The position numbers were made by a program, and so were the translations under genes. DNA of 64,000 bases. Origin: Trinickia soli. GTDB taxonomy: Bacteria; Pseudomonadota; Gammaproteobacteria; Burkholderiales; Burkholderiaceae. This document shows, one piece after another, positions 1-64,000 of the stretch (position 1 is the first letter of the stretch; the number at the start of each line of letters is the position of its first letter). The stretch is from positions 434,001 to 498,000 of the forward strand of contig NZ_PNYB01000001.1 of assembly GCF_002879855.1 (NCBI RefSeq). Reading direction: 5' to 3'. The notes beneath the pieces were generated by a model. It worked only from the letters and a program-made list of their open reading frames with translations, was not told where the DNA came from and did not search any database.

Positions 1-300
1 GCGATCTTCCTCGTCTCGGAGTATCAGTTGTTGCGAGAGACGATGGGCAAGCGCGAGGCGCTGCGCGAGGCCGCGCTCAATCGTCTCCGGCCGATCACGA
101 TGAGTACGCTCGCCATGATTCTCGCACTCGTACCGTTGGGTGCTGCCGTCAGCGGGTCGGGCGACCAGATGTTGCAGCCGTTGGCGATTGCCATCATCGC
201 CGGGGCATTGGTGCAGTTGCCGCTGGTTCTACTGGCGATGCCGGTGATGATCGGATTGACCGGTCGCCGTGAGGATCGCGAGCCGGCTGCTTCTCATTGA
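1..300 (+). CDS. RND efflux pump, C-terminal fragment
   Basis: The reading frame is open from the first base and stops at 298-300, so only the last 99 residues of a much longer gene are present. The segment contains the loop and last two membrane helices typical of RND inner-membrane pumps: a RLRPITMST stretch followed by hydrophobic helices (ALVPLGAA, LPLVLLAMPVM). The RxRPIxMT/S motif before the penultimate helix is conserved in the family. The fragment most resembles the heavy-metal (CzcA-like) branch, but substrate cannot be judged from the tail alone. It would be the inner-membrane proton antiporter of a tripartite envelope pump. Confidence 0.85.
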   Translation, partial: AIFLVSEYQLLRETMGKREALREAALNRLRPITMSTLAMILALVPLGAAVSGSGDQMLQPLAIAIIAGALVQLPLVLLAMPVMIGLTGRREDREPAASH

Positions 301-719
301 CCCGATTGCCGCTGCACGTAGTCGTGCATCGGCAATGCGTTTTCCGCGGCAAAACTCGAGACGAAGGTGAAGGCATCGGGACACGCGTCGCGCAGCGCCG
401 CGTCAATCAGCAATGACTTGATGCCGTCATGCACGACGGGGCTGGCGAATTGGCGTCGGCGCTGAGTCGTCTGCGTTCCGCGCTCGGCGATGAAAAGTGC
501 AACGACGCCTGCGAGGCGTTCCGGCCAGTCGGAAGGACGGAACGTGCGGCGTTCAAGCGTCAGGCCGACGATCAGATAGTGTGTCCCACCGGATGCGGGT
601 GCGATCGAACCTCCGTCGCACTGCTGCGATGGTGGCGATTGCGGTGATTGCGGTGATTGCCGCGATGTTTCGCCGCGCCCAGGCGGCGCGTCCTTCTCGT
701 CTTGCATCGTGCATCCCAT
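294..719 (-). CDS. DUF3579 family protein
   Basis: A 141-residue protein encoded convergently with the RND tail; its stop overlaps the end of that gene by a few bases. The core YLIVGLT...RTFRPSDWPERL followed by HDGIKSLLIDAALRD matches the betaproteobacterial DUF3579 family, whose function is unknown. The first 45 residues are low-complexity (repeated QSP) and not part of the domain. A second ATG at 707 has a GGGA just upstream and may be the real start. It is predicted to be cytoplasmic and shows no catalytic motif. Confidence 0.6.
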   Translation of the reverse strand: MGCTMQDEKDAPPGRGETSRQSPQSPQSPPSQQCDGGSIAPASGGTHYLIVGLTLERRTFRPSDWPERLAGVVALFIAERGTQTTQRRRQFASPVVHDGIKSLLIDAALRDACPDAFTFVSSFAAENALPMHDYVQRQSGQ

Positions 720-793
720 CGAACCAAATCAGGACGACGATGGTAGGTCATGCAACCTGACGCCCGGCTGTCGGGCGATCTCCTTGTTTACGC

Positions 794-1804
794 CTATTTT
801 TCAGCGTCGTCCAAGTACGCGGTCGTGTACGTTTTCGACAAATCGATGTCCGTTGCTTTCACGCTCGGGTCGATCGCCGACATGACGGTGAGTACCGTTC
901 GAGGACCGTCGGCCGGCATCCGGCCGTCGACAGAGAACGTGAACTGATAGGCCTTGAGCGCGTGTACGTAAAGCGCCTTCCGTTTCTCGTAGTAGCTGCG
1001 CGGCAATTGCGCGACGATCTGCTCCGCGCTGTGCGTGTGGATATATTGCAGCGCTCGCACGAAAGCGTGAGTGAGCTTGCGTGCAGCATCTGCGTGCGCG
1101 TTCACCCAAGCGGCGCGCATATAAAGACATCCTGCCGGATAATGACCGCCCAGCGCTTCTCGTGTGCCCGCTTCGGTTCGCAAATCGATCAAGACCTTGG
1201 CTTCGCCGGTCGAGAGCAACTCCGACGCCGTGGGTTCGGTCGTCATCCCCGCCACGATCCGGTGAGCCCGCATGGCATTGATGAAGGTCATGTCCGCATC
1301 GACGGGCAACAGGTGATAGTCGCTTCTATTGAGTCCGAACTTTTTTGCCATGTATTGAGTGAGAAAATCCGTCGACGATCCCAGCCCCGTTACGCCGAGC
1401 GATTTCCCCTTGAAATCGGCGGGCGTTTTGATATCCGCGGCATGCGCCGCAGCCACGAGTTCGACTTCGCCAGGCGCCGACGCGAACTGGACCAGCGATT
1501 CCACTTCGGTGCCCTTGCTTTGCAGATCAATCGTGTGATCGTAAAAACCCACCACGCCTTGTACTGCGCCCGCGATCAGTTCGTCTTCGGCATTGACGCC
1601 CGCCGGTTCGGTCACGACGTTCACGTCCAGTCCCGGCTGCTCGAAATAGCCGAGCTGTTTTGCGAGTATCGCGGGCAGATAGATGATCTTGTCGATGCCC
1701 CCCACCATGAGGGTGATCGTATCCTCGGCATGGGCGGCGCGCGTCGCCCAGCACGCACCGAGCACGAGCGCGGCCATGGCTGTCGCACGTCTTGCAGTAC
1801 TCAT
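794..1804 (-). CDS. NMT1/SsuA-type periplasmic substrate-binding protein (orphan, in the two-component operon)
   Basis: A 336-residue periplasmic solute-binding protein of the NMT1/TauA/SsuA class. The start at 1804 was chosen because GGAGAG lies just upstream and it gives a clean Sec signal (hydrophobic core, then ATRAAHA before EDTITLMVGG). The fold signature LMVGGIDK.IYLPA.LAK.LGYF and the TPADFKGKSLGVTG strand are plain. It is a paralogue of the binding protein at 7767-8816 (shared VGGIDK, HTID, GMTT.PT, ADGP.TVL). It lies 80 bp downstream of the sensor kinase with no permease or ATPase next to it, so it may serve as a sensing partner of the kinase or share the importer at 7767-10624. Both roles are inference. 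Confidence 0.85.
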   Translation of the reverse strand: MSTARRATAMAALVLGACWATRAAHAEDTITLMVGGIDKIIYLPAILAKQLGYFEQPGLDVNVVTEPAGVNAEDELIAGAVQGVVGFYDHTIDLQSKGTEVESLVQFASAPGEVELVAAAHAADIKTPADFKGKSLGVTGLGSSTDFLTQYMAKKFGLNRSDYHLLPVDADMTFINAMRAHRIVAGMTTEPTASELLSTGEAKVLIDLRTEAGTREALGGHYPAGCLYMRAAWVNAHADAARKLTHAFVRALQYIHTHSAEQIVAQLPRSYYEKRKALYVHALKAYQFTFSVDGRMPADGPRTVLTVMSAIDPSVKATDIDLSKTYTTAYLDDAEK

Positions 1805-1883
1805 CGTGGTCTCTCCACTTCGTATTTGGTGTAGTTCGTCGCGCGGCGAACACGCGTGCGACGTCTCGAATCCGGTATCCGGT

Positions 1884-3260
1884 TCAGCTTTGATCCAATG
1901 GTAGCCGAACGATGACACCCAGCCCGCCCGTGGGCCGAGTCACGAGTTCGATATCGGCGCCACATGCCTTCACCGCTTCGCCGACGATGGCGAGGCCGAG
2001 CCCGAACCCGTCGTTGCCCGACGTGTTGCCGCGACTGAACCGCTCGAACACGCGGGCTTTCATGACATCCGGAATGCCAGGTCCGGTATCGTCGACTCGC
2101 AGGATGGCGCCACCGTCTTCGCTGGGGCCGACATGAACCGTCACGTGGCCACGATGGGGCGTATAGCGGATCGCGTTATCGACGAGATTGAACGTGATGG
2201 CATGTACGAGCGTGGGATATGTCCAGATCGCGACCTCGGCGCTCGTCGCGCTCAGGCCGAGATCGATTTCCTTGTCGTCCGCAAGCACGGATAAATCGAC
2301 CAGCACCTCTTGCGCGAGATCGAGCAGCTTCACCTTCTTGCGCGGAAGATTCGCCGCGCGGCTCGATTCCGCGTGGGACAGGCTCAACAACTGATTGATC
2401 AGGTCCTTTTGTCGACGCGCGCAAGCGCGCACGGCTCGCAACGTCTCGCTCAGTTCGGGGTCTTGCGTCAGATGTGCCGCGTAATCGAGCTGCGTGCTCA
2501 TGATGGCGACCGGCGTGCGCATCTGATGGGCGGCGTCGGCGATGAATCGCTTTTGGATGTTGATCTGCGCCGTCAGGCGCATGGCGTACTGATTAATGGT
2601 ATCGACGATTGGACGCAGCTCGCGTTGGAGCTGCATGGTGCCGAGCGGGCTGAAATCGTCCGTCTCGCGTGCTTGCAAATCGCGGCGCAAATGGAGGAGG
2701 GGTTTGAGCTCGAGCGTAAGGCCGATCACCATCAGTGCCAGCGCGAGCGCGAGCAGCGCGGATTCCTGGACCAGCACGGGCCGCCAAAGCGTTTGCAGGA
2801 GATGATGGTAGGCATGGCTGCTCTCCGCCACACTGACGAGAACGGCCGTGGTGATGCCGCCCCGATACAGACGGCGAGTCAGCGTGACCATGCGCAACGC
2901 GTCACCGTGGTATTCGACGCTGCTGTAGCGGGGCGCATCTTCTGAGGTGGGATCGCCCTTCGTCAGATCGGGCCAGCCGGCCAGCACCTCGCCTGTCGCC
3001 GTCCGCACCTGGAAGTAGACGCGGTCTTGCTCGCGGGAGGCGAACATTTGCAGCGCGGCCGGGGGCGTCTCCGCATTGATCCGGTCTTGTTGCCACCTGA
3101 CCTGGCCGGCCATGACTTCAGCCGACGCAAGCAAGCGGCGATCTTGGACGAGCAGGGCGGTGTGCCGAGCGTTTTGCCAGGATACGATTGCCATCAACGC
3201 CAGCACCACCGTCATGGGCACCAGCACCCACAAGAGCAGCCGCACACGCAACTGGTTCAT
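1884..3260 (-). CDS. TctE-like sensor histidine kinase
   Basis: A 458-residue inner-membrane histidine kinase. A first membrane helix at about residues 8-27 and a second at about 165-185 bracket a periplasmic domain resembling 2CSK_N, the sensor domain of TctE-type kinases. The phospho-acceptor box is AAHQMRTP (His245), followed by the N box NLVDNAIRYTP, G1 box DDTGPGIP and G2 box GFGLGLAI. The gene overlaps the response regulator upstream by 4 bp (ATGA at 3257-3260), the usual translational coupling. TctE-type kinases control uptake of carboxylates, which fits the transport genes around it; the actual ligand is not visible. Confidence 0.9.
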   Translation of the reverse strand: MNQLRVRLLLWVLVPMTVVLALMAIVSWQNARHTALLVQDRRLLASAEVMAGQVRWQQDRINAETPPAALQMFASREQDRVYFQVRTATGEVLAGWPDLTKGDPTSEDAPRYSSVEYHGDALRMVTLTRRLYRGGITTAVLVSVAESSHAYHHLLQTLWRPVLVQESALLALALALMVIGLTLELKPLLHLRRDLQARETDDFSPLGTMQLQRELRPIVDTINQYAMRLTAQINIQKRFIADAAHQMRTPVAIMSTQLDYAAHLTQDPELSETLRAVRACARRQKDLINQLLSLSHAESSRAANLPRKKVKLLDLAQEVLVDLSVLADDKEIDLGLSATSAEVAIWTYPTLVHAITFNLVDNAIRYTPHRGHVTVHVGPSEDGGAILRVDDTGPGIPDVMKARVFERFSRGNTSGNDGFGLGLAIVGEAVKACGADIELVTRPTGGLGVIVRLPLDQS

Positions 3261-3934
3261 GTGGCGGCATTCGCGTCGCGCAGCAGGTAGCCGAGCCCGC
3301 GCAACGTCAGGATCCGTGCCTGCGACCCCGATAGCTTGCGTCGTAGGCGATGCACATACGTTTCGATGGCGTTTTCACTCGCTTCGCTGCCGATGTCGAA
3401 CACCTTGACCATCAACTGCGCCTTGGTGACGGTTTTTCCCTGCCGCAGCATCAGCGTTTCGAGCACGTGATGCTCGCGCAGTGTCAACTCGAGCGGCTGG
3501 CCGCCGGCACGGAATTCGTGTGTGTCGAGGTCGAACTGAAGATCCGCGCATTGAACGACCGATTGGCTGCTGCGGCCATGCCGTCTGATCAAAGCCTTGA
3601 TGCGCGCGACGAGCTCGCGCATTTCGAACGGCTTCCCGACGTAATCGTCGGCACCGAGATCGAGGCAATCCACCTTGGCATCGACGGAGGCGTTGGCTGT
3701 GACCACGAGTACTGGCGTATCGTTGCGGCGGCGCCGAATGCTGCTGAGCACGTTGCGCCCATCCATGCCGGGTAGCCGAAGATCGAGGAGCAGCAGGTCG
3801 TACTGAGATTGGCCGATGCGATCGATAGCGGCCGAACCGTCGTGTACGCATTCGACGTCGAATCGCTCCGCCTGCAGCGCCTTGCTGAGCCAAAGCGCAA
3901 ACTCCAGATTGTCTTCTACAAGCAGCAGTTTCAT
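3257..3934 (-). CDS. TctD-like OmpR-family response regulator
   Basis: A 225-residue two-domain regulator. The receiver domain starts MKLLLVEDN, with the phospho-acceptor in LLLLDLRLPG (Asp51) and the conserved Lys in DYVGKPFEM. A C-terminal winged helix follows (ELTLREHHVLETLMLR...ENAIETYVHRLRRKL). The start at 3934 matches the family N-terminus; a longer form from 3958 is possible. It is the first gene of the regulator-kinase-binding-protein run and lies 50 bp below intergenic element A. OmpR-family proteins bind direct half-sites one helical turn apart, so the GCTGTC repeats at 7275 and 12484 are candidate targets (inference). Confidence 0.9.
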   Translation of the reverse strand: MKLLLVEDNLEFALWLSKALQAERFDVECVHDGSAAIDRIGQSQYDLLLLDLRLPGMDGRNVLSSIRRRRNDTPVLVVTANASVDAKVDCLDLGADDYVGKPFEMRELVARIKALIRRHGRSSQSVVQCADLQFDLDTHEFRAGGQPLELTLREHHVLETLMLRQGKTVTKAQLMVKVFDIGSEASENAIETYVHRLRRKLSGSQARILTLRGLGYLLRDANAAT

Positions 3935-3987
3935 CGAGGCCACCAACGTCTCACGCAAATCAATCGCGATGATCGGTATTTAAGGAT

Positions 3988-4093
3988 TTTCGCGTTAGCG
4001 AGAACATCGCCGGCAATATCGGTTACCGTTTTACCGTGAGGCAGTTCCCACAATTTACGTGCCCACCGGGTGTTCCGCCATCCGTTATTTCCC
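3988..4093 (-). other. Conserved structured intergenic element, copy A
   Basis: About 105 bp that align with 7670-7775 (copy B) at roughly 70% identity by eye. Read on the minus strand it begins at the GGGAAATAACGG that also holds the upstream gene's stop codon. It then contains a stem with arms at 4060-4069 and 4034-4043, the invariant run GGTAAAACG, and a small hairpin TTCTCGC...GCGAA. The long stem is kept in copy B although its bases differ, which points to RNA structure. It sits between the chemoreceptor and the response regulator, so it is a 3' UTR, a leader or both. No U-tract follows the stem, so it is not a simple terminator. Confidence 0.5.
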
Positions 4094-5686
4094 TGGATAT
4101 TCTTGTTTTTCGAGCATCGCATTCTCGTCGACCGTGAACACCGAAATGGCACTGTTCAGATCCGCAGCCTGCTTTTCGAGCGACTTGGCGGCGGCGGCCG
4201 CCTGTTCGACAAGCGCGGCATTCTGCTGAGTCACGTCATCCATTTGCATCACCGCTTGATTGACCTGTTCGATGCCCCGGCTCTGCTCGTTCGAAGCCGC
4301 CGCGATTTCGCAGACGATGTCGGCCACCTGTTTGATCGCGTGCCTGACTGAGCCGACGGTTTCGCCGACTTCAACAGCCTGTAGCGCGCCGTCCTGAATC
4401 ATTCCGACCGATGACACAATCAAATCCTTGATTTCCTTCGCCGCCGCAGCCGAGCGTTGCGCCAACCCTCGTACCTCGTTCGCCACCACCGCGAAGCCTC
4501 GTCCCTGTTCGCCGGCCCGCGCGGCCTCCACGGAAGCGTTCAACGCGAGAATGTTCGTCTGGAACGCAATACCTTCTATGGCGCTCGTGATTTCCGAAAT
4601 CTTCGTCGAGCTGCCGCTGATCTTTTCGATCGTCGCAACCATGCCCTGTACTGCATCGTTGCCGCTGTCGGCCAGGTCGGCGGCCCTGACCGCCAACGCA
4701 TTTGCTTGCTGCGCATTGCCTGCGTTTTGCCGCACGGTTTCAGTCAACTGCGTCATCGTCGATGCGGTCTGCTCGAGTGAGGCAGCCTGCTCCTCGGTCC
4801 GCACGGAAAGGTCGGCGTTGCCGCTTGCGATTTCCTCCGATGCGACCTGCACCGACTCGGTCGCCGACCGAATCTCCGAGACCACTTCCGCCAGGTTGCC
4901 GTTCATTGTACGAAGCGCTTGCAGCAGCAAACCGACCTCGTCGCGTCGAGCGGTGTCGATGCGCGACGTCAAATCGCGCGAAGCCACCGTCTCAGCCACG
5001 CGGACCGCTTGCCGGAGCGGCACGGTGATACTGCGCGTAGCAAGCCATGCGACTGCTACGCCGGCCGCGACGCCGACACCGCACAGCGCGAGAAGCCATC
5101 CGATGCTGCGTCCATACGTGCCGTGGGCTTCGGTCGACGTTTCGCTGCTCTGAGCGTTTTCGTAATCGCTGAACCGCACCATGATTGCGATCCATCGGTT
5201 GAGCGCCGGAACCGCTTCGTTCATCATCAAGTCGCGTGCGCCAGGATCGTTCGCGAGCGCGAGGGTTAGCACCTTTTTTGCGGCCGGTAGCGCGCTGTTG
5301 TGAGCCGCTTTGAGCTCCTTCAGAAAGTTGCGCTCGTCGTCGCTGACTCCCGGATCGTCACCAAACAGCGTGTCAAGCCTCTTCGCCGCGCTGTCATAGT
5401 TCGCGATGCCGCTATCGAAAGTCCGCTTCTCGGCGACTTTGCGCGAGTCGTCGGAGAGTGCGACGCAATTGCGCATCGCAGCCGCCGCCTCTTGGGCGCT
5501 TTCGAGGGCCTGTGAAACCAGCCGGTTCTCGCCCCCACTGACATCGACGGCATCCGTCAGCGCGCCGTCCATGACGTAAAGCTGCGTGACGCCCACGATC
5601 GCCACGCCGACCATGAGGGCAAGCAGTGCGCCAAATGCCAAGCCAAGCCTGACCCCGATCTTCATGTTCGACACATACGCCTTCAT
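4085..5686 (-). CDS. Methyl-accepting chemotaxis protein (coupled to phaZ)
   Basis: A 533-residue chemoreceptor. TM1 lies at about residues 10-32, then a periplasmic four-helix ligand-binding region, TM2 at about 190-212, a HAMP segment (TRSITVPLRQAV) and a long cytoplasmic signalling hairpin whose tip carries the invariant [16 protein letters not shown]. The start at 5686 has AGGACGG upstream, and its ATG overlaps the phaZ stop as ATGA at 5683-5686, so the two are translationally coupled. The last residues (NAML.K.....GK) and the following DNA resemble the end of the binding protein at 7767-8816, which is odd for an MCP. There is no CheR-docking NWETF tail. Confidence 0.93.
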   Translation of the reverse strand: MKAYVSNMKIGVRLGLAFGALLALMVGVAIVGVTQLYVMDGALTDAVDVSGGENRLVSQALESAQEAAAAMRNCVALSDDSRKVAEKRTFDSGIANYDSAAKRLDTLFGDDPGVSDDERNFLKELKAAHNSALPAAKKVLTLALANDPGARDLMMNEAVPALNRWIAIMVRFSDYENAQSSETSTEAHGTYGRSIGWLLALCGVGVAAGVAVAWLATRSITVPLRQAVRVAETVASRDLTSRIDTARRDEVGLLLQALRTMNGNLAEVVSEIRSATESVQVASEEIASGNADLSVRTEEQAASLEQTASTMTQLTETVRQNAGNAQQANALAVRAADLADSGNDAVQGMVATIEKISGSSTKISEITSAIEGIAFQTNILALNASVEAARAGEQGRGFAVVANEVRGLAQRSAAAAKEIKDLIVSSVGMIQDGALQAVEVGETVGSVRHAIKQVADIVCEIAAASNEQSRGIEQVNQAVMQMDDVTQQNAALVEQAAAAAKSLEKQAADLNSAISVFTVDENAMLEKQEYPGK

Positions 5687-6996
5687 CGCCGTCCTAGCCG
5701 AAAATACGGGTACATACTGCGATTCCGTCGTCGGGCGCCCCATGCGCGGCGAGCGTAGGCGTCGATGCATGCACTCCACGCGCACGCGTCATACCGATAG
5801 ATCAGATCGCGCAGTTGCGGATAGATGACGCTGCGCCAGACGTGCCCCGAGAAAATGCCGTAGTGGCCGCAAGCAGGGCCGGTCAGGCGATGCTTGTCCG
5901 ATGCGTGGATGCTCGTGCAGAGATCGTGGGCTGCGTGGGTCTGTCCGCGCCCGCAGATGTCGTCGCGCTCCCCTTCGACGGTGATGAGCGCTGTGTTCGC
6001 GAGGGCATCCGGCCGCACGAGTTCGCCGAAAACGTGCCACTCGCCACGCGCAAGGCTGAACTCTTGAAACACCACCCGAACTGTTTCCAGATAGTATTCG
6101 GCCGCCATATCGAGCACGGCATTGTATTCGTCGTAAAAGCGGCGATGTGCCTCGGCAGCCTCGCCGTCACCGGCGGCGACGGCGGAGCAGTAGCGCGCGT
6201 GCGAGCGCAGGTGGCGTTCCGAATTCATCGCAACAAAGGCCGCGTGTTGCATGAACCCCGGGTACACCTTGCGTCCCTTGCCCGCATAGCCGGCGCAAAC
6301 CGTATCGATCAATTCCCGCTCGAACCACTCGAGCGGCCGGTTGACGGCAAGTTCGTTGACCGCCGTCGGATCGCAGCGCGCATCGATGGGCCCGCCCATC
6401 AGCGTCACGCTTCGGGGCGTTGCTTCACCGCCGGCGGCCATCAGCGACACGGCGCCCAACACCGGTACGGTCGATTGGCATACCGACACCACATGCACAT
6501 CCGGGCCGAGAAGTCGGATGAATTCCTGCACGTACTCGACGTAATCGTCCAGACGAAAAGCCCCCTCGGAAAGGGGGACCTCTCGCGCATCGACCCAATC
6601 GGTCACGTAAACGTCGAAATCCGGCAGCATCGTGCGTACGGTGTCGCGCAGTAGCGTGGCATGGTGGCCCGACAGCGGAGCGACGACCAGCGCGATCGGA
6701 TGCCTGCATGCGCTCGCGCGTTCGAAATGGAGCAACCGGCAGAATGGCAACGCGAGCGCGAGGGTTTCCGTCACCTCGACCCGCCGACCGTCGACAACTG
6801 TCTCGCTCAGGCCGAATGCCGGTTTCGTGTAACGCTTGCACAGCCGCACAAGCAGGTCGCAACCGGCCGCGAATCGGCGGGCAGGCTGTGCGAACGGCGC
6901 GTCGTCGAGAATCTCGAAGAAGTTTGCGGCGGCCTGTAACCATGGGAGGACGGGGGCCCAGAGGCTCTTGTTCAACTCGTACAGCGAATACGGCAT
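5683..6996 (-). CDS. phaZ: Intracellular poly(3-hydroxybutyrate) depolymerase
   Basis: A 437-residue protein of the PhaZ family that breaks down native intracellular PHB granules. The start MPYSLYELN at 6996 is the typical family N-terminus. The characteristic sequences VVAPLSGHHATLLRDTV and VYVTDWVDAREVP are present, and the nucleophile motif is SVCQSTVPVLGA with Cys173, corresponding to the catalytic cysteine of the Cupriavidus necator enzyme; the usual CQP is CQS here. The length matches the family (about 400-440). It is followed without a gap by a chemoreceptor, an unusual partner, and is preceded by a roughly 260-bp leader with the C2 promoter-like module. Confidence 0.9.
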   Translation of the reverse strand: MPYSLYELNKSLWAPVLPWLQAAANFFEILDDAPFAQPARRFAAGCDLLVRLCKRYTKPAFGLSETVVDGRRVEVTETLALALPFCRLLHFERASACRHPIALVVAPLSGHHATLLRDTVRTMLPDFDVYVTDWVDAREVPLSEGAFRLDDYVEYVQEFIRLLGPDVHVVSVCQSTVPVLGAVSLMAAGGEATPRSVTLMGGPIDARCDPTAVNELAVNRPLEWFERELIDTVCAGYAGKGRKVYPGFMQHAAFVAMNSERHLRSHARYCSAVAAGDGEAAEAHRRFYDEYNAVLDMAAEYYLETVRVVFQEFSLARGEWHVFGELVRPDALANTALITVEGERDDICGRGQTHAAHDLCTSIHASDKHRLTGPACGHYGIFSGHVWRSVIYPQLRDLIYRYDACAWSACIDAYARRAWGARRRNRSMYPYFRLGRR

Positions 6997-7217
6997 CAAC
7001 ACTTCATTTCCCCCTGGGCGAGTGCAAAGGATTCGGCACCCGATAAATGCAATACGGCGGGCAACTCTGGCCGCCAGGTACTGCAATTGGTCTCCAATAG
7101 CGACGCTTGTCTTCTTTTCGAAGGCTGCACACACCTGCCCCGTGCGCGTCGTTGCCGTACATCGACATGGCGAGGCACGAACGCCAACACCCGGTCGGAC
7201 GCGCTTTCAGCGCGACT

Positions 7218-7249
7218 GAGCGAACCTGCTGCGATGAGTCGGTTCGCTC
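7218..7249. other. Stem-loop in the phaZ leader
   Basis: Perfect 9-bp inverted repeat GAGCGAACC / GGTTCGCTC with a 14-nt loop, just downstream (minus strand) of the TACCAT hexamer of module C2. Module C1 upstream of the porin gene is followed by a comparable perfect stem. The rest of 7001-7336 holds no gene I can support. Confidence 0.45.
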
Positions 7250-7257
7250 GGTAAATG

Positions 7258-7324
7258 GATGGTAGAGAGGGCAAGCTGTCTACTGGCTGTCAGGACGCGC
7301 ACGGAAGAGCCGGTATTTACCCCA
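7258..7324 (-). promoter_or_regulatory. Module C2: GCTGTC direct-repeat operator and promoter upstream of phaZ
   Basis: Two GCTGTC half-sites (7275-7280 and 7286-7291) are spaced 11 bp apart, the geometry used by OmpR/PhoB-family regulators. About 65 bp around them match 12468-12533 closely: GGTAG.GAG.GCAAG on one side, a GGTA.TTACCCCA block on the other. On the minus strand a TACCAT hexamer that could act as a -10 lies just downstream of the box, followed by a stem-loop. It precedes phaZ. Whether the regulator at 3257 binds here is inference. Confidence 0.5.
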
Positions 7325-7336
7325 GGGTGGTTACCG

Positions 7337-7648
7337 CTACATGCCGCCGCGCTGCGCAAGCGCTTCCAGCATGACATTCGTTTGCTCCATCAGGGTCGTG
7401 TGATACGCGAGCGGCGTAACCATGTCCTCGGTCCGCGAGAGCAGTTCCTCGATGCCTTGCCGGAACGACGATTCAATCCGCAGACATTGGTCGGCCGCGA
7501 GTTGCGGCAGCACGGCATCGACGAACTTGCACAGGACGGCCAAGCGGGCGCCGAATCGTGCCACCGCCTCGCTGTTTTGCTGCACGTCGGGCAGAGGAGG
7601 GACCGGGCGGAGCCGAATTGTGTCCATTGGGAAGGGGGTGAAAATCAT
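7337..7648 (-). CDS. Small hypothetical protein after the ABC importer
   Basis: A 103-residue reading frame from an ATG at 7648 (a TTG at 7678 would add 10 residues). It is predicted to be mostly helical and cytoplasmic, with leucine-rich stretches (ARFGARLAVLCKFVDAVLPQLA and a second near the C-terminus). I do not recognise the family. It is the last gene on the strand of the ABC operon, separated from the binding-protein gene by element B, and ends just before module C2. No convincing ribosome binding site is visible. Confidence 0.45.
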   Translation of the reverse strand: MIFTPFPMDTIRLRPVPPLPDVQQNSEAVARFGARLAVLCKFVDAVLPQLAADQCLRIESSFRQGIEELLSRTEDMVTPLAYHTTLMEQTNVMLEALAQRGGM

Positions 7649-7669
7649 CGGCTTCACGCGGTGGAGACA

Positions 7670-7775
7670 TTCGCGCAAGCGAGAATATCTCCAGCCATGC
7701 CGGTTAGCGTTTTACCGGGAGACGCGTATCGCCATGTACGTGTCCTCCCGGGTCCTTCACGGTCCGTTATTTCCC
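7670..7775 (-). other. Conserved structured intergenic element, copy B
   Basis: Partner of element A (3988-4093). On the minus strand it starts at the GGGAAATAACGG containing the stop of the binding protein. It then has a perfect 7-bp stem CCGGGAG / CTCCCGG (7745-7751 with 7715-7721), the shared GGTAAAACG run, and a terminal hairpin built from GGAGA, ATTC and CGC arms. The stem bases differ from copy A while pairing is kept. It separates the ABC operon from the 103-aa gene. No poly-U run follows. Confidence 0.5.
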
Positions 7776-8816
7776 GGCACCCCCTTCCTTTGCGAGCATC
7801 GCGTTCGCTTTGATCACATAGTCGTTCGTATAGGTCTTGGCCAAATCGACCGGCTTGTCGATCTTGCCTGCCAGCTTTTCGACAGCGAGGACGGTCTCAG
7901 GGCCATTCTTGGGCATCATGCCATCGGGAAGGAATTGGCCCTTATCCTGCGCAAGCGCATCGACGTACTCCTGTTTCGTCGAAAGCTGATTGCTGACGAA
8001 GTCAGGCGGCAGATGATCGGCGATATCGGAGGCGCTGTGCGTGTTGATCCAGTGCATCGTGGCGACCATCGCATTCACGACGGCTTGCGTCTCGGTGGGG
8101 TGGGCCTTCACCCAATCCGCGCGTGCGAGGACGCTGGCCGTGGGCCAATAACCGCCGAGCCACTTGTTGACACCGGGGCCCGTCGCCAGATCGATGGCCG
8201 AGACGCCGACCTTCATCTTCTCGACCGCGTTGACGGTCGGCTGCGTCGTCATACCGCAGACGATGCGGTGGTGCTTGAGCGCGCCGATCAGGGTCGGGCC
8301 CGCGCCTACGCCTACGCGTGTGAAGTCTTTCGACGTCAGGTGATAGCGCGCGGCCAGATAAAGCGTCAGGTCGTCGGTGCCCGAGCCGACGTCCGTCACG
8401 CCAACGGTCTTACCCTTCCAATCGGCCGGCGTCTTCACGCCCGAATCCGGCGTACACATTTCGCGCTCGCCCGGCGCTCCGCTCAACTGAACGATGTCGA
8501 TGACATCCTTGCCGTGCAGTTGGAAGTCGATCGTGTGCAGGTACCACGCACCCGCCATATCGACTTGACCTGACACCACCGCCTCCTCTGCGCCGACGCC
8601 GCCGGCCGTTTCGGTGCTCAACTGCATATCGACGCCGTACTTCTTGAAGTACCCCAGGTTTTGGGCCAACTGATAAGGCAGATAGATCTGCTTGTCGATG
8701 CCTCCCACCATCAGCGAGACTTTCGGCAGCGGGGCGGCCATGGCGGCCGAACTAAACACTCCGGCTGCGCAAGCCAAACCGGCCAACAACATCGTCGCGC
8801 GTGATTTCTGCTTCAT
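7767..8816 (-). CDS. NMT1/SsuA-type substrate-binding protein of the ABC importer
   Basis: A 349-residue periplasmic binding protein, last of the ATPase-permease-binding-protein run. The start at 8816 (MKQKSRATMLL) is preferred because AAGGAG sits 9 nt before it; the upstream in-frame ATG at 8825 abuts that ribosome binding site. The signal peptide ends around AAMAAPLP. The mature part opens VSLMVGGIDKQIYLPYQLAQ and carries TPADWKGKTVGVTD and HTIDF, as in the paralogue at 794-1804. It delivers an unknown small organic acid, sulfonate or similar ligand to the permease at 8901-9785. Confidence 0.9.
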   Translation of the reverse strand: MKQKSRATMLLAGLACAAGVFSSAAMAAPLPKVSLMVGGIDKQIYLPYQLAQNLGYFKKYGVDMQLSTETAGGVGAEEAVVSGQVDMAGAWYLHTIDFQLHGKDVIDIVQLSGAPGEREMCTPDSGVKTPADWKGKTVGVTDVGSGTDDLTLYLAARYHLTSKDFTRVGVGAGPTLIGALKHHRIVCGMTTQPTVNAVEKMKVGVSAIDLATGPGVNKWLGGYWPTASVLARADWVKAHPTETQAVVNAMVATMHWINTHSASDIADHLPPDFVSNQLSTKQEYVDALAQDKGQFLPDGMMPKNGPETVLAVEKLAGKIDKPVDLAKTYTNDYVIKANAMLAKEGGAGK

Positions 8817-8839
8817 GACACACATCTCCTTGGTTATTG

Positions 8840-8860
8840 GAGATCCCGCGAGGGGATCTC
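8840..8860 (-). other. Intercistronic stem-loop between permease and binding protein
   Basis: Perfect 8-bp inverted repeat GAGATCCC / GGGATCTC with a 5-nt loop, placed 24 nt before the binding-protein start. Such hairpins often stabilise the downstream message so that the binding protein outnumbers the permease; that role is inference. Confidence 0.45.
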
Positions 8861-8900
8861 TTATGAAGTAGTCCTAACTGATTTTCACAAAACCCGGGCG

Positions 8901-9785
8901 TCAGATGCCGGGCCGATTGCCGTCGGACGCCGACGGCGGTTGCCACGACAGCAGTTTCTTTTCGAGCATCCCCATCAACACTTCCGCGCTGAGGGCGATG
9001 ATGCCGATGACGAGCATCGCGCCGAATACGCCGTTCGCGTCGAAGGTGTTTTGCGCCGTCGCAATCACGAGACCGAGGCCTTGCTGCGCACCGAGGAATT
9101 CGCCGACGATTGCGCCGATGATGGAGAAGCCGAGCGCCACGTGCAGGCTTGCGATGATCCACGTCATGGCCGAGGGAAACACGACGTGCCAGATCACCTG
9201 GAAGCGCGACGCGCCGAGGATGCGAACATTGGCGATCAGATTGCGATCGACGCTGCGCACGCCTTGGAACGCGTTGAAGAACACCACGAAGAACACGAGA
9301 ACCGCGGCCAGCACCACCTTCGACGGCATGCCCAGGCCGAGCCACATGACGAACACCGAGCCGAGCACGATTCGGGGCAGCGCGTTGACGACCTTGATGT
9401 ACGGGCCAACGACGTCGGCAAGATACGGAATCTCGCCCAACAGCACGCCGAAGAAGACGCCGCCCGCCACGCCGACGGCAAAACCGAGCAGCGACTCTTC
9501 CAGCGTCACCCAGATCTGCAGCCAGATCGAACCGTATGCCGTGCCCTTCTGCGCCCAGTCGGCGAGACGGGTGACGATCCCGCTAGGCGAGCCGAAGAAG
9601 AACGGATCGATGACGCCCCACGAGGTTAGCAGTTGCCAGCCGCCTACGATCAGCAGGAACAAGGCGATGCGTCCGATCAAGACATTGGTTTTGCGGCGTT
9701 GCGCCTTGCGCCGCGCGTTGCCCGCGACGTCGGCAGGGTCCGTCGGGCCGGGTTTCAGTTGCACGCTGGAGTTCATGCTGGTCAT
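8901..9785 (-). CDS. ABC transporter permease (TauC/SsuC type)
   Basis: A 294-residue inner-membrane permease with about six hydrophobic helices. It contains the EAA-type loop ILGASRFQVIWHVVFPSAMTWI, which contacts the ATPase, and a conserved C-terminal GQQGLGLVIATAQNTFD-like region typical of the BPD_transp_1 nitrate/sulfonate/taurine branch. The ATG at 9785 overlaps the ATPase stop as ATGA (9782-9785), indicating coupling. It forms the channel for ligand delivered by the binding protein at 7767-8816. Confidence 0.92.
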   Translation of the reverse strand: MTSMNSSVQLKPGPTDPADVAGNARRKAQRRKTNVLIGRIALFLLIVGGWQLLTSWGVIDPFFFGSPSGIVTRLADWAQKGTAYGSIWLQIWVTLEESLLGFAVGVAGGVFFGVLLGEIPYLADVVGPYIKVVNALPRIVLGSVFVMWLGLGMPSKVVLAAVLVFFVVFFNAFQGVRSVDRNLIANVRILGASRFQVIWHVVFPSAMTWIIASLHVALGFSIIGAIVGEFLGAQQGLGLVIATAQNTFDANGVFGAMLVIGIIALSAEVLMGMLEKKLLSWQPPSASDGNRPGI

Positions 9786-10624
9786 GCCGCATTCCCCTTG
9801 AGATTCGAAACGGAGGTCGTGCGCGAATAGGCTTGCTCTACTTCCTCGCGCAGGGACTCCCAAATTTGTTGATAGAGATCGAGGAAACGCGGGTGGAACC
9901 GAATTTCCTGCACTTCACCGCGCGGGCGCGGCAGATCGATATCGAAAACGGCTTTGACCGTGGCGGGGCCCGCCGTCATGACGACGACGCGGTCCGCCAA
10001 CGCGATGGCCTCTTCCAGGTCATGCGTGACGAAGATCACCGAAGGACGTGTGCGTTCCCATAGGCGCAACAACTCGTTGGACATGATCGCGCGCGTTTGC
10101 ACGTCGAGCGCCGAGAACGGCTCGTCCATGAGCAGCATCGACGGCTTGTTGATGAGCGCGGCCGCGAGGCTCACACGCTTGCGCATGCCGCCCGACAGTT
10201 GATAGGGGAAATAGTCTTCGAAACCTGCGAGACCGACGGTGCGCAGCCATTCACGCGCTTCCTCGGTGGCTTGCTTTTTCGGCACGCCGCGGAAGATCGG
10301 CCCGAGCGCGACGTTCTTCAGAATGGACTTCCACGGCAGCAACGCATCGCTCTGGAAGACGAAGCCCGCTCCGTTCGTGATGCCGTCTACCACTTCGCCC
10401 GACACACGCACGCAGCCGGCGCTCGGACGATAAAGTCCCGCCGCGAGTGTGAGCGTGGTGGACTTGCCGCAGCCGGTGGGGCCTACCACCGCGCAAAACA
10501 TTCCGGGCTCGATGACGAGGTCGACGTCGCGCAGAGCAGTCTTCTCGGAGCCGTCGCGCGTTGGAAAGCGCTTCGTTACCCCGGAGAACTGAACGCCTCC
10601 TCGCCGCGTAGATGTGTCTGACAT
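9782..10624 (-). CDS. ABC transporter ATP-binding protein (TauB/SsuB type)
   Basis: A 280-residue cytoplasmic ATPase. Walker A is GPTGCGKST (about residues 48-56), the Q-loop is in FVFQSDALLPW, the signature motif is LSGGMRKRV, Walker B is LLMDEPFSALD, and the switch histidine lies in VTHDLEEA. LPWKS after the Q-loop is typical of the nitrate/sulfonate/taurine importers. It is the first gene of the importer operon; AAGG lies a few bases before its ATG. Confidence 0.94.
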   Translation of the reverse strand: MSDTSTRRGGVQFSGVTKRFPTRDGSEKTALRDVDLVIEPGMFCAVVGPTGCGKSTTLTLAAGLYRPSAGCVRVSGEVVDGITNGAGFVFQSDALLPWKSILKNVALGPIFRGVPKKQATEEAREWLRTVGLAGFEDYFPYQLSGGMRKRVSLAAALINKPSMLLMDEPFSALDVQTRAIMSNELLRLWERTRPSVIFVTHDLEEAIALADRVVVMTAGPATVKAVFDIDLPRPRGEVQEIRFHPRFLDLYQQIWESLREEVEQAYSRTTSVSNLKGNAA

Positions 10625-10838
10625 AAAAAACCTTATTTCATGAGCCCATCGCCGATCGATGGGCGGATTGCATGGATGTTGCGCCGCCGGATTTTTCCGT
10701 TTCTCGCTTCTGCCCGATCGCCCTTGCAGGTGTTCGTCCGCTAACGAGACGGGAATCGGAAAAAGCGGCGACTACTTCTTGGTACAGCGGTCATTGTTCA
10801 AGTCTCAAGTCGCGATTGAGTAAGCGGGGATCTCCCTT

Positions 10839-10876
10839 AAAAGGCGGCATACAGGACCGGATTTCCGTATGCCGCC
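10839..10876 (-). terminator. Rho-independent terminator of the porin gene
   Basis: On the minus strand, 22 bp after the porin stop, a perfect 10-bp stem GGCGGCATAC / GTATGCCGCC is followed directly by TTTT. The remaining 10625-10838 between this and the ABC operon has no gene I can support; it should contain the promoter of that operon. Confidence 0.85.
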
Positions 10877-10897
10877 GAAGCCGAAGTAGCGGGCTTT

Positions 10898-12397
10898 TTA
10901 GAAGTGCCAGATACCGCCTGCTTCCATACGCCAAGCCGATTGAGTGCCAAGGCCCGTGCCGGATTGGAACGTCTTTTGGCCGTACATCGCTTCGAGGCCG
11001 ACGTCGACCGTCGGGACCGGGCGGTAGATCAGATTGACGTGCGCCGTTTTCGTTGTGACGGCATTGGTCGGATCGATGGGCAAGAACGAAGCGAGGTGCT
11101 GGTGGTTGTAGCCGAGGCCGACGTTCGAGCGCAGCTTGGGCGTCCACCAATGTTGGAAGAACAGTTCGGCGCCCGCGTCGGCCTGGATCTCGATGTTCGT
11201 GGCACCGGTGGGGTTCGCCGTCGTACCGTTGTTGACTGCGAGCACGGATGCGACGTTTGCGCCGAAATCGTCAGGCAGGTAGCGGCCCAGCGCGCCGTAC
11301 CAGACCTGGCCGCCGAAGTTGTCCTTGCTGTGCGGCAGGTTGAACGTGACACCCATCAAGGCAGCTGCACCGAACTTGGTTTTGCGCGCTCCGTTCTGAT
11401 CCGTGAAGCCGAGATCGCGGGCGAGGCCCGAGACCTGGAAGTGGCCCCAGTTGCCCTCGCGTTCGTACTTCACCGAAAGATCGGGTAGCGGATTTGTCTT
11501 GGTATTGGCCTCGATGTTGTCGCGCGTGTCTTGATAGCCCGTTTGCGGGTTTTCCAACGCGAAAGACAACGCACCGCCCTTACCGAGCGGCATCGTGTAT
11601 CGGATCTGCGGCGTGCGGGCGGCGGGCAGGCCGGCGGGGCCTGCATTGTCGAACGATTCCAACGAGTCCGGATCGTCGATGAAGTTCGAATTGGCCATAC
11701 CGACGAGGAACGGCCCGATCGTGCCGTATGCGGTAACGATCCGTGCGCCCCAGCTGTTGTTCTGAAGCGCTTGGTTGTTGTCGCCGCCCGCAGTGAAACC
11801 GTAGAAGTCTAAGCCGAAGTTCGTCGTGATATTGCCGTATGGGCTTGGCGTGCTCGATCCGACGACCAGGCGCGAGACTTTATCCTGAAAGTGGAACGTG
11901 CGTTCCGATTGCGCACGGGCATTACTGCCTTTGGGATCCAAATTGCCGATTGCGAATTTAGGCCCGAGATTTTCTGTCGGATCGTAAATGCCTTGAAAGT
12001 TGATGAAGCCGCCGATACTGAGCGAAGTGTTGGTTCCGGGAACGATGAACGAATGCGGCATGGTTCCGCGCCGCACGTATTCCGCAGACGCGCTCAACTG
12101 CTCTGCCTTCATGGGAGTGAGTTCAACGCCGGGCGCCTGCGCAACGGCAACGGGCTGAGCCAATTGCTTGGCTTGCTGCGCTTGGGTGGTCGCTTGTTGC
12201 GCCTGCGTGGCCTTCAGTTGTGCAATCTGCGCCGACAGATCATGGATTTCCGCTTCGAGCTGACTCAGCTGATCCGCGTGTGCAGCCGGTGCGACAGCCA
12301 GTCCGGCGAGGGCAAAGCACATCAATTGCGCCGCTATCGATGTTGGCTTCCTAGTCCACCGCTGCCGTTGGTCGATCGAATTCGCCCACCTATTCAT
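10898..12397 (-). CDS. DcaP-like outer-membrane porin
   Basis: A 499-residue outer-membrane protein. The start at 12397 is set by GGAGAC just upstream. A signal peptide ends at APAAHA before DQLSQLEAE, then a short coiled coil with Gln/Ala repeats (LSAQIAQLKATQAQQ), as in DcaP-type trimeric porins, then a beta-barrel ending in the canonical aromatic residue (GGIWHF). DcaP homologues take up dicarboxylates and phthalate-like acids, which fits the TctDE-like pair and the ABC importer nearby; the ligand here is not known. It is preceded by module C1 and closed by a strong terminator. Confidence 0.85.
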   Translation of the reverse strand: MNRWANSIDQRQRWTRKPTSIAAQLMCFALAGLAVAPAAHADQLSQLEAEIHDLSAQIAQLKATQAQQATTQAQQAKQLAQPVAVAQAPGVELTPMKAEQLSASAEYVRRGTMPHSFIVPGTNTSLSIGGFINFQGIYDPTENLGPKFAIGNLDPKGSNARAQSERTFHFQDKVSRLVVGSSTPSPYGNITTNFGLDFYGFTAGGDNNQALQNNSWGARIVTAYGTIGPFLVGMANSNFIDDPDSLESFDNAGPAGLPAARTPQIRYTMPLGKGGALSFALENPQTGYQDTRDNIEANTKTNPLPDLSVKYEREGNWGHFQVSGLARDLGFTDQNGARKTKFGAAALMGVTFNLPHSKDNFGGQVWYGALGRYLPDDFGANVASVLAVNNGTTANPTGATNIEIQADAGAELFFQHWWTPKLRSNVGLGYNHQHLASFLPIDPTNAVTTKTAHVNLIYRPVPTVDVGLEAMYGQKTFQSGTGLGTQSAWRMEAGGIWHF

Positions 12398-12431
12398 CAA
12401 TGTCTCCTGCATCTGATTGTTTTCGCCAGTG

Positions 12432-12460
12432 CTGCTCGTGGAGTCATTGCCGACGAGCAG
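12432..12460. other. Stem-loop in the porin leader
   Basis: Perfect 8-bp stem CTGCTCGT / ACGAGCAG with a 13-nt loop between module C1 and the porin start. It occupies the same relative place as the 7218-7249 hairpin beside module C2. Confidence 0.4.
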
Positions 12461-12467
12461 TGACCGA

Positions 12468-12533
12468 ATGGTAGGGAGCGCAAGCTGTCTACCGGCTGTC
12501 AGGAAACGCCGATCTCCGTCGGTAATTACCCCA
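12468..12533 (-). promoter_or_regulatory. Module C1: GCTGTC direct-repeat operator and promoter upstream of the porin gene
   Basis: Half-sites GCTGTC at 12484-12489 and 12495-12500, 11 bp apart, in a context nearly identical to 7258-7324. A TACCAT hexamer follows on the minus strand, about 70 nt before the porin ATG, in a suitable place for a -10. The spacing CTGTCnn-N4-CTGTCnn also equals that of a Pho box, so phosphate control is an alternative to the nearby TctD-like regulator. Confidence 0.55.
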
Positions 12534-12573
12534 TACGCTTGCGGATCGAGATGCCGGCCAACGCTGTTGTTAC

Positions 12574-12598
12574 AAAGCTGTCTGCCGCTGACAGCTTT
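12574..12598. promoter_or_regulatory. Inverted-repeat variant of the GCTGTC motif upstream of the second chemoreceptor
   Basis: Perfect inverted repeat AAAGCTGTC / GACAGCTTT with a 7-nt centre, 69 bp before the MCP start. Its left half continues CTGTCTgCCG as in C1. It may be an operator for the chemoreceptor. A T-rich stretch follows (CTTTCTTT), so a weak terminator is the alternative reading. Confidence 0.4.
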
Positions 12599-12666
12599 CT
12601 TTGGAAGGCGTTGAATACAATGCGGCAAAACGATTGAGTGCAGAGTTGGAGACCAAGAGCGCTTTT

Positions 12667-14238
12667 ATGAGAACGATCAAATCGAAGATCTACGCTTCGT
12701 TTATTGCTTGCATCGCGTTGATGATTGCCATTGGGTTATCGGGGCTCTTGGGGGCTTGGCGAATCTCGAGAAACAGTGAGGATTCGTATTCATCCGTTAC
12801 GGTGCCGATCGTTCAGCTTTCCAAGGTGCTGGCGCACCAGCTTAAGGTCCGCGTTGCGTTGCGCCGTATGCAGGCGTTGCGCTCGGATACCGGTGTGCGG
12901 AAAAGCCTGCCGGGATTGCAGACGGATCTGGGAGCCCTCGACAAGCAATGGGGCCTCTACGCTCGAGGAAACGTGAATGACGAGCAAGAGCGGGCGATCG
13001 TCGCGCAAATCACGCGGGAATTGCCTTCGTTCATGGCGAAGGTGGACAGCATCATCGGCACGCTCAAGGCCGATAACTTCGATGCGGCGGACGACGCCAT
13101 CGCATCGGCCGAGCAGACTTCCGATGCCCTCGGCGCGGCACTCGAGAAGGATGCTGCGCTCAATGCGGAAAAGGCGCTGCGATTCGCGAGCGACAGCAAG
13201 TCCACGTTCGATCGCGTGCTATGGATCAGCATCGCCTTCATCGTGGTGGGCGTGTTGATCGGGGCTGGTGTGTCGATCTCCCTCGGGCGCGCGATCACCG
13301 CGCCGCTAGGCGCGGCCATCGATATCGCCGAGCAGATCGCCGATGGCAAGCTCGATAATCGGCTTTCGACATCGAGTCGAGACGAGTTCGGCAAGTTGAT
13401 CGATGCCTTGCGCAAGATGGACGCGCAGCTCAGCAAGACGGTGCGCGACATCATGGCGAGTTCGGAGACGGTCAGCTTGGCGGCGGACGAAATCGCCAGC
13501 GGCAACGTCGATCTTTCGGCTCGCACGGAAACACAGGCGGCTTCGCTGGAGCAGACGGCGTCGAGCATGACTCAGTTGACGGAAACGGTAAAGCACAATG
13601 CCGACAATTCGCGCCAGGCGAACGCTCTTGCCGCGAACGCGACGTCGATGGCCGATGCGGGCAATCGGGTCGTGCAGAACATGGTCGGCACGATTGCAAG
13701 GATCAGCGAAAGCTCGACGAAGATCTCGGACATCACGGGCGTGATCGAGGGAATCGCGTTCCAGACGAATATTCTCGCGCTCAATGCGGCGGTGGAGGCA
13801 GCGCGGGCGGGCGAGCAGGGCCGGGGGTTTGCCGTGGTCGCGGCCGAGGTGCGCAGCCTGGCACAGCGCTCGGCCGCTGCCGCGAAGGAGATCAAGGAGT
13901 TGATCGGAACGTCCGTCGATATGATCGAAGACGGGTCGAGGCAGGCGGCCGACGTCGGCACGACGATGGAGGAAGTCAAGAATGCGATCAAGCGAGTCGC
14001 CGAAACGATCGGGGACATCGCAATTGCTTCCGACGAGCAAAGCCGCGGGATCGAACAGGTGAGCCGGGCCGTCGTGCAAATGGACGACGTGACGCAGCAT
14101 AACGCCGCACTGGTCGAGCAGGCCGCTGCAGCTGCTCAGTCGTTGAAGGAACAAGCCGGTAAGCTCCGAACGGCTGTGTCGTCATTCAGGCTCGAGCAGG
14201 GCAGTCCCCACGGATATGTCACCGGGGTAGCGTCGTGA
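12667..14238 (+). CDS. Methyl-accepting chemotaxis protein
   Basis: A 523-residue chemoreceptor transcribed away from the porin gene. The start [11 protein letters not shown] at 12667 directly precedes TM1 (about residues 10-32); a TTG further upstream is less likely. A periplasmic four-helix-bundle region follows (4HB_MCP type), with TM2 at about 190-212, a HAMP segment ([15 protein letters not shown]) and the signalling tip [16 protein letters not shown]. There is no CheR/CheB pentapeptide at the C-terminus. It is the second chemoreceptor of the block and may report the same ligand as the importer and porin (inference from position). Confidence 0.93.
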
Positions 14239-14276
14239 CGTCCCTTTGGTCGAGCCCTGGCACGAAAGGCGAGCGC

Positions 14277-14486
14277 TTAGCCGCGGCCGCGCGAGCCGTC
14301 GCTGCCGAAGCCAGTGCCCCAGCCGCCGTAATGGCCGTCCGCGCCATAGAGGCCATGTGCGGAGGTCGAAGCGCTGGGCAGACCGGAAGCTGCCGTCGTA
14401 CAGCCGGCAAACAGGCTAAGGGCGAGCAGGGCAGCGATGCTCGCCAGGATCCGTCTGGACGGGAAAAGATGGGTTGATGATGTCAT
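14277..14486 (-). CDS. Small glycine-rich lipoprotein
   Basis: A 69-residue protein with an AGGAG ribosome binding site 7 nt before the ATG at 14486. It has an Arg-Arg N-region, a hydrophobic core and a lipobox LFAGC (Cys29), so it should be lipidated by Lgt/LspA. The mature part is short and rich in Gly and Tyr (GADGHYGGWGTGFG). No domain is recognised. It stands alone, convergent with the chemoreceptor gene, and probably sits in the outer membrane. Confidence 0.7.
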   Translation of the reverse strand: MTSSTHLFPSRRILASIAALLALSLFAGCTTAASGLPSASTSAHGLYGADGHYGGWGTGFGSDGSRGRG

Positions 14487-14530
14487 GGCAAACTCCTGTT
14501 CATTGCGGTGTTGGCCCCGGGAGGCGCCCC

Positions 14531-14623
14531 TTAGGGATGGATGGGTAAGAGCAAATCGCGGGCCTTCACCTGTGGTGGCTTTGGCGCGCTGTAGAAGTCC
14601 CGTCCGAGGCGTGTGGAATCCAT
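14531..14623 (-). pseudogene. N-terminal remnant resembling 3-methyladenine DNA glycosylase (Mpg)
   Basis: A 30-codon frame reading MDSTRLGRDFYSAP...VKARDLLLPIHP then stop. L.R.FY..P....ARDLL is the usual opening of Mpg-type glycosylases (normally about 200 residues, continuing ARDLLGK.L). Only this opening is left, directly beside transposase debris, so I read it as a gene cut by insertion or deletion. Chance similarity cannot be excluded at this length. Confidence 0.3.
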
Positions 14624-14683
14624 TATCGTGCACGCACCTTAAGCATCGAGCTCGCGCACGCTCATGCTGATCATGCCGCTGTT

Positions 14684-14900
14684 GGTGTTGTTGGCCACGA
14701 TGGACTCCCGCGAGCGGTCGATCGGCACGCGTCCGGACGCCGAGCTCGTGAATAGCATGCTGGATGCGGCGATCGAGATGGTGGCGGATATTAACGCCCA
14801 GCCTGTCCTTCACTCCGATCGAGGCGCCCACTATCGCTGGCCCGGGTGGCTCTCGCGGAGTCCGCTCGAATACCGAGAGAGCCTCGGCCTTGCGGCGTAA
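14684..14900 (+). pseudogene. IS3-family transposase remnant
   Basis: An open frame whose middle reads HSDRGAHYRWPGW, the catalytic-core segment around the second Asp of IS3/IS150-type OrfB transposases, preceded by GTRPDAELVNSMLDAAI, also typical. Only about 65 residues survive; the catalytic Glu, the N-terminal part and OrfA are missing and the end is out of register. It is inactive debris at the edge of the insertion zone. Confidence 0.65.
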
Positions 14901-14928
14901 CCCAGTCCAAGATTTTAGCCGCACCCCC

Positions 14929-14957
14929 GAAGCGGACATTACTAAAAAGCTCTAACA
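14929..14957. mobile_element. 29-bp right-end remnant of a second copy of the ISNCY-like element
   Basis: This stretch (GAAGCGGACATT through GCTCTAACA) is identical to the right terminus of the intact element at 16591-16619 and, like it, is followed at once by CCCAT. It is therefore the leftover end of another copy inserted at the same place or of a tandem copy, truncated on its left. Confidence 0.7.
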
Positions 14958-14962
14958 CCCAT

Positions 14963-16619
14963 TGTCAAAGCCAGATTCAAATGTCCGGGGGCTGGCTAAA
15001 TAGAAATGTCCGGTTTTAAGGTTGTGTTTCTTTCGGTTTCAAAGGCAAAGAGCGCAGAAGAAAGATACCTGAACGGGCAGGGCGCTTACGTCTCAAGTGC
15101 TCACCCTGGCAGACCGACGCCCTGGTTTTGAACGTTGGGCGGGGCTCAACTGCACGATTACGTCGTTCAGATCGGTTTGCGTGAATTCGCGCTGTTTCTT
15201 CGTACCCGGCGCCCGTTCAGCTTTGCGCACAGCGACACCGCGATTCGTGCGCGAAGGCGAACCCGAGGCGCGGCGATCATCGCGCTGCGCCTGCAGCGCC
15301 TGCGCAACCTGTAGCACATGGCTCAGGCGCTTGTGCTCAACGACCACGCCCTGATCGATCTCGGCCAACCGGTCGTACTGCCGATATGGCAGCACACGGT
15401 CGTCAGCGCGAATCTCGATGCGCCCATCGGGGTACTCCCACACCTCGATATAGCGGCCGATCAGCTTGCGGTTGGGCAGGGTGTCCTCCAGCAGATACAT
15501 CACCCGGTCGTATTGCACCGTGAGCGACTTCGTTACGCGCCGGGTCTCGCGCCACGTCATCAGCAAGTCCAAATCCTCATCGTCGCGCAGCGGCCGATGC
15601 GCATCAAAGCTGCTCTTGGGTGGCTTCGCAAAACGCGCGTTGTAAGCAGCCATAAAGGAGGGGGCCCAGGCGTTGGCTTCGGCGACCGTGCTGATATTGC
15701 GCAAGCGCAACTCCTTCACCAGCCGATCTTGCAGCGTCAGATGCGCGCGCTCCACGCGCCCCTTGGCCGAGCTGCTGTTGGCGCAGAACGTGTCGATATT
15801 GAGCTCGTACATCGCGCGCCCGAAGTGCGTCACGCTGCTACCTGTCTTGCCAGCAGCGGTGCTGCGAAACACGCTGGCCTTGTCGCTGTAGAACGCTCCA
15901 GGCTTGCCGTAGCGCTCCAGGTAGGCGCGCGTCGCCTCAAAATAGCTGAACGTCGATTCGCTCGCCGTGAAATACACGTGCATCAATCGACTCGTCGCAT
16001 CGTCCACGTAGACCAGCAGCGTACAGGCTGGCGCCCGATCCTCGAACCAGCGGTGGTCGCTGCCATCGATCTGGATCAGCTCGCCCAAACAGGCCCGGCG
16101 TGCCCGCGGCTGATAAACCTTCGGTGGTCGCTGCCGGCGCGGTACCCAGAAGCCGGCCTCCGTCATGAGCCGCCTGACCGTTTCCTTGGCCAGCCGGATA
16201 CCGTGGCACTCCCAAAGCTTCTCGCAGGCCAGCGTCGGCCCGAAATCGGCGTAGCGATCACGAATGATCGCCAGCACCCGGGCTGCGAGATCCCCGTCAA
16301 GTCGACGATTGCCGGGCTTGCTTCGATGACCAGAAACCAGCCCGGCCGGCCCGTGTTCCCGAAACCGGGCAGCCAGACGACGAATCTGTCGCGTCGTCAG
16401 CTCCAGCCGATCGGCGGCACGCCATGGCTGGAGCTTGCCGTCCACTACATCCTGAATGACCTTGAATCGGTCCAGCTCGCGCATCGTCATCGTGATCCGT
16501 TCTGTCGCAGCCATCGAAGCCCCCAGCACTGGATTTCCAGCGGCCGGTCAGCTTACGATGGATCGAAAAGCGGACATTTCTAAGTAGCCAGAAGCGGACA
16601 TTACTAAAAAGCTCTAACA
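14963..16619. mobile_element. Intact ISNCY-like insertion sequence, 1657 bp
   Basis: The ends are TGTCAAAGC at the left and GCTCTAACA (reverse TGTTAGAGC) at the right. About 55 bp of each end align as imperfect inverted repeats that include two copies of AATGTCCG and the block CTGGCTA..TAGAAATGTCCG. Both sides are flanked by CCCAT (14958-14962 and 16620-16624), a 5-bp target duplication. One transposase gene fills the interior. The element sits 1 bp from a dif-like site and the prophage. Confidence 0.8.
15093..16514 (-). CDS. ISNCY-family transposase
   Basis: A 473-residue DDE transposase. An N-terminal helix-turn-helix region (TTRQIRRLAARFREHGPAGLVSGHR) is followed by an integrase core with LGELIQIDGSDH (first Asp), GAFYSDKASVF (second Asp) and NSSSAKGRVERAH (catalytic Glu). 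A C-terminal domain follows with a basic, low-complexity tail. The start at 16514 has a GGGGG-rich stretch upstream; a GTG at 16529 is possible. No frameshift is seen, so it may be active. The single long ORF, rather than an istA/istB pair, is why I prefer ISNCY over IS21. Confidence 0.85.
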   Translation of the reverse strand: MAATERITMTMRELDRFKVIQDVVDGKLQPWRAADRLELTTRQIRRLAARFREHGPAGLVSGHRSKPGNRRLDGDLAARVLAIIRDRYADFGPTLACEKLWECHGIRLAKETVRRLMTEAGFWVPRRQRPPKVYQPRARRACLGELIQIDGSDHRWFEDRAPACTLLVYVDDATSRLMHVYFTASESTFSYFEATRAYLERYGKPGAFYSDKASVFRSTAAGKTGSSVTHFGRAMYELNIDTFCANSSSAKGRVERAHLTLQDRLVKELRLRNISTVAEANAWAPSFMAAYNARFAKPPKSSFDAHRPLRDDEDLDLLMTWRETRRVTKSLTVQYDRVMYLLEDTLPNRKLIGRYIEVWEYPDGRIEIRADDRVLPYRQYDRLAEIDQGVVVEHKRLSHVLQVAQALQAQRDDRRASGSPSRTNRGVAVRKAERAPGTKKQREFTQTDLNDVIVQLSPAQRSKPGRRSARVST

Positions 16620-16624
16620 CCCAT

Positions 16625-16653
16625 AACGTTGATAATTGAGATTATGTCAAATT
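16625..16653 (+). other. Left prophage junction, dif-like XerCD site (attL)
   Basis: It can be read as XerC arm AACGTTGATAA, centre TTGAGA, XerD arm TTATGTCAAAT. The XerD arm differs by one base from the E. coli dif arm and the XerC arm keeps its ATAA end. The last 18 bases recur at 26373-26390, at the other end of the filamentous prophage. Confidence 0.7.
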
Positions 16654-16655
16654 GC

Positions 16656-16934
16656 CTAGCCAAGCTGCGCCGCGCGATCCATGCAGCCAAGACAGCCCTT
16701 CGAACGGCATTCCTTCGACCGACAACAAGCTAAGAAGTCCAGCATTTCGCGCTTCGAGACGCCTGCCACGAGCAGGCGTTTTTTATAGGCAGCAATTCTA
16801 CGATAGACCTGCCGCCGCCGAGCATCATGAATGCCGCGCCGCGTATTACGAATACACCAATACAGGTTGCGCACCTCCGCGACCACGCTCGCCAGCTCGT
16901 CCGCCGACAAGCGCGGCCGTTCGAATAACTCCAT
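16656..16934 (-). CDS. Small basic prophage protein
   Basis: A 92-residue frame from ATG 16934 (MELFERPRLS); earlier ATGs at 16967 and 16970 would add about ten residues. The middle is basic and helical (RNLYWCIRNTRRGIHDARRRQVYRRIAAYKKRLL) and the end is cysteine-rich (ACCRSKECRSKGCLGC). I do not recognise the family. It is the last gene of the prophage on this strand and is antisense to the phage-form extension of the repressor-like gene. Confidence 0.4.
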   Translation of the reverse strand: MELFERPRLSADELASVVAEVRNLYWCIRNTRRGIHDARRRQVYRRIAAYKKRLLVAGVSKREMLDFLACCRSKECRSKGCLGCMDRAAQLG

Positions 16935-17074
16935 CTGAACCACTGTGTAGGCACCCCCGAACACCATCATTGTTAACCGAATGTGTTCAGTAAGTGCGCA
17001 CACAGAACCGCACGGTTGCACAAAAAGAATTTGAGTGACGCATAACAAAAAAGAATGCTCAGCTCGGCCGAAAA

Positions 17075-17284
17075 CTAACCGTCCGAGAGCCTTCGCTTCG
17101 GGTCTACCCCGTGCTTTTTGAGAAGCGTTCTAAGCCGCTGGTTATCGCGATACAACAGCAAAACGCCTATCACCGTAGCGGCCGGAAAGAACCACCTACC
17201 CGAGTAATGAAGAATTGCCCAAGCAGCCGCGGCGCATACGACGCCCGTGGCAAGCAACGCAATCTTGTCGACGATCCAGTTCAT
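17075..17284 (-). CDS. Small prophage membrane protein
   Basis: A 69-residue protein with two hydrophobic segments (ALLATGVVCAAAAWAIL and WFFPAATVIGVLLLY) followed by a basic C-terminus (RLRTLLKKHGVDPKRR). Its ATG overlaps the preceding gene's stop as ATGA at 17281-17284. It is probably an inner-membrane protein; its function is unknown. Confidence 0.6.
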   Translation of the reverse strand: MNWIVDKIALLATGVVCAAAAWAILHYSGRWFFPAATVIGVLLLYRDNQRLRTLLKKHGVDPKRRLSDG

Positions 17285-17748
17285 TTCGCCGCCCCAACCT
17301 GCCTAGCGCGCATTGCGTACGACATACGATTCGGTAGGTCGACTACCACCTCAGGATGACGCTGAATGAAGATTTGCATGTCCATCGGCACGATCAGGCC
17401 GCGACTCGCCACCCAACGGGCGAAAGCTCGATATCGAGCCGCGGGCGAGTTTCTATACGGGTCGCCACACGCCTTCACTGCTTCGGTCGCGACAATCAAG
17501 CTACCGAGCGTCGCGCCAACATAGTAGGACGCAGCCATCGCCCCAACTGCGCCCAGCTTTTCAAGCGTAGTCGTAGCGCCCACCAGCTCAGAAACCGTCG
17601 CGTCAGGCCCGAGCGCTCTTAACGCACCGAGCATCGTCGTAAATGTTCCAACCGCAGTTTGCAGCGACGAAAACAGACTCATCGGCGCATCAAGTCTAAG
17701 TGCCCGCATGTTGTCTTGAAACGCCTTCGAAAACGAAACGCAGTCCAT
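17281..17748 (-). CDS. Hypothetical prophage protein with a hydrophobic middle
   Basis: A 155-residue protein; ATG 17748 is preceded by GAGAGGG. Residues about 25-95 are Ala/Gly/Leu-rich (GTFTTMLGALRALG, LGAVGAMAASYYVGATLGSLIV) and could form membrane helices. The C-terminal part is basic and ends ...RARQVGAAK. It is coupled to the small membrane protein that follows. I do not recognise a family; the position after the morphogenesis genes suggests an accessory phage function. Confidence 0.6.
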   Translation of the reverse strand: MDCVSFSKAFQDNMRALRLDAPMSLFSSLQTAVGTFTTMLGALRALGPDATVSELVGATTTLEKLGAVGAMAASYYVGATLGSLIVATEAVKACGDPYRNSPAARYRAFARWVASRGLIVPMDMQIFIQRHPEVVVDLPNRMSYAMRARQVGAAK

Positions 17749-17831
17749 CAAATGGCCCTCTCAGAACATTGTTATAAGTCGCCAAACGGCAGCGAAATCT
17801 TACCAGAGCCAGGACATACCGAATTTATTTT

Positions 17832-17845
17832 CGTTACGCGTAACG
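17832..17845. promoter_or_regulatory. GTTACnnGTAAC palindrome downstream of the basic-region regulator
   Basis: Perfect dyad CGTTACGCGTAACG lying between the regulator gene and the next gene, where it could control the promoter of the three small genes. A half-match (GTTACGCGT) lies at 17860. Confidence 0.55.
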
Positions 17846-17851
17846 GAATTT

Positions 17852-18340
17852 TCATTTTTCGTTACGCGTCAAAGCTTGCAGCCTTGCGAAGTCGCCGTCA
17901 CCCTGCCAACCACACGTCAGGTCATACCACAATCCCAGGGCACCCTCGGCATAACCGCTACGCAACAGCCACTCGTTGCTACCGACTCCGCACCCCACCG
18001 CCGCGTCGACATGACGCCGGATCTCACGCTCAGCTAGCGCCGTAAGCTGCCGATAGGACCACTTCTTTCCGACCGGTTCGCGAAACGCTCGGTGCTGCTC
18101 AGCCAGCTCACGCCTGACCTGCGCCAACTCTTCGCGCAGGCGATCGTTTTCGAGCACAAGTTCGTCGTAGCCGTCGATAACAGGCAGACTCATTTTCGTT
18201 ACCGTAACGGATTCGCCCGACGCCTTCCGTCGAGCACGAAATGCCGCCTGACGTTGCGCATTGGTCATCGCGCCGACTTTACGTGGACGACCTCGACCGC
18301 GCTTTTCCGTTACGTCACTCGATAACGCTAATTTGCTCAT
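17852..18340 (-). CDS. Prophage DNA-binding regulator with AT-hook, basic region and coiled coil
   Basis: A 162-residue protein. Residues 14-21 (RGRGRPRK) are an AT-hook-like element. Residues about 27-39 (NAQRQAAFRARRK) form a basic helix resembling the basic region of bZIP proteins. A leucine-rich coiled coil follows (LVLENDRLREELAQVRREL). The C-terminal half holds SYRQLTALAEREIRRHVDAA. Perfect GTTACnnGTAAC palindromes flank the gene and related ones lie inside it, which suggests autoregulation. It sits between the secretin gene and the small distal genes. The exact family is not known to me. Confidence 0.65.
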   Translation of the reverse strand: MSKLALSSDVTEKRGRGRPRKVGAMTNAQRQAAFRARRKASGESVTVTKMSLPVIDGYDELVLENDRLREELAQVRRELAEQHRAFREPVGKKWSYRQLTALAEREIRRHVDAAVGCGVGSNEWLLRSGYAEGALGLWYDLTCGWQGDGDFARLQALTRNEK

Positions 18341-18373
18341 CGTCGCCCCCCAAAGTTCATAGACGTATTTTAT

Positions 18374-18441
18374 GTTACGAGTAACGAATAATCAAGATTT
18401 ATCGTTACCCGTAACGCAAATTCATTATCGTTACTCGTAAC
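18374..18441. promoter_or_regulatory. Cluster of three GTTACnnGTAAC operators
   Basis: Three perfect 12-bp palindromes at 18374-18385 (centre GA), 18404-18415 (centre CC) and 18430-18441 (centre TC), about 30 and 26 bp apart, in the promoter region of the regulator at 17852 and just after the secretin gene. The arms are invariant and the two central bases vary, as expected for a protein-binding dyad. Confidence 0.7.
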
Positions 18442-18485
18442 AGTAAATAGACGGCACTCGAGTAGATGGAACCACTCGAGCACCA

Positions 18486-19853
18486 CTAAATCCGACGCAC
18501 CTGCAACAGCAGCAAAATCTCCGTCTCACGCTTCGAACCCGAGTGCGCAGCCATCCACCTAGGAAGGAACGACAGCCCCGACGTCGCTCGCGTACTCTCG
18601 TCCTGGCGCAAGCCGCCCACCAGCAAGACATCGCCGTCCGACAAACCGAACGAGCTTTCGACCTTGCGGGTCTGCTTCGTCGGGCTATTGTTGACGCCCG
18701 TCGTCGTATTCACGAATGAGGAGATCTCCTCGACAAGATGCAGGTCGATCACGTCTCGCTTGACAGTAGGCTTGACCTGGAAAATCACGCCCGCATCCTG
18801 ATACTGGACACTCTGCACAGGTGCGCCGCCCGAACTCGGATACGACACCGAACCAACCACCGGCACCGACTCGCCAACGTTCAGCCTGGCCGACTGGCCC
18901 GACTCGACACGCAGATTCGGGGACGTGAGGACCTTGAAGCGAGAATCGCTGTTGAACGCCGACAGCGCAGCCCGCAAACCGCCCGCAGACAGCCTGATGG
19001 CGTTATCACCAGCGCCCACACTGCCGACGTTCAAAGAAGCCCCCACGCGCCCGCCCAGCAGGCTCAAAGCAAGCTCGAATGCCGTATTGTTCTGACCGGT
19101 ATCCGTCACCTCATACACCCACGCTCGTACGGAAACGTCACCAATCGGCGTATCGATTTGCGGCAATAGCCGCTTGAGCAGTTCGACATCGCTCGACTTG
19201 CCCACGTACACCAGCTCGTCGGCCGACTGATCCACCATCGCCGCAGCAGACGACGGAGGCACATCGTGAGACTCTTTCGCACCCTCGGACGCAGCCACCG
19301 CGCGATTCTGCGTGAACCGACCGTCCGACACGATGGGCGCGAGCAGCCGAGACAGATAATCGGCATCGCGATACATCGGCGCATAGACAAACGTCTCACG
19401 GTCCGCCGCAGCACGGTCAGCCTTTGACACGTAGGCCACACCGTCACGCAACGTCACCTGAAAGCCGAGCGAATGCAGGAAGTCATCAACCACCGCGCCC
19501 AAATCGCCATGCGAGCGGTCAAAGCGAAACGACACCGGCCGATCGTCCGCCAACACATCCGGCGACAGCACATACGGCGTGTTGAGCACGTCCCCATAGA
19601 TCAAGTCAACCACTTGCGCGACCGGAACGAAACGCAGATCGATCCGCGACCCAACCGGACGCGGTAACGGCGCAAGCGGCAACGACGACCGAGGACCGGA
19701 CGCCCCGACCGCGATCGAGGCAGGCAACGGTGGAAGCGGCGGAACGACGCCCAGCTCGTCACCGAAAGCCGCAGCAGGATCAACCCAGGCCAACAGCAAC
19801 GCACCAGCAGCCACATAGACCACACCAGTAAGCAGCGCACGCAACGAAATCAT
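18486..19853 (-). CDS. Phage secretin, pIV-like
   Basis: A 455-residue outer-membrane channel protein for phage extrusion. The signal peptide (LLTGVVYVAAGALLLAWVDPAAAF) is followed by a Pro-rich stretch, N-domains beginning IDLRFVPVAQVVDLIY, and the secretin core: VLTSPNLRVESGQSARLNVGESVPVVG, a VQYQDAGVIFQVKPTV strand and the ending SSFGLSDGDVLLVGGLRQ. The ATG at 19853 overlaps the Zot stop (ATGA at 19850-19853). It is homologous to type II secretion GspD and phage pIV. Confidence 0.93.
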   Translation of the reverse strand: MISLRALLTGVVYVAAGALLLAWVDPAAAFGDELGVVPPLPPLPASIAVGASGPRSSLPLAPLPRPVGSRIDLRFVPVAQVVDLIYGDVLNTPYVLSPDVLADDRPVSFRFDRSHGDLGAVVDDFLHSLGFQVTLRDGVAYVSKADRAAADRETFVYAPMYRDADYLSRLLAPIVSDGRFTQNRAVAASEGAKESHDVPPSSAAAMVDQSADELVYVGKSSDVELLKRLLPQIDTPIGDVSVRAWVYEVTDTGQNNTAFELALSLLGGRVGASLNVGSVGAGDNAIRLSAGGLRAALSAFNSDSRFKVLTSPNLRVESGQSARLNVGESVPVVGSVSYPSSGGAPVQSVQYQDAGVIFQVKPTVKRDVIDLHLVEEISSFVNTTTGVNNSPTKQTRKVESSFGLSDGDVLLVGGLRQDESTRATSGLSFLPRWMAAHSGSKRETEILLLLQVRRI

Positions 19854-20974
19854 TTCAACACCCCCGGCACACCCATAGCAGCCGCACCCCGCCCAGGCAA
19901 CGACCCCGACCACACCGCCACGCGCTTACCGTCAACCTCGCCCGCCCGCTCAATCCCAGAACCGACAAACCCGGCCGGCGACTGGACACGAAGCCGCCCC
20001 GACTCGTCCGCCACCACCACCCAATACTGACCATTGGCAGCAAACGAGCCGACCACGCGCCACTGTTCAGACATGCCGGGAGAACGAGGAACGGCAGCCG
20101 CAGCACCAGACGCCGGCGCCGCACCCGAAGCCGCCCCAGCGCCCGACGCGTGGCCACCCGAATCCGACGACGCATGCGCGCCGTGCTTAAGCATGCCGCC
20201 GTGGAAAAAGCGCACAACGAAGAAGATCGCCGACCCGCCGACGACGAGCACAACCACCGCCAACACCCAAAACAGAGGACGCGCGAATAAATTTTGCCGC
20301 TTGTCGACAACCGCCTCTTTACCCGAACCGCCACCCGACGCAGCGTAAGACTTGTACAGCGGAAAAATCTCTGACTTGTACTTGCGCACGAACGTACCGA
20401 CGCGGTTCGCTTTCGTCAGCCGCGCCGTCTCGTACATCTCGACGCGATAGCCCTTCGAAACACCGATCGACTTGAGCTTTACCATCCGAAACGAAAGCTC
20501 GATTACATCGCGAATAGAACGGTTAAGCCCACTTACAGCTTGAATCATCAACACAACGTCGCAGGCCACGCCAGTGTGCTCATGCACGAAGTGTCTATGC
20601 ATGCGAAAAAACGCCATGTGCTCCCCAGGCAGCGCACCACGATCCGGCCATATCTTCCAAGCCTCATCGACGACCAACAGGTCGCCCGGCTGAACGAAAC
20701 CGGGTTCGACCTTCGCGCCATCACTGTGCTCGAGTTCAACCGGAAAAAACCGAGGCTGCTTAATGTCGTCAGTGCGCACGTACACGACCTTTCCCAACCC
20801 ATCGACACCCAACCCGCGCTTCTTAACCAAGTGCGCGTGAATACGTTCCTCACTGATGCCGTCGATATTCGTCACGACCCGACGACCAGCCGCCACAGCA
20901 TCGAGCAACGGCCCCGACACGACCTCATACGACTTGCCCGACCCCATCACGCCAAAATACGCAGTCACGGCCAT
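19850..20974 (-). CDS. zot: Zonula occludens toxin family assembly ATPase, pI-like
   Basis: A 374-residue protein of the Zot/pI family, which drives filamentous phage assembly at the inner membrane. Walker A is GVMGSGKSYE near the N-terminus and Walker B is DLLVVDEAWKIWP. A membrane helix lies at about residues 235-257 (FWVLAVVVLVVGGSAIFFVV), and a periplasmic Ala/Gly/Ser-rich tail of about 110 residues follows. The start at 20974 follows GGGTGA; a TTG at 20986 is unlikely. It overlaps the secretin start downstream and the DUF2523 stop upstream. Confidence 0.93.
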   Translation of the reverse strand: MAVTAYFGVMGSGKSYEVVSGPLLDAVAAGRRVVTNIDGISEERIHAHLVKKRGLGVDGLGKVVYVRTDDIKQPRFFPVELEHSDGAKVEPGFVQPGDLLVVDEAWKIWPDRGALPGEHMAFFRMHRHFVHEHTGVACDVVLMIQAVSGLNRSIRDVIELSFRMVKLKSIGVSKGYRVEMYETARLTKANRVGTFVRKYKSEIFPLYKSYAASGGGSGKEAVVDKRQNLFARPLFWVLAVVVLVVGGSAIFFVVRFFHGGMLKHGAHASSDSGGHASGAGAASGAAPASGAAAAVPRSPGMSEQWRVVGSFAANGQYWVVVADESGRLRVQSPAGFVGSGIERAGEVDGKRVAVWSGSLPGRGAAAMGVPGVLK

Positions 20975-20978
20975 CGCG

Positions 20979-21272
20979 TCACCCAATCAACGGAATGCGA
21001 CGGATGATGAACCGACACACCCACGCAGAGACAATCAGCGGCGCACCGTAGCTGAACGCGAACAGGTCAAGCCAATACCAAATATCCGCACCAATGCCGC
21101 CAAACGCCGCCGACAATTGCGCAGCCCCCGGCAACACGCCCGCCGACTGCAACACACCGATGAATTCGACCGTCACGAAGTACAACGCGAAATACAGCAC
21201 GAACTTAACGATGATGGACCGGAGAACGAACCCGAGAACGACATTCAGCGCGCTGAGCAAAATACCGAACAT
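20979..21272 (-). CDS. DUF2523 minor coat protein, pVI-like
   Basis: A 97-residue very hydrophobic protein with about three membrane segments (LLSALNVVLGFVLRSIIV, VLYFALYFVTVEFIGVL, APLIVSAWVCRFII). It matches DUF2523, found between the adhesin and zot in many Ralstonia/Xanthomonas-type inoviruses, where it takes the place of pVI. It would cap one end of the virion and anchor pIII. Confidence 0.8.
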   Translation of the reverse strand: MFGILLSALNVVLGFVLRSIIVKFVLYFALYFVTVEFIGVLQSAGVLPGAAQLSAAFGGIGADIWYWLDLFAFSYGAPLIVSAWVCRFIIRRIPLIG

Positions 21273-21283
21273 GACAACACCCC

Positions 21284-21409
21284 CTAGTCAATCGAAGACG
21301 CCATAACCACACAGACCACGGCGATCAGCAGCGCAAGCAACGCCGCACCACCAAGCAACTCGAAAAACCACCGCCACTCATCAACGATGTCGACAAACGA
21401 AACGAACAC
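21284..21409 (-). CDS. Tiny prophage membrane protein, 41 aa
   Basis: GTG start at 21409 with AAGGGG 8 nt upstream, immediately after the adhesin stop, ending TAG at 21284-21286. The sequence opens VFVSFVDIVDEWRWFFELLG and continues with a single hydrophobic helix (ALLALLIAVVCVVM). The position between the pIII-like and pVI-like genes and the good ribosome binding site argue for a real virion or assembly component. Confidence 0.6.
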   Translation of the reverse strand: MFVSFVDIVDEWRWFFELLGGAALLALLIAVVCVVMASSID

Positions 21410-21421
21410 GACACGAACCCC

Positions 21422-22795
21422 TTACGCAGCAAGCACGATAAACAACGCGACGAGCGAATACACAAGCAACATCGCGCCGTGAAGCTCCGGCCGCACCTTC
21501 TCAGCCAGATCACAATGCGCAGTCGTACTTAGGCTCTTGTCGAAAAACGGGATAACGAGCGGCGAGCAGACCGCACCATGCGCCGGAACCGAAAACGATC
21601 GAAGATCCGGCATTAGGTTAAGAAGCGGCGCAAGGATTTGCGCAGCCGTGGGCGTGGACTCAAGCGACGGCAGCCCAACGCCAGGGTCCGGGCCAAGATT
21701 GACCTCAGCCCCACTCCCAGGATTCGTCGCAGCAGGCACTGCCGAGGCACCTGTACCAGTGCTCGCACCAGTCGTCCCGAACGGCGCAGACGAGCTAGTC
21801 CCGCTCAACGTGCCCGCGCCAGACGTGAAACTCCCCACAGTCGGCGCAGAGCCGCCCAACTCAGTCTCTATAGTCCCCGCTTGCGACGGCAAAATCGGCG
21901 CATTCACCGGATACGGCAACCCGTTGTAACCGGACCCTTGCGCAGCGTCGAGCCACAACGCATTCACGGTGTCGGCCAGCATCACAGGATTCAGCGTATC
22001 CGCCGCATCACTACTAGACGTACCAGCGGCCGCAGAAGTCGGTGAACCTGTCACCGGAGGCGGAGGAGGCGGAGGCACATACGACATACAAGCCGTATCG
22101 TCCAGCATGCCAGACGAACACGCAGTCCCAGACCAAGGCGCAGCAGCCAAGCCAGGCCCGACGCTCGACGAAGTAACCATACTCCCGCTCGTCTTATCGA
22201 GCAGATTGAACGAACACGAAGAGCTCGTCGAACCCTGCAAAGTACATTTATCAAAAACCCAGGTATAACCGGCTCCGGACGCATTCTGATGCTGAGCGTA
22301 AGCCTGAGCCGCCGCATCAGCAGTACTACCACACACACTGTAGACACACCACGCCGCACCGCCATCAGTAAGCGCCGGAAAAGGATCGGCCGAACTTGAA
22401 GACTTTTGCGTCGTAACAGTGCCATCCGAATTGATTTTCCACGCCGTCAACGTGTCATTGCCTAACGTCGTCGGCACACCCGCCAACAACGCACCAAGCC
22501 CCGCACTGGTAGCCACCGCAACCCACGGCACCGCACTGACAGCCGACCCAGCAGCAGCAGCAAGACTCGACGCAAAACCGGCCGCCGTCGCGCCAATCGC
22601 GGCCACAGTCGCAGCGATGCGAGGATCATTCGCAACGAACCCTTCCGCCGCCGCCGCCGCACCCACCAACGCCGAGATAGCGGGCATCATCCCTGGCGCT
22701 CCCGACGTTTGCGCATACGCCACTTCGTGCGGGGCCGTATACACGACGCCGTACAACAACACAGCCGCCGACAAGATCACCGATCGCAGCTTCAT
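21422..22795 (-). CDS. pIII-like adsorption/minor coat protein
   Basis: A 457-residue exported protein. The signal peptide (VILSAAVLLYGVVYTAPHEVAYA) is followed by Ala/Gly-rich segments, paired cysteines (WCVYSVCG, DKCTLQG, SSCSF, GTACSSG, DTACM), a run of seven prolines at about residue 250, a Gly/Ser/Thr-rich linker, and a C-terminal membrane anchor (GAMLLVYSLVALFIVLA). This modular layout matches pIII, which binds the host pilus and the Tol complex. The receptor specificity cannot be read from sequence. Confidence 0.8.
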   Translation of the reverse strand: MKLRSVILSAAVLLYGVVYTAPHEVAYAQTSGAPGMMPAISALVGAAAAAEGFVANDPRIAATVAAIGATAAGFASSLAAAAGSAVSAVPWVAVATSAGLGALLAGVPTTLGNDTLTAWKINSDGTVTTQKSSSSADPFPALTDGGAAWCVYSVCGSTADAAAQAYAQHQNASGAGYTWVFDKCTLQGSTSSSCSFNLLDKTSGSMVTSSSVGPGLAAAPWSGTACSSGMLDDTACMSYVPPPPPPPVTGSPTSAAAGTSSSDAADTLNPVMLADTVNALWLDAAQGSGYNGLPYPVNAPILPSQAGTIETELGGSAPTVGSFTSGAGTLSGTSSSAPFGTTGASTGTGASAVPAATNPGSGAEVNLGPDPGVGLPSLESTPTAAQILAPLLNLMPDLRSFSVPAHGAVCSPLVIPFFDKSLSTTAHCDLAEKVRPELHGAMLLVYSLVALFIVLAA

Positions 22796-22798
22796 CTC

Positions 22799-22885
22799 CT
22801 AGCCCCCAAAGCCAGAAATCACCGCCCAGGCACACAGCATCCCCCACGCGAAACACGCGAGATACCACGCACTATTCACGTCCAT
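22799..22885 (-). CDS. Tiny prophage membrane protein, 28 aa
   Basis: ATG 22885 to TAG 22799-22801, directly before the adhesin start. It is one hydrophobic helix of about 20 residues (WYLACFAWGMLCAWAVISGF), the size and place of the pVII/pIX-type end-cap proteins. The ribosome binding site is weak; a GTG at 22891 is an alternative start. Confidence 0.5.
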   Translation of the reverse strand: MDVNSAWYLACFAWGMLCAWAVISGFGG

Positions 22886-22950
22886 AATCACGACCCAACA
22901 AAAAGGGGCGAGCCACAAGCCCGCCCCAGTTCAAAAAGCCGCAGAGGCGC

Positions 22951-23199
22951 TTATGCAGCTTTGATACGCGCGATCACGATCTTCGCCGCCGACACCACCA
23001 CGTACACCGCCGCGATCGAGCCAGCAATCGCCAAAACAGCGGTCGTCACCGTCGAAAAATCCACAGCGGTCGTGAGCGGCGTTAGATCCACCCCCGTCGC
23101 ATTCGCGAACGACGAAGCGACCGCAGCCGAACCACCCACGGCCGTAACGACCGCCAACCGCTTTGCACCCTTGAAACGAGCCTTGATCAGACCGAACAT
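22951..23199 (-). CDS. Major coat protein, pVIII-like
   Basis: An 82-residue precursor. The start at 23199 is fixed by AGGAG 7 nt upstream. It has a basic leader (MFGLIKARFKGAKR), a hydrophobic stretch and a likely signal-peptidase site SSFANA before TGVDLTPL. The mature roughly 46-residue part has an acidic N-terminus, a membrane helix (VLAIAGSIAAVYVVVSAAKIVI) and a basic end (ARIKAA), the hallmark layout of filamentous phage major coat. Confidence 0.88.
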   Translation of the reverse strand: MFGLIKARFKGAKRLAVVTAVGGSAAVASSFANATGVDLTPLTTAVDFSTVTTAVLAIAGSIAAVYVVVSAAKIVIARIKAA

Positions 23200-23263
23200 A
23201 CACAGCACTCCTAACGTTAAACACCACCATCAAACCGGGAAGCGCCCGGCCACGCACAGCAAC

Positions 23264-23545
23264 CTAAGCGCGGCGGATCATGTCGAGCACCACGCCGCAA
23301 CACCTAGAGACCACGTACAGCGACATCACCCCCAAAAACGCAACGCTCCAGAAGCCCGCCGCTTGCGTATAGTCAAACGCATCGGCCGACGTGCTATCGA
23401 CCAACGCCAAATGCAAAACCCCCAACGCGCCAGGCGTGCCATCCGTCGCCGTGCAGATCACCCCACGCCCCGACGCGCTAATCGCTCCAACTCCCGACGC
23501 CGGAGCGTCCGACATGCACACCGCTACATCGATGCCCGTACTCAC
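23264..23545 (-). CDS. Small prophage protein with one membrane helix
   Basis: A 93-residue protein. The GTG at 23545 is chosen because AGGGGG lies 8 nt upstream; a GTG at 23554 would add three residues. The N-terminal part is Ala/Ser/Gly-rich and contains two cysteines; a hydrophobic helix follows (FWSVAFLGVMSLYVVS), ending in a short basic tail (DMIRRA). It sits between the ssDNA-binding gene pair and the major coat gene, as minor coat proteins do. Confidence 0.65.
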   Translation of the reverse strand: MSTGIDVAVCMSDAPASGVGAISASGRGVICTATDGTPGALGVLHLALVDSTSADAFDYTQAAGFWSVAFLGVMSLYVVSRCCGVVLDMIRRA

Positions 23546-23557
23546 CCCGGCCACCCC

Positions 23558-23764
23558 CTAATGCAACGACCGGTCAACAAACACCAGCCGCACCACGTCA
23601 AACGCCCCGTCGCAATGGTCAAGACCCGCTTGGCAGGCCTCCTCCGCGTCCCCGAACCCGCCAGCTTCACGGAGCCGGGGCGTAAAGCCTACGTCGCCAT
23701 CGCGCGGGCAAAGGAACTCGCCACTAGCCAACTCCTGCACCACGTAGACATGTGCCCCGTCCAT
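23558..23764 (-). CDS. Small hypothetical prophage protein
   Basis: A 68-residue soluble protein (MDGAHVYVVQELASGEFLCP...CQAGLDHCDGAFDVVRLVF). It is acidic, has three cysteines and no membrane segment. It starts 3 nt after the ssDNA-binding protein gene and its stop lies next to the following start, so it is part of the tight operon. No family is recognised. Confidence 0.6.
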   Translation of the reverse strand: MDGAHVYVVQELASGEFLCPRDGDVGFTPRLREAGGFGDAEEACQAGLDHCDGAFDVVRLVFVDRSLH

Positions 23765-23766
23765 GA

Positions 23767-24078
23767 TTAGCTCTTGGACGAAGCGGCCGACCGAGCAGTC
23801 GGCTTGAGCGACAGCATCACAGTCTTGGACGTCTTGCCGTTGCTTACGATTTCGAGCTCGGCCACCGCGTCGAACGGAAACGGCAGGTGCTTGTACTTCT
23901 CGAATTCATCAGCCTTGCCCAGCGTGAACTCAGCAGAAGCGAAGCCTTTAGCCGTACCTTTCGAGTCATCGAGCGGCGTCTCCGTGTACACCTTCGTGCT
24001 ATCGAAAGCCGTGCCGTTTTCCATCGTGCCCTTGCTCGCCTTCATTCCCAAGACCTTCACTTCGCTCTGAAACTTCAT
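23767..24078 (-). CDS. Phage single-stranded DNA-binding protein, pV-like
   Basis: A 103-residue protein placed directly after Rep, the normal position of pV, which coats the single-stranded genome before packaging. It is predicted to be beta-rich, with basic/aromatic stretches (MKFQSEVKVLGMKASKG) and a disordered Ser/Lys C-terminus (RSAASSKS). Its first 80 nt overlap the 3' end of rep in another frame, so both proteins are encoded by the same DNA there. Confidence 0.7.
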   Translation of the reverse strand: MKFQSEVKVLGMKASKGTMENGTAFDSTKVYTETPLDDSKGTAKGFASAEFTLGKADEFEKYKHLPFPFDAVAELEIVSNGKTSKTVMLSLKPTARSAASSKS

Positions 24079-25348
24079 AGTTCACTCCGGTGCAAATATC
24101 GGCCGGCCGAAAGACCTGTTCCTCTGGCCAGCCATCATCAGAGGGGTCTAAATCATTGAACGCCTGCGGCACGTCGCGCTTGTGGATAGGCGTCTCGCAG
24201 AACTCGTAACCGGGGACCTTCAACCGCATGGGCCACTCACCCGACTTGCTTGTGATCGCATCGAGGAATGCCTCGTCGCCCATCAGCGGCCGTAATACAG
24301 CGGCGTACTTGCCGTACGAAATGAGGATGTTTCGCAAGCTCGCGTCGACGTTGATTTCCGCCGCTTTTTGCTTGACCTCGATCCGTTGCGGCGTGCGCGC
24401 GTGCTCGAAGAAGCGCAGGCACGGATAGGCACCCACGAAATAGCCCGATGGATCGAGCAGCACATCCAGAGGGATCACACGCTTGTCGTTACGGACCTCG
24501 ACCTCGAACCGCACCCACGGCGAAGTTTCGTCGCCCTGTTCCATGCCTTTCTCGTAGACACGACACATCTTTCCGTTCTTGCGACGGCCAACGTACAGAC
24601 TGCGCCCCTTGCCCCTAGGATTGCGCCAGTCTCCCCGGTGTTCGTGGCTCGGCGCACGACCCGACGCCGTAAAAAGCCCATCGTCGTACCACTGGTCCGC
24701 CTGATCCACCGTGTACTCGCCTTGCATGCAGTCATGCGCCAGGTCTACACGCGTGATCGTCGGACGTGCGGCCGTTTGCGCGAGGAAGTCATACAGCCGC
24801 CCCTCCCACCCATCCTTCGCCGCGATGCACCCTTGACCCGTCAAATTGACAAGGATCGTGCCGCGCTGGCTCGAGCCGCCAATCGCAACGTAGCCATACG
24901 CGTTGCCAAGCTCCCACGCACTGAGGTAGAAGTCGCGCCGCACCTGCAAATCCTTCGTGATCCCGAAGCCAAAAATGTCCGTCATGATGTGGCTGGCTTC
25001 GCAAATGAACTCGTCATCGCTCACCAACTCACGGCCCGCAGTCTTGCAAAACGTCCGCTCGCTCACCGTAAAGCGCAGCGTGTCGATCATGGCCACCTGA
25101 TCGCCGCACGGCACGCGCACTGCGATCGTCTTAATCTCGCCCGATTCGGTAACGACCAGTTGCAGCCGTTCCACCGTCGCGAGCGGCGCTTTCTCCGTAT
25201 CCCCCCTGTTAGTACGGGGGGGGGCATCGCGCAGCGCGCCGCCGCGTCCGTCCTCGTGCCTGCGGGCGGGCGCGGCGGCATCCTGCGCGAGAAGCCCCTT
25301 AGGAGTACTAACAGATTCAGCAAGAAACGCGTTCTTGAGTTTGCCCAT
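23999..25348 (-). CDS. Phage replication initiation protein (Rep_trans / RstA-like)
   Basis: A 449-residue rolling-circle initiator. The N-terminal 70 residues are basic and disordered. The core has TRVDLAHDCMQGEYTVDQA, a GRSLYVGRRKNGKMCRVYEKG segment and WVRFEVEVRND, the pattern of the Rep_trans/replication initiation factor family (RstA of CTXphi, Rep of Ralstonia inoviruses). The YVG..KNGKM.R.YEKG stretch holds the likely catalytic tyrosines. It nicks the double-stranded origin; candidate origin hairpins lie directly upstream. Its last 80 nt overlap the ssDNA-binding gene. Confidence 0.88.
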   Translation of the reverse strand: MGKLKNAFLAESVSTPKGLLAQDAAAPARRHEDGRGGALRDAPPRTNRGDTEKAPLATVERLQLVVTESGEIKTIAVRVPCGDQVAMIDTLRFTVSERTFCKTAGRELVSDDEFICEASHIMTDIFGFGITKDLQVRRDFYLSAWELGNAYGYVAIGGSSQRGTILVNLTGQGCIAAKDGWEGRLYDFLAQTAARPTITRVDLAHDCMQGEYTVDQADQWYDDGLFTASGRAPSHEHRGDWRNPRGKGRSLYVGRRKNGKMCRVYEKGMEQGDETSPWVRFEVEVRNDKRVIPLDVLLDPSGYFVGAYPCLRFFEHARTPQRIEVKQKAAEINVDASLRNILISYGKYAAVLRPLMGDEAFLDAITSKSGEWPMRLKVPGYEFCETPIHKRDVPQAFNDLDPSDDGWPEEQVFRPADICTGVNYEVSERSEGLGNEGEQGHDGKRHGFR

Positions 25349-25900
25349 GGCTTATGAGTTGACTTGAACAGGAACGAGCGTCAGCCGATTCGGCTGGCGC
25401 CCCTGGCGATATAGTTGCGTGCGCGCCTTGTCGCGCGCCTTCTGGCCGTCGCGTGCTCGCACTTCGACGGTCGCCACTCGCGCGCCGTGAAGCGTGTACG
25501 CATGCACTTGATATGCAGACACAGCTACCCCGTTCAGTTCTTCGTTCTGTTACCGGCGGCCCGCCGGTTGGCTTTTTTGCGCAAAAGACGGACGGCCAGA
25601 TAGGCCCGTCCCAAAATCACCGTGCTCCGAGGCATTAGCCGCACGGCAAAGCTACCTTCTCAAACCGTGGGGCGCCGCCCCACGCCCCGCCCTCGCCGCC
25701 GGGTGGCTCGCGGGGGTTGGCATACACCGCCACCCCCCTTAGCCCGAGCGTAGAGCCGCTCCAGTCGCGTCAAGGCCAAAGCCCCCTCCGGGGGTCGCTG
25801 CGCGAGCCTTGACACGCCCTCCACGGCCACCGCCAAGGCCCACCCTAGCAGCCGGTTTACCTTTCCGACGAACCTGCTAGACTGCGGTACTACGACAGCC
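25349..25900. other. Prophage intergenic region with stacked hairpins, probable replication origin(s)
   Basis: About 550 bp between rep and the divergent regulator with no gene I can support. It contains an 11-bp-arm hairpin at about 25380-25403 (GCGTCAGCCGA / TCGGCTGGCGC), the dyad GTGGGGC-GCC-GCCCCAC at 25667-25683, and a cruciform-like block at about 25778-25815 in which CAAGGC/GCCTTG arms enclose a GCCCCC/GGGGGT stem. Inoviruses keep their plus- and minus-strand origins in such regions; the exact nick site cannot be assigned. Confidence 0.55.
25552..25578 (+). terminator. Rho-independent terminator-like hairpin in the prophage intergenic region
   Basis: ACCGGCGG / CCGCCGGT arms followed by TTGGCTTTTTT on the plus strand. 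It would stop transcription entering from the prophage-distal side; on a circular phage genome the central terminator is often found here. Confidence 0.6.
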
Positions 25901-25909
25901 TGCTCAAAT

Positions 25910-25960
25910 TTTCGACAAATGTCGAAACACTGGTGCGCATTATTTCGACGAACGTCGAAA
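25910..25960. promoter_or_regulatory. Two TTTCGAC-N4-GTCGAAA operators upstream of the repressor-like gene
   Basis: Perfect 7-bp-arm dyads at 25910-25927 and 25943-25960, 33 bp (three helical turns) apart, between rep and the divergent HTH gene whose ATG is at 25979. The position is that of the RstR operator in CTX-type phages, so binding by the HTH protein, giving autoregulation and repression of rep, is the natural guess. Confidence 0.65.
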
Positions 25961-25978
25961 AAAGTCAAGAGGATTGAT

Positions 25979-26392
25979 ATGACAATCGGTGAACTTTTGG
26001 ACGCCGCGAAACGGAAACTAGGATCGCTCGGCGCTGTCGCGCGGCAGTTCGGCTTCGAACAGTCCCGACTATCAGCTTGGCGCAGTGGAACCCGCAAGCC
26101 AGACGCGGGCGAAATCATGATGCTCGCGGAAATGGCGGGACTGCCGCCATTCGAGACCCTGGCGAAGATCGAGCAAGAACTCGACGAAAAACACCAGTCG
26201 GTATGGGCGCGTGCCCTGGGAAACCTACGCGCGGCCGGGGTAGCCGCGACCGTGATCCTTGGACTCGTGATCTATTCGATGACGCCTAAAACCGCATCGG
26301 CGGCTGTCACAAATTTCGTGACACCCTCCCCCGCCAGCGCCGCGCCGCATCAAGAAAGTAGGGCGGGGAGTGTTGAGATTATGTCAAATTAA
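25979..26392 (+). CDS. Prophage HTH repressor-like membrane protein (DUF3693-like), truncated by integration
   Basis: A 137-residue protein; ATG 25979 has AAGAGG upstream. An N-terminal helix-turn-helix (GAVARQFGFEQSRLSAWRSGTRKPDAGEI) is followed by EMAGLPPFETLAKIEQEL and a hydrophobic segment (AAGVAATVILGLVIYSM), a layout I associate with DUF3693 proteins of filamentous phages. Its last codons are the att core and its TAA stop (26390-26392) lies at the host border. In the circular phage the frame would continue 26 codons through 16653-16733. It is divergent from rep with two palindromic operators in between. Confidence 0.7.
   Translation: MTIGELLDAAKRKLGSLGAVARQFGFEQSRLSAWRSGTRKPDAGEIMMLAEMAGLPPFETLAKIEQELDEKHQSVWARALGNLRAAGVAATVILGLVIYSMTPKTASAAVTNFVTPSPASAAPHQESRAGSVEIMSN
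26373..26390 (+). other. Right prophage junction (attR)
   Basis: TTGAGATTATGTCAAATT, identical to 16636-16653. The bases to its left (GGGGAGTG) do not resemble a XerC arm, so this is the phage-derived side, while the full dif-like site is on the left. Host DNA resumes with AAAAGCGACC. The following 26393-26593 holds no gene I can support. Confidence 0.7.
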
Positions 26393-26593
26393 AAGCGACC
26401 AGCGAAACCCGGCGCGCAACCTAGCCAGGTTGCCGGCTCGATGGATCGCGTGCCAGCAACCGCGTGGCCCCACGCCTAACCGATGAACAGAAGCTCGCGC
26501 CCGACCGCCTACAACCGGGATTCATATCACGGTATGACATACATTCAACATCTTGATCTAACGCAACGTTCTCCCATTCCCTCAAGGTAAGGT

Positions 26594-26812
26594 ATGGACA
26601 CTCCCGCCTACACCATACGGGTGTCGAGCCGCTACGGCACCGCGATTCTGCCGGCCGACATCAGTCCATCAATGCAGGCTGGGCCGTTATTCGGTACCTT
26701 TCATCGCCCTGACCTGCATCTCGACCAGTTGACTTCGCCAGTGCGCGACCGCCTGGTGCGCCCGCCGGAATACAAGGCGGCTGCGGTACGGGCGGAAAAG
26801 CTGGCCGGCTAG
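26594..26812 (+). CDS. Small hypothetical protein upstream of the glucoamylase-like gene
   Basis: A 72-residue frame with AAGGTAAGG before the ATG. It contains TPAYTIRVSSRYGTAILPADI and is predicted to be a small soluble protein. I do not recognise it. It is followed closely by the 93-aa gene and the GH15 gene on the same strand. Confidence 0.45.
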   Translation: MDTPAYTIRVSSRYGTAILPADISPSMQAGPLFGTFHRPDLHLDQLTSPVRDRLVRPPEYKAAAVRAEKLAG

Positions 26813-26830
26813 CCGATGAAGGAGGTTCAA

Positions 26831-27112
26831 ATGCAGGCGGTGACTCAGGACTCTTGGAAGGAACGGGTGATCCTCATCCACACCTTTCCCGTTCGCCGCA
26901 TTACCACGCGCGACGCCGTGCCCGACGGTTACATTGCAACCATCAGGATCGAAGGAGGCAGCGAGGTACTGGCTGATTGGCATCTACCATTCTTCGCTGA
27001 GCGTTGGCTGTCCGAGGACGAGGCACGACGGGATGCATTGGAATACGCGGTGAAGCTGATCGATAGCGGCGTGCTGGAGGAGCCGCGAGCTTTGCGCGAA
27101 AACGCCGCTTGA
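26831..27112 (+). CDS. Small hypothetical protein, strong ribosome binding site
   Basis: A 93-residue protein. The ATG at 26831 is set by a near-consensus GAAGGAGG 5 nt before it, so the ATG at 26816 is not used. The sequence (VILIHTFPVRRITTRDAVPDGYIATIRIEGGSEVLADWHLP...SEDEARRDALEYAVKLID) looks like a compact alpha/beta protein; similar small proteins accompany Burkholderia stress clusters, but I cannot name the family. It probably forms a transcript with its neighbours. Confidence 0.6.
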   Translation: MQAVTQDSWKERVILIHTFPVRRITTRDAVPDGYIATIRIEGGSEVLADWHLPFFAERWLSEDEARRDALEYAVKLIDSGVLEEPRALRENAA

Positions 27113-27169
27113 CGGAGACTTGAATCAGTCGCTCAAGAGGCGAAGCTTCCCGGACTCATCGACTTCGAC

Positions 27170-29512
27170 ATGGACACGCAGCAGGCAGTGGATGTTTCAG
27201 GTGCCGCTCCCGGCTGGCCCGGGATTGCGTCTACCTGGACTTCAAGCGCGAAGGACCTCGTGACGACCGTGCCAAGCCCTAGCCGCGTATGGGCGTCGAT
27301 CGGCCATGGCATCCTTAATGAGGTCTACTGGCCATCGGCCGGCGAGCCTCAAGTGCGAGACCTGGGCTTCATCGTCGCCGGTCCGGGCGGCTGGCACGAA
27401 CTGAAGCGCGTCGCCAGGTACCGGCTTTCGCTCCCCAGCCCTTGCATTCCTCTGCCGCGGATCGTGCATGAAGGCGACGGGTATCGCCTCGAGCTTAATC
27501 TGTCGCCGGATCCGATTCGTGACGTGATGCTCGTCGCCTTCCGACTCACCGGAACCGGCGTCAAGCTCTACGCCCTGCTCGCGCCCCACCTGGGCGGCAG
27601 CGGTCTGCATAACAATGCGCGCGTAGCAAATGGTCTCGTTGCATGGAAGGACAGCGTTGCACTTCAGCTTGCCGCCGATTGCGGCTTCTCACGTGCAAGT
27701 GCTGGATACGTTGGGTATTCCGATGGTTGGCAAGACTTCGCCAACCATGCGCGCATGGAGTGGACGTTCGCGGAGGCACTGAATGGCAACGTTGCCTTGA
27801 TGGGGGAGCTGGCAGCCTCCACGGGCGTGCTCGCCCTCGGTTTTGCCGAGACGCCGGAAGGCGCCTGCACGCTCGCGCGATCGAGCCTTTCCGAGGGCTT
27901 CGATGCCGTACAGCGTTCGTGCGACGCAGCCTGGCAAGCGTGGACCGCCGGCATCGCTATCCCTGACACGCCGGAGCGGGTTCGATACGAGGCTTACCTT
28001 TCCGCGATGGTGCTGAAAGCCCATGAGGGACGGACGTATCCTGGCGCGCTGATCGCCAGCCTGAGCATTCCATGGGGTAACACGAGCGACAGTACCGGCG
28101 GGTATCACCTCGTCTGGACGCGCGACGCCGTCGAAGCCGCCTTCGCACTGCTAGCGATCGGCTGTGTGGAAGATACTCGGCACACGCTTGACTACCTGAT
28201 TGCAACGCAACGAGCAGACGGAAGTTGGAGTCAGAACAGCTATCCTGACGGACGGCCGTTCTGGACCGGCATCCAGCTCGATGAAGTGGGCCTGCCCGTA
28301 CTGCTTGCAGCCAAGCTCGCCGAGCGCGGTGCGACGGGCGCACTGACAGGCTGGACCGAAATGATTGCACGTGCCATTGGCTATGTCGCGCGCAACGGTC
28401 CCGGCAGCCCCCAGGACCGTTGGGAAGAAAACGCCGGCATTTCGCCGTTCACGCTCGGCATCGAGATCGCGGCACTCGTCTGCGCGGCCGAACATTTGGC
28501 GGACGAAGAGAACGCCTACGCCCTCTCGCTCGCCGACTATTGGAATGAACGGCTTGAAGACTGGACGTACGTCGAAAACGAAACGTTTTCCGAGGCCTTT
28601 GGCATCGACGGCTATTACGTTCGAATTGCGGCACCGCTATGCAAAGGCGGATTGCGAGGTCGAATCGACATCGCCAATCGGGCAGGCAGCAGCGCGCCCG
28701 CTTTCGCGCTAATCGGTATGGAGTGCCTCTATCTGGTTCGTCTCGGACTGCGGGATGCACGCGATCGGCGCATCGTGAACACGGCGAAAGTCATCGACGG
28801 CTTACTGGGTGTCCGGACGCCGCACGGCATCGCTTACCGCCGCTATAACGGCGATGGTTACGGCGAACACGAAAACGGCGCACCGTTCGATGGTACTGGC
28901 GTCGGGCGCTTGTGGCCGCTGCTGACGGGCGAGCGAGCACATCTCGATCTGATGCAGGGAATCGATCCGTTGCCCTATCTTGAGACGATGACGCAGATGA
29001 CCGGAGTAAGTGGCCTGATTCCGGAACAGGTATGGGACGCCGACCCGATACCCGGGCGAGGCCTCGAGCCTGGCAAGCCGACCGGCAGCGCCATGCCGCT
29101 CGTGTGGGCGCATGCCGAATTTCTCAAGTTGCTCATTGCACGGCATCAAAGGCGCCCGATTGAACTGCTCTCGAGTGTTGAACAGCGCTACCACGCCCAG
29201 CAGCCCGAGGCGGCCACCTGGCATTGGCGTCAGGCGCAACCGTTCGATGCACTGCCTGCGGGCCGAGCGCTGCTCATCGAAAATCTGGAGCCCTTCTGGC
29301 TCCACTATGGGTTCGACGGATGGCACGACGTCGCTGACAGACCTTCGCAGGTGCGAGCGTTTTCGATACACGGCGTCCGATTCGATACGGCCGACATTGC
29401 CGGTCATTCAGTCCTTGATTTCACTTTCTATTTCCCTCAGTCGCAACGCTGGGCCGGCACCGACTTTCACATTCTTCTGGGAGACGCCGACACGGGAGTA
29501 TCGAGATCATGA
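27170..29512 (+). CDS. Glycoside hydrolase family 15 (glucoamylase/glucodextranase-like)
   Basis: A 780-residue protein. Residues about 20-260 form the beta-sandwich of bacterial glucoamylases (SPSRVWASIGHGILNEVYWP). The (alpha/alpha)6 catalytic barrel follows, with YHLVWTRDAVEAAFALLAIG, the catalytic-acid region DRWEENAGISPFTLG and the catalytic-base region SGLIPEQVWD. The family releases glucose from the non-reducing ends of alpha-glucans. No signal peptide is evident, so it may act on intracellular glycogen-like polymer. It is followed by an inverted repeat and convergent small genes. Confidence 0.88.
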   Translation: MDTQQAVDVSGAAPGWPGIASTWTSSAKDLVTTVPSPSRVWASIGHGILNEVYWPSAGEPQVRDLGFIVAGPGGWHELKRVARYRLSLPSPCIPLPRIVHEGDGYRLELNLSPDPIRDVMLVAFRLTGTGVKLYALLAPHLGGSGLHNNARVANGLVAWKDSVALQLAADCGFSRASAGYVGYSDGWQDFANHARMEWTFAEALNGNVALMGELAASTGVLALGFAETPEGACTLARSSLSEGFDAVQRSCDAAWQAWTAGIAIPDTPERVRYEAYLSAMVLKAHEGRTYPGALIASLSIPWGNTSDSTGGYHLVWTRDAVEAAFALLAIGCVEDTRHTLDYLIATQRADGSWSQNSYPDGRPFWTGIQLDEVGLPVLLAAKLAERGATGALTGWTEMIARAIGYVARNGPGSPQDRWEENAGISPFTLGIEIAALVCAAEHLADEENAYALSLADYWNERLEDWTYVENETFSEAFGIDGYYVRIAAPLCKGGLRGRIDIANRAGSSAPAFALIGMECLYLVRLGLRDARDRRIVNTAKVIDGLLGVRTPHGIAYRRYNGDGYGEHENGAPFDGTGVGRLWPLLTGERAHLDLMQGIDPLPYLETMTQMTGVSGLIPEQVWDADPIPGRGLEPGKPTGSAMPLVWAHAEFLKLLIARHQRRPIELLSSVEQRYHAQQPEAATWHWRQAQPFDALPAGRALLIENLEPFWLHYGFDGWHDVADRPSQVRAFSIHGVRFDTADIAGHSVLDFTFYFPQSQRWAGTDFHILLGDADTGVSRS

Positions 29513-29602
29513 AACAAAGCGCTTCGTTCAGTTGCACCGTGTGATCGCTGCCGAAGCCGAATGCGGATGCCAGGAGGATGACTCGTAGCGCCTCGGGGCC
29601 GT

Positions 29603-29641
29603 GAAGGCGGGACGCTCGCCAGCCTGAACGATCCCGCCTTC
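29603..29641. terminator. Bidirectional terminator-like inverted repeat
   Basis: Perfect 10-bp arms GAAGGCGGGA / TCCCGCCTTC in the convergent gap between the GH15 gene and the 59-aa gene. There is no long T-tract on either side, so termination strength is uncertain. Confidence 0.45.
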
Positions 29642-29654
29642 AGCACATGATCTA

Positions 29655-29834
29655 TCACGGTGTTCCCGTCGTCTCAATATCGGTCGCCACGTTCGTCTTG
29701 ACTGGCCGCGGTTCCGGATGGACGGCAGGAGGATCGCTTGCCGGGAAACTCTCCGCCCCAGCCTCGTCGAGCAGGGCTTCGAGGTGATCTGCGCGCTCTC
29801 GGGCCGCGCGCTCGACTTCATGAGGAATTTGCAT
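29655..29834 (-). CDS. Small acidic protein with SFPASDPP motif
   Basis: A 59-residue protein; AAGGG precedes ATG 29834. It contains a helix (EVERAARERADHLEALLDEAG) and the motif AESFPASDPPAV, which recurs at the C-terminus of many small proteobacterial proteins of unknown function. It follows the HMA-like gene with a 2-nt gap, so the two are co-transcribed. Confidence 0.6.
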   Translation of the reverse strand: MQIPHEVERAARERADHLEALLDEAGAESFPASDPPAVHPEPRPVKTNVATDIETTGTP

Positions 29835-29836
29835 GA

Positions 29837-30052
29837 TCACCCTTTGCTGATCTTCGCCTTGTAGCCGGCGTCCTCGAATGCAACCAGGAATTCCTCGGCC
29901 ATCATCCACGAGTGGATCTTTACGATCCCGGCATCGACGTCGACATCGACCTTCGCGTCCGGGTCGACCGCGCCGATGGCCCGGGCAAGCGTCTGTGCGT
30001 CGCCACCCCCGGTCGTCTTTTCCGTTTCGAATTCCATATGTTCGAATTGCAT
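29837..30052 (-). CDS. HMA-like small protein without the CxxC metal site
   Basis: A 71-residue protein with GGAGAG before the ATG. The body (AQTLARAIGAVDPDAKVDVDVDAGIVKIHS...EEFLVAFEDAGYKAKI) follows the beta-alpha-beta pattern of heavy-metal-associated domains, ending in the usual AGY. The paired cysteines that bind copper are absent, so metal binding is doubtful. Confidence 0.65.
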   Translation of the reverse strand: MQFEHMEFETEKTTGGGDAQTLARAIGAVDPDAKVDVDVDAGIVKIHSWMMAEEFLVAFEDAGYKAKISKG

Positions 30053-30100
30053 GCGCTGCTCTCCTCGATTCTGGTCACCGCGAAATGCACACGTTCAACG

Positions 30101-30263
30101 TCGCCAGACGCGGTCGCCCCTTCTCTTTTGCATCATGAACTTCGGCAATTCCATTGAATTTAAACTATGTCACAACATGACCTATAGTGAAGCGCAGAGG
30201 GCAAGACGAAAATGTGCAGATGAATGCACGGCAGTGCCCGCGCGTCCGCACATCAGTGGATTT
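30101..30263 (+). repeat. Duplicated promoter/leader region, copy 1 (orphan)
   Basis: It matches 32111-32245. Shared parts are TCGCCAGA, GCATCATGAACTTCGGCAATTC, ATTGAATTTAA.CTATGTCACAAC, TGA.CTATAGTG, AATGCAC and CCCGCGCGTCC.CACATCAGTG. The TATAGT is a good -10 and the TCAC-AAC-.TGA dyad just upstream could bind an activator. In copy 2 the region leads into the DUF2945 gene; here no plus-strand gene follows, so copy 1 looks like a leftover of a duplication. About 30 extra bases lie after the -10. It fills most of the 30053-30354 gap. Confidence 0.6.
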
Positions 30264-30354
30264 TTTGACGCGACTGCATGGTCTGGACGTTGGCCACCGT
30301 CTGGACAACGATCATGGATCGCCGGGACGCGCGTCGAAGGGAGAACAGGAGTAC

Positions 30355-30765
30355 TTATTCATTTTCCGGCCACTTCATTTCCAGATCGTCGTCATGGTGT
30401 TTACGCCGCTCTCCGGCGAGCCCCTGCAACTCATTCGGACTGACGAGCACGACAGTTACGAGTATCGATGTGTTCTGGAACGCTGTCAGTGCATGCGGGA
30501 CGCCGGCTGCCAGATAGATAAGGTCCCCGGTATGCAGGATCTGGTGCCCTTCATTCATCTCGAGATCGACCTCACCTTCGATGCATTGCACCGTGACCGG
30601 GCCATCAACTGCGTGCACAGGCATCCCTTTGCCAGCCGGAAGAACAATCCGCATGACTTCGAGGCGCTTTTCCTTGAACAGTGCCGTGGTCGGAGTCTGG
30701 TCAAGCCGGTCACCGAGCGGTAACAGGCTCGCAACTTCACCAGACGAAAGATGTGATATAGCCAC
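30355..30765 (-). CDS. Cupin-domain protein
   Basis: A 136-residue protein from a GTG at 30765 preceded by AAGGAGAGACAG. Residues about 30-110 form a cupin barrel: LEVMRIVLPAGKGMPVHAVDGPVTVQCIEGEVDLEMN, then HTGDLIYLAAGVPHALTAFQNT. The first metal motif is reduced (one His, no HxH), while the second keeps PHAL. It may sense or detoxify a small molecule; the substrate is unknown. Confidence 0.75.
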   Translation of the reverse strand: MAISHLSSGEVASLLPLGDRLDQTPTTALFKEKRLEVMRIVLPAGKGMPVHAVDGPVTVQCIEGEVDLEMNEGHQILHTGDLIYLAAGVPHALTAFQNTSILVTVVLVSPNELQGLAGERRKHHDDDLEMKWPENE

Positions 30766-30791
30766 CTGTCTCTCCTTAACGTGCAACCCGA

Positions 30792-30950
30792 TCAGGTCAG
30801 CAGATAGTGTTGATCGCCGACGGCCTGCCGCGCGTGTCGCCCGCGTGACGGCGTATCGTTGATCTGGCATGCAAGACCGTCCTGCATATTCGGCTTGGTC
30901 TCCGTATCCGGCTCATATCGGAAGATCTCGATCACGCGGCTGTCACTCAT
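30792..30950 (-). pseudogene. Short ORF resembling the N-terminus of an SdhB/FrdB iron-sulfur subunit
   Basis: A 52-residue frame with GGAG 8 nt before the ATG. The first 22 residues (SDSRVIEIFRYEPDTETKP) resemble the opening strand of succinate dehydrogenase/fumarate reductase iron-sulfur proteins, but the rest diverges and no cysteine ligands follow. I read it as a truncated relic, though a short real peptide is possible. Confidence 0.3.
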
Positions 30951-31025
30951 CGTGTATCTCCACTTCGTGTTCCGGGTTCTGAGCCGGCCGTCCTGCTCAG
31001 GGGGACAGCATTCCGCTGTCACGGA

Positions 31026-31634
31026 TCAATAAGGCAGTCGGCGCGCGGGTTGTTCTTTACTCTCAGCTTCGATGATCGCCATTGCTGCCTGCTCCAATGT
31101 AATGACCCGCTGAAGCTGTGCGAATCGCTCGTCTACCGGGCCCCCAAAGAGCGGGTCCGGCTGTCCGCCCCCATCAGCAAGCTCGATGGCATGCCAGTCG
31201 TCATCGTCGAGGTGGCGTGCTGCCGCAGGAAACAGTATCAGCTCCTCGACGATCATGTTATGGCGCAGCCTTTCCGCGTAGAGACGAACGTGGATTTCGA
31301 CCAGTTCCTGCGACATGTTTTCTTCACGGGCAGCCGCTTCGAGATCCTGGAGAAGTTCGTGACCCTGCGAAATCAGTGTGGCGTGTTGCGCTTTGATTTC
31401 CCGCGCAATCCCGTCGGGCAGCGCATTCTTGCCCCGCAGCGTCTCCGCAATGCGATCCTCGATCGCGTGATGGGTGACATCGGGAAAGCGTGTCAGGTAG
31501 TAAAGCGTATCCACCAGCAGCGCGATGTGCGGGGCGCCCGGATCGGTGCGCAGCGACCGCTCGCCGTCGAGCAGTTGCACCAGTCGTCCCAGACTGCCAT
31601 GTTCGGCCTGCAGGCGCTCAATGACCGTGGGCAT
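31026..31634 (-). CDS. Hemerythrin-domain protein
   Basis: A 202-residue helical protein; ATG 31634 follows GAGG and overlaps the end of the AhpD-like gene by 17 bp. Diiron-ligand-like positions are visible: ERLQAEHGSLGRLV, HHAIEDRIAETL, IKAQHATLISQGHELL and RLRHNMIVEELILFP. Such proteins bind oxygen or nitric oxide or repair damaged iron sites. It belongs with the AhpD-like and cupin genes in a redox/low-oxygen set. Confidence 0.85.
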   Translation of the reverse strand: MPTVIERLQAEHGSLGRLVQLLDGERSLRTDPGAPHIALLVDTLYYLTRFPDVTHHAIEDRIAETLRGKNALPDGIAREIKAQHATLISQGHELLQDLEAAAREENMSQELVEIHVRLYAERLRHNMIVEELILFPAAARHLDDDDWHAIELADGGGQPDPLFGGPVDERFAQLQRVITLEQAAMAIIEAESKEQPARRLPY

Positions 31635-31995
31635 GGGGCGCCTCGTCGGGATTCGGATTCGTACTCGACTTCTCTGCCATCGTGTCGAGTGCCAGTGCCG
31701 AATGCGCGTACGCCGCGCCGGCACGCATCTCGGCCGCGACCCAGATGGCCTCCATGATCTCCTGTCCGGTCGCGCCGCTTTTCAGGGCGGCCGCCGTGTG
31801 GCCGCGTATGCAATACGGGCACTGGGTGACATGGGCGACGGCAACGGCGATCAGCTGTTTCGTCTTCGCGGGCAGCGCGCCGTCGGCGAAGACGCTTTCG
31901 CTGAATGCCTTGAATGCGGCGAGCGGTCCGGGCGCCAGTTGCTTGCGCCTTGCTGCGATTCCGGGGTTCGACGGCGGATACATTGCTTTGTCCAT
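31618..31995 (-). CDS. AhpD-like / carboxymuconolactone decarboxylase family protein
   Basis: A 125-residue protein; GGGAG precedes the ATG. The family core TKQLIAVAVAHVTQCPYCIRGHTAAALKSGAT carries the CxxC-x2-H redox site of AhpD-type peroxidase partners (CPYC..H). The C-terminus is His-rich (HAHGH). It is likely a cytoplasmic peroxide-defence protein, co-transcribed with the hemerythrin gene. Confidence 0.88.
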   Translation of the reverse strand: MDKAMYPPSNPGIAARRKQLAPGPLAAFKAFSESVFADGALPAKTKQLIAVAVAHVTQCPYCIRGHTAAALKSGATGQEIMEAIWVAAEMRAGAAYAHSALALDTMAEKSSTNPNPDEAPHAHGH

Positions 31996-32110
31996 GGCTT
32001 GGCTCCCAATGCTGGTTCAATGACGGCGCCACCTCGCTATAAGCCGTGCAGCCGATGCACGCGCAAAACGTGCCGTACGGTGCTGTCACCTGCGATGGAC
32101 TCATCCAGCG

Positions 32111-32245
32111 TCGCCAGAGGCGTACGAAGCCCTCTTCTCTTGTGCATCATGAACTTCGGCAATTCAATTGAATTTAATCTATGTCACAACGTGATCTATA
32201 GTGGAATGCACTGGAGCACCAGCCCGCGCGTCCTCACATCAGTGC
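32111..32245 (+). promoter_or_regulatory. Duplicated promoter/leader region, copy 2, driving the DUF2945 gene
   Basis: Partner of 30101-30263. It contains AATTTAATC, the perfect dyad TCAC-AAC-GTGA and a CTATAGTGG -10 region. The gene's ATG follows about 80 bp below the -10. The dyad overlapping the spacer suggests activation or repression by a dimeric regulator of the CRP/FNR type; no protein can be assigned. Confidence 0.55.
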
Positions 32246-32278
32246 ATTGCACGCAGTACCAAACGGAGGGCATCCATC

Positions 32279-32494
32279 ATGACGACGCAATTTAAGGTTG
32301 GCGATCACGTGACGTGGAATTCGGAGGCCGGCCATGTCAGCGGCAAGATCATCAAAGTGCATACGAGAGACACCGATTACAAGGGATACACCCATCACGC
32401 CAGCGTGGACGATCCACAGTATGAGATCAGGAGTCACAAGACCGACCATATCGCCATGCACAAAGGTGGCGCGCTAAAAAAGATCGATTCCTGA
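32279..32494 (+). CDS. DUF2945 (HVA1 family, Tudor-like) protein
   Basis: A 71-residue protein; GGAGGG precedes ATG 32279. The opening FKVGDHVTWNSEAGHVSGKIIKVHT and the YEIRSHKTDHIAMHKGGALKKI end match DUF2945, small basic proteins that recur in bacterial stress clusters. The molecular function is not established. Confidence 0.85.
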   Translation: MTTQFKVGDHVTWNSEAGHVSGKIIKVHTRDTDYKGYTHHASVDDPQYEIRSHKTDHIAMHKGGALKKIDS

Positions 32495-32625
32495 TCGACG
32501 TTGACTACTACCGTACAGACGAGCCGCCGACGAATGTGCGACGTTGCTGCTATACGCTGGCAAGCTGTGCGCATTGACCCTTCCGGGATCGCTCCCAGCG
32601 CGGCCCACGGTTGCGTTTTGCACGC

Positions 32626-32784
32626 ATGCTTGGCTGCTTCATTGGCGCGCTTTGCGCGGCAGTGCCAGGATTGATCGACCTGCTCTTCTACAAGGGTGGC
32701 GTTACGCCAGTCAGGAAGATCGCGCTGACGCACAAGGCAGGTGAGACGGTGCCGCGCATCGCCGACGTCAGGAGAATCGAATGA
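32626..32784 (+). pseudogene. C-terminal fragment of a DUF2231-like membrane protein
   Basis: A 52-codon frame whose start reads MLGCFIGALCAAVPGLIDLLFYKG followed by RKIALTHKAGE, resembling the helix and conserved R..G.TH.A loop of DUF2231 proteins (normally about 150 residues with four helices). The other helices are missing. Its stop overlaps the next ATG as ATGA (32781-32784), so it may still be translated and coupled to the oxidoreductase. Confidence 0.4.
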
Positions 32785-34349
32785 ACGAACCTGCGAATCA
32801 ACTCAGCGGACCTGATCTCGCCGGAGGCGTCGCGCTTTCAGAAATTACCGACGGTGCAATGCTGCAGGGGCATGCCCACGGCGAGCCGGTATTGCTCGTG
32901 CGGCGCGCGGACGAGTTGTTCGCGATCGGCGCTGTTTGCACGCATTACGGTGGTCCGCTGGCCGACGGTCTGCTGGTCGACGACACGGTCCGCTGTCCCT
33001 GGCACCATGCCTGTTTCAGCCTGCGCACCGGCGCTGCGCTCCGCGCACCGGCACAGGACCCGATTGCCTGCTGGCGTGTCGAGCAGCAGGACGGCAGCGT
33101 GTACGTTCGTGAAAAGCTCGCTCCTGTCGAACCGAAGCCCTTGCCATCAGTGGCCGGCACGCCTCACTCGATCGTCATCGTGGGCGGTGGGGCCGCGGGG
33201 CACGCCGCTGCCGAAACACTCCGTCTCGAAGGATATACGGGCAGCATCACCCTGCTGAGCGCCGATCCGTCAGGCCCGTGTGACCGGCCCAACCTGTCGA
33301 AAGGCTTCCTCGCTGGCACCGCGTCCGTGGAGTCGAATCCCCTGCGTCCACTCGCGTTCTACGAAGCGCATCGCATCGACCTGAAGCTGGATGCTCCCGT
33401 CGCTACGCTCGATACGAGGAGTCGGCACCTGCAACTTGTCGACGGCACCCGGGTTATCTACGACGCACTGCTCCTCGCCACCGGCGCCGACCCGGTGCGG
33501 CTCGATGTGCCAGGTGCGAGTCTCCCGCATGTGCACTATCTGCGCACGCTCGCCGACAGCTGCGCACTTGTCGCCGGGGCGCTCACCGCGAAGCGGGCGG
33601 TGGTGATCGGCGCAAGCTTCATCGGACTCGAAGTGGCCGCCTCGCTGCGCGCGCGCAATATCGAGGTACAGGTGGTTGCGCCAGACGCCGTTCCGATGGA
33701 GAAAATTCTCGGACCAGACATTGGAAACTTCATCCGCGGGCTGCACGAACGCCACGGTGTCACGTTCCACCTCGGCACCACAGCGATTTCCATCGACCCA
33801 CAAGGCGTCGAGTTGAAGAGTGGGGAGCGGCTACCCGCCGATCTTGTCGTTATCGGCATCGGTGTACGGCCGGTGATCTCGTTCGCGCAGCAGGCGGGCC
33901 TCCTCGTCGACCACGGCATCATCGTCAACGCGTACCTCGAAACGAGCGTCCCGGGCATCTTCGCAGCAGGCGACATCGCACGCTGGCCGGACCGGCTCAC
34001 GGGCGAGCGCGTCCGCGTCGAACACTGGGTGGTCGCCGAACGCCAGGGGCAGACTGCGGCACGCAACATGCTCGGCCGGCGCGAGCCGTTCGACGCCGTG
34101 CCTTTCTTCTGGACCGAGCAGTACGATTTTGGTCTCGCTTATATCGGCCATGCCGAGCACTGGGATGAGATCGGGATCGACGGCCGGCTCGACGCCGAAA
34201 CGCAAAACTGCACGGTCACCTATCGTCGTGGTGGCAGGAAGCTCGCCGTGGCTGTCGTTCACCGCGATCTTGAAGGTCTGCGCGCGGAAGTCGAATTCGA
34301 GAGGATGATCGCGGCGACAGACCGGCGACATTCGGGTGCGGTGGACTGA
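32781..34349 (+). CDS. Rieske-domain FAD/NAD(P)-dependent oxidoreductase
   Basis: A 522-residue fusion. Residues about 15-110 are a Rieske [2Fe-2S] domain with ligands in CTHYGG and CPWHHACF. The rest is a pyridine-nucleotide disulfide-type reductase with the FAD-binding IVIVGGGAAGHAAAETLR, NAD-binding VIGASFIGLEVAASLR, and the FAD ribityl motif VPGIFAAGDIA. The layout is that of AIF-like/ferredoxin reductases. It transfers electrons from NAD(P)H to an unknown acceptor and belongs to the redox set of this cluster. Confidence 0.9.
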   Translation: MNEPANQLSGPDLAGGVALSEITDGAMLQGHAHGEPVLLVRRADELFAIGAVCTHYGGPLADGLLVDDTVRCPWHHACFSLRTGAALRAPAQDPIACWRVEQQDGSVYVREKLAPVEPKPLPSVAGTPHSIVIVGGGAAGHAAAETLRLEGYTGSITLLSADPSGPCDRPNLSKGFLAGTASVESNPLRPLAFYEAHRIDLKLDAPVATLDTRSRHLQLVDGTRVIYDALLLATGADPVRLDVPGASLPHVHYLRTLADSCALVAGALTAKRAVVIGASFIGLEVAASLRARNIEVQVVAPDAVPMEKILGPDIGNFIRGLHERHGVTFHLGTTAISIDPQGVELKSGERLPADLVVIGIGVRPVISFAQQAGLLVDHGIIVNAYLETSVPGIFAAGDIARWPDRLTGERVRVEHWVVAERQGQTAARNMLGRREPFDAVPFFWTEQYDFGLAYIGHAEHWDEIGIDGRLDAETQNCTVTYRRGGRKLAVAVVHRDLEGLRAEVEFERMIAATDRRHSGAVD

Positions 34350-34427
34350 GGGAAGCACAACAGTTCCAGGTAAAAGGCCAACGCAATACGCGATAGCGGC
34401 GCGACTCGGGGTCAGGCGGACTGCGGA

Positions 34428-35453
34428 ATGAAATACAGGGACTACTACGAGGTTCTCGGACTGCCACGCACCGCGACGCAGGACGAGGTCCGACGCGCGT
34501 ATCGCAAGCTCGCGCGCAAATATCACCCGGACGTCACCCAGCAGGCTGATGGCGAGGCCCGTTTCAAGGAACTGGGTGAGGCCTATCAGGTCCTCAAGGA
34601 TACGGAGAAGCGCGCAGCCTATGACCGTTTGGGCCGCCAATGGCAGAACGGCCAGGATTTTCAGCCGCCGCCCGACTGGGACGAGGGCTTCGAATTCAGC
34701 GGCGCAGGCAACGAACCCAGCGCGAATGCCGATTTCAGTGAATTCTTCGAAGCGATGTTCGGCCGTACGCGGGCGGGCAGCGATTCGCGGCAAACGAAAA
34801 GGCACCGCGCGGCACCCAATCGCGGCGCCCCAACCGCGGACGATCTGGAGGATGCCTATCGTGGCACGCAACGCCCGATCCCCGGACAGGATCATCACGC
34901 CAGAGTCGTGATCGATCTGATGGACGCCTATCACGGCGCGCAGCGTTCCATTTCGCTGCAAACGCCGGTCCTCGATGCACACGGTCATGTCACCCTGCAG
35001 TCGCGTACGTTGAACGTCACCATTCCGAAGGGCGTGCGGGCCGGGCAGCACCTGCGCCTTGCCGGTCAGGGCGGCCCCGGCCTGGGAAACCGACCAGCCG
35101 GTGACCTGTATCTGGAAATCACCTTTCGGGAGGATCCGCGTTTTCGCGTAGACGGACGCGATGTTTGGCTCGATGTACCGGTGGCGCCCTGGGAGGCTGC
35201 ACTCGGTGCCCAGGTCACTGTTCCTACTCCTGATGGTTCGGTCGAGCTGACCGTGCCAGCGGGATCGGCCAGCGGCCGGCGGCTGCGGCTCAAGGGCAAG
35301 GGGATTCCGGGGAAGACGCCGGGCGACCTGTACGTGATTTTGACGATCGTGCTGCCACCGGCCGACAGCGACAGCGCGCGGGCGGCCTACGAAGCGATGC
35401 GGCAGGCGTTCCACTTCGATCCGCGCGCGCATGTTACGGGTGGTCGACCATGA
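34428..35453 (+). CDS. cbpA: CbpA, DnaJ-like curved-DNA-binding co-chaperone
   Basis: A 341-residue J-protein. The J domain (residues 5-70) has KYHPDVT with the HPD motif that stimulates DnaK. A Gly/Phe-poor linker and two C-terminal substrate-binding barrels follow (TLNVTIPKGVRAGQHLRLAGQGGPG); the DnaJ zinc fingers are absent, as in CbpA. It overlaps cbpM by 4 bp, the standard pair. Confidence 0.92.
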   Translation: MKYRDYYEVLGLPRTATQDEVRRAYRKLARKYHPDVTQQADGEARFKELGEAYQVLKDTEKRAAYDRLGRQWQNGQDFQPPPDWDEGFEFSGAGNEPSANADFSEFFEAMFGRTRAGSDSRQTKRHRAAPNRGAPTADDLEDAYRGTQRPIPGQDHHARVVIDLMDAYHGAQRSISLQTPVLDAHGHVTLQSRTLNVTIPKGVRAGQHLRLAGQGGPGLGNRPAGDLYLEITFREDPRFRVDGRDVWLDVPVAPWEAALGAQVTVPTPDGSVELTVPAGSASGRRLRLKGKGIPGKTPGDLYVILTIVLPPADSDSARAAYEAMRQAFHFDPRAHVTGGRP

Positions 35454-35767
35454 AAGAATCCGTGACGGTCTTCGTGGAAGGTGAGATTGTTGAGGAAGAC
35501 GTCGAGTTCACGCTCGTTGAATTGTGCCGGGCGAGCGGCGCGTCGGAAGAACAGCTGACGTTATGGATCGCAGAAGGTGTCATCGAGCCGCAAGGCACCA
35601 CGCAGCGAGAATGGCGCTTCAGTGGTGCCGCACTGCGCCGCGTGCGAACCGCTCGACGGCTCGCACAGGATCTCGAGATCAACGCACCCGGCATTGCGCT
35701 CGCGCTCGACCTGCTCGATGAAATCAACGCGTTACGGGCGCGTTCCAGACGCTGGTCCGGTCGCTGA
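35450..35767 (+). CDS. cbpM: CbpM, modulator of CbpA
   Basis: A 105-residue MerR-like protein that binds the J domain of CbpA and inhibits it. The ATG lies in the ATGA overlap with cbpA. The body contains FTLVELCRASGASEEQLTLWIAEGVIEPQG and a C-terminal helix LALDLLDEINALRARSRRW, typical of the family (about 100 residues). It acts in the cytoplasm. Confidence 0.88.
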   Translation: MKESVTVFVEGEIVEEDVEFTLVELCRASGASEEQLTLWIAEGVIEPQGTTQREWRFSGAALRRVRTARRLAQDLEINAPGIALALDLLDEINALRARSRRWSGR

Positions 35768-35936
35768 ACGCGTTTTTCACTTCCGCATCGGCTCAAGGAC
35801 GAGCCGGACATCAAGGCCCAGAATATGCGGGGTATGAGATCAAGACATGGTTGGCCGGCCGGCTAACCTGTGAATCGAGGCGGTTGATGCGCGACCGACG
35901 GAGCACGAGGTTGCGGAACTGCAAGAAGGAGACGGG

Positions 35937-37670
35937 ATGGCACACGTTCACCCGGCACCCCCACATGATCCGGTGGAGGCAAGTCTGAGCCCGGCCGACG
36001 ACCGGGTTCGCCTGAATCACTGGCTACCGCCGCAGGCGGGCGTGGTTCCCCGGATCCGGATCGGTCAGAGCTGGGTCAACGTGCTGTGGGCATTGCCGAT
36101 TGCTTTCGTACTACTGGTCATCGGCGTGGCCATCGCACAGGCACTGCGGCAAGTCCCGGCGGTGCAGGAATTCCTCGTGCGCTACCCGGGCATCCCGCCG
36201 TCCGCGGTGGCCGTCACCACGGGATTCCCCGCCTGGCTCAGGCTGCAGCATTTCCTAAACCTGTTTTTCATGACGTTCATCATTCGAGCTGGACTCCAGA
36301 TTCTGGCCGACCACCCGCGGTTGTACTGGAAACGCGACTGCACGCCTGGCACGGAATGGTTTCGCTTCCAGAAGGCCGTGCCGGCCGGCCGGGTGTGGAC
36401 TGCGAAGGACGATTCGGTCACGCTTCCCGCGTGGCTCGGTATTCCTGGAATCCGTCACTCCATCGGCCTCGCCCGATGGTGGCATTTTTCGATCACTTTG
36501 TTGTGGATGATCAACGGCATCGTCTTTTACGCGCTGCTGTTCACGACCGGCCAGTGGCTGCGGCTGGTGCCGACAACATGGGAAGTGATTCCCAACGCAG
36601 CCTCGACCGCCCTTCAGTACCTGTCGCTCACGTTCCCCGCCGATCACAGCTGGCTGCGCTACAACAGCCTGCAACAGATCACCTATTTCATTACGGTGTT
36701 CATCGCGGCGCCCACCTCCATCGTGACCGGCCTCATGCAGAGCCCGGCGATCTCCAACCGGCTCGGCTGGGTCGGTCGGGCGTTAAACCGACAGCGGGCG
36801 CGTTCGGTCCATTTCATCGCGCTGTGCTGGTTCCTGTTCTATATCCTCGCGCATGTAACGCTGGTATTCATCACAGGCGCACGGGCGAATCTGAACATGA
36901 TGTTCGCCGGTGTCAACGGCGACTCCTGGAGCGGCGTCCTGGTTTTTGTCCCCGCTATGGCGCTCGTGGCCGCAACCTGGTGGCTGGCGTCTCCATTCAC
37001 ACTCCGTCATGCGCGTCTGGTTCAGCACGTCGGAGCGTTTATGGCCCGGCCGTTCAATAGCGTGACGCAGTGGTGGGATCCGACGAGCCAGCTTGCCGAA
37101 CAGGACATTTCGCCATACTTCTGGCCCAACGGGACGATGCCGACGTCGGCCGAGTTTGACCAGCTCGTGAAGGACAGTTTTGTGCATTACCGGCTGAGAA
37201 TCGATGGGCTGGTCGAACAGCCGGCAGAGTTTTCATACGCCGAGCTGAAAGCCATGCCGAAGCAGGAGCAGATCACCACCCATTTCTGCATTCAAGGATG
37301 GTCCGGGGTCGCCAAGTGGGGCGGGGTTCCGATGCGTCACCTTCTCGACCTGGTGAAACCGACCGCCGATGCCCGCTACGCGGTGTTCTATTCATTGGCC
37401 GATGGCGGCGACGGTGGACGCTACTACGACGCGCACAGCATCGCCAACATGCGGCACGAGTTGACCATCCTCGCCTACGAGATGAACGGCACGCCCCTTA
37501 GCGTGCTGCATGGCGCGCCGTTGCGGCTGCGCTGCGAGAACGAACTCGGCTTCAAGATGGTCAAATGGGTTGCGGCCATCGAGTTCGTGCACGATTTCGC
37601 CGACATCGGCGCGAGTGAAGGCGGCTACAACGAGGATCACGAATTCTACGGCTACCGGGTGCCGATCTGA
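35937..37670 (+). CDS. Cytochrome b-like / molybdopterin (sulfite oxidase-like) fusion protein
   Basis: A 577-residue protein with AAGAAGGAG upstream. Residues about 45-380 hold several membrane helices with candidate haem histidines (LRLQHFLNLFF, LARWWHFSITLLW, SVHFIALCWFLFYILAHV). Residues about 400-577 form an oxidoreductase molybdopterin domain with HFCIQGWSGVAKWGGVPMRHLLDLV, whose Cys would ligate molybdenum. The combination resembles MsrPQ/YedYZ in function, but here the modules are fused with the membrane part first. No Tat signal is present, so the Mo domain's side of the membrane is uncertain. Confidence 0.8.
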   Translation: MAHVHPAPPHDPVEASLSPADDRVRLNHWLPPQAGVVPRIRIGQSWVNVLWALPIAFVLLVIGVAIAQALRQVPAVQEFLVRYPGIPPSAVAVTTGFPAWLRLQHFLNLFFMTFIIRAGLQILADHPRLYWKRDCTPGTEWFRFQKAVPAGRVWTAKDDSVTLPAWLGIPGIRHSIGLARWWHFSITLLWMINGIVFYALLFTTGQWLRLVPTTWEVIPNAASTALQYLSLTFPADHSWLRYNSLQQITYFITVFIAAPTSIVTGLMQSPAISNRLGWVGRALNRQRARSVHFIALCWFLFYILAHVTLVFITGARANLNMMFAGVNGDSWSGVLVFVPAMALVAATWWLASPFTLRHARLVQHVGAFMARPFNSVTQWWDPTSQLAEQDISPYFWPNGTMPTSAEFDQLVKDSFVHYRLRIDGLVEQPAEFSYAELKAMPKQEQITTHFCIQGWSGVAKWGGVPMRHLLDLVKPTADARYAVFYSLADGGDGGRYYDAHSIANMRHELTILAYEMNGTPLSVLHGAPLRLRCENELGFKMVKWVAAIEFVHDFADIGASEGGYNEDHEFYGYRVPI

Positions 37671-37812
37671 TTGGCCATGCTCGCGCTGAGAACTTGATGC
37701 CATTCAGAGATACAGCCAGGGCCCTTGTATGCCGGCACAGCGCCGCATAAACGCTATGGCCGACAGGCAGTTGAGCATCCGCACGGTGGCGGGCTTTCTA
37801 TCGTCGATATCG

Positions 37813-40800
37813 TCAATGCAGCAAGGCTCTTAGCCCATTCAACAAGTCCGTGTAGGAATGAGCGCCATTCAAACTGTCCATAAAGAAGACCTGCAACGAA
37901 CCGTCGTGATGGCGCTCTACTCGGACGGCGATCCAATGCAGCACCGCCTCGGGATCGGCGACATGACCGCCTGCGTCCGCCGCGGTATTGACGACCAGAT
38001 TCAGCACCGGAGTAGCGCCTTGCACAAAGTTGAGCATGGCCGTCACCCCCGGCCGATAGTGCTGGTACAGCACTTCCCCAAGTTCGGCCGCCAGATCCTC
38101 CTGATCGCCTTGCCGCATGCGCTGCAAGATACCGCGCAACTGCTGATAGTTATTCACGACGGCAACGTCGGTGGCGTTTATCTGCTCCAGCATCGCCATG
38201 ATCTGCACCTCATCCACGTCGTTGCGGAATGGGCCGACGGCGTTCAAGGATTGCTGGTCGCTTGCTGCTGCCCGAAATGCCCCCATGAGCGCGGCATCTT
38301 GCAGCACGTTATGCATCGTGTTGCCGCCAACTGTTCGCATGATTGACGCATTAAAAACCGCCATTTGTCCACATTCATGCTCGAATTGCTCCAACGCTCC
38401 AATGCCGACAATATTCGACTGCAGGTTAGCGCCATTTAGCGTCTGGGCGCGAGGTTGATTTTGCATATAATCCGCCCGTAACGCATCGACGAATTCTTGC
38501 AATTCGGCAATCTCCTCATCGCTAAAGGACAGTAGCGAGAGCGCCATGCCGTTGTCGAACAAGGCCTCTTGGCTCGCATCGGCGGCAAGCGATGACAGGT
38601 CGGGCTGTGCAATGTCGAGCGTAGCCGGCGCAACGCCCGGCAGCACCGAAGCAACGTCCAGCGTAGGCGGCGCGACATCCGGCATCGACAAGGCGGCGCT
38701 CGGCGGATTGTCCGTCGGCTTTGCCGGTTTATCGGAGCCTCGCCGACGTTTCTTGGACTTGTCCACGAGCCTCTTCGCGACCTCGAGTTTCCTCGCGCGC
38801 TTGGCCAGCATGGGCTTGATGGTGTGCGCCACCGCTTCCGCATCCATTGCGCTAAAGTGCCCTCCGCTCTGCCACCGCCCCGGAAACCGTGCCGCATCCC
38901 CTTTTTGATAGCCGTTCGTGCGATGGTCGTACTCGTGGCTGCCTGGCTTGTACACCTCCTGGCCAGCGTCGATCCGCTTACGTTTCTTCTTCTGATCCAT
39001 CTCGCGTTCATCGTGACGCAGCGTCAGATTGGGAGGCGTCAAGGCGAACGGACTGGAGCGCGCCCCCTCGCTCTCTTTCCAATAACCGTGATGAAAAGCC
39101 GCGCGTGGATTTAATTTGTCGTCCGGTTTAATATCGGTCTTTTGGTGAAGCCGAACCCCGCTCGGCGGATTCGACCAATTATTCTTCAACATCCATTGAA
39201 AAGTATTCCACTTCTCCTTGCTGCTGAAATCCTCTTCTTTCCAGCCCATTTTTTTATGATCGCTGACGATCGTTTCCAATAATTTATTCCTGACGATCTT
39301 CTGCTTCCTATCGTACTGAGCGGATGTTGACGACGTCCTCTCCGCCGACGTCGTCGCTTCGCGTACTGCGCGCCGCAAATAGGTGTTGTGGTAAAGGTTT
39401 GTCCTCTTCATATCCAAACCCCGTTCCCGCAACATCCTGATGGTCGCTTTGGTATAACGCCCTCGCTTTCCCTGCCGGCTTTTGACGTCGGCTTCCCGAC
39501 TGCTTTCGAGCGCTTGGATGCGCTCCATCTCGTCGTCGCCGACGGGCTCGGCGGTTGACATGATTGCCTCCAGGTCCATCGACTTGCGCTTTCTTCGGGC
39601 CGCCTCGAGCTCCTTTTTCGTATACCTGCCGGCCCTGATATCGGGATCGTCCTCGTCGATGTCTGAATCGGAGCTCTCTTCCTCGAAATTTTTCTGCGCT
39701 TGTCTCAAGTCGCTTTCTATGATGTCCAAGTAGTGATTTCTCGAATCCTTGGTGGATTTTTCAGGCTCGTCGTCCTCTTCGATGTTTTCCTCGTCGGGCG
39801 ACAGATCGAGTTCGAACTCGTCGTCTTCCGCAGCGATAGGCTGCATGTCATGGTTATCGTCGCCCGGGACAAGCGACGCAAGCCCTCCACCGCCCGTCAA
39901 GCCATCGCTATCGTCCGTCACGAGACCAGGCTGGGGCAAGAAGGTCAATGGCGGCAACTGCTGCGGGTCACCGACCGGCAACGACGGGAAGCCTGTGCCG
40001 ATCATCGAACCGGACTGACTACGGCCCATCAGGAGGTCGGGTTCTGTCGCGACGTCAGCCGTCGACGATGGCGGGTAGTCTGCCCATCCACCCGACGAGG
40101 CGCTCGCGCCAGGCATCGCGCTCGGCGCATCCTCGCCCGGAGCGTGGACCGGTATGACGCCCGTCGGCTCCAGATAAAACGTACCGATATCCGTTTCCAG
40201 GTAGGTGGCCCCATGGTGCACGACATAACGACCGGCTACACCAATCGGCTCCACCCCGTTTTCCATACCTTCGTCATCGATAAAGCGCTGTACGACGGGC
40301 GCGGAGCTACGACGCGCGAGTTGCGTGGGCGCGTGCACCGCACCGCTCGTCGATGCGCGCGCGCCCATCGCATCGGCCTCGCGTTCTAATGACGTATCGT
40401 CGTTTATCGACACCGCGTCTTTCATTTGCCTCGTTGGCGCAACCCGTCCCTGCGCTTGCTGGACCACATGCCAGGCCTCGTGCGGCAAATGCGCCTCTTG
40501 GCCCGGGGACAGGTGAATGTCGCTTCCCTGCGCATAGGCCAGGGCGTTCAATTGCGCCGGTTGCGGCGAATTGTAATGGACCTTGACACCGTCCATCGAT
40601 ATGCCGGACAACGACTCGATACCGGCCTTCAATTGCGCGGGCATGCCGGTATCGTTTCGTCGACCGTGCGAGTCCGGCGATTGCGCGGCGTGTCCCTGAT
40701 CAGACGCAGCTCGCGAAGAGCGTCCGATTTTCATTTGCACGGGGTCGCCAAAGATTGCGCTTAGCCGCGCGCGCTGAGCCATCACGCGCGGGCTGACGCG

Positions 40801-40947
40801 GATATCGTCAATGAGTTGGCGCTGTGCGACGGAATCGGTGCGATAGTCGGCAATGTCTGGGGCGCCATGCCTCTCTTTTTCGGCACCCCCCTCAACATCG
40901 TCATGAACGCCAGCCTTGTCGGTCTTGGCAACGGCCTCTTGTCGCAT
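37813..40947 (-). CDS. Large DUF4157 (HExxH) protein with a C-terminal papain-like region
   Basis: A 1044-residue protein from ATG 40947. Residues about 105-200 match the DUF4157/eCIS-core domain: GISMDGVKVHYNSPQPAQL, GSDIHLSPGQEAHLPHEAWHVVQQ (zincin HEAWH at 156-160) and LEREADAMG. A long acidic, charged low-complexity middle (about 330-480) contains two GRYTK repeats, then a basic region. The last 190 residues carry HECGQMAVFN (Cys859), VLHWIAVRVE (His1004) and FFMDSLNG (Asp1024), the order of a papain-fold cysteine enzyme. No contractile-injection genes are nearby. It is likely an effector or toxin; the target is unknown. Confidence 0.7.
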   Translation of the reverse strand: MRQEAVAKTDKAGVHDDVEGGAEKERHGAPDIADYRTDSVAQRQLIDDIRVSPRVMAQRARLSAIFGDPVQMKIGRSSRAASDQGHAAQSPDSHGRRNDTGMPAQLKAGIESLSGISMDGVKVHYNSPQPAQLNALAYAQGSDIHLSPGQEAHLPHEAWHVVQQAQGRVAPTRQMKDAVSINDDTSLEREADAMGARASTSGAVHAPTQLARRSSAPVVQRFIDDEGMENGVEPIGVAGRYVVHHGATYLETDIGTFYLEPTGVIPVHAPGEDAPSAMPGASASSGGWADYPPSSTADVATEPDLLMGRSQSGSMIGTGFPSLPVGDPQQLPPLTFLPQPGLVTDDSDGLTGGGGLASLVPGDDNHDMQPIAAEDDEFELDLSPDEENIEEDDEPEKSTKDSRNHYLDIIESDLRQAQKNFEEESSDSDIDEDDPDIRAGRYTKKELEAARRKRKSMDLEAIMSTAEPVGDDEMERIQALESSREADVKSRQGKRGRYTKATIRMLRERGLDMKRTNLYHNTYLRRAVREATTSAERTSSTSAQYDRKQKIVRNKLLETIVSDHKKMGWKEEDFSSKEKWNTFQWMLKNNWSNPPSGVRLHQKTDIKPDDKLNPRAAFHHGYWKESEGARSSPFALTPPNLTLRHDEREMDQKKKRKRIDAGQEVYKPGSHEYDHRTNGYQKGDAARFPGRWQSGGHFSAMDAEAVAHTIKPMLAKRARKLEVAKRLVDKSKKRRRGSDKPAKPTDNPPSAALSMPDVAPPTLDVASVLPGVAPATLDIAQPDLSSLAADASQEALFDNGMALSLLSFSDEEIAELQEFVDALRADYMQNQPRAQTLNGANLQSNIVGIGALEQFEHECGQMAVFNASIMRTVGGNTMHNVLQDAALMGAFRAAASDQQSLNAVGPFRNDVDEVQIMAMLEQINATDVAVVNNYQQLRGILQRMRQGDQEDLAAELGEVLYQHYRPGVTAMLNFVQGATPVLNLVVNTAADAGGHVADPEAVLHWIAVRVERHHDGSLQVFFMDSLNGAHSYTDLLNGLRALLH

Positions 40948-40987
40948 GGCTTTTTCCAATCGATGATGACTTTTCGTGCAACCCCGA

Positions 40988-41143
40988 CTACCAAGTGCTA
41001 TGGTTCAGCCCCTGCAGAGATACGTCAGAAGGCGCGCCTGGCAGTCCGCGCGTTTCGTCAGGTAGTTCGCCCTCCTCACCGTTGCCACTATCAGGTCCGG
41101 AATCGAGCACGCCAATGCGGCCCGCGTCGTTCAAAACCTCCAC
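40988..41143 (-). CDS. Possible 51-aa acidic peptide or gene remnant
   Basis: A GTG at 41143 has GGAGG 9 nt upstream and opens a frame EVLNDAGRIGVLDSGPDSGN ending in LNHSTW. The GRIGVLDSG stretch is reminiscent of the Asp motif of subtilisin-like proteases, yet no protease body follows. It may be a remnant or a short peptide gene. It fills most of the 40948-41298 gap, in which I see nothing else. Confidence 0.25.
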   Translation of the reverse strand: MEVLNDAGRIGVLDSGPDSGNGEEGELPDETRGLPGAPSDVSLQGLNHSTW

Positions 41144-41298
41144 TGCTGCCAGCCTCCGATTCGAAAGCCGCCATCATGCAACGCGCGTTCAAGCGGCCCC
41201 GAGCCGGAGACGAATCGGCTTCCTGGCAAGCGGAATACCTTCGCACCAATTTAGCGGGCGCTTTTCAGCGTCTCGTATTACGCCTTTTGCTGCGTCAA

Positions 41299-41427
41299 TT
41301 ACAGCGCGTGCTGAACCGCACGAGCGGATCCCGAGATATCCTGGCCCACGCCCGCAATGGTGTTGCAGCCCGTCAACAAGAGCAAACTGCCGACGAGCAC
41401 CAGTGTAGTCATGCAAAGCTTCGACAT
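41299..41427 (-). CDS. Entericidin-like lipoprotein
   Basis: A 42-residue protein with GGGAAGG before ATG 41427. It has a signal with lipobox LLTGC (Cys21) and the mature part NTIAGVGQDISGSARAVQHAL, the hallmark of the entericidin EcnA/EcnB family, small envelope lipoproteins linked to stress and cell lysis. No partner antidote gene is adjacent. Confidence 0.85.
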   Translation of the reverse strand: MSKLCMTTLVLVGSLLLLTGCNTIAGVGQDISGSARAVQHAL

Positions 41428-41553
41428 ACTTTCTACCTTCCCTTTTTTAATCGAACTCAGCCCCGGATTACCGGGCCCGGGCGACGCGGCATTGTAACTC
41501 GCGCCCTTTTATCGAATCAAAAACCGTGGCATCGAAAGCGGTCGTGCGACGCA

Positions 41554-42375
41554 TCACTCCCCGCTTCTTCTGTTCTCTCTACCTGCACTGAGATTGCCCA
41601 GCATCGGCAGCACCCCGCTACTTCCGATCACCTCGGGCAAATGGCCATCCCACTTGGCTACCGCCTGCTGCTGGATGATTTCGGGCGTTATCGTCTGCTG
41701 CAGCAGCTTCTGCGCTTGCGCCTGCGCGTTCGCTTCGACGATCCGTTGATCCGCCACCACCTTGGCCTTTTGCAATTCATATTGCGCCTGCTGCGCCCGC
41801 TGCTGCGCAACCTGCTTCTGCTCGATGGCTTGAGCGAATTGCGAGCTGAAATGAAAATCGGTGATGTTCACCGAATCCACCACCAACCGAAACGGCTTCA
41901 ACTCGGCCATGATTTGCGCTTCAATTTGCGCACGCACCTGATCTCTATGCGTGATCAGATCTTCCGCGTTGTAATGCGCGGTCACCGCCTTTACGGAATT
42001 ACTGATCGCCGGCTTGATGATCTTATTGACGAGCGCCGTTTCGTTGCCGATGTGCTGATAGACCCATTCGGCGTCTGCTGGCAAGATGTGCCAGTTCGTC
42101 GCGACCGTAGTCGTCACGTCCTGGAGATCGAGGCTGGCCGCGGTTTCCGCGTCCTGCGAGTTTTGCACCTGTACATCCATTCTCGCCACCGTTTGCACGG
42201 CTGGAATCTTCAAATGTAAGCCGGGATCGAGCACGCCCGGCTCAACGGCCCCCCAGGTCATCAATACGCCGCGCTGCCCTGGCCCCACTGTCACAAAACA
42301 ACCGCTGATGATCACCAGCGCAATAAAAACCGCAATACCGCCGCCAATCGCGCGCGATGTCCCGGGAATGGTCAT
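41554..42375 (-). CDS. Prohibitin/SPFH-family membrane protein
   Basis: A 273-residue protein with one N-terminal membrane helix (GGGIAVFIALVIISGCFVTV) then an SPFH/band-7 domain: PGQRGVLMTWGAVEPGVLDPGLHLKIP, LQDVTTTVATNWHIL and the helix VVDSVNITDFHFSSQFAQAIEQKQVAQQRAQQA. The GCF after the helix could be a lipobox-like site. Such proteins form membrane microdomain scaffolds or modulate FtsH. It lies upstream of the entericidin gene on the same strand, with a gap of about 125 bp. Confidence 0.85.
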   Translation of the reverse strand: MTIPGTSRAIGGGIAVFIALVIISGCFVTVGPGQRGVLMTWGAVEPGVLDPGLHLKIPAVQTVARMDVQVQNSQDAETAASLDLQDVTTTVATNWHILPADAEWVYQHIGNETALVNKIIKPAISNSVKAVTAHYNAEDLITHRDQVRAQIEAQIMAELKPFRLVVDSVNITDFHFSSQFAQAIEQKQVAQQRAQQAQYELQKAKVVADQRIVEANAQAQAQKLLQQTITPEIIQQQAVAKWDGHLPEVIGSSGVLPMLGNLSAGRENRRSGE

Positions 42376-42418
42376 GATGTCGTTATTTTCCTGAATGCGT
42401 GATTGAGTGCGTCAACGG

Positions 42419-42922
42419 TCACCCGGCGCCATGCAAAGCGGCTTGCGCCGGAGGCTCCGCATAAGGATGCCCGATCTCGTCAGCCAATACCACCGCGGCG
42501 TCGTCAGGGCCGATCAGTCGCCCGTCTTGCGCGTGAAGTTCGAGCGGTTTGACCGGCAGTCCCTGGCGTTTGTCGACGAGGCGCATCTGACACTCTTCGG
42601 AGTCGAAGAAATACGCTTCGCCCCATTGCCTCAACGCAACAAGCAGCGGAAACAGGCCCTTCCCTTTTTCCGTCAGGACGTACTTTTGATAGGCGCTGCC
42701 TTCCGATGCGGGGACCATCTCCAGGATACCGTGATCAACCAGGTTTCGAAGTCGCGTCGAGAGAATATTTTTGGCAAGGCCCAGGCTCTTCTGAAATTCG
42801 CCAAAGCGATTCAGGCCGCTGAAAGCGTCGCGAACGATCAACAGGGACCACCAATCTCCGATCGCATCCAAGGGCCTTGCAATCGCGCAAGGCGCTTCCT
42901 TATGACTCGTTCGCTTCACCAT
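42419..42922 (-). CDS. HxlR-family transcriptional regulator
   Basis: A 167-residue winged-helix protein. CAIARPLDAIGDWWSLLIVRDAFSGLNRFGEFQKSLGLAKNILSTRLRNLVDHGILE is the HxlR signature, followed by a dimerisation helix and a C-terminal extension. It lies downstream of the MFS pump gene on the same strand and probably controls it, as HxlR proteins often respond to reactive or aromatic compounds. 42923-43159 contains no gene I can support. Confidence 0.9.
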   Translation of the reverse strand: MVKRTSHKEAPCAIARPLDAIGDWWSLLIVRDAFSGLNRFGEFQKSLGLAKNILSTRLRNLVDHGILEMVPASEGSAYQKYVLTEKGKGLFPLLVALRQWGEAYFFDSEECQMRLVDKRQGLPVKPLELHAQDGRLIGPDDAAVVLADEIGHPYAEPPAQAALHGAG

Positions 42923-43159
42923 TGCCGCTCTCCATTCTTTGAACGCGCTCGCCCGGACGCTTGCGACCGCTCATGCAGAGCCGACGTGTTCTCGCTATTA
43001 CGGTTGCATCGATCGAATCGCCAATCCATGAACGGAGCGCAACGTCGAACAGTCAGGGAATGCGAAATCGCGGGGCAAGCGGTTCGATTATAAAACCGCG
43101 CCCCGCGGCATAACAATTGACGGATTGCGCGTGCGTCATGGCAAGGCGCGAAATGGCGG

Positions 43160-44707
43160 TCAGCTGCACACTGCCTGCCCAACCCGGTGCGGTGAGAAAA
43201 TCAGAAAACTGACTGCCCCGAGCACCCAGACGCCGAATCCGCCGTAGAGCATCAACCAGCTGAATCCCTCGATCAGCGCGGCATGCAAGATCGTCCCCGA
43301 AGGGTCAGCCTGAGCCAGCACCGGAAAATGCTGAAGCAGTGACTCCATGCTGCCGCCGCCGGCGACGCGTTCGGCCAACATCCGCAAATCGGCTGCACTC
43401 AACGTGTTAGGCAGCGCATCGCGCAGGTGATCGACGATGCCCGCCACAAGAACGACGCCCATCACGGCGATATTGATGGCAAGGCTGATCAGGCGTGCGC
43501 TGATGTCCATGCCCGATGCCATGCCGGCGCGGTTCGATGGGACCGAGCCGGTGGTCGTGTTCGTCGTCGGCGTGTTGGTCAGGCCCAGGCCGATGCCCGC
43601 CACGAGCGAGCCCGGCAGCATCGTCCAACCGCTCGCGATCGACGCTGTCGCACCGAAGCGCATGAGCATAAAACCGAGCCCGATCGCGAACATGCCAAGC
43701 GGAATGACGATGCCTGGCTGGTGCCGGTGCGAAAGCCGCTCGGCAACGGGAGGGACGACGAGCGTCGGCAGGGTGTAAGCCAGCAGCGAAAGCCCTGCAG
43801 TCACGACATCGTAATGCAGCCCCGTTTGATAAAAGATCGGCAAAAAAATAATGAACGGCCAGAAGCTGAAGTTCATGCCGATCGAGCCCATGATCGCGCC
43901 CGAAAACCGCCTGATGCGGAACACGGAAAAATCGAACATGGGATGCGGATTGATCTGCTCGACGACGACAAAAGCGATAAAACTGACGAACGTCGCCGCG
44001 ATGATACCGAGCGCCGCACGGCTCGCGAATCCGATCTCCGAACCCTGCGTAATAAAGTACGTCAACCCGAATACCGCAAGCGACAGCGTGACGATGCCGA
44101 TGAGATCGAGCTTCTTCGCCTCGGGGTCGCTCGATTCTTCGACGCTGCCGAGTGAAAGAACGAAGGTTAGTACTGCCAGCGGCACGTGAATCAGAAAGAC
44201 CCATTGCCATCCCGTGAACGCGGCGATGGCGCCGCCGATCATCGGCCCGAACCCCAGGCCGACGCCCAGGAAAATGCCCCAGATGCCGAACGCCTTGACG
44301 CGCTCCGCACCTTCTTTGAATTGACTCGAAAGAATGGCGATCACGCAAATCAACATTGATCCGCCGCCCAGACCTTGAATGAACCGTCCGGCGATCAATA
44401 GCGCCGCACTCTGTGTAAGACCGCAAATCAATGAAGCTACGCCGAATACGCTCAGGCTAAGCAGAAACATCCGTTTTCTGCCGTACCGATCCGCCAGCGT
44501 GCCAGCCGCCATCAGCACAGTGGTGCAAGCGATCGTGTAGGCGTTCATGATCCATTGCAGATCCTTGAAATCGGCGTGAAGCAGCTTTTCGAGCGTCGCC
44601 AGAATAACCGGCACGCTTGAAATTTCCAGCGCGAACATGAGTTGCGCAAGGCATATGGCCGCCAATGCAAGGGCGTTTCGATTGGAACGGGTGAAGGAAA
44701 TGTCCAT
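43160..44707 (-). CDS. MFS transporter, DHA2 (14-TM drug:H+ antiporter) type
   Basis: A 515-residue membrane protein with about 14 hydrophobic helices. Motif A appears as GTLADRYGRKRMF and motif C as GVGLGFGPMIGGAI, with LDLIGIVTLSLAVFGL between the two halves, as in EmrB/QacA-type exporters. An HxlR gene follows. A GGTTTC-N5-GAAACC dyad lies about 95 bp upstream of the start. Confidence 0.9.
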   Translation of the reverse strand: MDISFTRSNRNALALAAICLAQLMFALEISSVPVILATLEKLLHADFKDLQWIMNAYTIACTTVLMAAGTLADRYGRKRMFLLSLSVFGVASLICGLTQSAALLIAGRFIQGLGGGSMLICVIAILSSQFKEGAERVKAFGIWGIFLGVGLGFGPMIGGAIAAFTGWQWVFLIHVPLAVLTFVLSLGSVEESSDPEAKKLDLIGIVTLSLAVFGLTYFITQGSEIGFASRAALGIIAATFVSFIAFVVVEQINPHPMFDFSVFRIRRFSGAIMGSIGMNFSFWPFIIFLPIFYQTGLHYDVVTAGLSLLAYTLPTLVVPPVAERLSHRHQPGIVIPLGMFAIGLGFMLMRFGATASIASGWTMLPGSLVAGIGLGLTNTPTTNTTTGSVPSNRAGMASGMDISARLISLAINIAVMGVVLVAGIVDHLRDALPNTLSAADLRMLAERVAGGGSMESLLQHFPVLAQADPSGTILHAALIEGFSWLMLYGGFGVWVLGAVSFLIFSPHRVGQAVCS

Positions 44708-44799
44708 GGGTCGATTTGCTCGCTGCGTATGCGTTATTGAAGGTCCCGGTCGCCATGGATAGGCTCTCGCCTCGGCCCTTGGCGATTCATGAACAGGAA

Positions 44800-44842
44800 G
44801 GTTTCAAGATGAAACCGACTCAATATTAGTTCGAATGGTTTC
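44800..44842. promoter_or_regulatory. GGTTTC dyad in the divergent MFS promoter region
   Basis: Perfect inverted repeat GGTTTC / GAAACC (44800-44805, 44811-44816) with a further GGTTTC at 44837-44842. The 44708-45008 gap separates two divergent transporter genes; this is the only structure I see in it and is a candidate HxlR operator. Confidence 0.4.
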
Positions 44843-45008
44843 AATATGCAACTGCAATGAGCGTAGCGCCCCCGCTCCGGTGGCGCGCATCGAGGTCGGG
44901 TTGAGGGCCGACATTGACCCACTGCCCCGGCTTCGGCGGTGATCGGCACATGCGTTCTACAATGCCGTGCTTCGCTTGCTTTGCTTTCGTAACGGCATGT
45001 AATCCGTA

Positions 45009-46217
45009 ATGAAGAACACAGCCCTTGAAATCGCGTCCTTTCGGTATTTCGTCCTCAACCGCATTGCGACGACGATGTCCACTCAGATGCTCATGGTCAT
45101 CGTGGGCTGGCAGATGTACGACATCACCCACAGCGCGTTCGATCTGGGGCTCGTCGGCTTGGCGCAGTTCGTACCCGCGCTGGCGCTCTGTCTGCTCGTG
45201 GGCCAGGTGGCCGATCGCTACGATCGTCGCTATGTCCTGATCGGTTGCCAGATTGCGCAAGGCGGCGTCGCGCTGCTGCTCGCGGCCGGCACCTGGTACG
45301 GATGGCTGGGTCGGGAACTGCTGTTGATCGCGTCGCTGGCGCTTGGCGCAACGAGAGCCTTTCAACTGCCGACGCAGCAAGCGTTGCTGCCTACGCTCGT
45401 TCCGCTAACCATGTTTCCACAAGCGCTGGCAATCAATTCGGCCGCATCGCAGTTCGCAACGATACTGGGGCCGGCCGTTGGCGGGTTTATCTACGTGGCG
45501 GGTGCCGCAGTCGTGTACGACGTATGCGCGGTCATGTGCGTCTTTGCAATCGCAATGCTTTATCTGATTCGCTACGACCACGCACGTCCTGCTCGCGAAC
45601 CCGTAACGCTGCAAAGCCTGTTCGCGGGCATCAACTTCATATGGCAACGGGAGCAGGTGCTGGGCGCCATCTCGCTCGATTTGCTCGCCGTTCTGTTTGG
45701 CGGAGCCACGGCTTTGCTACCGATCTTCGCCCGTGACGTGTTGCATGTCGGGTCGTGGGGCCTGGGACTGCTGAGGTCGGCGCCCGCGATCGGGGCGTTG
45801 CTGGTGTCGCTCTATCTGGCCCGCCACCCCATCGAGCGCCGCGTGGGCAAAATCATGCTCTATTGCGTGGCGCTGTACGGGCTCGCAACGCTGGTGTTTG
45901 CGCTCTCGCGCTCGTTTGGATTGTCGCTGTTCGCCCTTGCACTGACGGGCGCGTTCGATATGGTCAGCGTGGTCGTTCGGCAATCGCTGGTGCAACTCGA
46001 TACACCGAACGAAATGAGAGGTCGCGTCAGCGCGGTCAATTCGATTTTTATCGGAGCGTCGAATCAGCTTGGCGAATTCGAATCGGGGCTCACAGCAGGC
46101 TGGTTCGGCGCGGTGCCTTCGGTCCTTATCGGCGGCGCTGGTACGATCCTGATCGTCGCGCTCTGGACGAGATTGTTCCCGGCGCTGCGTCATCGAGAAC
46201 GCATGACCACGACCTGA
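45009..46217 (+). CDS. MFS transporter (EntS/enterobactin-exporter-like)
   Basis: A 402-residue protein with about 12 membrane helices. ASFRYFVLNRIATTMSTQMLMVIVGWQMYDIT, VGQVADRYDRRYVL (motif A) and TPNEMRGRVSAVNSIFIGASNQLGEFESG match the MFS_3/EntS branch. It is transcribed divergently from the DHA2 exporter. Substrate is unknown; siderophore or drug export is typical. Confidence 0.88.
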   Translation: MKNTALEIASFRYFVLNRIATTMSTQMLMVIVGWQMYDITHSAFDLGLVGLAQFVPALALCLLVGQVADRYDRRYVLIGCQIAQGGVALLLAAGTWYGWLGRELLLIASLALGATRAFQLPTQQALLPTLVPLTMFPQALAINSAASQFATILGPAVGGFIYVAGAAVVYDVCAVMCVFAIAMLYLIRYDHARPAREPVTLQSLFAGINFIWQREQVLGAISLDLLAVLFGGATALLPIFARDVLHVGSWGLGLLRSAPAIGALLVSLYLARHPIERRVGKIMLYCVALYGLATLVFALSRSFGLSLFALALTGAFDMVSVVVRQSLVQLDTPNEMRGRVSAVNSIFIGASNQLGEFESGLTAGWFGAVPSVLIGGAGTILIVALWTRLFPALRHRERMTTT

Positions 46218-46293
46218 ACAACCGGCCGCCCGCGACGCGCCCGGCCGATGTGTCTCGTTGCCTGGAAGGTCAAGCCGACGCTCCCTTCGCCGG

Positions 46294-48156
46294 CTAACCG
46301 TCTCTGTGTTCGACCGATATCTTCTGCCGCATGACCTCTACGCGGCCGCCCGTGCCGTCCTTCGACGTTCCGCCATCGCCATCATCGCCGTCCTCGCTCG
46401 AGAACAACCCGCCCCCTGCCGGCCATACGCGCCGGAATTGCTCGAGTTGCCGTTCCTCGGTGAAGACCGACACCGAAGGCTTGAGCAGATCGTGCCGCGA
46501 AACGATGCCCACCAGCCGATAGGATTTTTCGTCCTCGACCACAGGCACGCGCTCGAGCCCCATGGCCGCCAAGCGGGCGGCGACGTTTCGACAGGTCTCC
46601 CCGGGAAGGGCGACATCGGGGTGCAATTGAGGGAACAGTTCACCGACGCGCGCGCCGGCCTGTTCCGACGAAACCCGAGCCAGCACCGCTTTATCCACCA
46701 TACCGATCAGGCGCCCCGATGCCACCACCGGATAGGCACGAAACTTTTGCGTCGGGCCGAAATAGTCTCGAAGCACGTCGACAATGGGCATGTTCGATTC
46801 GATCGTCTGCAGCGTGCGCGTCATCACTTCTTCGACATAGTGCCGCTCCAACGGATCGATGCTGTACTCGCGGTAGATGTGATAGCCGCGGCGTGCAATC
46901 TTCTCGGTCAGGATCGAACGGCGCATCACCAGCACCGTAAAGCCATAGGCAACCGCTGCGGCAGCCAGCAACGGCAGCAAAGCATTCGCATCGCCCGTCA
47001 ATTCGAATGCAAAAACCGCCGCCATGACGGGCGCACGCATCATGCCGCCCAGGGCCGCGGCCATGAAGATCAGCGGCCAAACCGCAGGCTCGCCGCCCGG
47101 CATATAAGGGCCGACGATCGCACCGACGCCGGCGCCCATCATGAGCAACGGCGCCAATACGCCCCCCGACGTTCCCGACGCCAGCGCGATGACCCAAATG
47201 ATGGCCTTGACGACGACAATGGCAACCACCGCATGCAACAGGAGATGGTTTTGCAGCAAATCTCCGATCACGTCATACCCGACGCCGAGCGTTCTCGGCT
47301 GAAAATAACCGCCGATTCCCACGGCGATCGCACCGAGCGCAGGCCACCACATCCAATGAATAGGCAGCTTGCCGAACGCATCTTCGACCTTGTAGAGCCA
47401 GCTCGACAAACCCCAGGACAACGCCCCGGCGATCAAGCCGGCGAGCGCGGAAGAGACGAGACCCATGGGGCCGAGCGGCAGTGTGTGCAATGGAAACAAC
47501 GGCCCGCTGCCGAGCAGCAAGGGGCGCGTGAAGCCCGCGACCGCACAGGCAATGGCGACCGGCAAGAGACTGCGCGGCCGCAATTCGAACAGCAAAAGCT
47601 CGATCGCAAGCAACACGGCCGCAATGGGCGTGCCGAACACGGCCGTCATGCCGGCCACTGCGCCGGCGACCAGCAAGGCCTTGCGTTCGGCGCTCGACAA
47701 ATGAAAATACTGCGCAATGAGCGAGCCGATCGCGCCGCCCGTCATGATGATCGGCCCTTCAGCGCCGAACGGTCCGCCGCTGCCGATCGCGATCGCGGAA
47801 GCGAGCGGCTTGAGCACGGCGACTTTGGGCGACATCTTGCTCTTGCCGAACAGAATCGCTTCGATCGCTTCGGGAATCCCGTGCCCACGAATCTGCTCGG
47901 ATCCGAACCGCGCGATCAACCCAACAAGCAGCCCGCCGATGACCGGCGCGGCGACGACGAGCCAGCCGAGCGTGTTTTCGGCCGGCGAGCGGTTCGCCGT
48001 GGACAGGGTCTGGAAGAAAAACAGGTTGGTGAACAGACGAATCAGGTGGAGCAGGAAATCGGCTGCGACGGTGCTGAGCGCACCGCCGACGGCCGCAATG
48101 GCCGAGATGCGCAAAAGTCTGACGTCAGTCGCAAAGTCGCCCTTGTGCTCGCTCAT
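46294..48156 (-). CDS. ClC-type chloride channel/antiporter with CBS domains
   Basis: A 620-residue membrane protein. The ClC pore motifs are visible as GSGGPFGAEGPIIMTGGAIG (selectivity region with the gating Glu), TPIAAVLLAIELL, and SGTSGGVLAPLLMMGAG. The C-terminal 180 residues hold two CBS domains (YVEEVMTRTLQTIESNMPIVDVL and ERVPVVEDEKSYRLVGIVSRHDLL). It moves chloride, probably in exchange for protons, and is gated by nucleotide binding to CBS. Confidence 0.92.
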   Translation of the reverse strand: MSEHKGDFATDVRLLRISAIAAVGGALSTVAADFLLHLIRLFTNLFFFQTLSTANRSPAENTLGWLVVAAPVIGGLLVGLIARFGSEQIRGHGIPEAIEAILFGKSKMSPKVAVLKPLASAIAIGSGGPFGAEGPIIMTGGAIGSLIAQYFHLSSAERKALLVAGAVAGMTAVFGTPIAAVLLAIELLLFELRPRSLLPVAIACAVAGFTRPLLLGSGPLFPLHTLPLGPMGLVSSALAGLIAGALSWGLSSWLYKVEDAFGKLPIHWMWWPALGAIAVGIGGYFQPRTLGVGYDVIGDLLQNHLLLHAVVAIVVVKAIIWVIALASGTSGGVLAPLLMMGAGVGAIVGPYMPGGEPAVWPLIFMAAALGGMMRAPVMAAVFAFELTGDANALLPLLAAAAVAYGFTVLVMRRSILTEKIARRGYHIYREYSIDPLERHYVEEVMTRTLQTIESNMPIVDVLRDYFGPTQKFRAYPVVASGRLIGMVDKAVLARVSSEQAGARVGELFPQLHPDVALPGETCRNVAARLAAMGLERVPVVEDEKSYRLVGIVSRHDLLKPSVSVFTEERQLEQFRRVWPAGGGLFSSEDGDDGDGGTSKDGTGGRVEVMRQKISVEHRDG

Positions 48157-48210
48157 GAAGATCCTCAGGTCAGGCGTGGAGATTCAGTGGCCCATTCGGC
48201 CGCAAGCCGT

Positions 48211-48232
48211 ATATATATCACAATGTGATGTA
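48211..48232. promoter_or_regulatory. ATCACA-A-TGTGAT palindrome upstream of the ClC gene
   Basis: A perfect 6-bp-arm dyad centred at 48223 in an AT-rich patch, 61 bp before the ClC start at 48156, a normal operator/promoter distance. Nothing else is evident in 48157-48407. Confidence 0.45.
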
Positions 48233-48407
48233 ATGTGCGGCAAGCGGCCGCGGGGGCCCGTCCGCAGATGGAGGCGGATTCAGGTGTTCGGGCGCAGTGC
48301 CGTTCGATCGCGCATCGACGGCCGAGTGGGTCGAACAATGGCCTTGTTCGCGCGTTGTCTACCGGGAGGCAGCGCAGTGCCCGAGCCGGCTCCGCTGGCG
48401 CGAAATC

Positions 48408-49109
48408 TTACGTTTCCGCGCTGGCGTAGTTGACGTACATCGATTGGATGCCGACGCGCCCCGGCCCGGTGAAACGATTGACGATGAAGTTGACGCCGGC
48501 GCCGAAGAGCCCGCTCGAGAGCCGGTCGACGACGGTTTCCATGCGAACGTCCGGCGTTTTATAGAGCCACCCGCCGGGTTCGACGTCGATCGTCTCTCCA
48601 GCCGCGAGCACCTTCTCGAACACGTTGCCGTATCCATGCACCCACAACACGCCATTGGCGGTATGACTGCGAAACTTGTCGATGAAAAATCCCGTCTGGC
48701 CGAACAGCATGTTGCTGATGCCGCGCACACGTTCGAACGTGTAGTCGACGCTGGCCGTGGCCGCCAGGAACTGGTGCTCGCGCACGTGCAGTTCCTCCCC
48801 CGCGGCAAGGTGTATCGGCACGATGTGGCCGGCGCCGTCGCGGCTGAATGCGATGACGCCCGGGCCGCTCGCTTCGGTGACGAACACCTGCATCCCCGCC
48901 ATCATTCGCTTGACCGCACCTCTGAGCGACTTCAGGCCGATCCTCACGGCCGGGTTCTTCCAGAGCAGAATGTGATGCTCGAAGTAGACGGGCTGCTGCG
49001 AAACGTCGATCGACAGCACCGGCACGAGCTCGCCGCCTATGTGATAGGTGACGCCCCCGTACGTTTCATCTGTAGCGCTCGTGGGCAGCAGTTTTGGAAG
49101 CTGGTTCAT
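48408..49109 (-). CDS. AIM24-family protein
   Basis: A 233-residue soluble protein; ATG 49109 follows GGAGAGG. GHIVPIHLAAGEELHVREHQFLAATASVDYTFERV, GQTGFFIDKFR and GLFGAGVNFIVNRFTGPGRVGIQSMYV are the family's beta-strand repeats. AIM24 proteins form a double beta-sandwich of unknown biochemical role, sometimes linked to tellurite or stress resistance in bacteria. Confidence 0.85.
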   Translation of the reverse strand: MNQLPKLLPTSATDETYGGVTYHIGGELVPVLSIDVSQQPVYFEHHILLWKNPAVRIGLKSLRGAVKRMMAGMQVFVTEASGPGVIAFSRDGAGHIVPIHLAAGEELHVREHQFLAATASVDYTFERVRGISNMLFGQTGFFIDKFRSHTANGVLWVHGYGNVFEKVLAAGETIDVEPGGWLYKTPDVRMETVVDRLSSGLFGAGVNFIVNRFTGPGRVGIQSMYVNYASAET

Positions 49110-49227
49110 TCTGGCCTCTCCGTGTTTTGTCGGGTCGACAATGGTCCATGCGGAATACGGCTGTTGTTCCGGCATCCTACTCGTGCAGCGCGGCCTCGCG
49201 CTACTTTTTGCAACATCGGCTATGGGC

Positions 49228-52200
49228 TCAGGGTTCCAGTCGCAGCCTGCCGTCGTTTATCGAGGTTTGCACCGGACTTCCGTCGAAAGCCGGATTTTTT
49301 GCCACCTTGGCGTCGAGCTTCGCCGGATCGGGCGCTAACTGCGGGTGGATCACCGTTGGAATCCCCCGCCGCTGGGCCTCCATCAGCTCATCGCGCGCGA
49401 TATCGCCACCGCCGTAGGCGAAATAAGCGCCACGACCGTCGGCGGCTGCGGTGACCATGTACGACAGTCCGTCTGGGGCAAGAACCGACCACGTCTGCCC
49501 TGGATCGGGCACGTAGATCGTGTCGTCGCAATAGGCGGAGGCGCCGAATTGCCTCGCCTCCTCCGACACGATACCCAGCGTGTCGATCGAAAAGCCCTTC
49601 GCGACGCGGTATCCGATGTCGCCAATGCCGTCGCTGGTCGACCCGCCTACCACGATCAGGTTCTCCGCGCCGTGCGCGGCGACCTTTTGTTCGAGGTCCG
49701 CCCGCACCGCCTGTTCAACAACGGCTTCGTCGGCATAACCCAGGCCGGAATAGCCGCCGATGACGATCACGCGCTTGTCGCCGATCTTCTGCAGGATCTG
49801 ATTGAGCACGGGATCTTCCGATGACGCCCCCGTCGTCAGGGCGCGCGCACCTGCATCGAGCCGTACGCCGCGCAGCGATTTCACGTACGGCAACGCGCTC
49901 AGCGTTGTGGTCATCGTGCCCGAGAGCCACGTGCGCCACGACGTAGGGTTAGCGGCGACATCCTGCACCGCGTTCGCCGCTTGATAGGCGGCATTCCCGG
50001 CGTAGTAGGTTTGTAGACCAAAGTAGACCAGCCGAAGCCCGGTGGTCGTGGCGGGCCCCAGTAGCGGCACAGCGAACGGCGCGACGCTGATGGCGCCAAC
50101 TACGGGGAACAGCACCATCGCCTCGCCGGCCTTCAACAGAATCTGCCAATTATCAAGGTGCTGCTTCGGCCCCGTGGTCGTCTGATCCATGACGCCGGCC
50201 GGCACGCCCGTGCCGGCAGTCGTCAAAAACTGCTGCGATACCAGGGTGCCTTTGGGCAGCCCATTGTTTTGCACCCACGCGTCATAGCTGTCGTAGGCTT
50301 TCGTGTCGGCCGGGCCGACAAACCGGCGCCCCGCCCTGCCATCGACCTGGACCAACTGCAGCTGTTGCGGCGCGGCTGGTTGATCGCCGTTGTCCGTCGA
50401 TGCATGGTTCCAATAGAGCATCGGGAGCAGCGTGATTTCGATCGGTGCGGCATTGCCCGGCTCAGTCACATCCTGTGAAGCGAGTACGCTGTCGGCCAGC
50501 TGATTGAGCGTCGTGTCGCCGTACACCTTGTCATTGCCGTCGTATTGCTGGCCGTCTGCCGGTGCATTCGCAAGAGGGGTTTGCCTGTATGCGCGGCCGA
50601 GCGCGTCGATGAGCGAGGAGCGGGAGGTAATAACCTGGGTGCCCGGCTGCGTGACGGCTTCCTGGGTCGCGTCTGCGCTTGCGCTCGCCATAGGCGGCAC
50701 GTTCGACGGCGTTGAATCGCCGCGATTCAACGTCGGAAGCTCTTCCTCGATGTACTTCGCCGTCTTCGAGTGCGGATCGGAAGTGATGATGTCCTGCGCC
50801 AACTGAGGATTCACAACGTGCGTGCCGTCCTTGCTGGACCAGTTCAGATCGTAGTACTTATCACTGCCATCGCTGCTGCCGACGAAATCATTGCCGCCCA
50901 TTCGCTTCGCGACGACGCCGAGCAGGCTGCGGCCGGCCGCAGTCTGGCTCGCCGGTGTGGTCGCATCTCCGAGTGCGGCGTATGCGTCGCCTACGTCTAT
51001 CGCGTATCGCGGGGCGTCGTTCTTTTCCCAAAGGACCGAGAGCCCGCTCGCGTTGTTCCACACGCCGTGCGCGACCAAACCCTCGAAGCGCGATTGGAAT
51101 TTCTGCTGATAGAGCGCGACGATCAGATCCGCATCGGCAGGCTCACCGACGCTCTTCAGGATCTGCGCGTCGGCGTGGACCTCATCGACGGCATGTTTTT
51201 CATGCACCGAGCCGGCCAGATCGCTAAAGCGTTGCTGCACCGAATTCGAGCGCAACGCGGCCGCCAGCAATTCCTGATAGTTGAACGCTCCGTTGCTTTT
51301 GAATTCGGCCAACACTGCCGAAGTTGCCCGCAATTCGGATTGCGCATCTTGGGCGGATTCGTGCGACGTCGTACCCGTCGTACCAAGTACGTCATTGATG
51401 TCGTCCGACTTCAAGGTGGCGATCGACGGATCGCGTGTGATGTCATTGAAGAGCGTCCAATCGTCCAGGCTTGTAACGCCGCTGTTGGGTGCAAAACCGT
51501 ACGGGTTCTCCGGCGCAGTCAGTTGCTGCGTGACCGGGTCGATAGTTAGTAGCCCTAATTTTTCCAACTGTGCCGTCAGCGCGTCGGTTCGGGCGACGTC
51601 CGTATGGATTTTGCTCTCGGAGGGCGACTCGGCGCGGCGATGCGCGGGCGTCGCATCTGCAACGGCGCCCAATGCCTGCAATTCGGTTAGCGCCAGAAGG
51701 AGGTTGTGGGTCGTGCTTTGGCCCGTCGAAGGCGTCGCTGAGGCCATCACCTGATGCGCTACGACTTGCTCAGCCATGTCCCACGCATCGCGTGCAAACG
51801 GATCGTCGGCCCAGGCAATGCCCCGCTCCCCGGTGGCTGCGTTGAGCGCATCGTTCAGCGCCCCGCGTAGCGCGCTCATATCGTTTGAATACTGAAGCGT
51901 GCCCTGCTTGTCCGCCTCGAGCCGGGCCATCGCGGCTGTCGCTGCACGAGTGTCGATGGGTCGCGTATACCCATTCGCGGCCATGAGCTGCGTGGCTCGC
52001 TCGAGCGTCGACGCATCGAAATACTTCGTCAGCGTGGCCTTGGCGAGCACGATCGGGGTCGATCCGCCCGGATTGCGCAAGAACGTGGGGAGCGAAGCCG
52101 GCGCTTGAACGTGCAACGCGGCGCAAGCGAGCGTCAAAGCATCGCAACCGACCCCGCCGTATTGCGTCGAGATGCAGGCGAGCGCTTCCGGCAAATCGGC

Positions 52201-52710
52201 GCCGGCATTCAGGTATGCGGTCAATTGGGCCGCCGTGCTTTTGATCGCCTCGGCCGTAGGACGCAGATTGACGCTGGCCGCCGCAGTCGAACTGGCGCCC
52301 GCGGTCGAGGCCCCAGCCGCCGCGTGCATGGACCGAGCGACCTGCTCCAATGTTTTGGCGTCGAGCGACGACAGACGATTGTCCTTGGGCGACGAATCAC
52401 GGTAGGCTTCGAGCTCTTTCACCGCCCTGTCGACGGCATCGGCTGGCAGGTTCGAGCCCGATGGGCCGGACTGCATATCGTGTTGCACCTGAATGGTGAC
52501 CGCCGCTTGCCCCACGACGAGCGCTTCGTCGTCGCGGCACTTCCACGCAGCCTGCAGCGCCGTGGCCATCGAGTCCGCATCGACCGGTTTTGTGCCAATA
52601 CTCTTCGTCATCGCCAGATAGGCCTGACCAGCCGGAGCCGGCTCGGGGGCCGGCGGTGCGGCGGACAGGACGCGTGCCGCGCCCGACGGTCCTTCGGTCA
52701 GTAGTTCCAT
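49228..52710 (-). CDS. Large effector-like protein with DUF4781-like middle and SLOG-like C-terminus
   Basis: A 1160-residue protein without signal peptide or clear ribosome binding site. It has a Pro/Ala-rich N-terminus (PPAPEPAPAG) and long helical Ala-rich regions. The DNLYYDLNWSSKDGTHVV-like middle (around residues 610-640) resembles DUF4781 proteins. A hydrophobic patch (MVLFPVVGAISVAPFAVPLLG) follows at about residues 860-890. The last 180 residues form a Rossmann-like domain: KRVIVIGGYSGLGYADEAVVEQ, NLIVVGGSTSDGIGDIGYRVAKG and YFAYGGGDIARDELMEAQRRGIPTVI, recalling SLOG/LOG nucleotide-processing folds. A type III or VI effector is plausible but not shown. Confidence 0.55.
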   Translation of the reverse strand: MELLTEGPSGAARVLSAAPPAPEPAPAGQAYLAMTKSIGTKPVDADSMATALQAAWKCRDDEALVVGQAAVTIQVQHDMQSGPSGSNLPADAVDRAVKELEAYRDSSPKDNRLSSLDAKTLEQVARSMHAAAGASTAGASSTAAASVNLRPTAEAIKSTAAQLTAYLNAGADLPEALACISTQYGGVGCDALTLACAALHVQAPASLPTFLRNPGGSTPIVLAKATLTKYFDASTLERATQLMAANGYTRPIDTRAATAAMARLEADKQGTLQYSNDMSALRGALNDALNAATGERGIAWADDPFARDAWDMAEQVVAHQVMASATPSTGQSTTHNLLLALTELQALGAVADATPAHRRAESPSESKIHTDVARTDALTAQLEKLGLLTIDPVTQQLTAPENPYGFAPNSGVTSLDDWTLFNDITRDPSIATLKSDDINDVLGTTGTTSHESAQDAQSELRATSAVLAEFKSNGAFNYQELLAAALRSNSVQQRFSDLAGSVHEKHAVDEVHADAQILKSVGEPADADLIVALYQQKFQSRFEGLVAHGVWNNASGLSVLWEKNDAPRYAIDVGDAYAALGDATTPASQTAAGRSLLGVVAKRMGGNDFVGSSDGSDKYYDLNWSSKDGTHVVNPQLAQDIITSDPHSKTAKYIEEELPTLNRGDSTPSNVPPMASASADATQEAVTQPGTQVITSRSSLIDALGRAYRQTPLANAPADGQQYDGNDKVYGDTTLNQLADSVLASQDVTEPGNAAPIEITLLPMLYWNHASTDNGDQPAAPQQLQLVQVDGRAGRRFVGPADTKAYDSYDAWVQNNGLPKGTLVSQQFLTTAGTGVPAGVMDQTTTGPKQHLDNWQILLKAGEAMVLFPVVGAISVAPFAVPLLGPATTTGLRLVYFGLQTYYAGNAAYQAANAVQDVAANPTSWRTWLSGTMTTTLSALPYVKSLRGVRLDAGARALTTGASSEDPVLNQILQKIGDKRVIVIGGYSGLGYADEAVVEQAVRADLEQKVAAHGAENLIVVGGSTSDGIGDIGYRVAKGFSIDTLGIVSEEARQFGASAYCDDTIYVPDPGQTWSVLAPDGLSYMVTAAADGRGAYFAYGGGDIARDELMEAQRRGIPTVIHPQLAPDPAKLDAKVAKNPAFDGSPVQTSINDGRLRLEP

Positions 52711-52913
52711 CTTGGCATCTCGTGGGGCCGGTGCATAACAAACACGTGCGCTTGCCGGCAGGCGGAAAGGCTAGATTCTCCGTGCTTGATTGTGAGAGAA
52801 CAACTCCGGCTAAGCGTAGAACCGTGCGCTCAAAAGCGACGGAATTCCGAGGATCGTCCCTTGATAACACCGACATTCCATAATCGACGCATAGCAGCAA
52901 CTTGACCGCACAC

Positions 52914-53246
52914 CATGTACTACGCGATTTGCACGTACGGGGCGCCGTGGGCGTATGCCGACTTCACGGCGACGGCCATCCCACCGTCGCAAGTCGCCTG
53001 AACCTGTCGATGTACACGCGCGCGGGTTGCTACCTGGGCAGCAACGTCTCCGCGTCGTTGCCACCCGGCGATTCGAACTGGACGCCGCTCTCGGTCAGCA
53101 TCGCACTACCGGCTCAAGGCAACGCCCAGATTTGCGCCGGCGCGTTGCCGGCCTACGTCGAGATTCACTTGGAATCGGGTGCGCCTGCGGCAGCCGGCGG
53201 AGGCACGGTCTGGTTCGACGATGTCACGTTCGGCGAGACGCCTTAG
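52914..53246 (+). pseudogene. Frameshifted fragment of a secreted beta-sandwich protein
   Basis: Two reading frames join into one protein-like sequence. The first, from ATG 52914, reads YAICTYGAPWAYADFTATAI and stops just after 53000. The second continues LNLSMYTRAGCYLGSNVSAS and ends GGGTVWFDDVTFGETP at 53246. The W-F-D-D-V ending is usual for carbohydrate-binding jelly-roll modules. It looks like the tail of a lost gene. Confidence 0.4.
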
Positions 53247-53302
53247 CTTCCCGCAGCACCGGCCCATTCATCGAACCGGCACCGCGATCCGCTCTTCGTG
53301 CG

Positions 53303-55771
53303 TCACTGCTGCACTTGCCATTGCAATACCGGATGCGTCGCACCGGCCGGCATCGCCCAAACGCCGTTCTGCCCGAAGTCGTAGCCCGCAAACGAAGCCG
53401 TTTGTTGCATCTGCGCGCTGGTCAGTCCGTTTGCATCCGGCATGGGCTTGCCCGTATACACGCCCGCGGCAGCGCCCGTCGTGTCCTTGTTCCAATAGAC
53501 GTCATTGCCGATCGTGCCTTGATTGATCGAAGCAATGCCTGCTGGCGCAATACCGTTGTCGTTATTGACGGGCCCCGTGGCGAACGATTGCGTGATCGAG
53601 CCCAGGTTGTTCCACACGAGGCCGGCCGACCCGGACGTGCATCCGGGTCCCGGGCAATAAGTGAAATTTGTCGAGGTGCCGCCGGTCGCATACGATTGCG
53701 TGATCGTTCCGCCGTTGCCGCCCACGAGCCCGCCCGCGCCGCCTGCATAAGGCTCTACGCTCACGCCGCCGGTCGCGAACGATTGCGCGATGAGGCCATC
53801 GTTTTCCGCGGCGAGGCCACCTGCGTTCCCCGCGGAATCGATGCCCGCGCTGCTGGACGAGCGCAGGATGTTGCCGTAATTGATGCCCACCAATCCACCC
53901 GAGCTCGTCAAGTAGGCGGCGAGGTCGCCCGATTGCGCGACGTTGCCCGACGAATGACCGTAGGCAATCGTTCCGTTATTGACGCCGGCAAGCAGGCCGA
54001 TCGAAAAATATCCCCCCGCGCCCACTGAGCCGCCGCTCACGGTGATATCGCGTACAACGCCCGCCGTGCCGATCACGCCAAACAGGCCCTGCGCCTGCAA
54101 CGTATAGCCTTGCGGGTCGATCGGTCCGCCCTGCACCATCTGGATCAAATCCAATGAATCGACTTGATGCCCGCGTCCGTCGAATTGCCCGCTGAACGGA
54201 TGGTTGTAATCGCCGATCGGCACGAACGAGCCGTCGGTCGTCGAACCCGCATCGATATTCCTGCCCAGGGCGTAGTTCGCCGTTGGATCGGCGGCCACTT
54301 TCTTCAGGTCTCCTAACGAATTGACCAACCGATAACCCGTGATCTGCGTAACGAGCCCGCTATAGGGCGCTGCTTTCCATGTTGCGTTGGCCAGCAGAGA
54401 ACCCGGCGTGAAGCTGCCGTTCATATCGTAGAGGGCGGTGACGACGCCGGTGCTCCTGGACCAGTCGATGACGCCGTTATTCGTGATGCTGCCGCCATTA
54501 TCGATCGCTGCGGCATCGGCATTGAGCGTCAGATTGCCTGTGCCGCAGTTCTTCAATTTCGCGCCCGCTTCGATCGTCAACGAATGATAGGCGCCGAGTG
54601 TCAGCGAAGCCGCGCCGGTCCAATGAATCGACGACAGCACGTCAATATCGCCGGTGCCGCCCTGCGCGCCCGTTGCTTGCGCGTCGATCGACGTGCCGGC
54701 ACTCAAACTTCGGGCGAACGTGGCGGCGGCTCCGCTGTCGATCGCCAGATCGGGGGTCGTCACCTGCCACTTGCCGGCTTTGATCAACGGCTTGATGTCA
54801 TCGGAGCCGAGATCGAGCAGTGCGGCGTTCGTGTCGACGGCGCCCGCGCTGCCATCGGCGTTCTTCGCCTCGATCGTGCCACCGAGCGCGACCACGCCCG
54901 TTTCAGCAACCAGCCAGACATGTCCATCGCGTTTCGCGGTACCGGTCGCACGGATCGTCGTGTGCTCGCCCGCCAGCGCAAAGATGTTGCCATCGGCCGC
55001 TTGCAGGCTTACTTGCGCCGCGTCGATCGGCCCTGCGTTCTCGATGTTTCCGCCACTGCCCGTTTGCACGAACACTTGTCGCCCCGTGGACGAATCCTGC
55101 AATAACACGTTCTGCCCCACTGCCAGTTCGGCTGTGCCGTGCGGAGCGGAGATTCTTCCGGCGTTGACGACGCTATTGCCTGAAATCAGCATCACGTCGC
55201 CCCCCGTCGATCCCACGGTACCGAGGTTGATGACGCTGGCGTTCGAATCGCCTTTGAATGCAAGCGGATGGCCCCTCATGAAACCGCAATTGCAGGTATC
55301 GAGCGTCGAGGCGACAAAACGGCCGCCCGTGCTGACGAGCCCGCCAGGACCGATCAGGATGCCCTGCGGGTTGATCAAATACACGCTACCTGTGGCTGAC
55401 AACGTGCCGAAGATCGCGGAGGGATCGCCGCCCGTCACGCGGTTCAGCGTAGCGCCGCTGCCGTTGTCGAAGGTCACGCGGTTGCCGCTGCCGATGGAAA
55501 AATGCGACCAGTCGATTACGCCGCGGCTCGTCGTTTGATTGATCGTGAGCGCGGTCGCGCTGCCGCTGATCGATCCGGAGCCGGCGACGAACTGGCCGCC
55601 GCTTGGCAGGGCACCTGCGGCATAGGCCGGCGCGGTGGCCGCGCCCCAACTCCATAAGGCCACGGCCATCGGCACGAGAGCCGTAAGGGGGCGCCGTCGG
55701 ATGGTCCACCCCAGGTTGGCGAAATCTTTCCCGTGAGCCGTGTCTTCGCTCGATTGACTGATGACCTGCAT
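53303..55771 (-). CDS. TpsA-like exoprotein with filamentous haemagglutinin N-domain and GLUG repeats
   Basis: An 822-residue exported protein. An extended signal region (about 50 residues) ends near APAYAAGALPSGG. The haemagglutinin secretion domain follows: LTINQTTSRGVIDWSHFSIGSGNRVTF, TLNRVTGGDPSAIFGTLSATGSVYLINPQGILIG. The C-terminal 350 residues contain GLUG-type repeats (GLLAGVNNGTI, GGLVGINYGNI, GGLAAENDGLI, GGLVGGNGGTI). It should be secreted by a TpsB partner, but none is encoded in this window. Adhesin function is likely. Confidence 0.88.
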   Translation of the reverse strand: MQVISQSSEDTAHGKDFANLGWTIRRRPLTALVPMAVALWSWGAATAPAYAAGALPSGGQFVAGSGSISGSATALTINQTTSRGVIDWSHFSIGSGNRVTFDNGSGATLNRVTGGDPSAIFGTLSATGSVYLINPQGILIGPGGLVSTGGRFVASTLDTCNCGFMRGHPLAFKGDSNASVINLGTVGSTGGDVMLISGNSVVNAGRISAPHGTAELAVGQNVLLQDSSTGRQVFVQTGSGGNIENAGPIDAAQVSLQAADGNIFALAGEHTTIRATGTAKRDGHVWLVAETGVVALGGTIEAKNADGSAGAVDTNAALLDLGSDDIKPLIKAGKWQVTTPDLAIDSGAAATFARSLSAGTSIDAQATGAQGGTGDIDVLSSIHWTGAASLTLGAYHSLTIEAGAKLKNCGTGNLTLNADAAAIDNGGSITNNGVIDWSRSTGVVTALYDMNGSFTPGSLLANATWKAAPYSGLVTQITGYRLVNSLGDLKKVAADPTANYALGRNIDAGSTTDGSFVPIGDYNHPFSGQFDGRGHQVDSLDLIQMVQGGPIDPQGYTLQAQGLFGVIGTAGVVRDITVSGGSVGAGGYFSIGLLAGVNNGTIAYGHSSGNVAQSGDLAAYLTSSGGLVGINYGNILRSSSSAGIDSAGNAGGLAAENDGLIAQSFATGGVSVEPYAGGAGGLVGGNGGTITQSYATGGTSTNFTYCPGPGCTSGSAGLVWNNLGSITQSFATGPVNNDNGIAPAGIASINQGTIGNDVYWNKDTTGAAAGVYTGKPMPDANGLTSAQMQQTASFAGYDFGQNGVWAMPAGATHPVLQWQVQQ

Positions 55772-56015
55772 GGCGCCCCCTTGTCTCCGATGTTCGAATG
55801 TGTGCTTCCCGCTCGTGCCCTTTTTTCCCGGTCTGGCGGCACGATCAGAACGATAGCGGGCGCAGGGAAGTCATAGCGGAGCCGATGCCATCCGAATCAG
55901 CCAACCATTCGTCCTTTTCCGCCTTCCGCCTCCGCGAGACACGCGCGGGTTCCCCCGATTGACATGATTGCTTTTGGCAACTAAAACTATGCCAGAGGCA
56001 ACCAAGGAGACTGCC

Positions 56016-56939
56016 ATGGCCAGCGCTACTGTTCTCGACGAGCGTGCGGAAACCGTCCGCCGCTTCAATCGCTTTTACACGCGCCAGATCGGTGTCTTGC
56101 ACGAACACCTGCTCGATAGCGAGTTCTCGCTGACGGAAGTGCGGATTCTCTATGAGCTTGCGCATCGCAAAGGGATCACCGCTTCCGATCTGTGCCGCGA
56201 ACTCGGACTCAATGCGGGCTATGTGAGCCGCGTCATTGCCGGTTTCGAAAACAAAGGATTGCTCTTCAAGACGCGATCGACGACAGATGCGCGCGTCGCT
56301 CAATTGCAACTGACAGAAAAAGGGCAAGCGGCATTTCGACCATTGAACGAGGCATCGCGGCGTGAAGTCGGCGCGATGCTCGAACGGCTGGCCGAGCCGG
56401 CTCAGCTTCAGCTGGTCGATGCCATGGCGCAGATCCAGGCGTTGCTTGGCGAGGCGGAAACCTCGTATGTGCTGCGCGATCCGCGCCCCGGCGATATGGG
56501 TTGGATCGTCCATCGGCAGTCGGTCCTCTATGCACATCAGTACGGTTGGAATGCCGAATTCGAAGCGCTCGTAGCCGAGATCGTCGCAAAGTTCATCCGC
56601 GAGTTCGATCCGACGTCCGAGCGTTGTTGGATCGCAGAAAAAGACGGCAAAGCGGTGGGCTCGGTGTTTGTCGTTCGCGAAGACGCCGAGACGGCCAAAT
56701 TGCGCTTGCTCTACGTAGAAGCGAGCGCACGCGGCCTTGGAATCGGGCATCGCCTCGTCGACGAATGTCTGCGTTTCGCCAGGCTCGCCGGCTACAAGCG
56801 GATGAAGCTATGGACGAACAGCGTGCTGGTCGAGGCTCGGCGCATTTACGAACGGGCGGGTTTCGCATTGATCGAGGAAGAGCCGCATCACAGCTTCGGC
56901 AAAGATCTGATCGGGCAAATCTGGGCGAGAGATCTTTGA
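56016..56939 (+). CDS. MarR-GNAT fusion protein
   Basis: A 307-residue fusion; AAGGAG lies 6 nt before ATG 56016. Residues 1-145 are a MarR winged helix (ILYELAHRKGITASDLCRELGLNAGYVSRVIAGFENKGLL). Residues about 150-305 are a GNAT acetyltransferase with the acetyl-CoA loop ASARGLGIGHRLVDECL and ...RRIYERAGFALIEEEPHHSFGKDL. Such fusions are common in proteobacteria and may acetylate small molecules in response to a bound ligand. Confidence 0.9.
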   Translation: MASATVLDERAETVRRFNRFYTRQIGVLHEHLLDSEFSLTEVRILYELAHRKGITASDLCRELGLNAGYVSRVIAGFENKGLLFKTRSTTDARVAQLQLTEKGQAAFRPLNEASRREVGAMLERLAEPAQLQLVDAMAQIQALLGEAETSYVLRDPRPGDMGWIVHRQSVLYAHQYGWNAEFEALVAEIVAKFIREFDPTSERCWIAEKDGKAVGSVFVVREDAETAKLRLLYVEASARGLGIGHRLVDECLRFARLAGYKRMKLWTNSVLVEARRIYERAGFALIEEEPHHSFGKDLIGQIWARDL

Positions 56940-57039
56940 GGGCCGCATCGGCCGTTGCGATTGTGCAACGCCACATCCCCACTCGCACCAGCCAATTGGC
57001 GACTTCGGCCATTTTTTGTGCAATGCACTAGATTTCTCA

Positions 57040-57082
57040 TAGGGAAAACCCTAGAATTTGATCTAAGGAAAAACCCTTAGAT
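57040..57082. promoter_or_regulatory. Paired AAGGG/CCCTT-type palindromes upstream of a small gene
   Basis: TAGGG-AAAA-CCCTA at 57040-57053 and ATCTAAGG-AAAAAC-CCTTAGAT at 57061-57082, about 25 bp apart and 21 bp before the 52-aa gene. Two similar dyads with an A-rich centre look like tandem operators. Confidence 0.45.
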
Positions 57083-57102
57083 GCATTCAACCGGGAGTTG
57101 CC

Positions 57103-57261
57103 ATGAGCTTCGTTTTCGCCCTCGTCCAAAAGATCAACGATCTCTTCGTTTCGCCGCACCTGCCGCTCGATTCCGACTACTCGTTCGAAGCGCGTCATCG
57201 TGAAGCCGAGCGCGTTCGTCGCTCGCAGGCTACGGTGTTTGGCATTCGTCTCGTCGACTAA
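57103..57261 (+). CDS. Small hypothetical protein, 52 aa
   Basis: ATG 57103 has GGGAG 6 nt upstream, and a strong terminator follows the TAA. It opens MSFVFALVQKINDLFVSP with an amphipathic helix and continues with a charged helix (FEARHREAERVRRSQATVFGIRLVD). The well-formed expression signals argue that it is a real gene. I do not recognise the family. Confidence 0.7.
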   Translation: MSFVFALVQKINDLFVSPHLPLDSDYSFEARHREAERVRRSQATVFGIRLVD

Positions 57262-57277
57262 AACCGCAGTCAGGATG

Positions 57278-57306
57278 CGCCGCCGCCATGAATGCGGCGG
57301 CGTTTT
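57278..57306 (+). terminator. Rho-independent terminator
   Basis: Perfect 9-bp stem CGCCGCCGC / GCGGCGGCG with a 7-nt loop followed by TTTT, 17 bp after the stop of the 52-aa gene. Confidence 0.9.
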
Positions 57307-57427
57307 CATTGGGAGCCGCGCCTGCGGGCTTGCGCGCAAATACATCTGCTTACAGATGTCACCATTGCGCGGTCGTCCGCGAGGCAGCGTTCAGCGTTTT
57401 TGCAGACATCCTTCCCTGGAGTCTTTC

Positions 57428-58138
57428 ATGAACGCGAATCGCCCTTCGAATCCGTCCGCCGGTCGTATCCATCCCCTGGTCGCCGGCGCGGCCGTTGCGG
57501 TCATGCTGGTCAGTGCGACAGGCATTGCAGCGATGGCCGGCTGGCTGCCCACCTCGCACGCCGTCTCGACATCGCCCGAGCAAATTGCGGCGGCCGACAA
57601 GTCCAACATGCAAACGGCAAGCGCGCCGGTCACGGCGGCGCCTTCCTATAGCGCGCAGCGCGCATCGGTCAACGAAGCCGCGGAGCAAGCCCGGCGCCAT
57701 CATCACGTCGTCAAAGTCACGCCGGAACAAGCGCCGTCTTATGGCAATGCGGCGTACGGCAGCGCCGACGGTTACGGCACACACGCAACGCGTCCGGCGG
57801 CATATGACCCTGACGCAGGTGAAATCGTAGCGATCAATGCCGTACAGGCGCCCGAGCCGACGACGGGGGTCGGCGCTGTCGGCGGCGCAATTGCAGGCGG
57901 CTTGCTCGGCAACCAGATCGGCAACGGGCGGGGGCGCACGCTCGCGACGATAGCCGGCGCGGTCGGTGGCGGCCTGGCCGGCAACGGGATCGAACACGAA
58001 GTGCGCAAAGCCACGTCGTATCAGGTTCAAGTGCGGATGCAAGACGGCGGCTATCGCAACTTCACGTATTCGACCCAGCCCTCGTTCCAGCCCGGCGAGC
58101 ATGTCCGCGTCGTCGGCGGCTCTTTGACGGCAGCATGA
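57428..58138 (+). CDS. Glycine-zipper 2TM outer-membrane-type protein
   Basis: A 236-residue protein; GGAG precedes ATG 57428. It has one N-terminal membrane segment (LVAGAAVAVMLVSATGIAAMAGWL), a disordered Ala/Ser/His-rich periplasmic part, then a glycine-zipper domain (GVGAVGGAIAGGLLGNQIGNGRGRTLATIAGAVGGGLAGN). The C-terminal YQVQVRMQDGGYRNFTYSTQP..QPGEHVRVV is seen in SlyB/Rick17kDa-like proteins. It probably spans or attaches to the envelope with a structural role. Confidence 0.85.
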   Translation: MNANRPSNPSAGRIHPLVAGAAVAVMLVSATGIAAMAGWLPTSHAVSTSPEQIAAADKSNMQTASAPVTAAPSYSAQRASVNEAAEQARRHHHVVKVTPEQAPSYGNAAYGSADGYGTHATRPAAYDPDAGEIVAINAVQAPEPTTGVGAVGGAIAGGLLGNQIGNGRGRTLATIAGAVGGGLAGNGIEHEVRKATSYQVQVRMQDGGYRNFTYSTQPSFQPGEHVRVVGGSLTAA

Positions 58139-58237
58139 GCGGCGCTTAACCGAACCTTAAGCTTGGTCGACCACAATTGAATCGCATGCTGCGGGCCCTT
58201 ACGGTTCGCAGCCGACGCGAAACAGGAGGTACCGATC

Positions 58238-58561
58238 ATGAAACGCTCCTTACTGACAACCGTTATCGCTCTGGCACTGGCCCCGGCTGCGGCCATGGCG
58301 CAAACCCAAGGCCCCGATTCGCCGGTCACCCGCGCGCAGGTGATGAATCAACTGATCCAACTGCGGCAGAACGGCTACGTGCCGAGCAAAATCCACTATC
58401 CTGCCGATATCCAGGCCGCCGAGGCCCGCGTCGGCACGCAAGCCGGTGTCAGCACGACGGCTGTCAGCGACATGGGCGGTGCCACGGCCGGCACGGTGCA
58501 ATCGGGCTCGCCCGTCATGACGCCGAGCACAAGCTGGCGATCGATGTATGGGCGTCATTAA
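58238..58561 (+). CDS. DUF4148 exported protein
   Basis: A 107-residue protein with AGGAGG upstream. A cleavable signal peptide ends at AAAMAQ, then VTRAQVMNQLIQLRQNGYVPSKIHYPADIQAAEARV, the core of DUF4148, a periplasmic family expanded in Burkholderiaceae. Function is unknown. Confidence 0.88.
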   Translation: MKRSLLTTVIALALAPAAAMAQTQGPDSPVTRAQVMNQLIQLRQNGYVPSKIHYPADIQAAEARVGTQAGVSTTAVSDMGGATAGTVQSGSPVMTPSTSWRSMYGRH

Positions 58562-58609
58562 TCAGGTAATGCCTGCGTTGCGGCGCAGCGTCGCCGCAAC
58601 GGCTCACAC

Positions 58610-59299
58610 ATGAAAGTGCTCATCGTCGAAGATGACCCCGCCATTGCGGCCAATCTGTACGACTATCTGACAAGCCAGGGCTACCAAGCCGATCTGGCGA
58701 CCAATGGGACGAATGGGCTGCGCCTCGCGCTGGCCGATACATGGGACGCAATCCTGCTCGACCTCTCGCTGCCCGGCATGGACGGCCTTACGCTCTGTCG
58801 CCAGTTGCGCGAGCAAGCGCATCGGGACACGCCCGTTTTGATGTTGACCGCTCGCGATACGCTCGACGACAAGCTGACAGGATTCGGCCATGGGGCCGAC
58901 GACTACCTCGTCAAGCCATTCTCGCTCAAAGAGGTGGGTGCGCGGCTCGAAGCGCAGATCAAACGCTATCGCGGCCGCGTCGTCGCGCGTCAAATGCGCT
59001 TTGCCGACGTGCTGCTCGACGTCTCGACCCTTACCGTAGCGCGCTCGGGACGCCCGTTGCGCCTGCCGCCCAAATGCCTGCAACTGCTGCGGATACTGAT
59101 GCAGGACCCGGGCCGCGTCTTCGGTCGCACCGAGCTCGAGACTGAGGTATGGGGCGATGCGTTGCCCGACAGCGATACGCTGCGCTCGCACGTCTATTCG
59201 CTGCGTCGCGCGCTGACCGCTGACGGCGAAGAAGATCTCATCGAAACGGTCCACGGTATCGGCTATCGGCTCGTCGCTCCTCATGCGCGCGCGTCATAG
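58610..59299 (+). CDS. OmpR-family response regulator of the efflux operon
   Basis: A 229-residue regulator: receiver domain with MKVLIVEDDP, phospho-acceptor Asp51 in AILLDLSLPGMDG and Lys in YLVKPFSL, then a winged helix ending LRSHVYSLRRALTADG..LIETVHGIGYRL. It overlaps the kinase gene by 17 bp. Its position before the OMF-MFP-RND genes suggests it controls them. Confidence 0.92.
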   Translation: MKVLIVEDDPAIAANLYDYLTSQGYQADLATNGTNGLRLALADTWDAILLDLSLPGMDGLTLCRQLREQAHRDTPVLMLTARDTLDDKLTGFGHGADDYLVKPFSLKEVGARLEAQIKRYRGRVVARQMRFADVLLDVSTLTVARSGRPLRLPPKCLQLLRILMQDPGRVFGRTELETEVWGDALPDSDTLRSHVYSLRRALTADGEEDLIETVHGIGYRLVAPHARAS

Positions 59300-60596
59300 C
59301 CTTCGCTTCAAGGTCGCGGTGGGGTTCTCCGTGCTGACGATCGCGCTGCTCGTCGCACAGGCGCTGGGAGTGCGCGCGCTGGCCGAAGCGCAAGAAGAAC
59401 GGCTCATCACGGCGCTCGTCGACGATGACATGACCAGCGTCACCAAAGCCTATCGTTCCGATCCGGTGTTGCTCCCCCCGTTCGATGCGCGCATGCGCGG
59501 TTACGTCTCCACCGCCGACCGTTTGCCTGTCGCACTCCCCGCATCTGTCGCTGCCCTGCCCGACGGCGTCCACGAAATCATCCTGGACGGGCGGGAAATC
59601 CACGTCGCCGTAGCGCCGTTCGCCGCAGGGCGTTTGTACCGTGTCTATAACTTCAGCGCGTATGAACGGCGTTTCAAAGACGTCGTCGACGCGCTCATGG
59701 TCGTCACCGGTTTGTTCGCACTCCTGACGATCTGGCTGGCGTTCGGCTTGTCCGGGCTCCTGGTGCGGCAAGTGGCCGGTCTCGCGAAACAAGTGAAAAC
59801 GCTGGGCTCGGAGCCGTCTGCGCCGATTCAGCCGGGCAAATTCGACGAAACCGAACTCGTCGCACTCGTCGATGCATTCAACGATTACCATCGCCGCATG
59901 GCCGAGATGATCGCGCGCGAGAAAGAATTCACGGGCAACGTAAGTCACGAGCTGCGCACACCGCTCACGGCGATCAAAACGAGCTGCGAGCTGCTCGAGC
60001 AAGACGCGTCAATGGGGCACAAGGCGCGCACGCGTGTTGCTCAGATCGATCGTGCTGCCGACAATATGCGGCAATTTGTCAACGCATTGCTGACGCTCGC
60101 CAGAGAACCGGGTACGCGCGAGACCGTTTGCGTGCGCCTCGCCGCTGCGGTCGAAGAAGCGCTCGCGCCATTTTCCGATCGTCTCGCCGCCAAAGGCATC
60201 GAGATCACAGTCGAAATCCCACCGGATCAATCTGTCATGGCGAACCCATCCGCGCTGGCCATCGTGCTGTCGAATCTGATCGACAACGCCGAACGCCACA
60301 TGGAAGGCGGACGTTTGCGATTCAGTTACGACCAACGATGGTTGCGCATCGAGGACACGGGCTCCGGCATCGCGCCCGGCGCGGCGCCGCACGTCTTCGA
60401 TCGGTTCTACCAGGCGGACCCGCTTCCTGACGTGAGGCACGGCGTTGGCATTGGCCTCTCGATCGTCAAAAAGATCGCCGACCGTTATGGGTGGCGAATC
60501 GAACTCGAGAGCGCGCCGTCGCGCGGCACTTGCGTATCGCTGTTGCTGCCCGACGCTTCCCGCGCGCGGGTCACGTCGGCTTGCGACGCTTCTTGA
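59283..60596 (+). CDS. Sensor histidine kinase of the efflux operon
   Basis: A 437-residue inner-membrane kinase. TM1 lies at about residues 10-30 and TM2 at about 138-160 around a roughly 105-residue periplasmic domain. The phospho-acceptor is in NVSHELRTPLTAIK (His222), N box NLIDNAERHM, G1 EDTGSGIAPG, G2 GVGIGLSIVKKI. The ATG at 59283 lies inside the response-regulator gene, giving coupling. The ligand is unknown; metals are a common signal for this arrangement. Confidence 0.9.
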   Translation: MRARHSLRFKVAVGFSVLTIALLVAQALGVRALAEAQEERLITALVDDDMTSVTKAYRSDPVLLPPFDARMRGYVSTADRLPVALPASVAALPDGVHEIILDGREIHVAVAPFAAGRLYRVYNFSAYERRFKDVVDALMVVTGLFALLTIWLAFGLSGLLVRQVAGLAKQVKTLGSEPSAPIQPGKFDETELVALVDAFNDYHRRMAEMIAREKEFTGNVSHELRTPLTAIKTSCELLEQDASMGHKARTRVAQIDRAADNMRQFVNALLTLAREPGTRETVCVRLAAAVEEALAPFSDRLAAKGIEITVEIPPDQSVMANPSALAIVLSNLIDNAERHMEGGRLRFSYDQRWLRIEDTGSGIAPGAAPHVFDRFYQADPLPDVRHGVGIGLSIVKKIADRYGWRIELESAPSRGTCVSLLLPDASRARVTSACDAS

Positions 60597-60676
60597 CGAA
60601 AACTTCACACGCGGTTCGGTAGTATCGGCAGTCGAAGGATGCTCGCTTCGAGGACCCATCGATCCATACCTGCCCG

Positions 60677-62089
60677 ATGCACCGCCTGTTTCCGCTCATC
60701 GCGCTCTGCCTGCTGGCAGGCTGCACCACGTACCATGCGCAACCGCTCGTGCCTGCCGATCTTGCTCACAAGTTCGAGCGGCGCTCGCTTGCCGATGCCG
60801 GATTGCATGCGTTCGTCGTCAGCTCGATCGGTCACGATGTCACGCCGTGGCCGCCCTCGCAATGGAATCGCGAGTTGCTGACGCTGGCGGCGTGGTACTA
60901 CAGCCCGACGCTGGCCGTCGCGCGCGCCCAATCGGAGACCGCACGCGCGCATGTCGACGTCGCCGGAGCGATACCGAATCCCACGCTTCAGTTGCCGTTC
61001 GAATATGCAACGCCAAACCCCGGGCCCGGCGCACCATTTACGACGGGAATAGCGCTCGACATTCCGATAGAGACCGCCGGAAAGCGCGGGTATCGCATCG
61101 ATCAGGCGACGCATCTGGCGACCGCGGCGCAATTCGACCTCGACACGCAAGCGTGGAAAGTCACCGCACAGGTCCGCGATGCATTGATTGCGCTATGCGC
61201 GGCCCAAGCACGTCGCGCAGCTTTGGCACGGAGCATCGCAGCCGAACAGGCCGTCGTCGCCATGATGAAAATGCGCAATCAGCAAGGCGAGAATTCGTCG
61301 TCCGATGTCACACGGGCAGCCTTGACGATGAATCAAACGCAGCGCGAGTACGCGGCGTCGCGCGCGGCGATAGACGACGCCCGCGCACAACTGGCCGCCG
61401 CGATCGGTATCCCCGTCTCAGCCATGGACGGAATCGACATCGACATGTCTTCGCTCCGCGCGCCCCCGCTCCCGCCGCCCGATGCCGAGGCGCAACGCGA
61501 AGCGATTTTTCATCGATCGGACCTGCTGGCGTCGTTGGCCGATTACGCCGCGGCCGAATCGGCATTGCAATTGGAAGTCGCCAAACAATATCCCGACATT
61601 CACCTGGGGCCCGGCTATACCTATGACACCGGGACACGGCGCATTGCGTTCGGCTTGGCCGGCATCACACTGCCGATCTTCGACCAGAATCAAGGCGGCA
61701 TCCGCGAGGCCGAGAGCAAACGCAAGGAGGCCGCGGCGCGCACGGCCGCGTTGCAAGACACGATTCTCGGCGCACTCGATCAGGCGCTGACACGCTATCG
61801 GTCGTCGTTCGCGGCGCTACGTCTCGCCGACGATCAATTGAACCTCGCGCGCAAACAGTTGAACGATGGGACCGCCGAATTCTCGTCGGGCGAGATCGAT
61901 CGGCTCGAATATACGAAAGCGAAAGCCGCTTACGAAACCCACGAGATCGTGCGACTGGATGCCCTTGCCGCAGCCCGGCAGGCCGCCGCCGCCGTCGAGG
62001 ATGCCATGCAGCGTCCGCTGCGCCGTAGTCCGCACGATGCGGACGATGTGGATGATGCGTCGACTCATCGGCGGGGAGGACAACAATGA
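60677..62089 (+). CDS. TolC-family outer-membrane efflux lipoprotein (CzcC-like)
   Basis: A 470-residue protein with lipobox LLAGC (Cys16). It contains long coiled-coil helices and the duplicated OEP pattern (AWYYSPTLAVARAQSETARAHVDVAGAIPNPTL and a second half near YPDIHLGPGYTYDTGTRRIAFGLAGITLPIFDQNQGGI). This is the outer-membrane channel of the tripartite pump. Its stop overlaps the adaptor start as ATGA at 62086-62089. Confidence 0.92.
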   Translation: MHRLFPLIALCLLAGCTTYHAQPLVPADLAHKFERRSLADAGLHAFVVSSIGHDVTPWPPSQWNRELLTLAAWYYSPTLAVARAQSETARAHVDVAGAIPNPTLQLPFEYATPNPGPGAPFTTGIALDIPIETAGKRGYRIDQATHLATAAQFDLDTQAWKVTAQVRDALIALCAAQARRAALARSIAAEQAVVAMMKMRNQQGENSSSDVTRAALTMNQTQREYAASRAAIDDARAQLAAAIGIPVSAMDGIDIDMSSLRAPPLPPPDAEAQREAIFHRSDLLASLADYAAAESALQLEVAKQYPDIHLGPGYTYDTGTRRIAFGLAGITLPIFDQNQGGIREAESKRKEAAARTAALQDTILGALDQALTRYRSSFAALRLADDQLNLARKQLNDGTAEFSSGEIDRLEYTKAKAAYETHEIVRLDALAAARQAAAAVEDAMQRPLRRSPHDADDVDDASTHRRGGQQ

Positions 62090-63150
62090 ACGCACGATTG
62101 GTTTTCGCTGCGGCGGCCTCGCTATGTATCGCAGCCGCCGCCGGATGGTATGTGTCCCAAACCGTCGCCGCCCTGCCTTCGCACGCCGCATCGGCGCCTC
62201 AAGCCGCCGCGGCGCCCTCGGTGCAAACGGTTGGTGGCGAGACCGTGGTCGTGGTGGCCGTAGATGCTCAGCGGGCGAGTGGCATCGTCGTTGCACCTGT
62301 CGTCGCGACGAGCGTTCGAGCGCACTACGACGCCTATGCGACCGTCGTCGATCCGCAACCGCTCGTCGATTTGCGCACGAAGCTCGCCGGCGCACGCGCC
62401 GACGTTGCGACGCTGACCGGGCAGGCAAAGGCTTCGAGCGCGGAATACCAACGCAGCCGCACGCTCTTCGACGACGGCCACAATGTCTCGCTGAAGGCGC
62501 TGCAAAACGCGCAAGCGCTCATGCAAGCGGATCGCGACAAGCTGCAAACAGCGAAAGCCGCACTGGCGGGGTTGATTGCGACCGCGAAACTTCAATACGG
62601 CGAGGTGCTGTCGCGCGCAGCCGTTGACCCCGATTCAAAGCTTCTGATGCAGTTGCAATCTGGAGAAGCCTCGATTCTGCGCGTCACGCTGCCTTCGTCG
62701 ATCAGCGCCTCACCCGCCGATCGCCTTACCTTGGATGCGCCCGATGGCCGACCCGTTGTGCTGCAAAAGCTATCTGTGTCTTTGCAAGCGGATCCTGCCG
62801 TACAAGGCACACCGTGGTTCTATGCCGCGCAGCGTGCGTTGCCGGTCGGCACGCATACGACGGTGACGGCGCCGGCCGCACAAACGAGCACGCCTGCGTT
62901 ACTGATCCCTTCCGATGCGATCGTCTGGTATGGCGGGCAAACATGGGCCTACGTTCGCGTTGCGCCAGATCGATTCGCACGGCGATACGTGAAACCCGCG
63001 AGCGAAAATGAGGTTGGAATTGCCGTAACGTCGGGCTTTCACAGCGGCGATCAGGTCGTCACACGCGGCGCGCAACTGTTGCTGTCGCAAGAGCTGAAAC
63101 CACAAGGCGTTGCGACGGCCTGCAAAGATCCGCCCGAATGCGACGACTGA
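62086..63150 (+). CDS. RND periplasmic adaptor (membrane fusion protein)
   Basis: A 354-residue periplasmic adaptor; GGGGAGGA precedes the ATG. It has an N-terminal membrane or signal segment (FAAAASLCIAAAAGWYV), then a lipoyl-like/coiled-coil hairpin (LRTKLAGARADVATLTGQAKASSAEYQRSRTLF) and beta-barrel parts ending SGFHSGDQVVTRGAQLLLSQEL. It links the inner-membrane pump at 63214 to the OMF, with a Cys pair (CKDPPEC) near the C-terminus. Confidence 0.9.
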   Translation: MNARLVFAAAASLCIAAAAGWYVSQTVAALPSHAASAPQAAAAPSVQTVGGETVVVVAVDAQRASGIVVAPVVATSVRAHYDAYATVVDPQPLVDLRTKLAGARADVATLTGQAKASSAEYQRSRTLFDDGHNVSLKALQNAQALMQADRDKLQTAKAALAGLIATAKLQYGEVLSRAAVDPDSKLLMQLQSGEASILRVTLPSSISASPADRLTLDAPDGRPVVLQKLSVSLQADPAVQGTPWFYAAQRALPVGTHTTVTAPAAQTSTPALLIPSDAIVWYGGQTWAYVRVAPDRFARRYVKPASENEVGIAVTSGFHSGDQVVTRGAQLLLSQELKPQGVATACKDPPECDD

Positions 63151-63213
63151 TAGTACGCAACGGCTAAGCGCCGCACGCGCTTCGCTTCTCTCTCCTTGCG
63201 CCATCGCGTATCC

Positions 63214-64000
63214 ATGCTCCAAGCCATCATCCGATTTTCGTTGCGCTTTCGCGGCATCGTCTTCGCACTGGCCGTCGTTACTGCCGGCTACGGGATTTTT
63301 TCGCTGACGCGAGCGGACCTCGACGTCTTCCCCGAATTCGCCCCACCGATGAGCATCGTGCAAGCGCAAGCGCCCGGCATGACGAGCGAGCAGGTGGAAA
63401 CGCTCGTGACGCAGCCCATCGAAGAAGCGCTCGGCGGCATGGTCGGTTTGAAATCGATACGGTCGCGGTCCATGCAGGGCTTGTCGTCGATCACGCTCGT
63501 CTTCAACGATCACACCAACGTATTGCAGGCCCGGCAGATGGTGGCCGAACGCCTCAGCGCGACGGCCGCTGCGTTGCCCACAGGTGTCATGCCGCCGGTC
63601 GTGCTGCCGCTGACCACGACGACGAGCGTCGTACGCACGATAGGTCTCACGTCGAAGACGCTCTCGCCCACCGCGCTCTACGATATTGCGCAATGGACGA
63701 TACGGCCGCAGCTGCTGAGCGTTCACGGCGTAGCCGACGCGATCGTGTTCGGCGGGGCCGCGCGGCAATTGCAGATCGAGGTCGATCCGCAAAAACTGCT
63801 GCGCTACGGCTTGTCGCTGCAGGACGTGATCGCGGCAGCGCGCCAGGCAACCGGAACGCGTGGCGCTGGCTTCATCGAAAACGCCAATCAACGTATCGAC
63901 GTTCATGTCGATGGGCAAATCGCGAACCCGAAGCAGCTCGGCAATGTCGTGCTGCGCTGGAGTAACGGCGCAGCTTTGCATCTGTCGGATGTCGCGACCG
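63214..64000 (+). CDS. RND efflux pump (heavy-metal/CzcA-like), N-terminal part
   Basis: The first 262 residues of an RND inner-membrane pump that runs off the window. TM1 (GIVFALAVVTAGYGIFSL) is followed by RADLDVFPEFAPPMSIVQAQAPGMTSEQVETLVTQPIEEALGG, diagnostic for the HME/CzcA branch, and porter-domain sequence (RSMQGLSSITLVFNDHTNVLQARQMV). It is transcribed with the OMF and adaptor genes. Substrate may be metal ions or small organic compounds. Confidence 0.92.
   Translation, partial: MLQAIIRFSLRFRGIVFALAVVTAGYGIFSLTRADLDVFPEFAPPMSIVQAQAPGMTSEQVETLVTQPIEEALGGMVGLKSIRSRSMQGLSSITLVFNDHTNVLQARQMVAERLSATAAALPTGVMPPVVLPLTTTTSVVRTIGLTSKTLSPTALYDIAQWTIRPQLLSVHGVADAIVFGGAARQLQIEVDPQKLLRYGLSLQDVIAAARQATGTRGAGFIENANQRIDVHVDGQIANPKQLGNVVLRWSNGAALHLSDVAT

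Follow-up and report, generated by a model that had tools for sequence, protein, structure and literature searches.

Attachment within a repressor gene: a Trinickia filamentous prophage and a C-terminal tail predicted to be lost on integration

The attachment site of a filamentous prophage in Trinickia soli lies inside the 3' part of the phage repressor gene. Read from the two junctions, integration exchanges the C-terminal tail of this regulator, together with the terminator of the gene, for host DNA, which here provides an immediate stop. The window, i.e., the whole 64,000-nucleotide stretch of contig NZ_PNYB01000001.1 that was analyzed, is a further case of an arrangement already described, and the pattern is more general than the earlier note on this DNA had stated. 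The new part of the finding comes from the comparison of relatives, which indicates, within the limits given below, that the tail lost on integration has been conserved in the circular form across different integration targets. In the explanation favored here, attP lies in the repressor gene, the tail restrains the protein in the circle, and the tail-less prophage form is the immunity repressor. As a whole, this explanation is given a probability of roughly 0.55, for which the tail and the terminators are the main grounds.

The prophage is 9.7 kb long and has a copy of the 18-bp dif-type core TTGAGATTATGTCAAATT at either end (Table 1). These are the only two copies in the window, where 0.01 chance matches are expected at up to three mismatches. 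Allowing two mismatches at most, the last 16 bases of the core occur nowhere else in the 6.1-Mb assembly. The hallmarks of the Inoviridae/Tubulavirales are present, namely a Zot/pI ATPase, a rolling-circle Rep, and a secretin. All three genes are on the minus strand, and a single helix-turn-helix (HTH) regulator is on the plus strand. No phage records near the window were found by megablast. A scan of 15 phage proteins turned up no integrase family, and the target is dif; the recombinase is therefore probably host XerC/XerD, acting at a chromosomal dif of this Trinickia strain.

Table 1. Features of the prophage and its surroundings, in positions of the window
Feature	Position	Strand	Basis
Transposase-like ORF of the insertion sequence beside host dif	15093..16529	-	
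attL core, with central hexamer TTGAGA and XerD-type half site	16636..16653	+	repeat and dif-pattern search
Prophage, including both att cores; core-to-core period 9737 bp	16636..26390	.	
26 codons and TAA, predicted C-terminal tail of the circular-form repressor, lost from the prophage form	16653..16733	+	
phrog_27692 gene, with its 3' end antisense to almost all of the tail; stop TAG at 16658-16656	16656..17048	-	
Intrinsic terminator (ACGCCTGC-CACGA-GCAGGCGT and T run), 25 nt past the circular-form stop	16759..16785	+	
Secretin (pIV)	18486..19913	-	
Zot/pI assembly ATPase	19850..20986	-	
Replication initiation protein (Rep_trans), divergent from the repressor	23999..25348	-	
Palindrome TTTCGACAAATGTCGAAA, candidate operator upstream of the repressor (-69)	25910..25927	.	
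Palindrome TTTCGACGAACGTCGAAA, candidate operator upstream of the repressor (-36)	25943..25960	.	
HTH repressor gene, prophage form, 137 aa (phrog_638)	25979..26392	+	
Hydrophobic segment AAGVAATVILGLVIYSM, residues 85-101, then a signal-peptidase-like AxA stretch (TASAA)	26231..26281	+	hydropathy window
attR core, overlapping the last repressor codons; TAA completed by host DNA	26373..26390	+	

The left core, together with positions 16632-16635, is part of a chromosomal dif (pattern match at 16632-16652). The dif-type pattern was searched with at most one mismatch in 13 genomes, nine of them Trinickia and including that of the window. Eight of the nine Trinickia genomes have two dif-like sites, and one (G003) has three. 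Most of these sites belong to two classes by central hexamer, TTGAGA-like and TTCATG-like. The core of the window's phage matches the TTGAGA-like class, and the core of a T. dinghuensis phage matches the TTCATG-like class. From its position, the insertion sequence left of dif is presumably IS1202-like. The IS1202 family is described as targeting dif sites (PMC10132070). The flank between dif and the end of the insertion sequence (16530-16635) recurs beside dif in other Trinickia genomes, with 91% identity over 1.5 kb in L157. At L170 (G004:C73:551-571), short phage-tail-like DNA (ctgcgccgtgcgattcgagcagc) is found beside an otherwise empty-looking dif and is perhaps the scar of a lost prophage.

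The earlier note had placed the 18-bp repeat over the last codons of the HTH gene, with the TAA stop at the host border, and these coordinates hold. The prophage-form regulator ends in VEIMSN-stop, where the stop is made of the last core base and two host bases. At the left junction, the same frame continues as CLAKLRRAIHAAKTALRTAFLRPTTS-stop, which is 26 codons (16653-16730) followed by TAA at 16731-16733; re-reading found this continuation to be correct. The two lengths given earlier, 163 residues in the circle and 137 in the prophage, were also recovered, where the 163 residues are a prediction for a circle deduced from the junctions and itself unsequenced. The claim that integration alters the repressor protein is borne out by the frame and the att pair. 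The antisense overlap of the 26 codons with the 3' end of another phage gene was missed in the earlier note. This second ORF, phrog_27692, has a Cys-rich end, is antisense to both the repressor tail and the terminator, and has equivalents in L007 and L036. Its conserved KKRLLVAGV stretch is encoded on the strand complementary to the terminator hairpin.

No Pfam HTH family scored above cut-off for the window's protein. A profile of relatives matches Cro (3bd1) and an immunity repressor (8bny) at E about 3e-4. Judged by this profile, by the phrog_638 assignment, and by the all-helical N-terminal domain modeled for L089, the regulator has an HTH fold related to Cro/CI-type regulators (XRE/Cro-CI).

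Relatives of the regulator were matched in 26 of 398 family genomes and 35 of 399 order genomes, and a sister-group profile gave matches in 70 of the 398 family genomes; the window's own genome is part of all these counts, as are many weak matches to other HTH proteins. Further matches were made up of 15 named-genome loci and 21 virus contigs, and T. dinghuensis DHOM06 scaffold13 holds the same regulator gene. Pairs of att sites were sought in 43 stretches (the window, L007, L036-L055, L125-L143, L057, and L066), of which 28 were resolved. The 15 without an att pair (L037, L039, L040, L041, L043, L046, L047, L052, L127, L128, L131, L134, L138, L140, and L143) were dropped because of a contig edge, a broken gene, the absence of a second core from the stretch, or an unclear pair. 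In one of them, L043, a tRNA-Ser-type repeat is present with unusual spacing. The counts leave out five further named-genome loci (L058, L063, L068, L069, and L070) and the virus contigs, of which only part was read. The repeat lists were inspected by eye to choose the pairs. In eight dif pairs, 12-14 bases match (L049, L051, L053, L055, L125, L126, L139, and L142); these were accepted on a dif half site in both copies, in some cases even where a longer repeat was listed. The search for the right core reached 200 bp past the stop (150 bp in one round), a range that would miss a far-off attP.

The core lies inside the regulator ORF in 25 of the 28 prophages with both att ends, the window included. 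In the other three (L129, L130, and L132), the core ends 43-56 bp past the stop, and these perhaps represent a second repressor design at the same place. The arrangement is also found at targets other than dif, namely tRNA-Val(CAC) and tRNA-Arg(CCG). Both tRNA-targeting phages tested, L042 and L038, encode tyrosine integrases, and a third, L045, has an HxLRHT motif. Among the 25, each of the three codon phases is used by dif cores and each by tRNA-Val cores, always in phase with the tail. A core that is readable in any frame but remains open and in phase with a similar tail is expected from selection on reading through.

Read from the left junctions, the tails of the 25 prophages are 18-44 residues long. 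Those of the closest phages have 26 residues each (CLAKLRRAIHAAKTALRTAFLRPTTS, ILSTLRRAIRAAKTAFRTAPLRPATS, and WMKRLRRWLNAAYATCIPTLPRPATR); RRLWRRVKRWIEQFSPAPAQSH and DTKRNLWRRFKDWFRQILNGHPEPALS are examples from tRNA-Val phages. The host-given ends of the prophage forms are arbitrary-looking, unrelated, and 0-47 residues long, with L055 as an exception. Net charge is at least +3 in 23 of the 25 tails. Positive charge as sole evidence for a tail was rejected, as the same CGN-rich DNA, translated in one of its reverse frames, is about equally basic (K+R of 0.23 in both). The reading frames were compared by similarity and amphipathicity, on 22 representatives, since the 25 tails are not independent; the 22 are themselves still related. 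The in-frame tails are the most alike, with a mean pairwise score of 18.98 and a z of 11.5 over shuffles, against 2.7-6.8 for other frames of the same DNA and 2.0 for the host side. Scores above those of shuffles (z up to 6.8) are seen in the other frames as well, because the tail DNA is related. The amphipathic moment of the tail is 0.66 in frame, compared with 0.35-0.49 in the other frames and 0.34 on the host side, and it exceeds that of its own shuffles (0.475, p = 5e-5). The tails of L141 and L054 are unconvincing.

Each stop was checked for a strong intrinsic terminator over a stretch reaching from 30 nt upstream to 80 nt downstream. Such a terminator is present at the circular-form stop in 12 of 25 phages, each time 6-46 nt past the stop, and at the prophage stop in none of the 25. 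The background rate is 0.4% of random windows inside prophages. Among circular and metagenome forms, Cf2 and SMA7 have the terminator, and Cf1c and L089 do not. Where a terminator follows the circular-form stop, that stop is likely the native end of the gene.

The earlier note had called for a check on circular relatives, and in these the regulator does run through an att or dif-like core into a tail. Taken together, the conditions that the note had named as refuting its claim turned out mostly in favor of the claim. The GenBank records are Cf2 (...YSLYIMS-KRVRRLLRSFVAAL...), SMA7 (...GMYIM-FKAIRRWLARILPR...), φSHP2 (...FKLLRGWLARLLPR...), Cf1c, φXv2, φLf, and SMA6. An attachment or XerC/D site is annotated within the CDS in Cf2, φXv2, and φLf. 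The dif-like core in SMA7, φSHP2, and SMA6 was assigned in this analysis, and the records of SMA7 and SMA6 are titled proviral. The metagenome contig L089 reads through likewise, with TIRRMYRWLMASRLNPATA. The tail of Cf1c and φXv2 is hydrophobic and then basic.

Whether the extension is conserved as protein, as the earlier note had asked, received a divided answer. In-frame similarity across relatives and the pair SMA7-SMA6 speak for it; the window's own subgroup and other close pairs do not. Each codon test covers 18-27 codons. For SMA7-SMA6, the tail (pN 0.26, pS 0.47) is better conserved than the body (0.47, 0.58). In SMA7-φSHP2 (tail 0.21, 0.46; body 0.16, 0.45) and Cf1c-φXv2 (0.04, 0.11; 0.009, 0.17), the tail has a pN below its pS but is the less conserved part of the protein, as it also is in two pairs near saturation, Cf1c-φLf (0.57, 0.69; 0.31, 0.48) and φXv2-φLf (0.69, 0.80; 0.27, 0.53). 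Tail values of pN and pS are 0.12 and 0.20 for L125-L126, and 0.59 and 0.81 for L048-L049. In the window's own subgroup they are 0.19 and 0.29 for window-L007, 0.43 and 0.40 for window-L036, and 0.45 and 0.19 for L007-L036. There, pN is not reliably below pS, and the antisense gene blurs the test. The codon tests give mixed support overall and none in the window's own subgroup.

The tail sits downstream of a hydrophobic segment (Table 1). In 24 of the 25 regulators, the 17-residue window of highest hydrophobicity is located after the HTH, often with an AxA stretch following it. Hydropathy-window scores in that region are 1.42-2.27, and 20 of the 25 score at least 1.6 there. A hydrophobic segment also precedes the core in Cf1c and Cf2. 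Two of the regulators that stop before att are without the segment (L129, 1.28; L130, 0.87), and L132 has one (1.69, above five of the 25). The link of the segment with an attP inside the gene is suggestive only. An AlphaFold model of L089 has a mean pLDDT of 78.5, with a confident all-helical N-terminal domain. It is followed by a long helix (72-97), a disordered linker, and a lower-confidence helix (115-138) that spans the core and tail. On the hydropathy window, the segment may anchor the regulator in the membrane.

Among the closest published systems is φRSS0, in which attP lies within ORF13 and integration cuts the protein from 156 to 130 residues; a functional difference was proposed (Yamada 2013, PMC3816273), and the position of attP was repeated by Askora and Yamada in 2015 (PMC4471427). 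Like the window's phage, φRSS0 is described as having an HTH regulator gene in reverse orientation, a dif-type attP at its 3' end, XerCD recombination, and a loss of 26 residues. It differs in host and in sequence, and the comparison is by published description. Tail conservation, a membrane segment, and a terminator go unmentioned in the passages used here from PMC3816273 and PMC4471427. ORF12 of XacF1 may be split by integration (Ahmad 2014, PMC4076744). The window has the marks of this φRSS0/XacF1 type, an attP of dif type within the 3' portion of an HTH regulator ORF and a shortened C-terminus. It is not the first case in a XerCD-dependent filamentous phage, as had been supposed, because both φRSS0 (PMC3816273) and XacF1 (PMC4076744) were already in print. 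Xanthomonas phages resemble the window in having attP inside an HTH regulator CDS, as annotated for Cf2, φXv2, and φLf or described for XacF1 (PMC4076744). They differ in having another repressor lineage, and the CDS of the next gene overlaps the tail end in Cf1c, Cf2, φXv2, and φLf.

Other systems are more distant. In V. anguillarum, phage ORF9 is reported to be extended on integration (PMC7412436), and Pf phages are treated in PMC7549136. The phages φRSM and φRs551 are likewise inoviruses with a repressor next to attP. They differ in using a serine recombinase of the resolvase type and a tRNA-Ser target, and integration is said to leave the φRSM repressor unaltered (PMC3816273, PMC5608472). 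The φRs551 repressor has 96 residues, and its printed coordinates end before attP (PMC5608472). Mycobacteriophages of clusters G, N, and P have attP inside the repressor gene, and integration removes its 3' end; in phage BPs, the stop codon of the prophage form is completed by host DNA (PMC9262239). The window is like them in the place of attP and in a prophage form without the viral C-terminus. The mycobacteriophages are another kind of phage, with a tyrosine integrase cotranscribed with the repressor, ssrA-like tags on the viral repressor and integrase, and a prophage form reported to give immunity (PMC9262239). Neither an ssrA-like tag nor a tagged integrase in the repressor operon was found in the window's phage (15 phage proteins scanned). 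The likeness drawn in the earlier note therefore stands for an attP inside the repressor gene and fails for the end of the tail. A search of titles and the first part of abstracts, with subscription papers largely outside it, found no report that describes an amphipathic tail as conserved or places attP in the repressor of an inovirus that targets a tRNA gene, which is weak evidence of absence.

The favored explanation runs as follows. In this inovirus at a Trinickia dif, attP makes up the 3' portion of the repressor gene. While the phage is circular, whether replicating or in the virion, the gene would run via attP into the 26 codons, a cationic amphipathic stretch with its own terminator, placed downstream of a membrane-type hydrophobic segment. 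The tailed repressor would be restrained, i.e., unstable, held at the membrane, or badly placed for DNA binding, and an incoming circle could replicate. The tail-less prophage form would be a durable immunity repressor. If the durable repressor exists only in the prophage form, immunity would be tied to successful integration. Integration may thus be the event that sets immunity.

The loss of the tail may instead be simply tolerated. Here, the 3' end of a terminal gene would offer a compact attachment site, the tail would be useful in the circle, and the truncated form would work well enough, with no switch. The window's attP would lie between two convergent genes, the prophage forms end in arbitrary host sequence of 0-47 residues, and φRSM is reported to have a repressor unchanged by integration and yet a lysogen without virus DNA or particles (PMC3816273). 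Against this, the arrangement recurs at dif, tRNA-Val, and tRNA-Arg and in all three reading frames of the core, and a merely tolerated loss is considered rather unlikely. Yamada's Hypothesis 1 for φRSS0 holds that the full-length form mainly regulates host genes, and that the short form silences the prophage and gives immunity. It was proposed for ORF13, which undergoes an equal loss at dif (156 to 130, or 26 residues; PMC3816273). The palindromes upstream of the window's repressor are candidate operators that suggest phage targets instead, and this hypothesis is judged improbable for the window.

A proteolysis switch exactly as in the mycobacteriophages would make the tail a degradation tag. 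In a sister group, the circular-form tails of L048, L049, L050, and L051 end in YAA, MAA, LAA, and RVA, like ssrA-type ends and resembling the -LAA tags of mycobacteriophages (PMC9262239). L125 and L126 of the same group end in VSI, and the ssrA-like tag was rejected as the general rule, the -AA ends being confined to part of that group. The window's tail ends in TTS and those of close relatives in ATS and ATR; an ssrA-like end is absent, and no recognized degradation signal was found in the window's tail. The regulators that stop before the core (L129, L130, and L132) end in ALA, SAA, and SAL, so such ends are not tied to integration. A switch of precisely this kind is quite improbable. Chance read-through, with 26 non-coding codons open by accident, has in its favor the GC-rich DNA, an antisense gene that could hold the frame open, and the lack of clear purifying selection by codon tests in the window's subgroup. 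It is countered by in-frame similarity and amphipathicity above those of other frames, by terminators past the tail stop in 12 of 25, by circular phages that carry tails, and by a tail in L042, where no antisense ORF of at least 50 codons overlaps. For the group as a whole, accident is largely refuted by the frame controls, the terminators, and the circular phages, and for the window it is very improbable.

A broader version of the favored explanation is put forward tentatively, as somewhat doubtful. Integration-gated rewriting of membrane-anchored repressors would be a general inovirus design regardless of the recombinase, whether XerCD at dif or a tyrosine integrase at a tRNA gene. A C-terminal helix, cationic and amphipathic and confined to the circle, would control the placement and activity of the repressor, and immunity would be set by integration. 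If this general design is true, tandem prophages would make both forms, and the left copy would probably regain a tail from its neighbor. In L055, the host side of the right core resembles the tail of a second phage, and in L084, the neighbor's tail looks out of frame with the gene. Such junctions suggest tandem or remnant prophages.

Filamentous phages can multiply without killing, and little is understood of how they choose between the circular and the prophage state. The comparison turns a 2013 proposal for one phage into a broader, testable pattern, in which the regulator itself would differ physically between circle and prophage. The differing part is conserved among relatives and is found again at other integration targets. 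The arrangement also explains the arbitrary C-termini of these regulators in prophage annotation.
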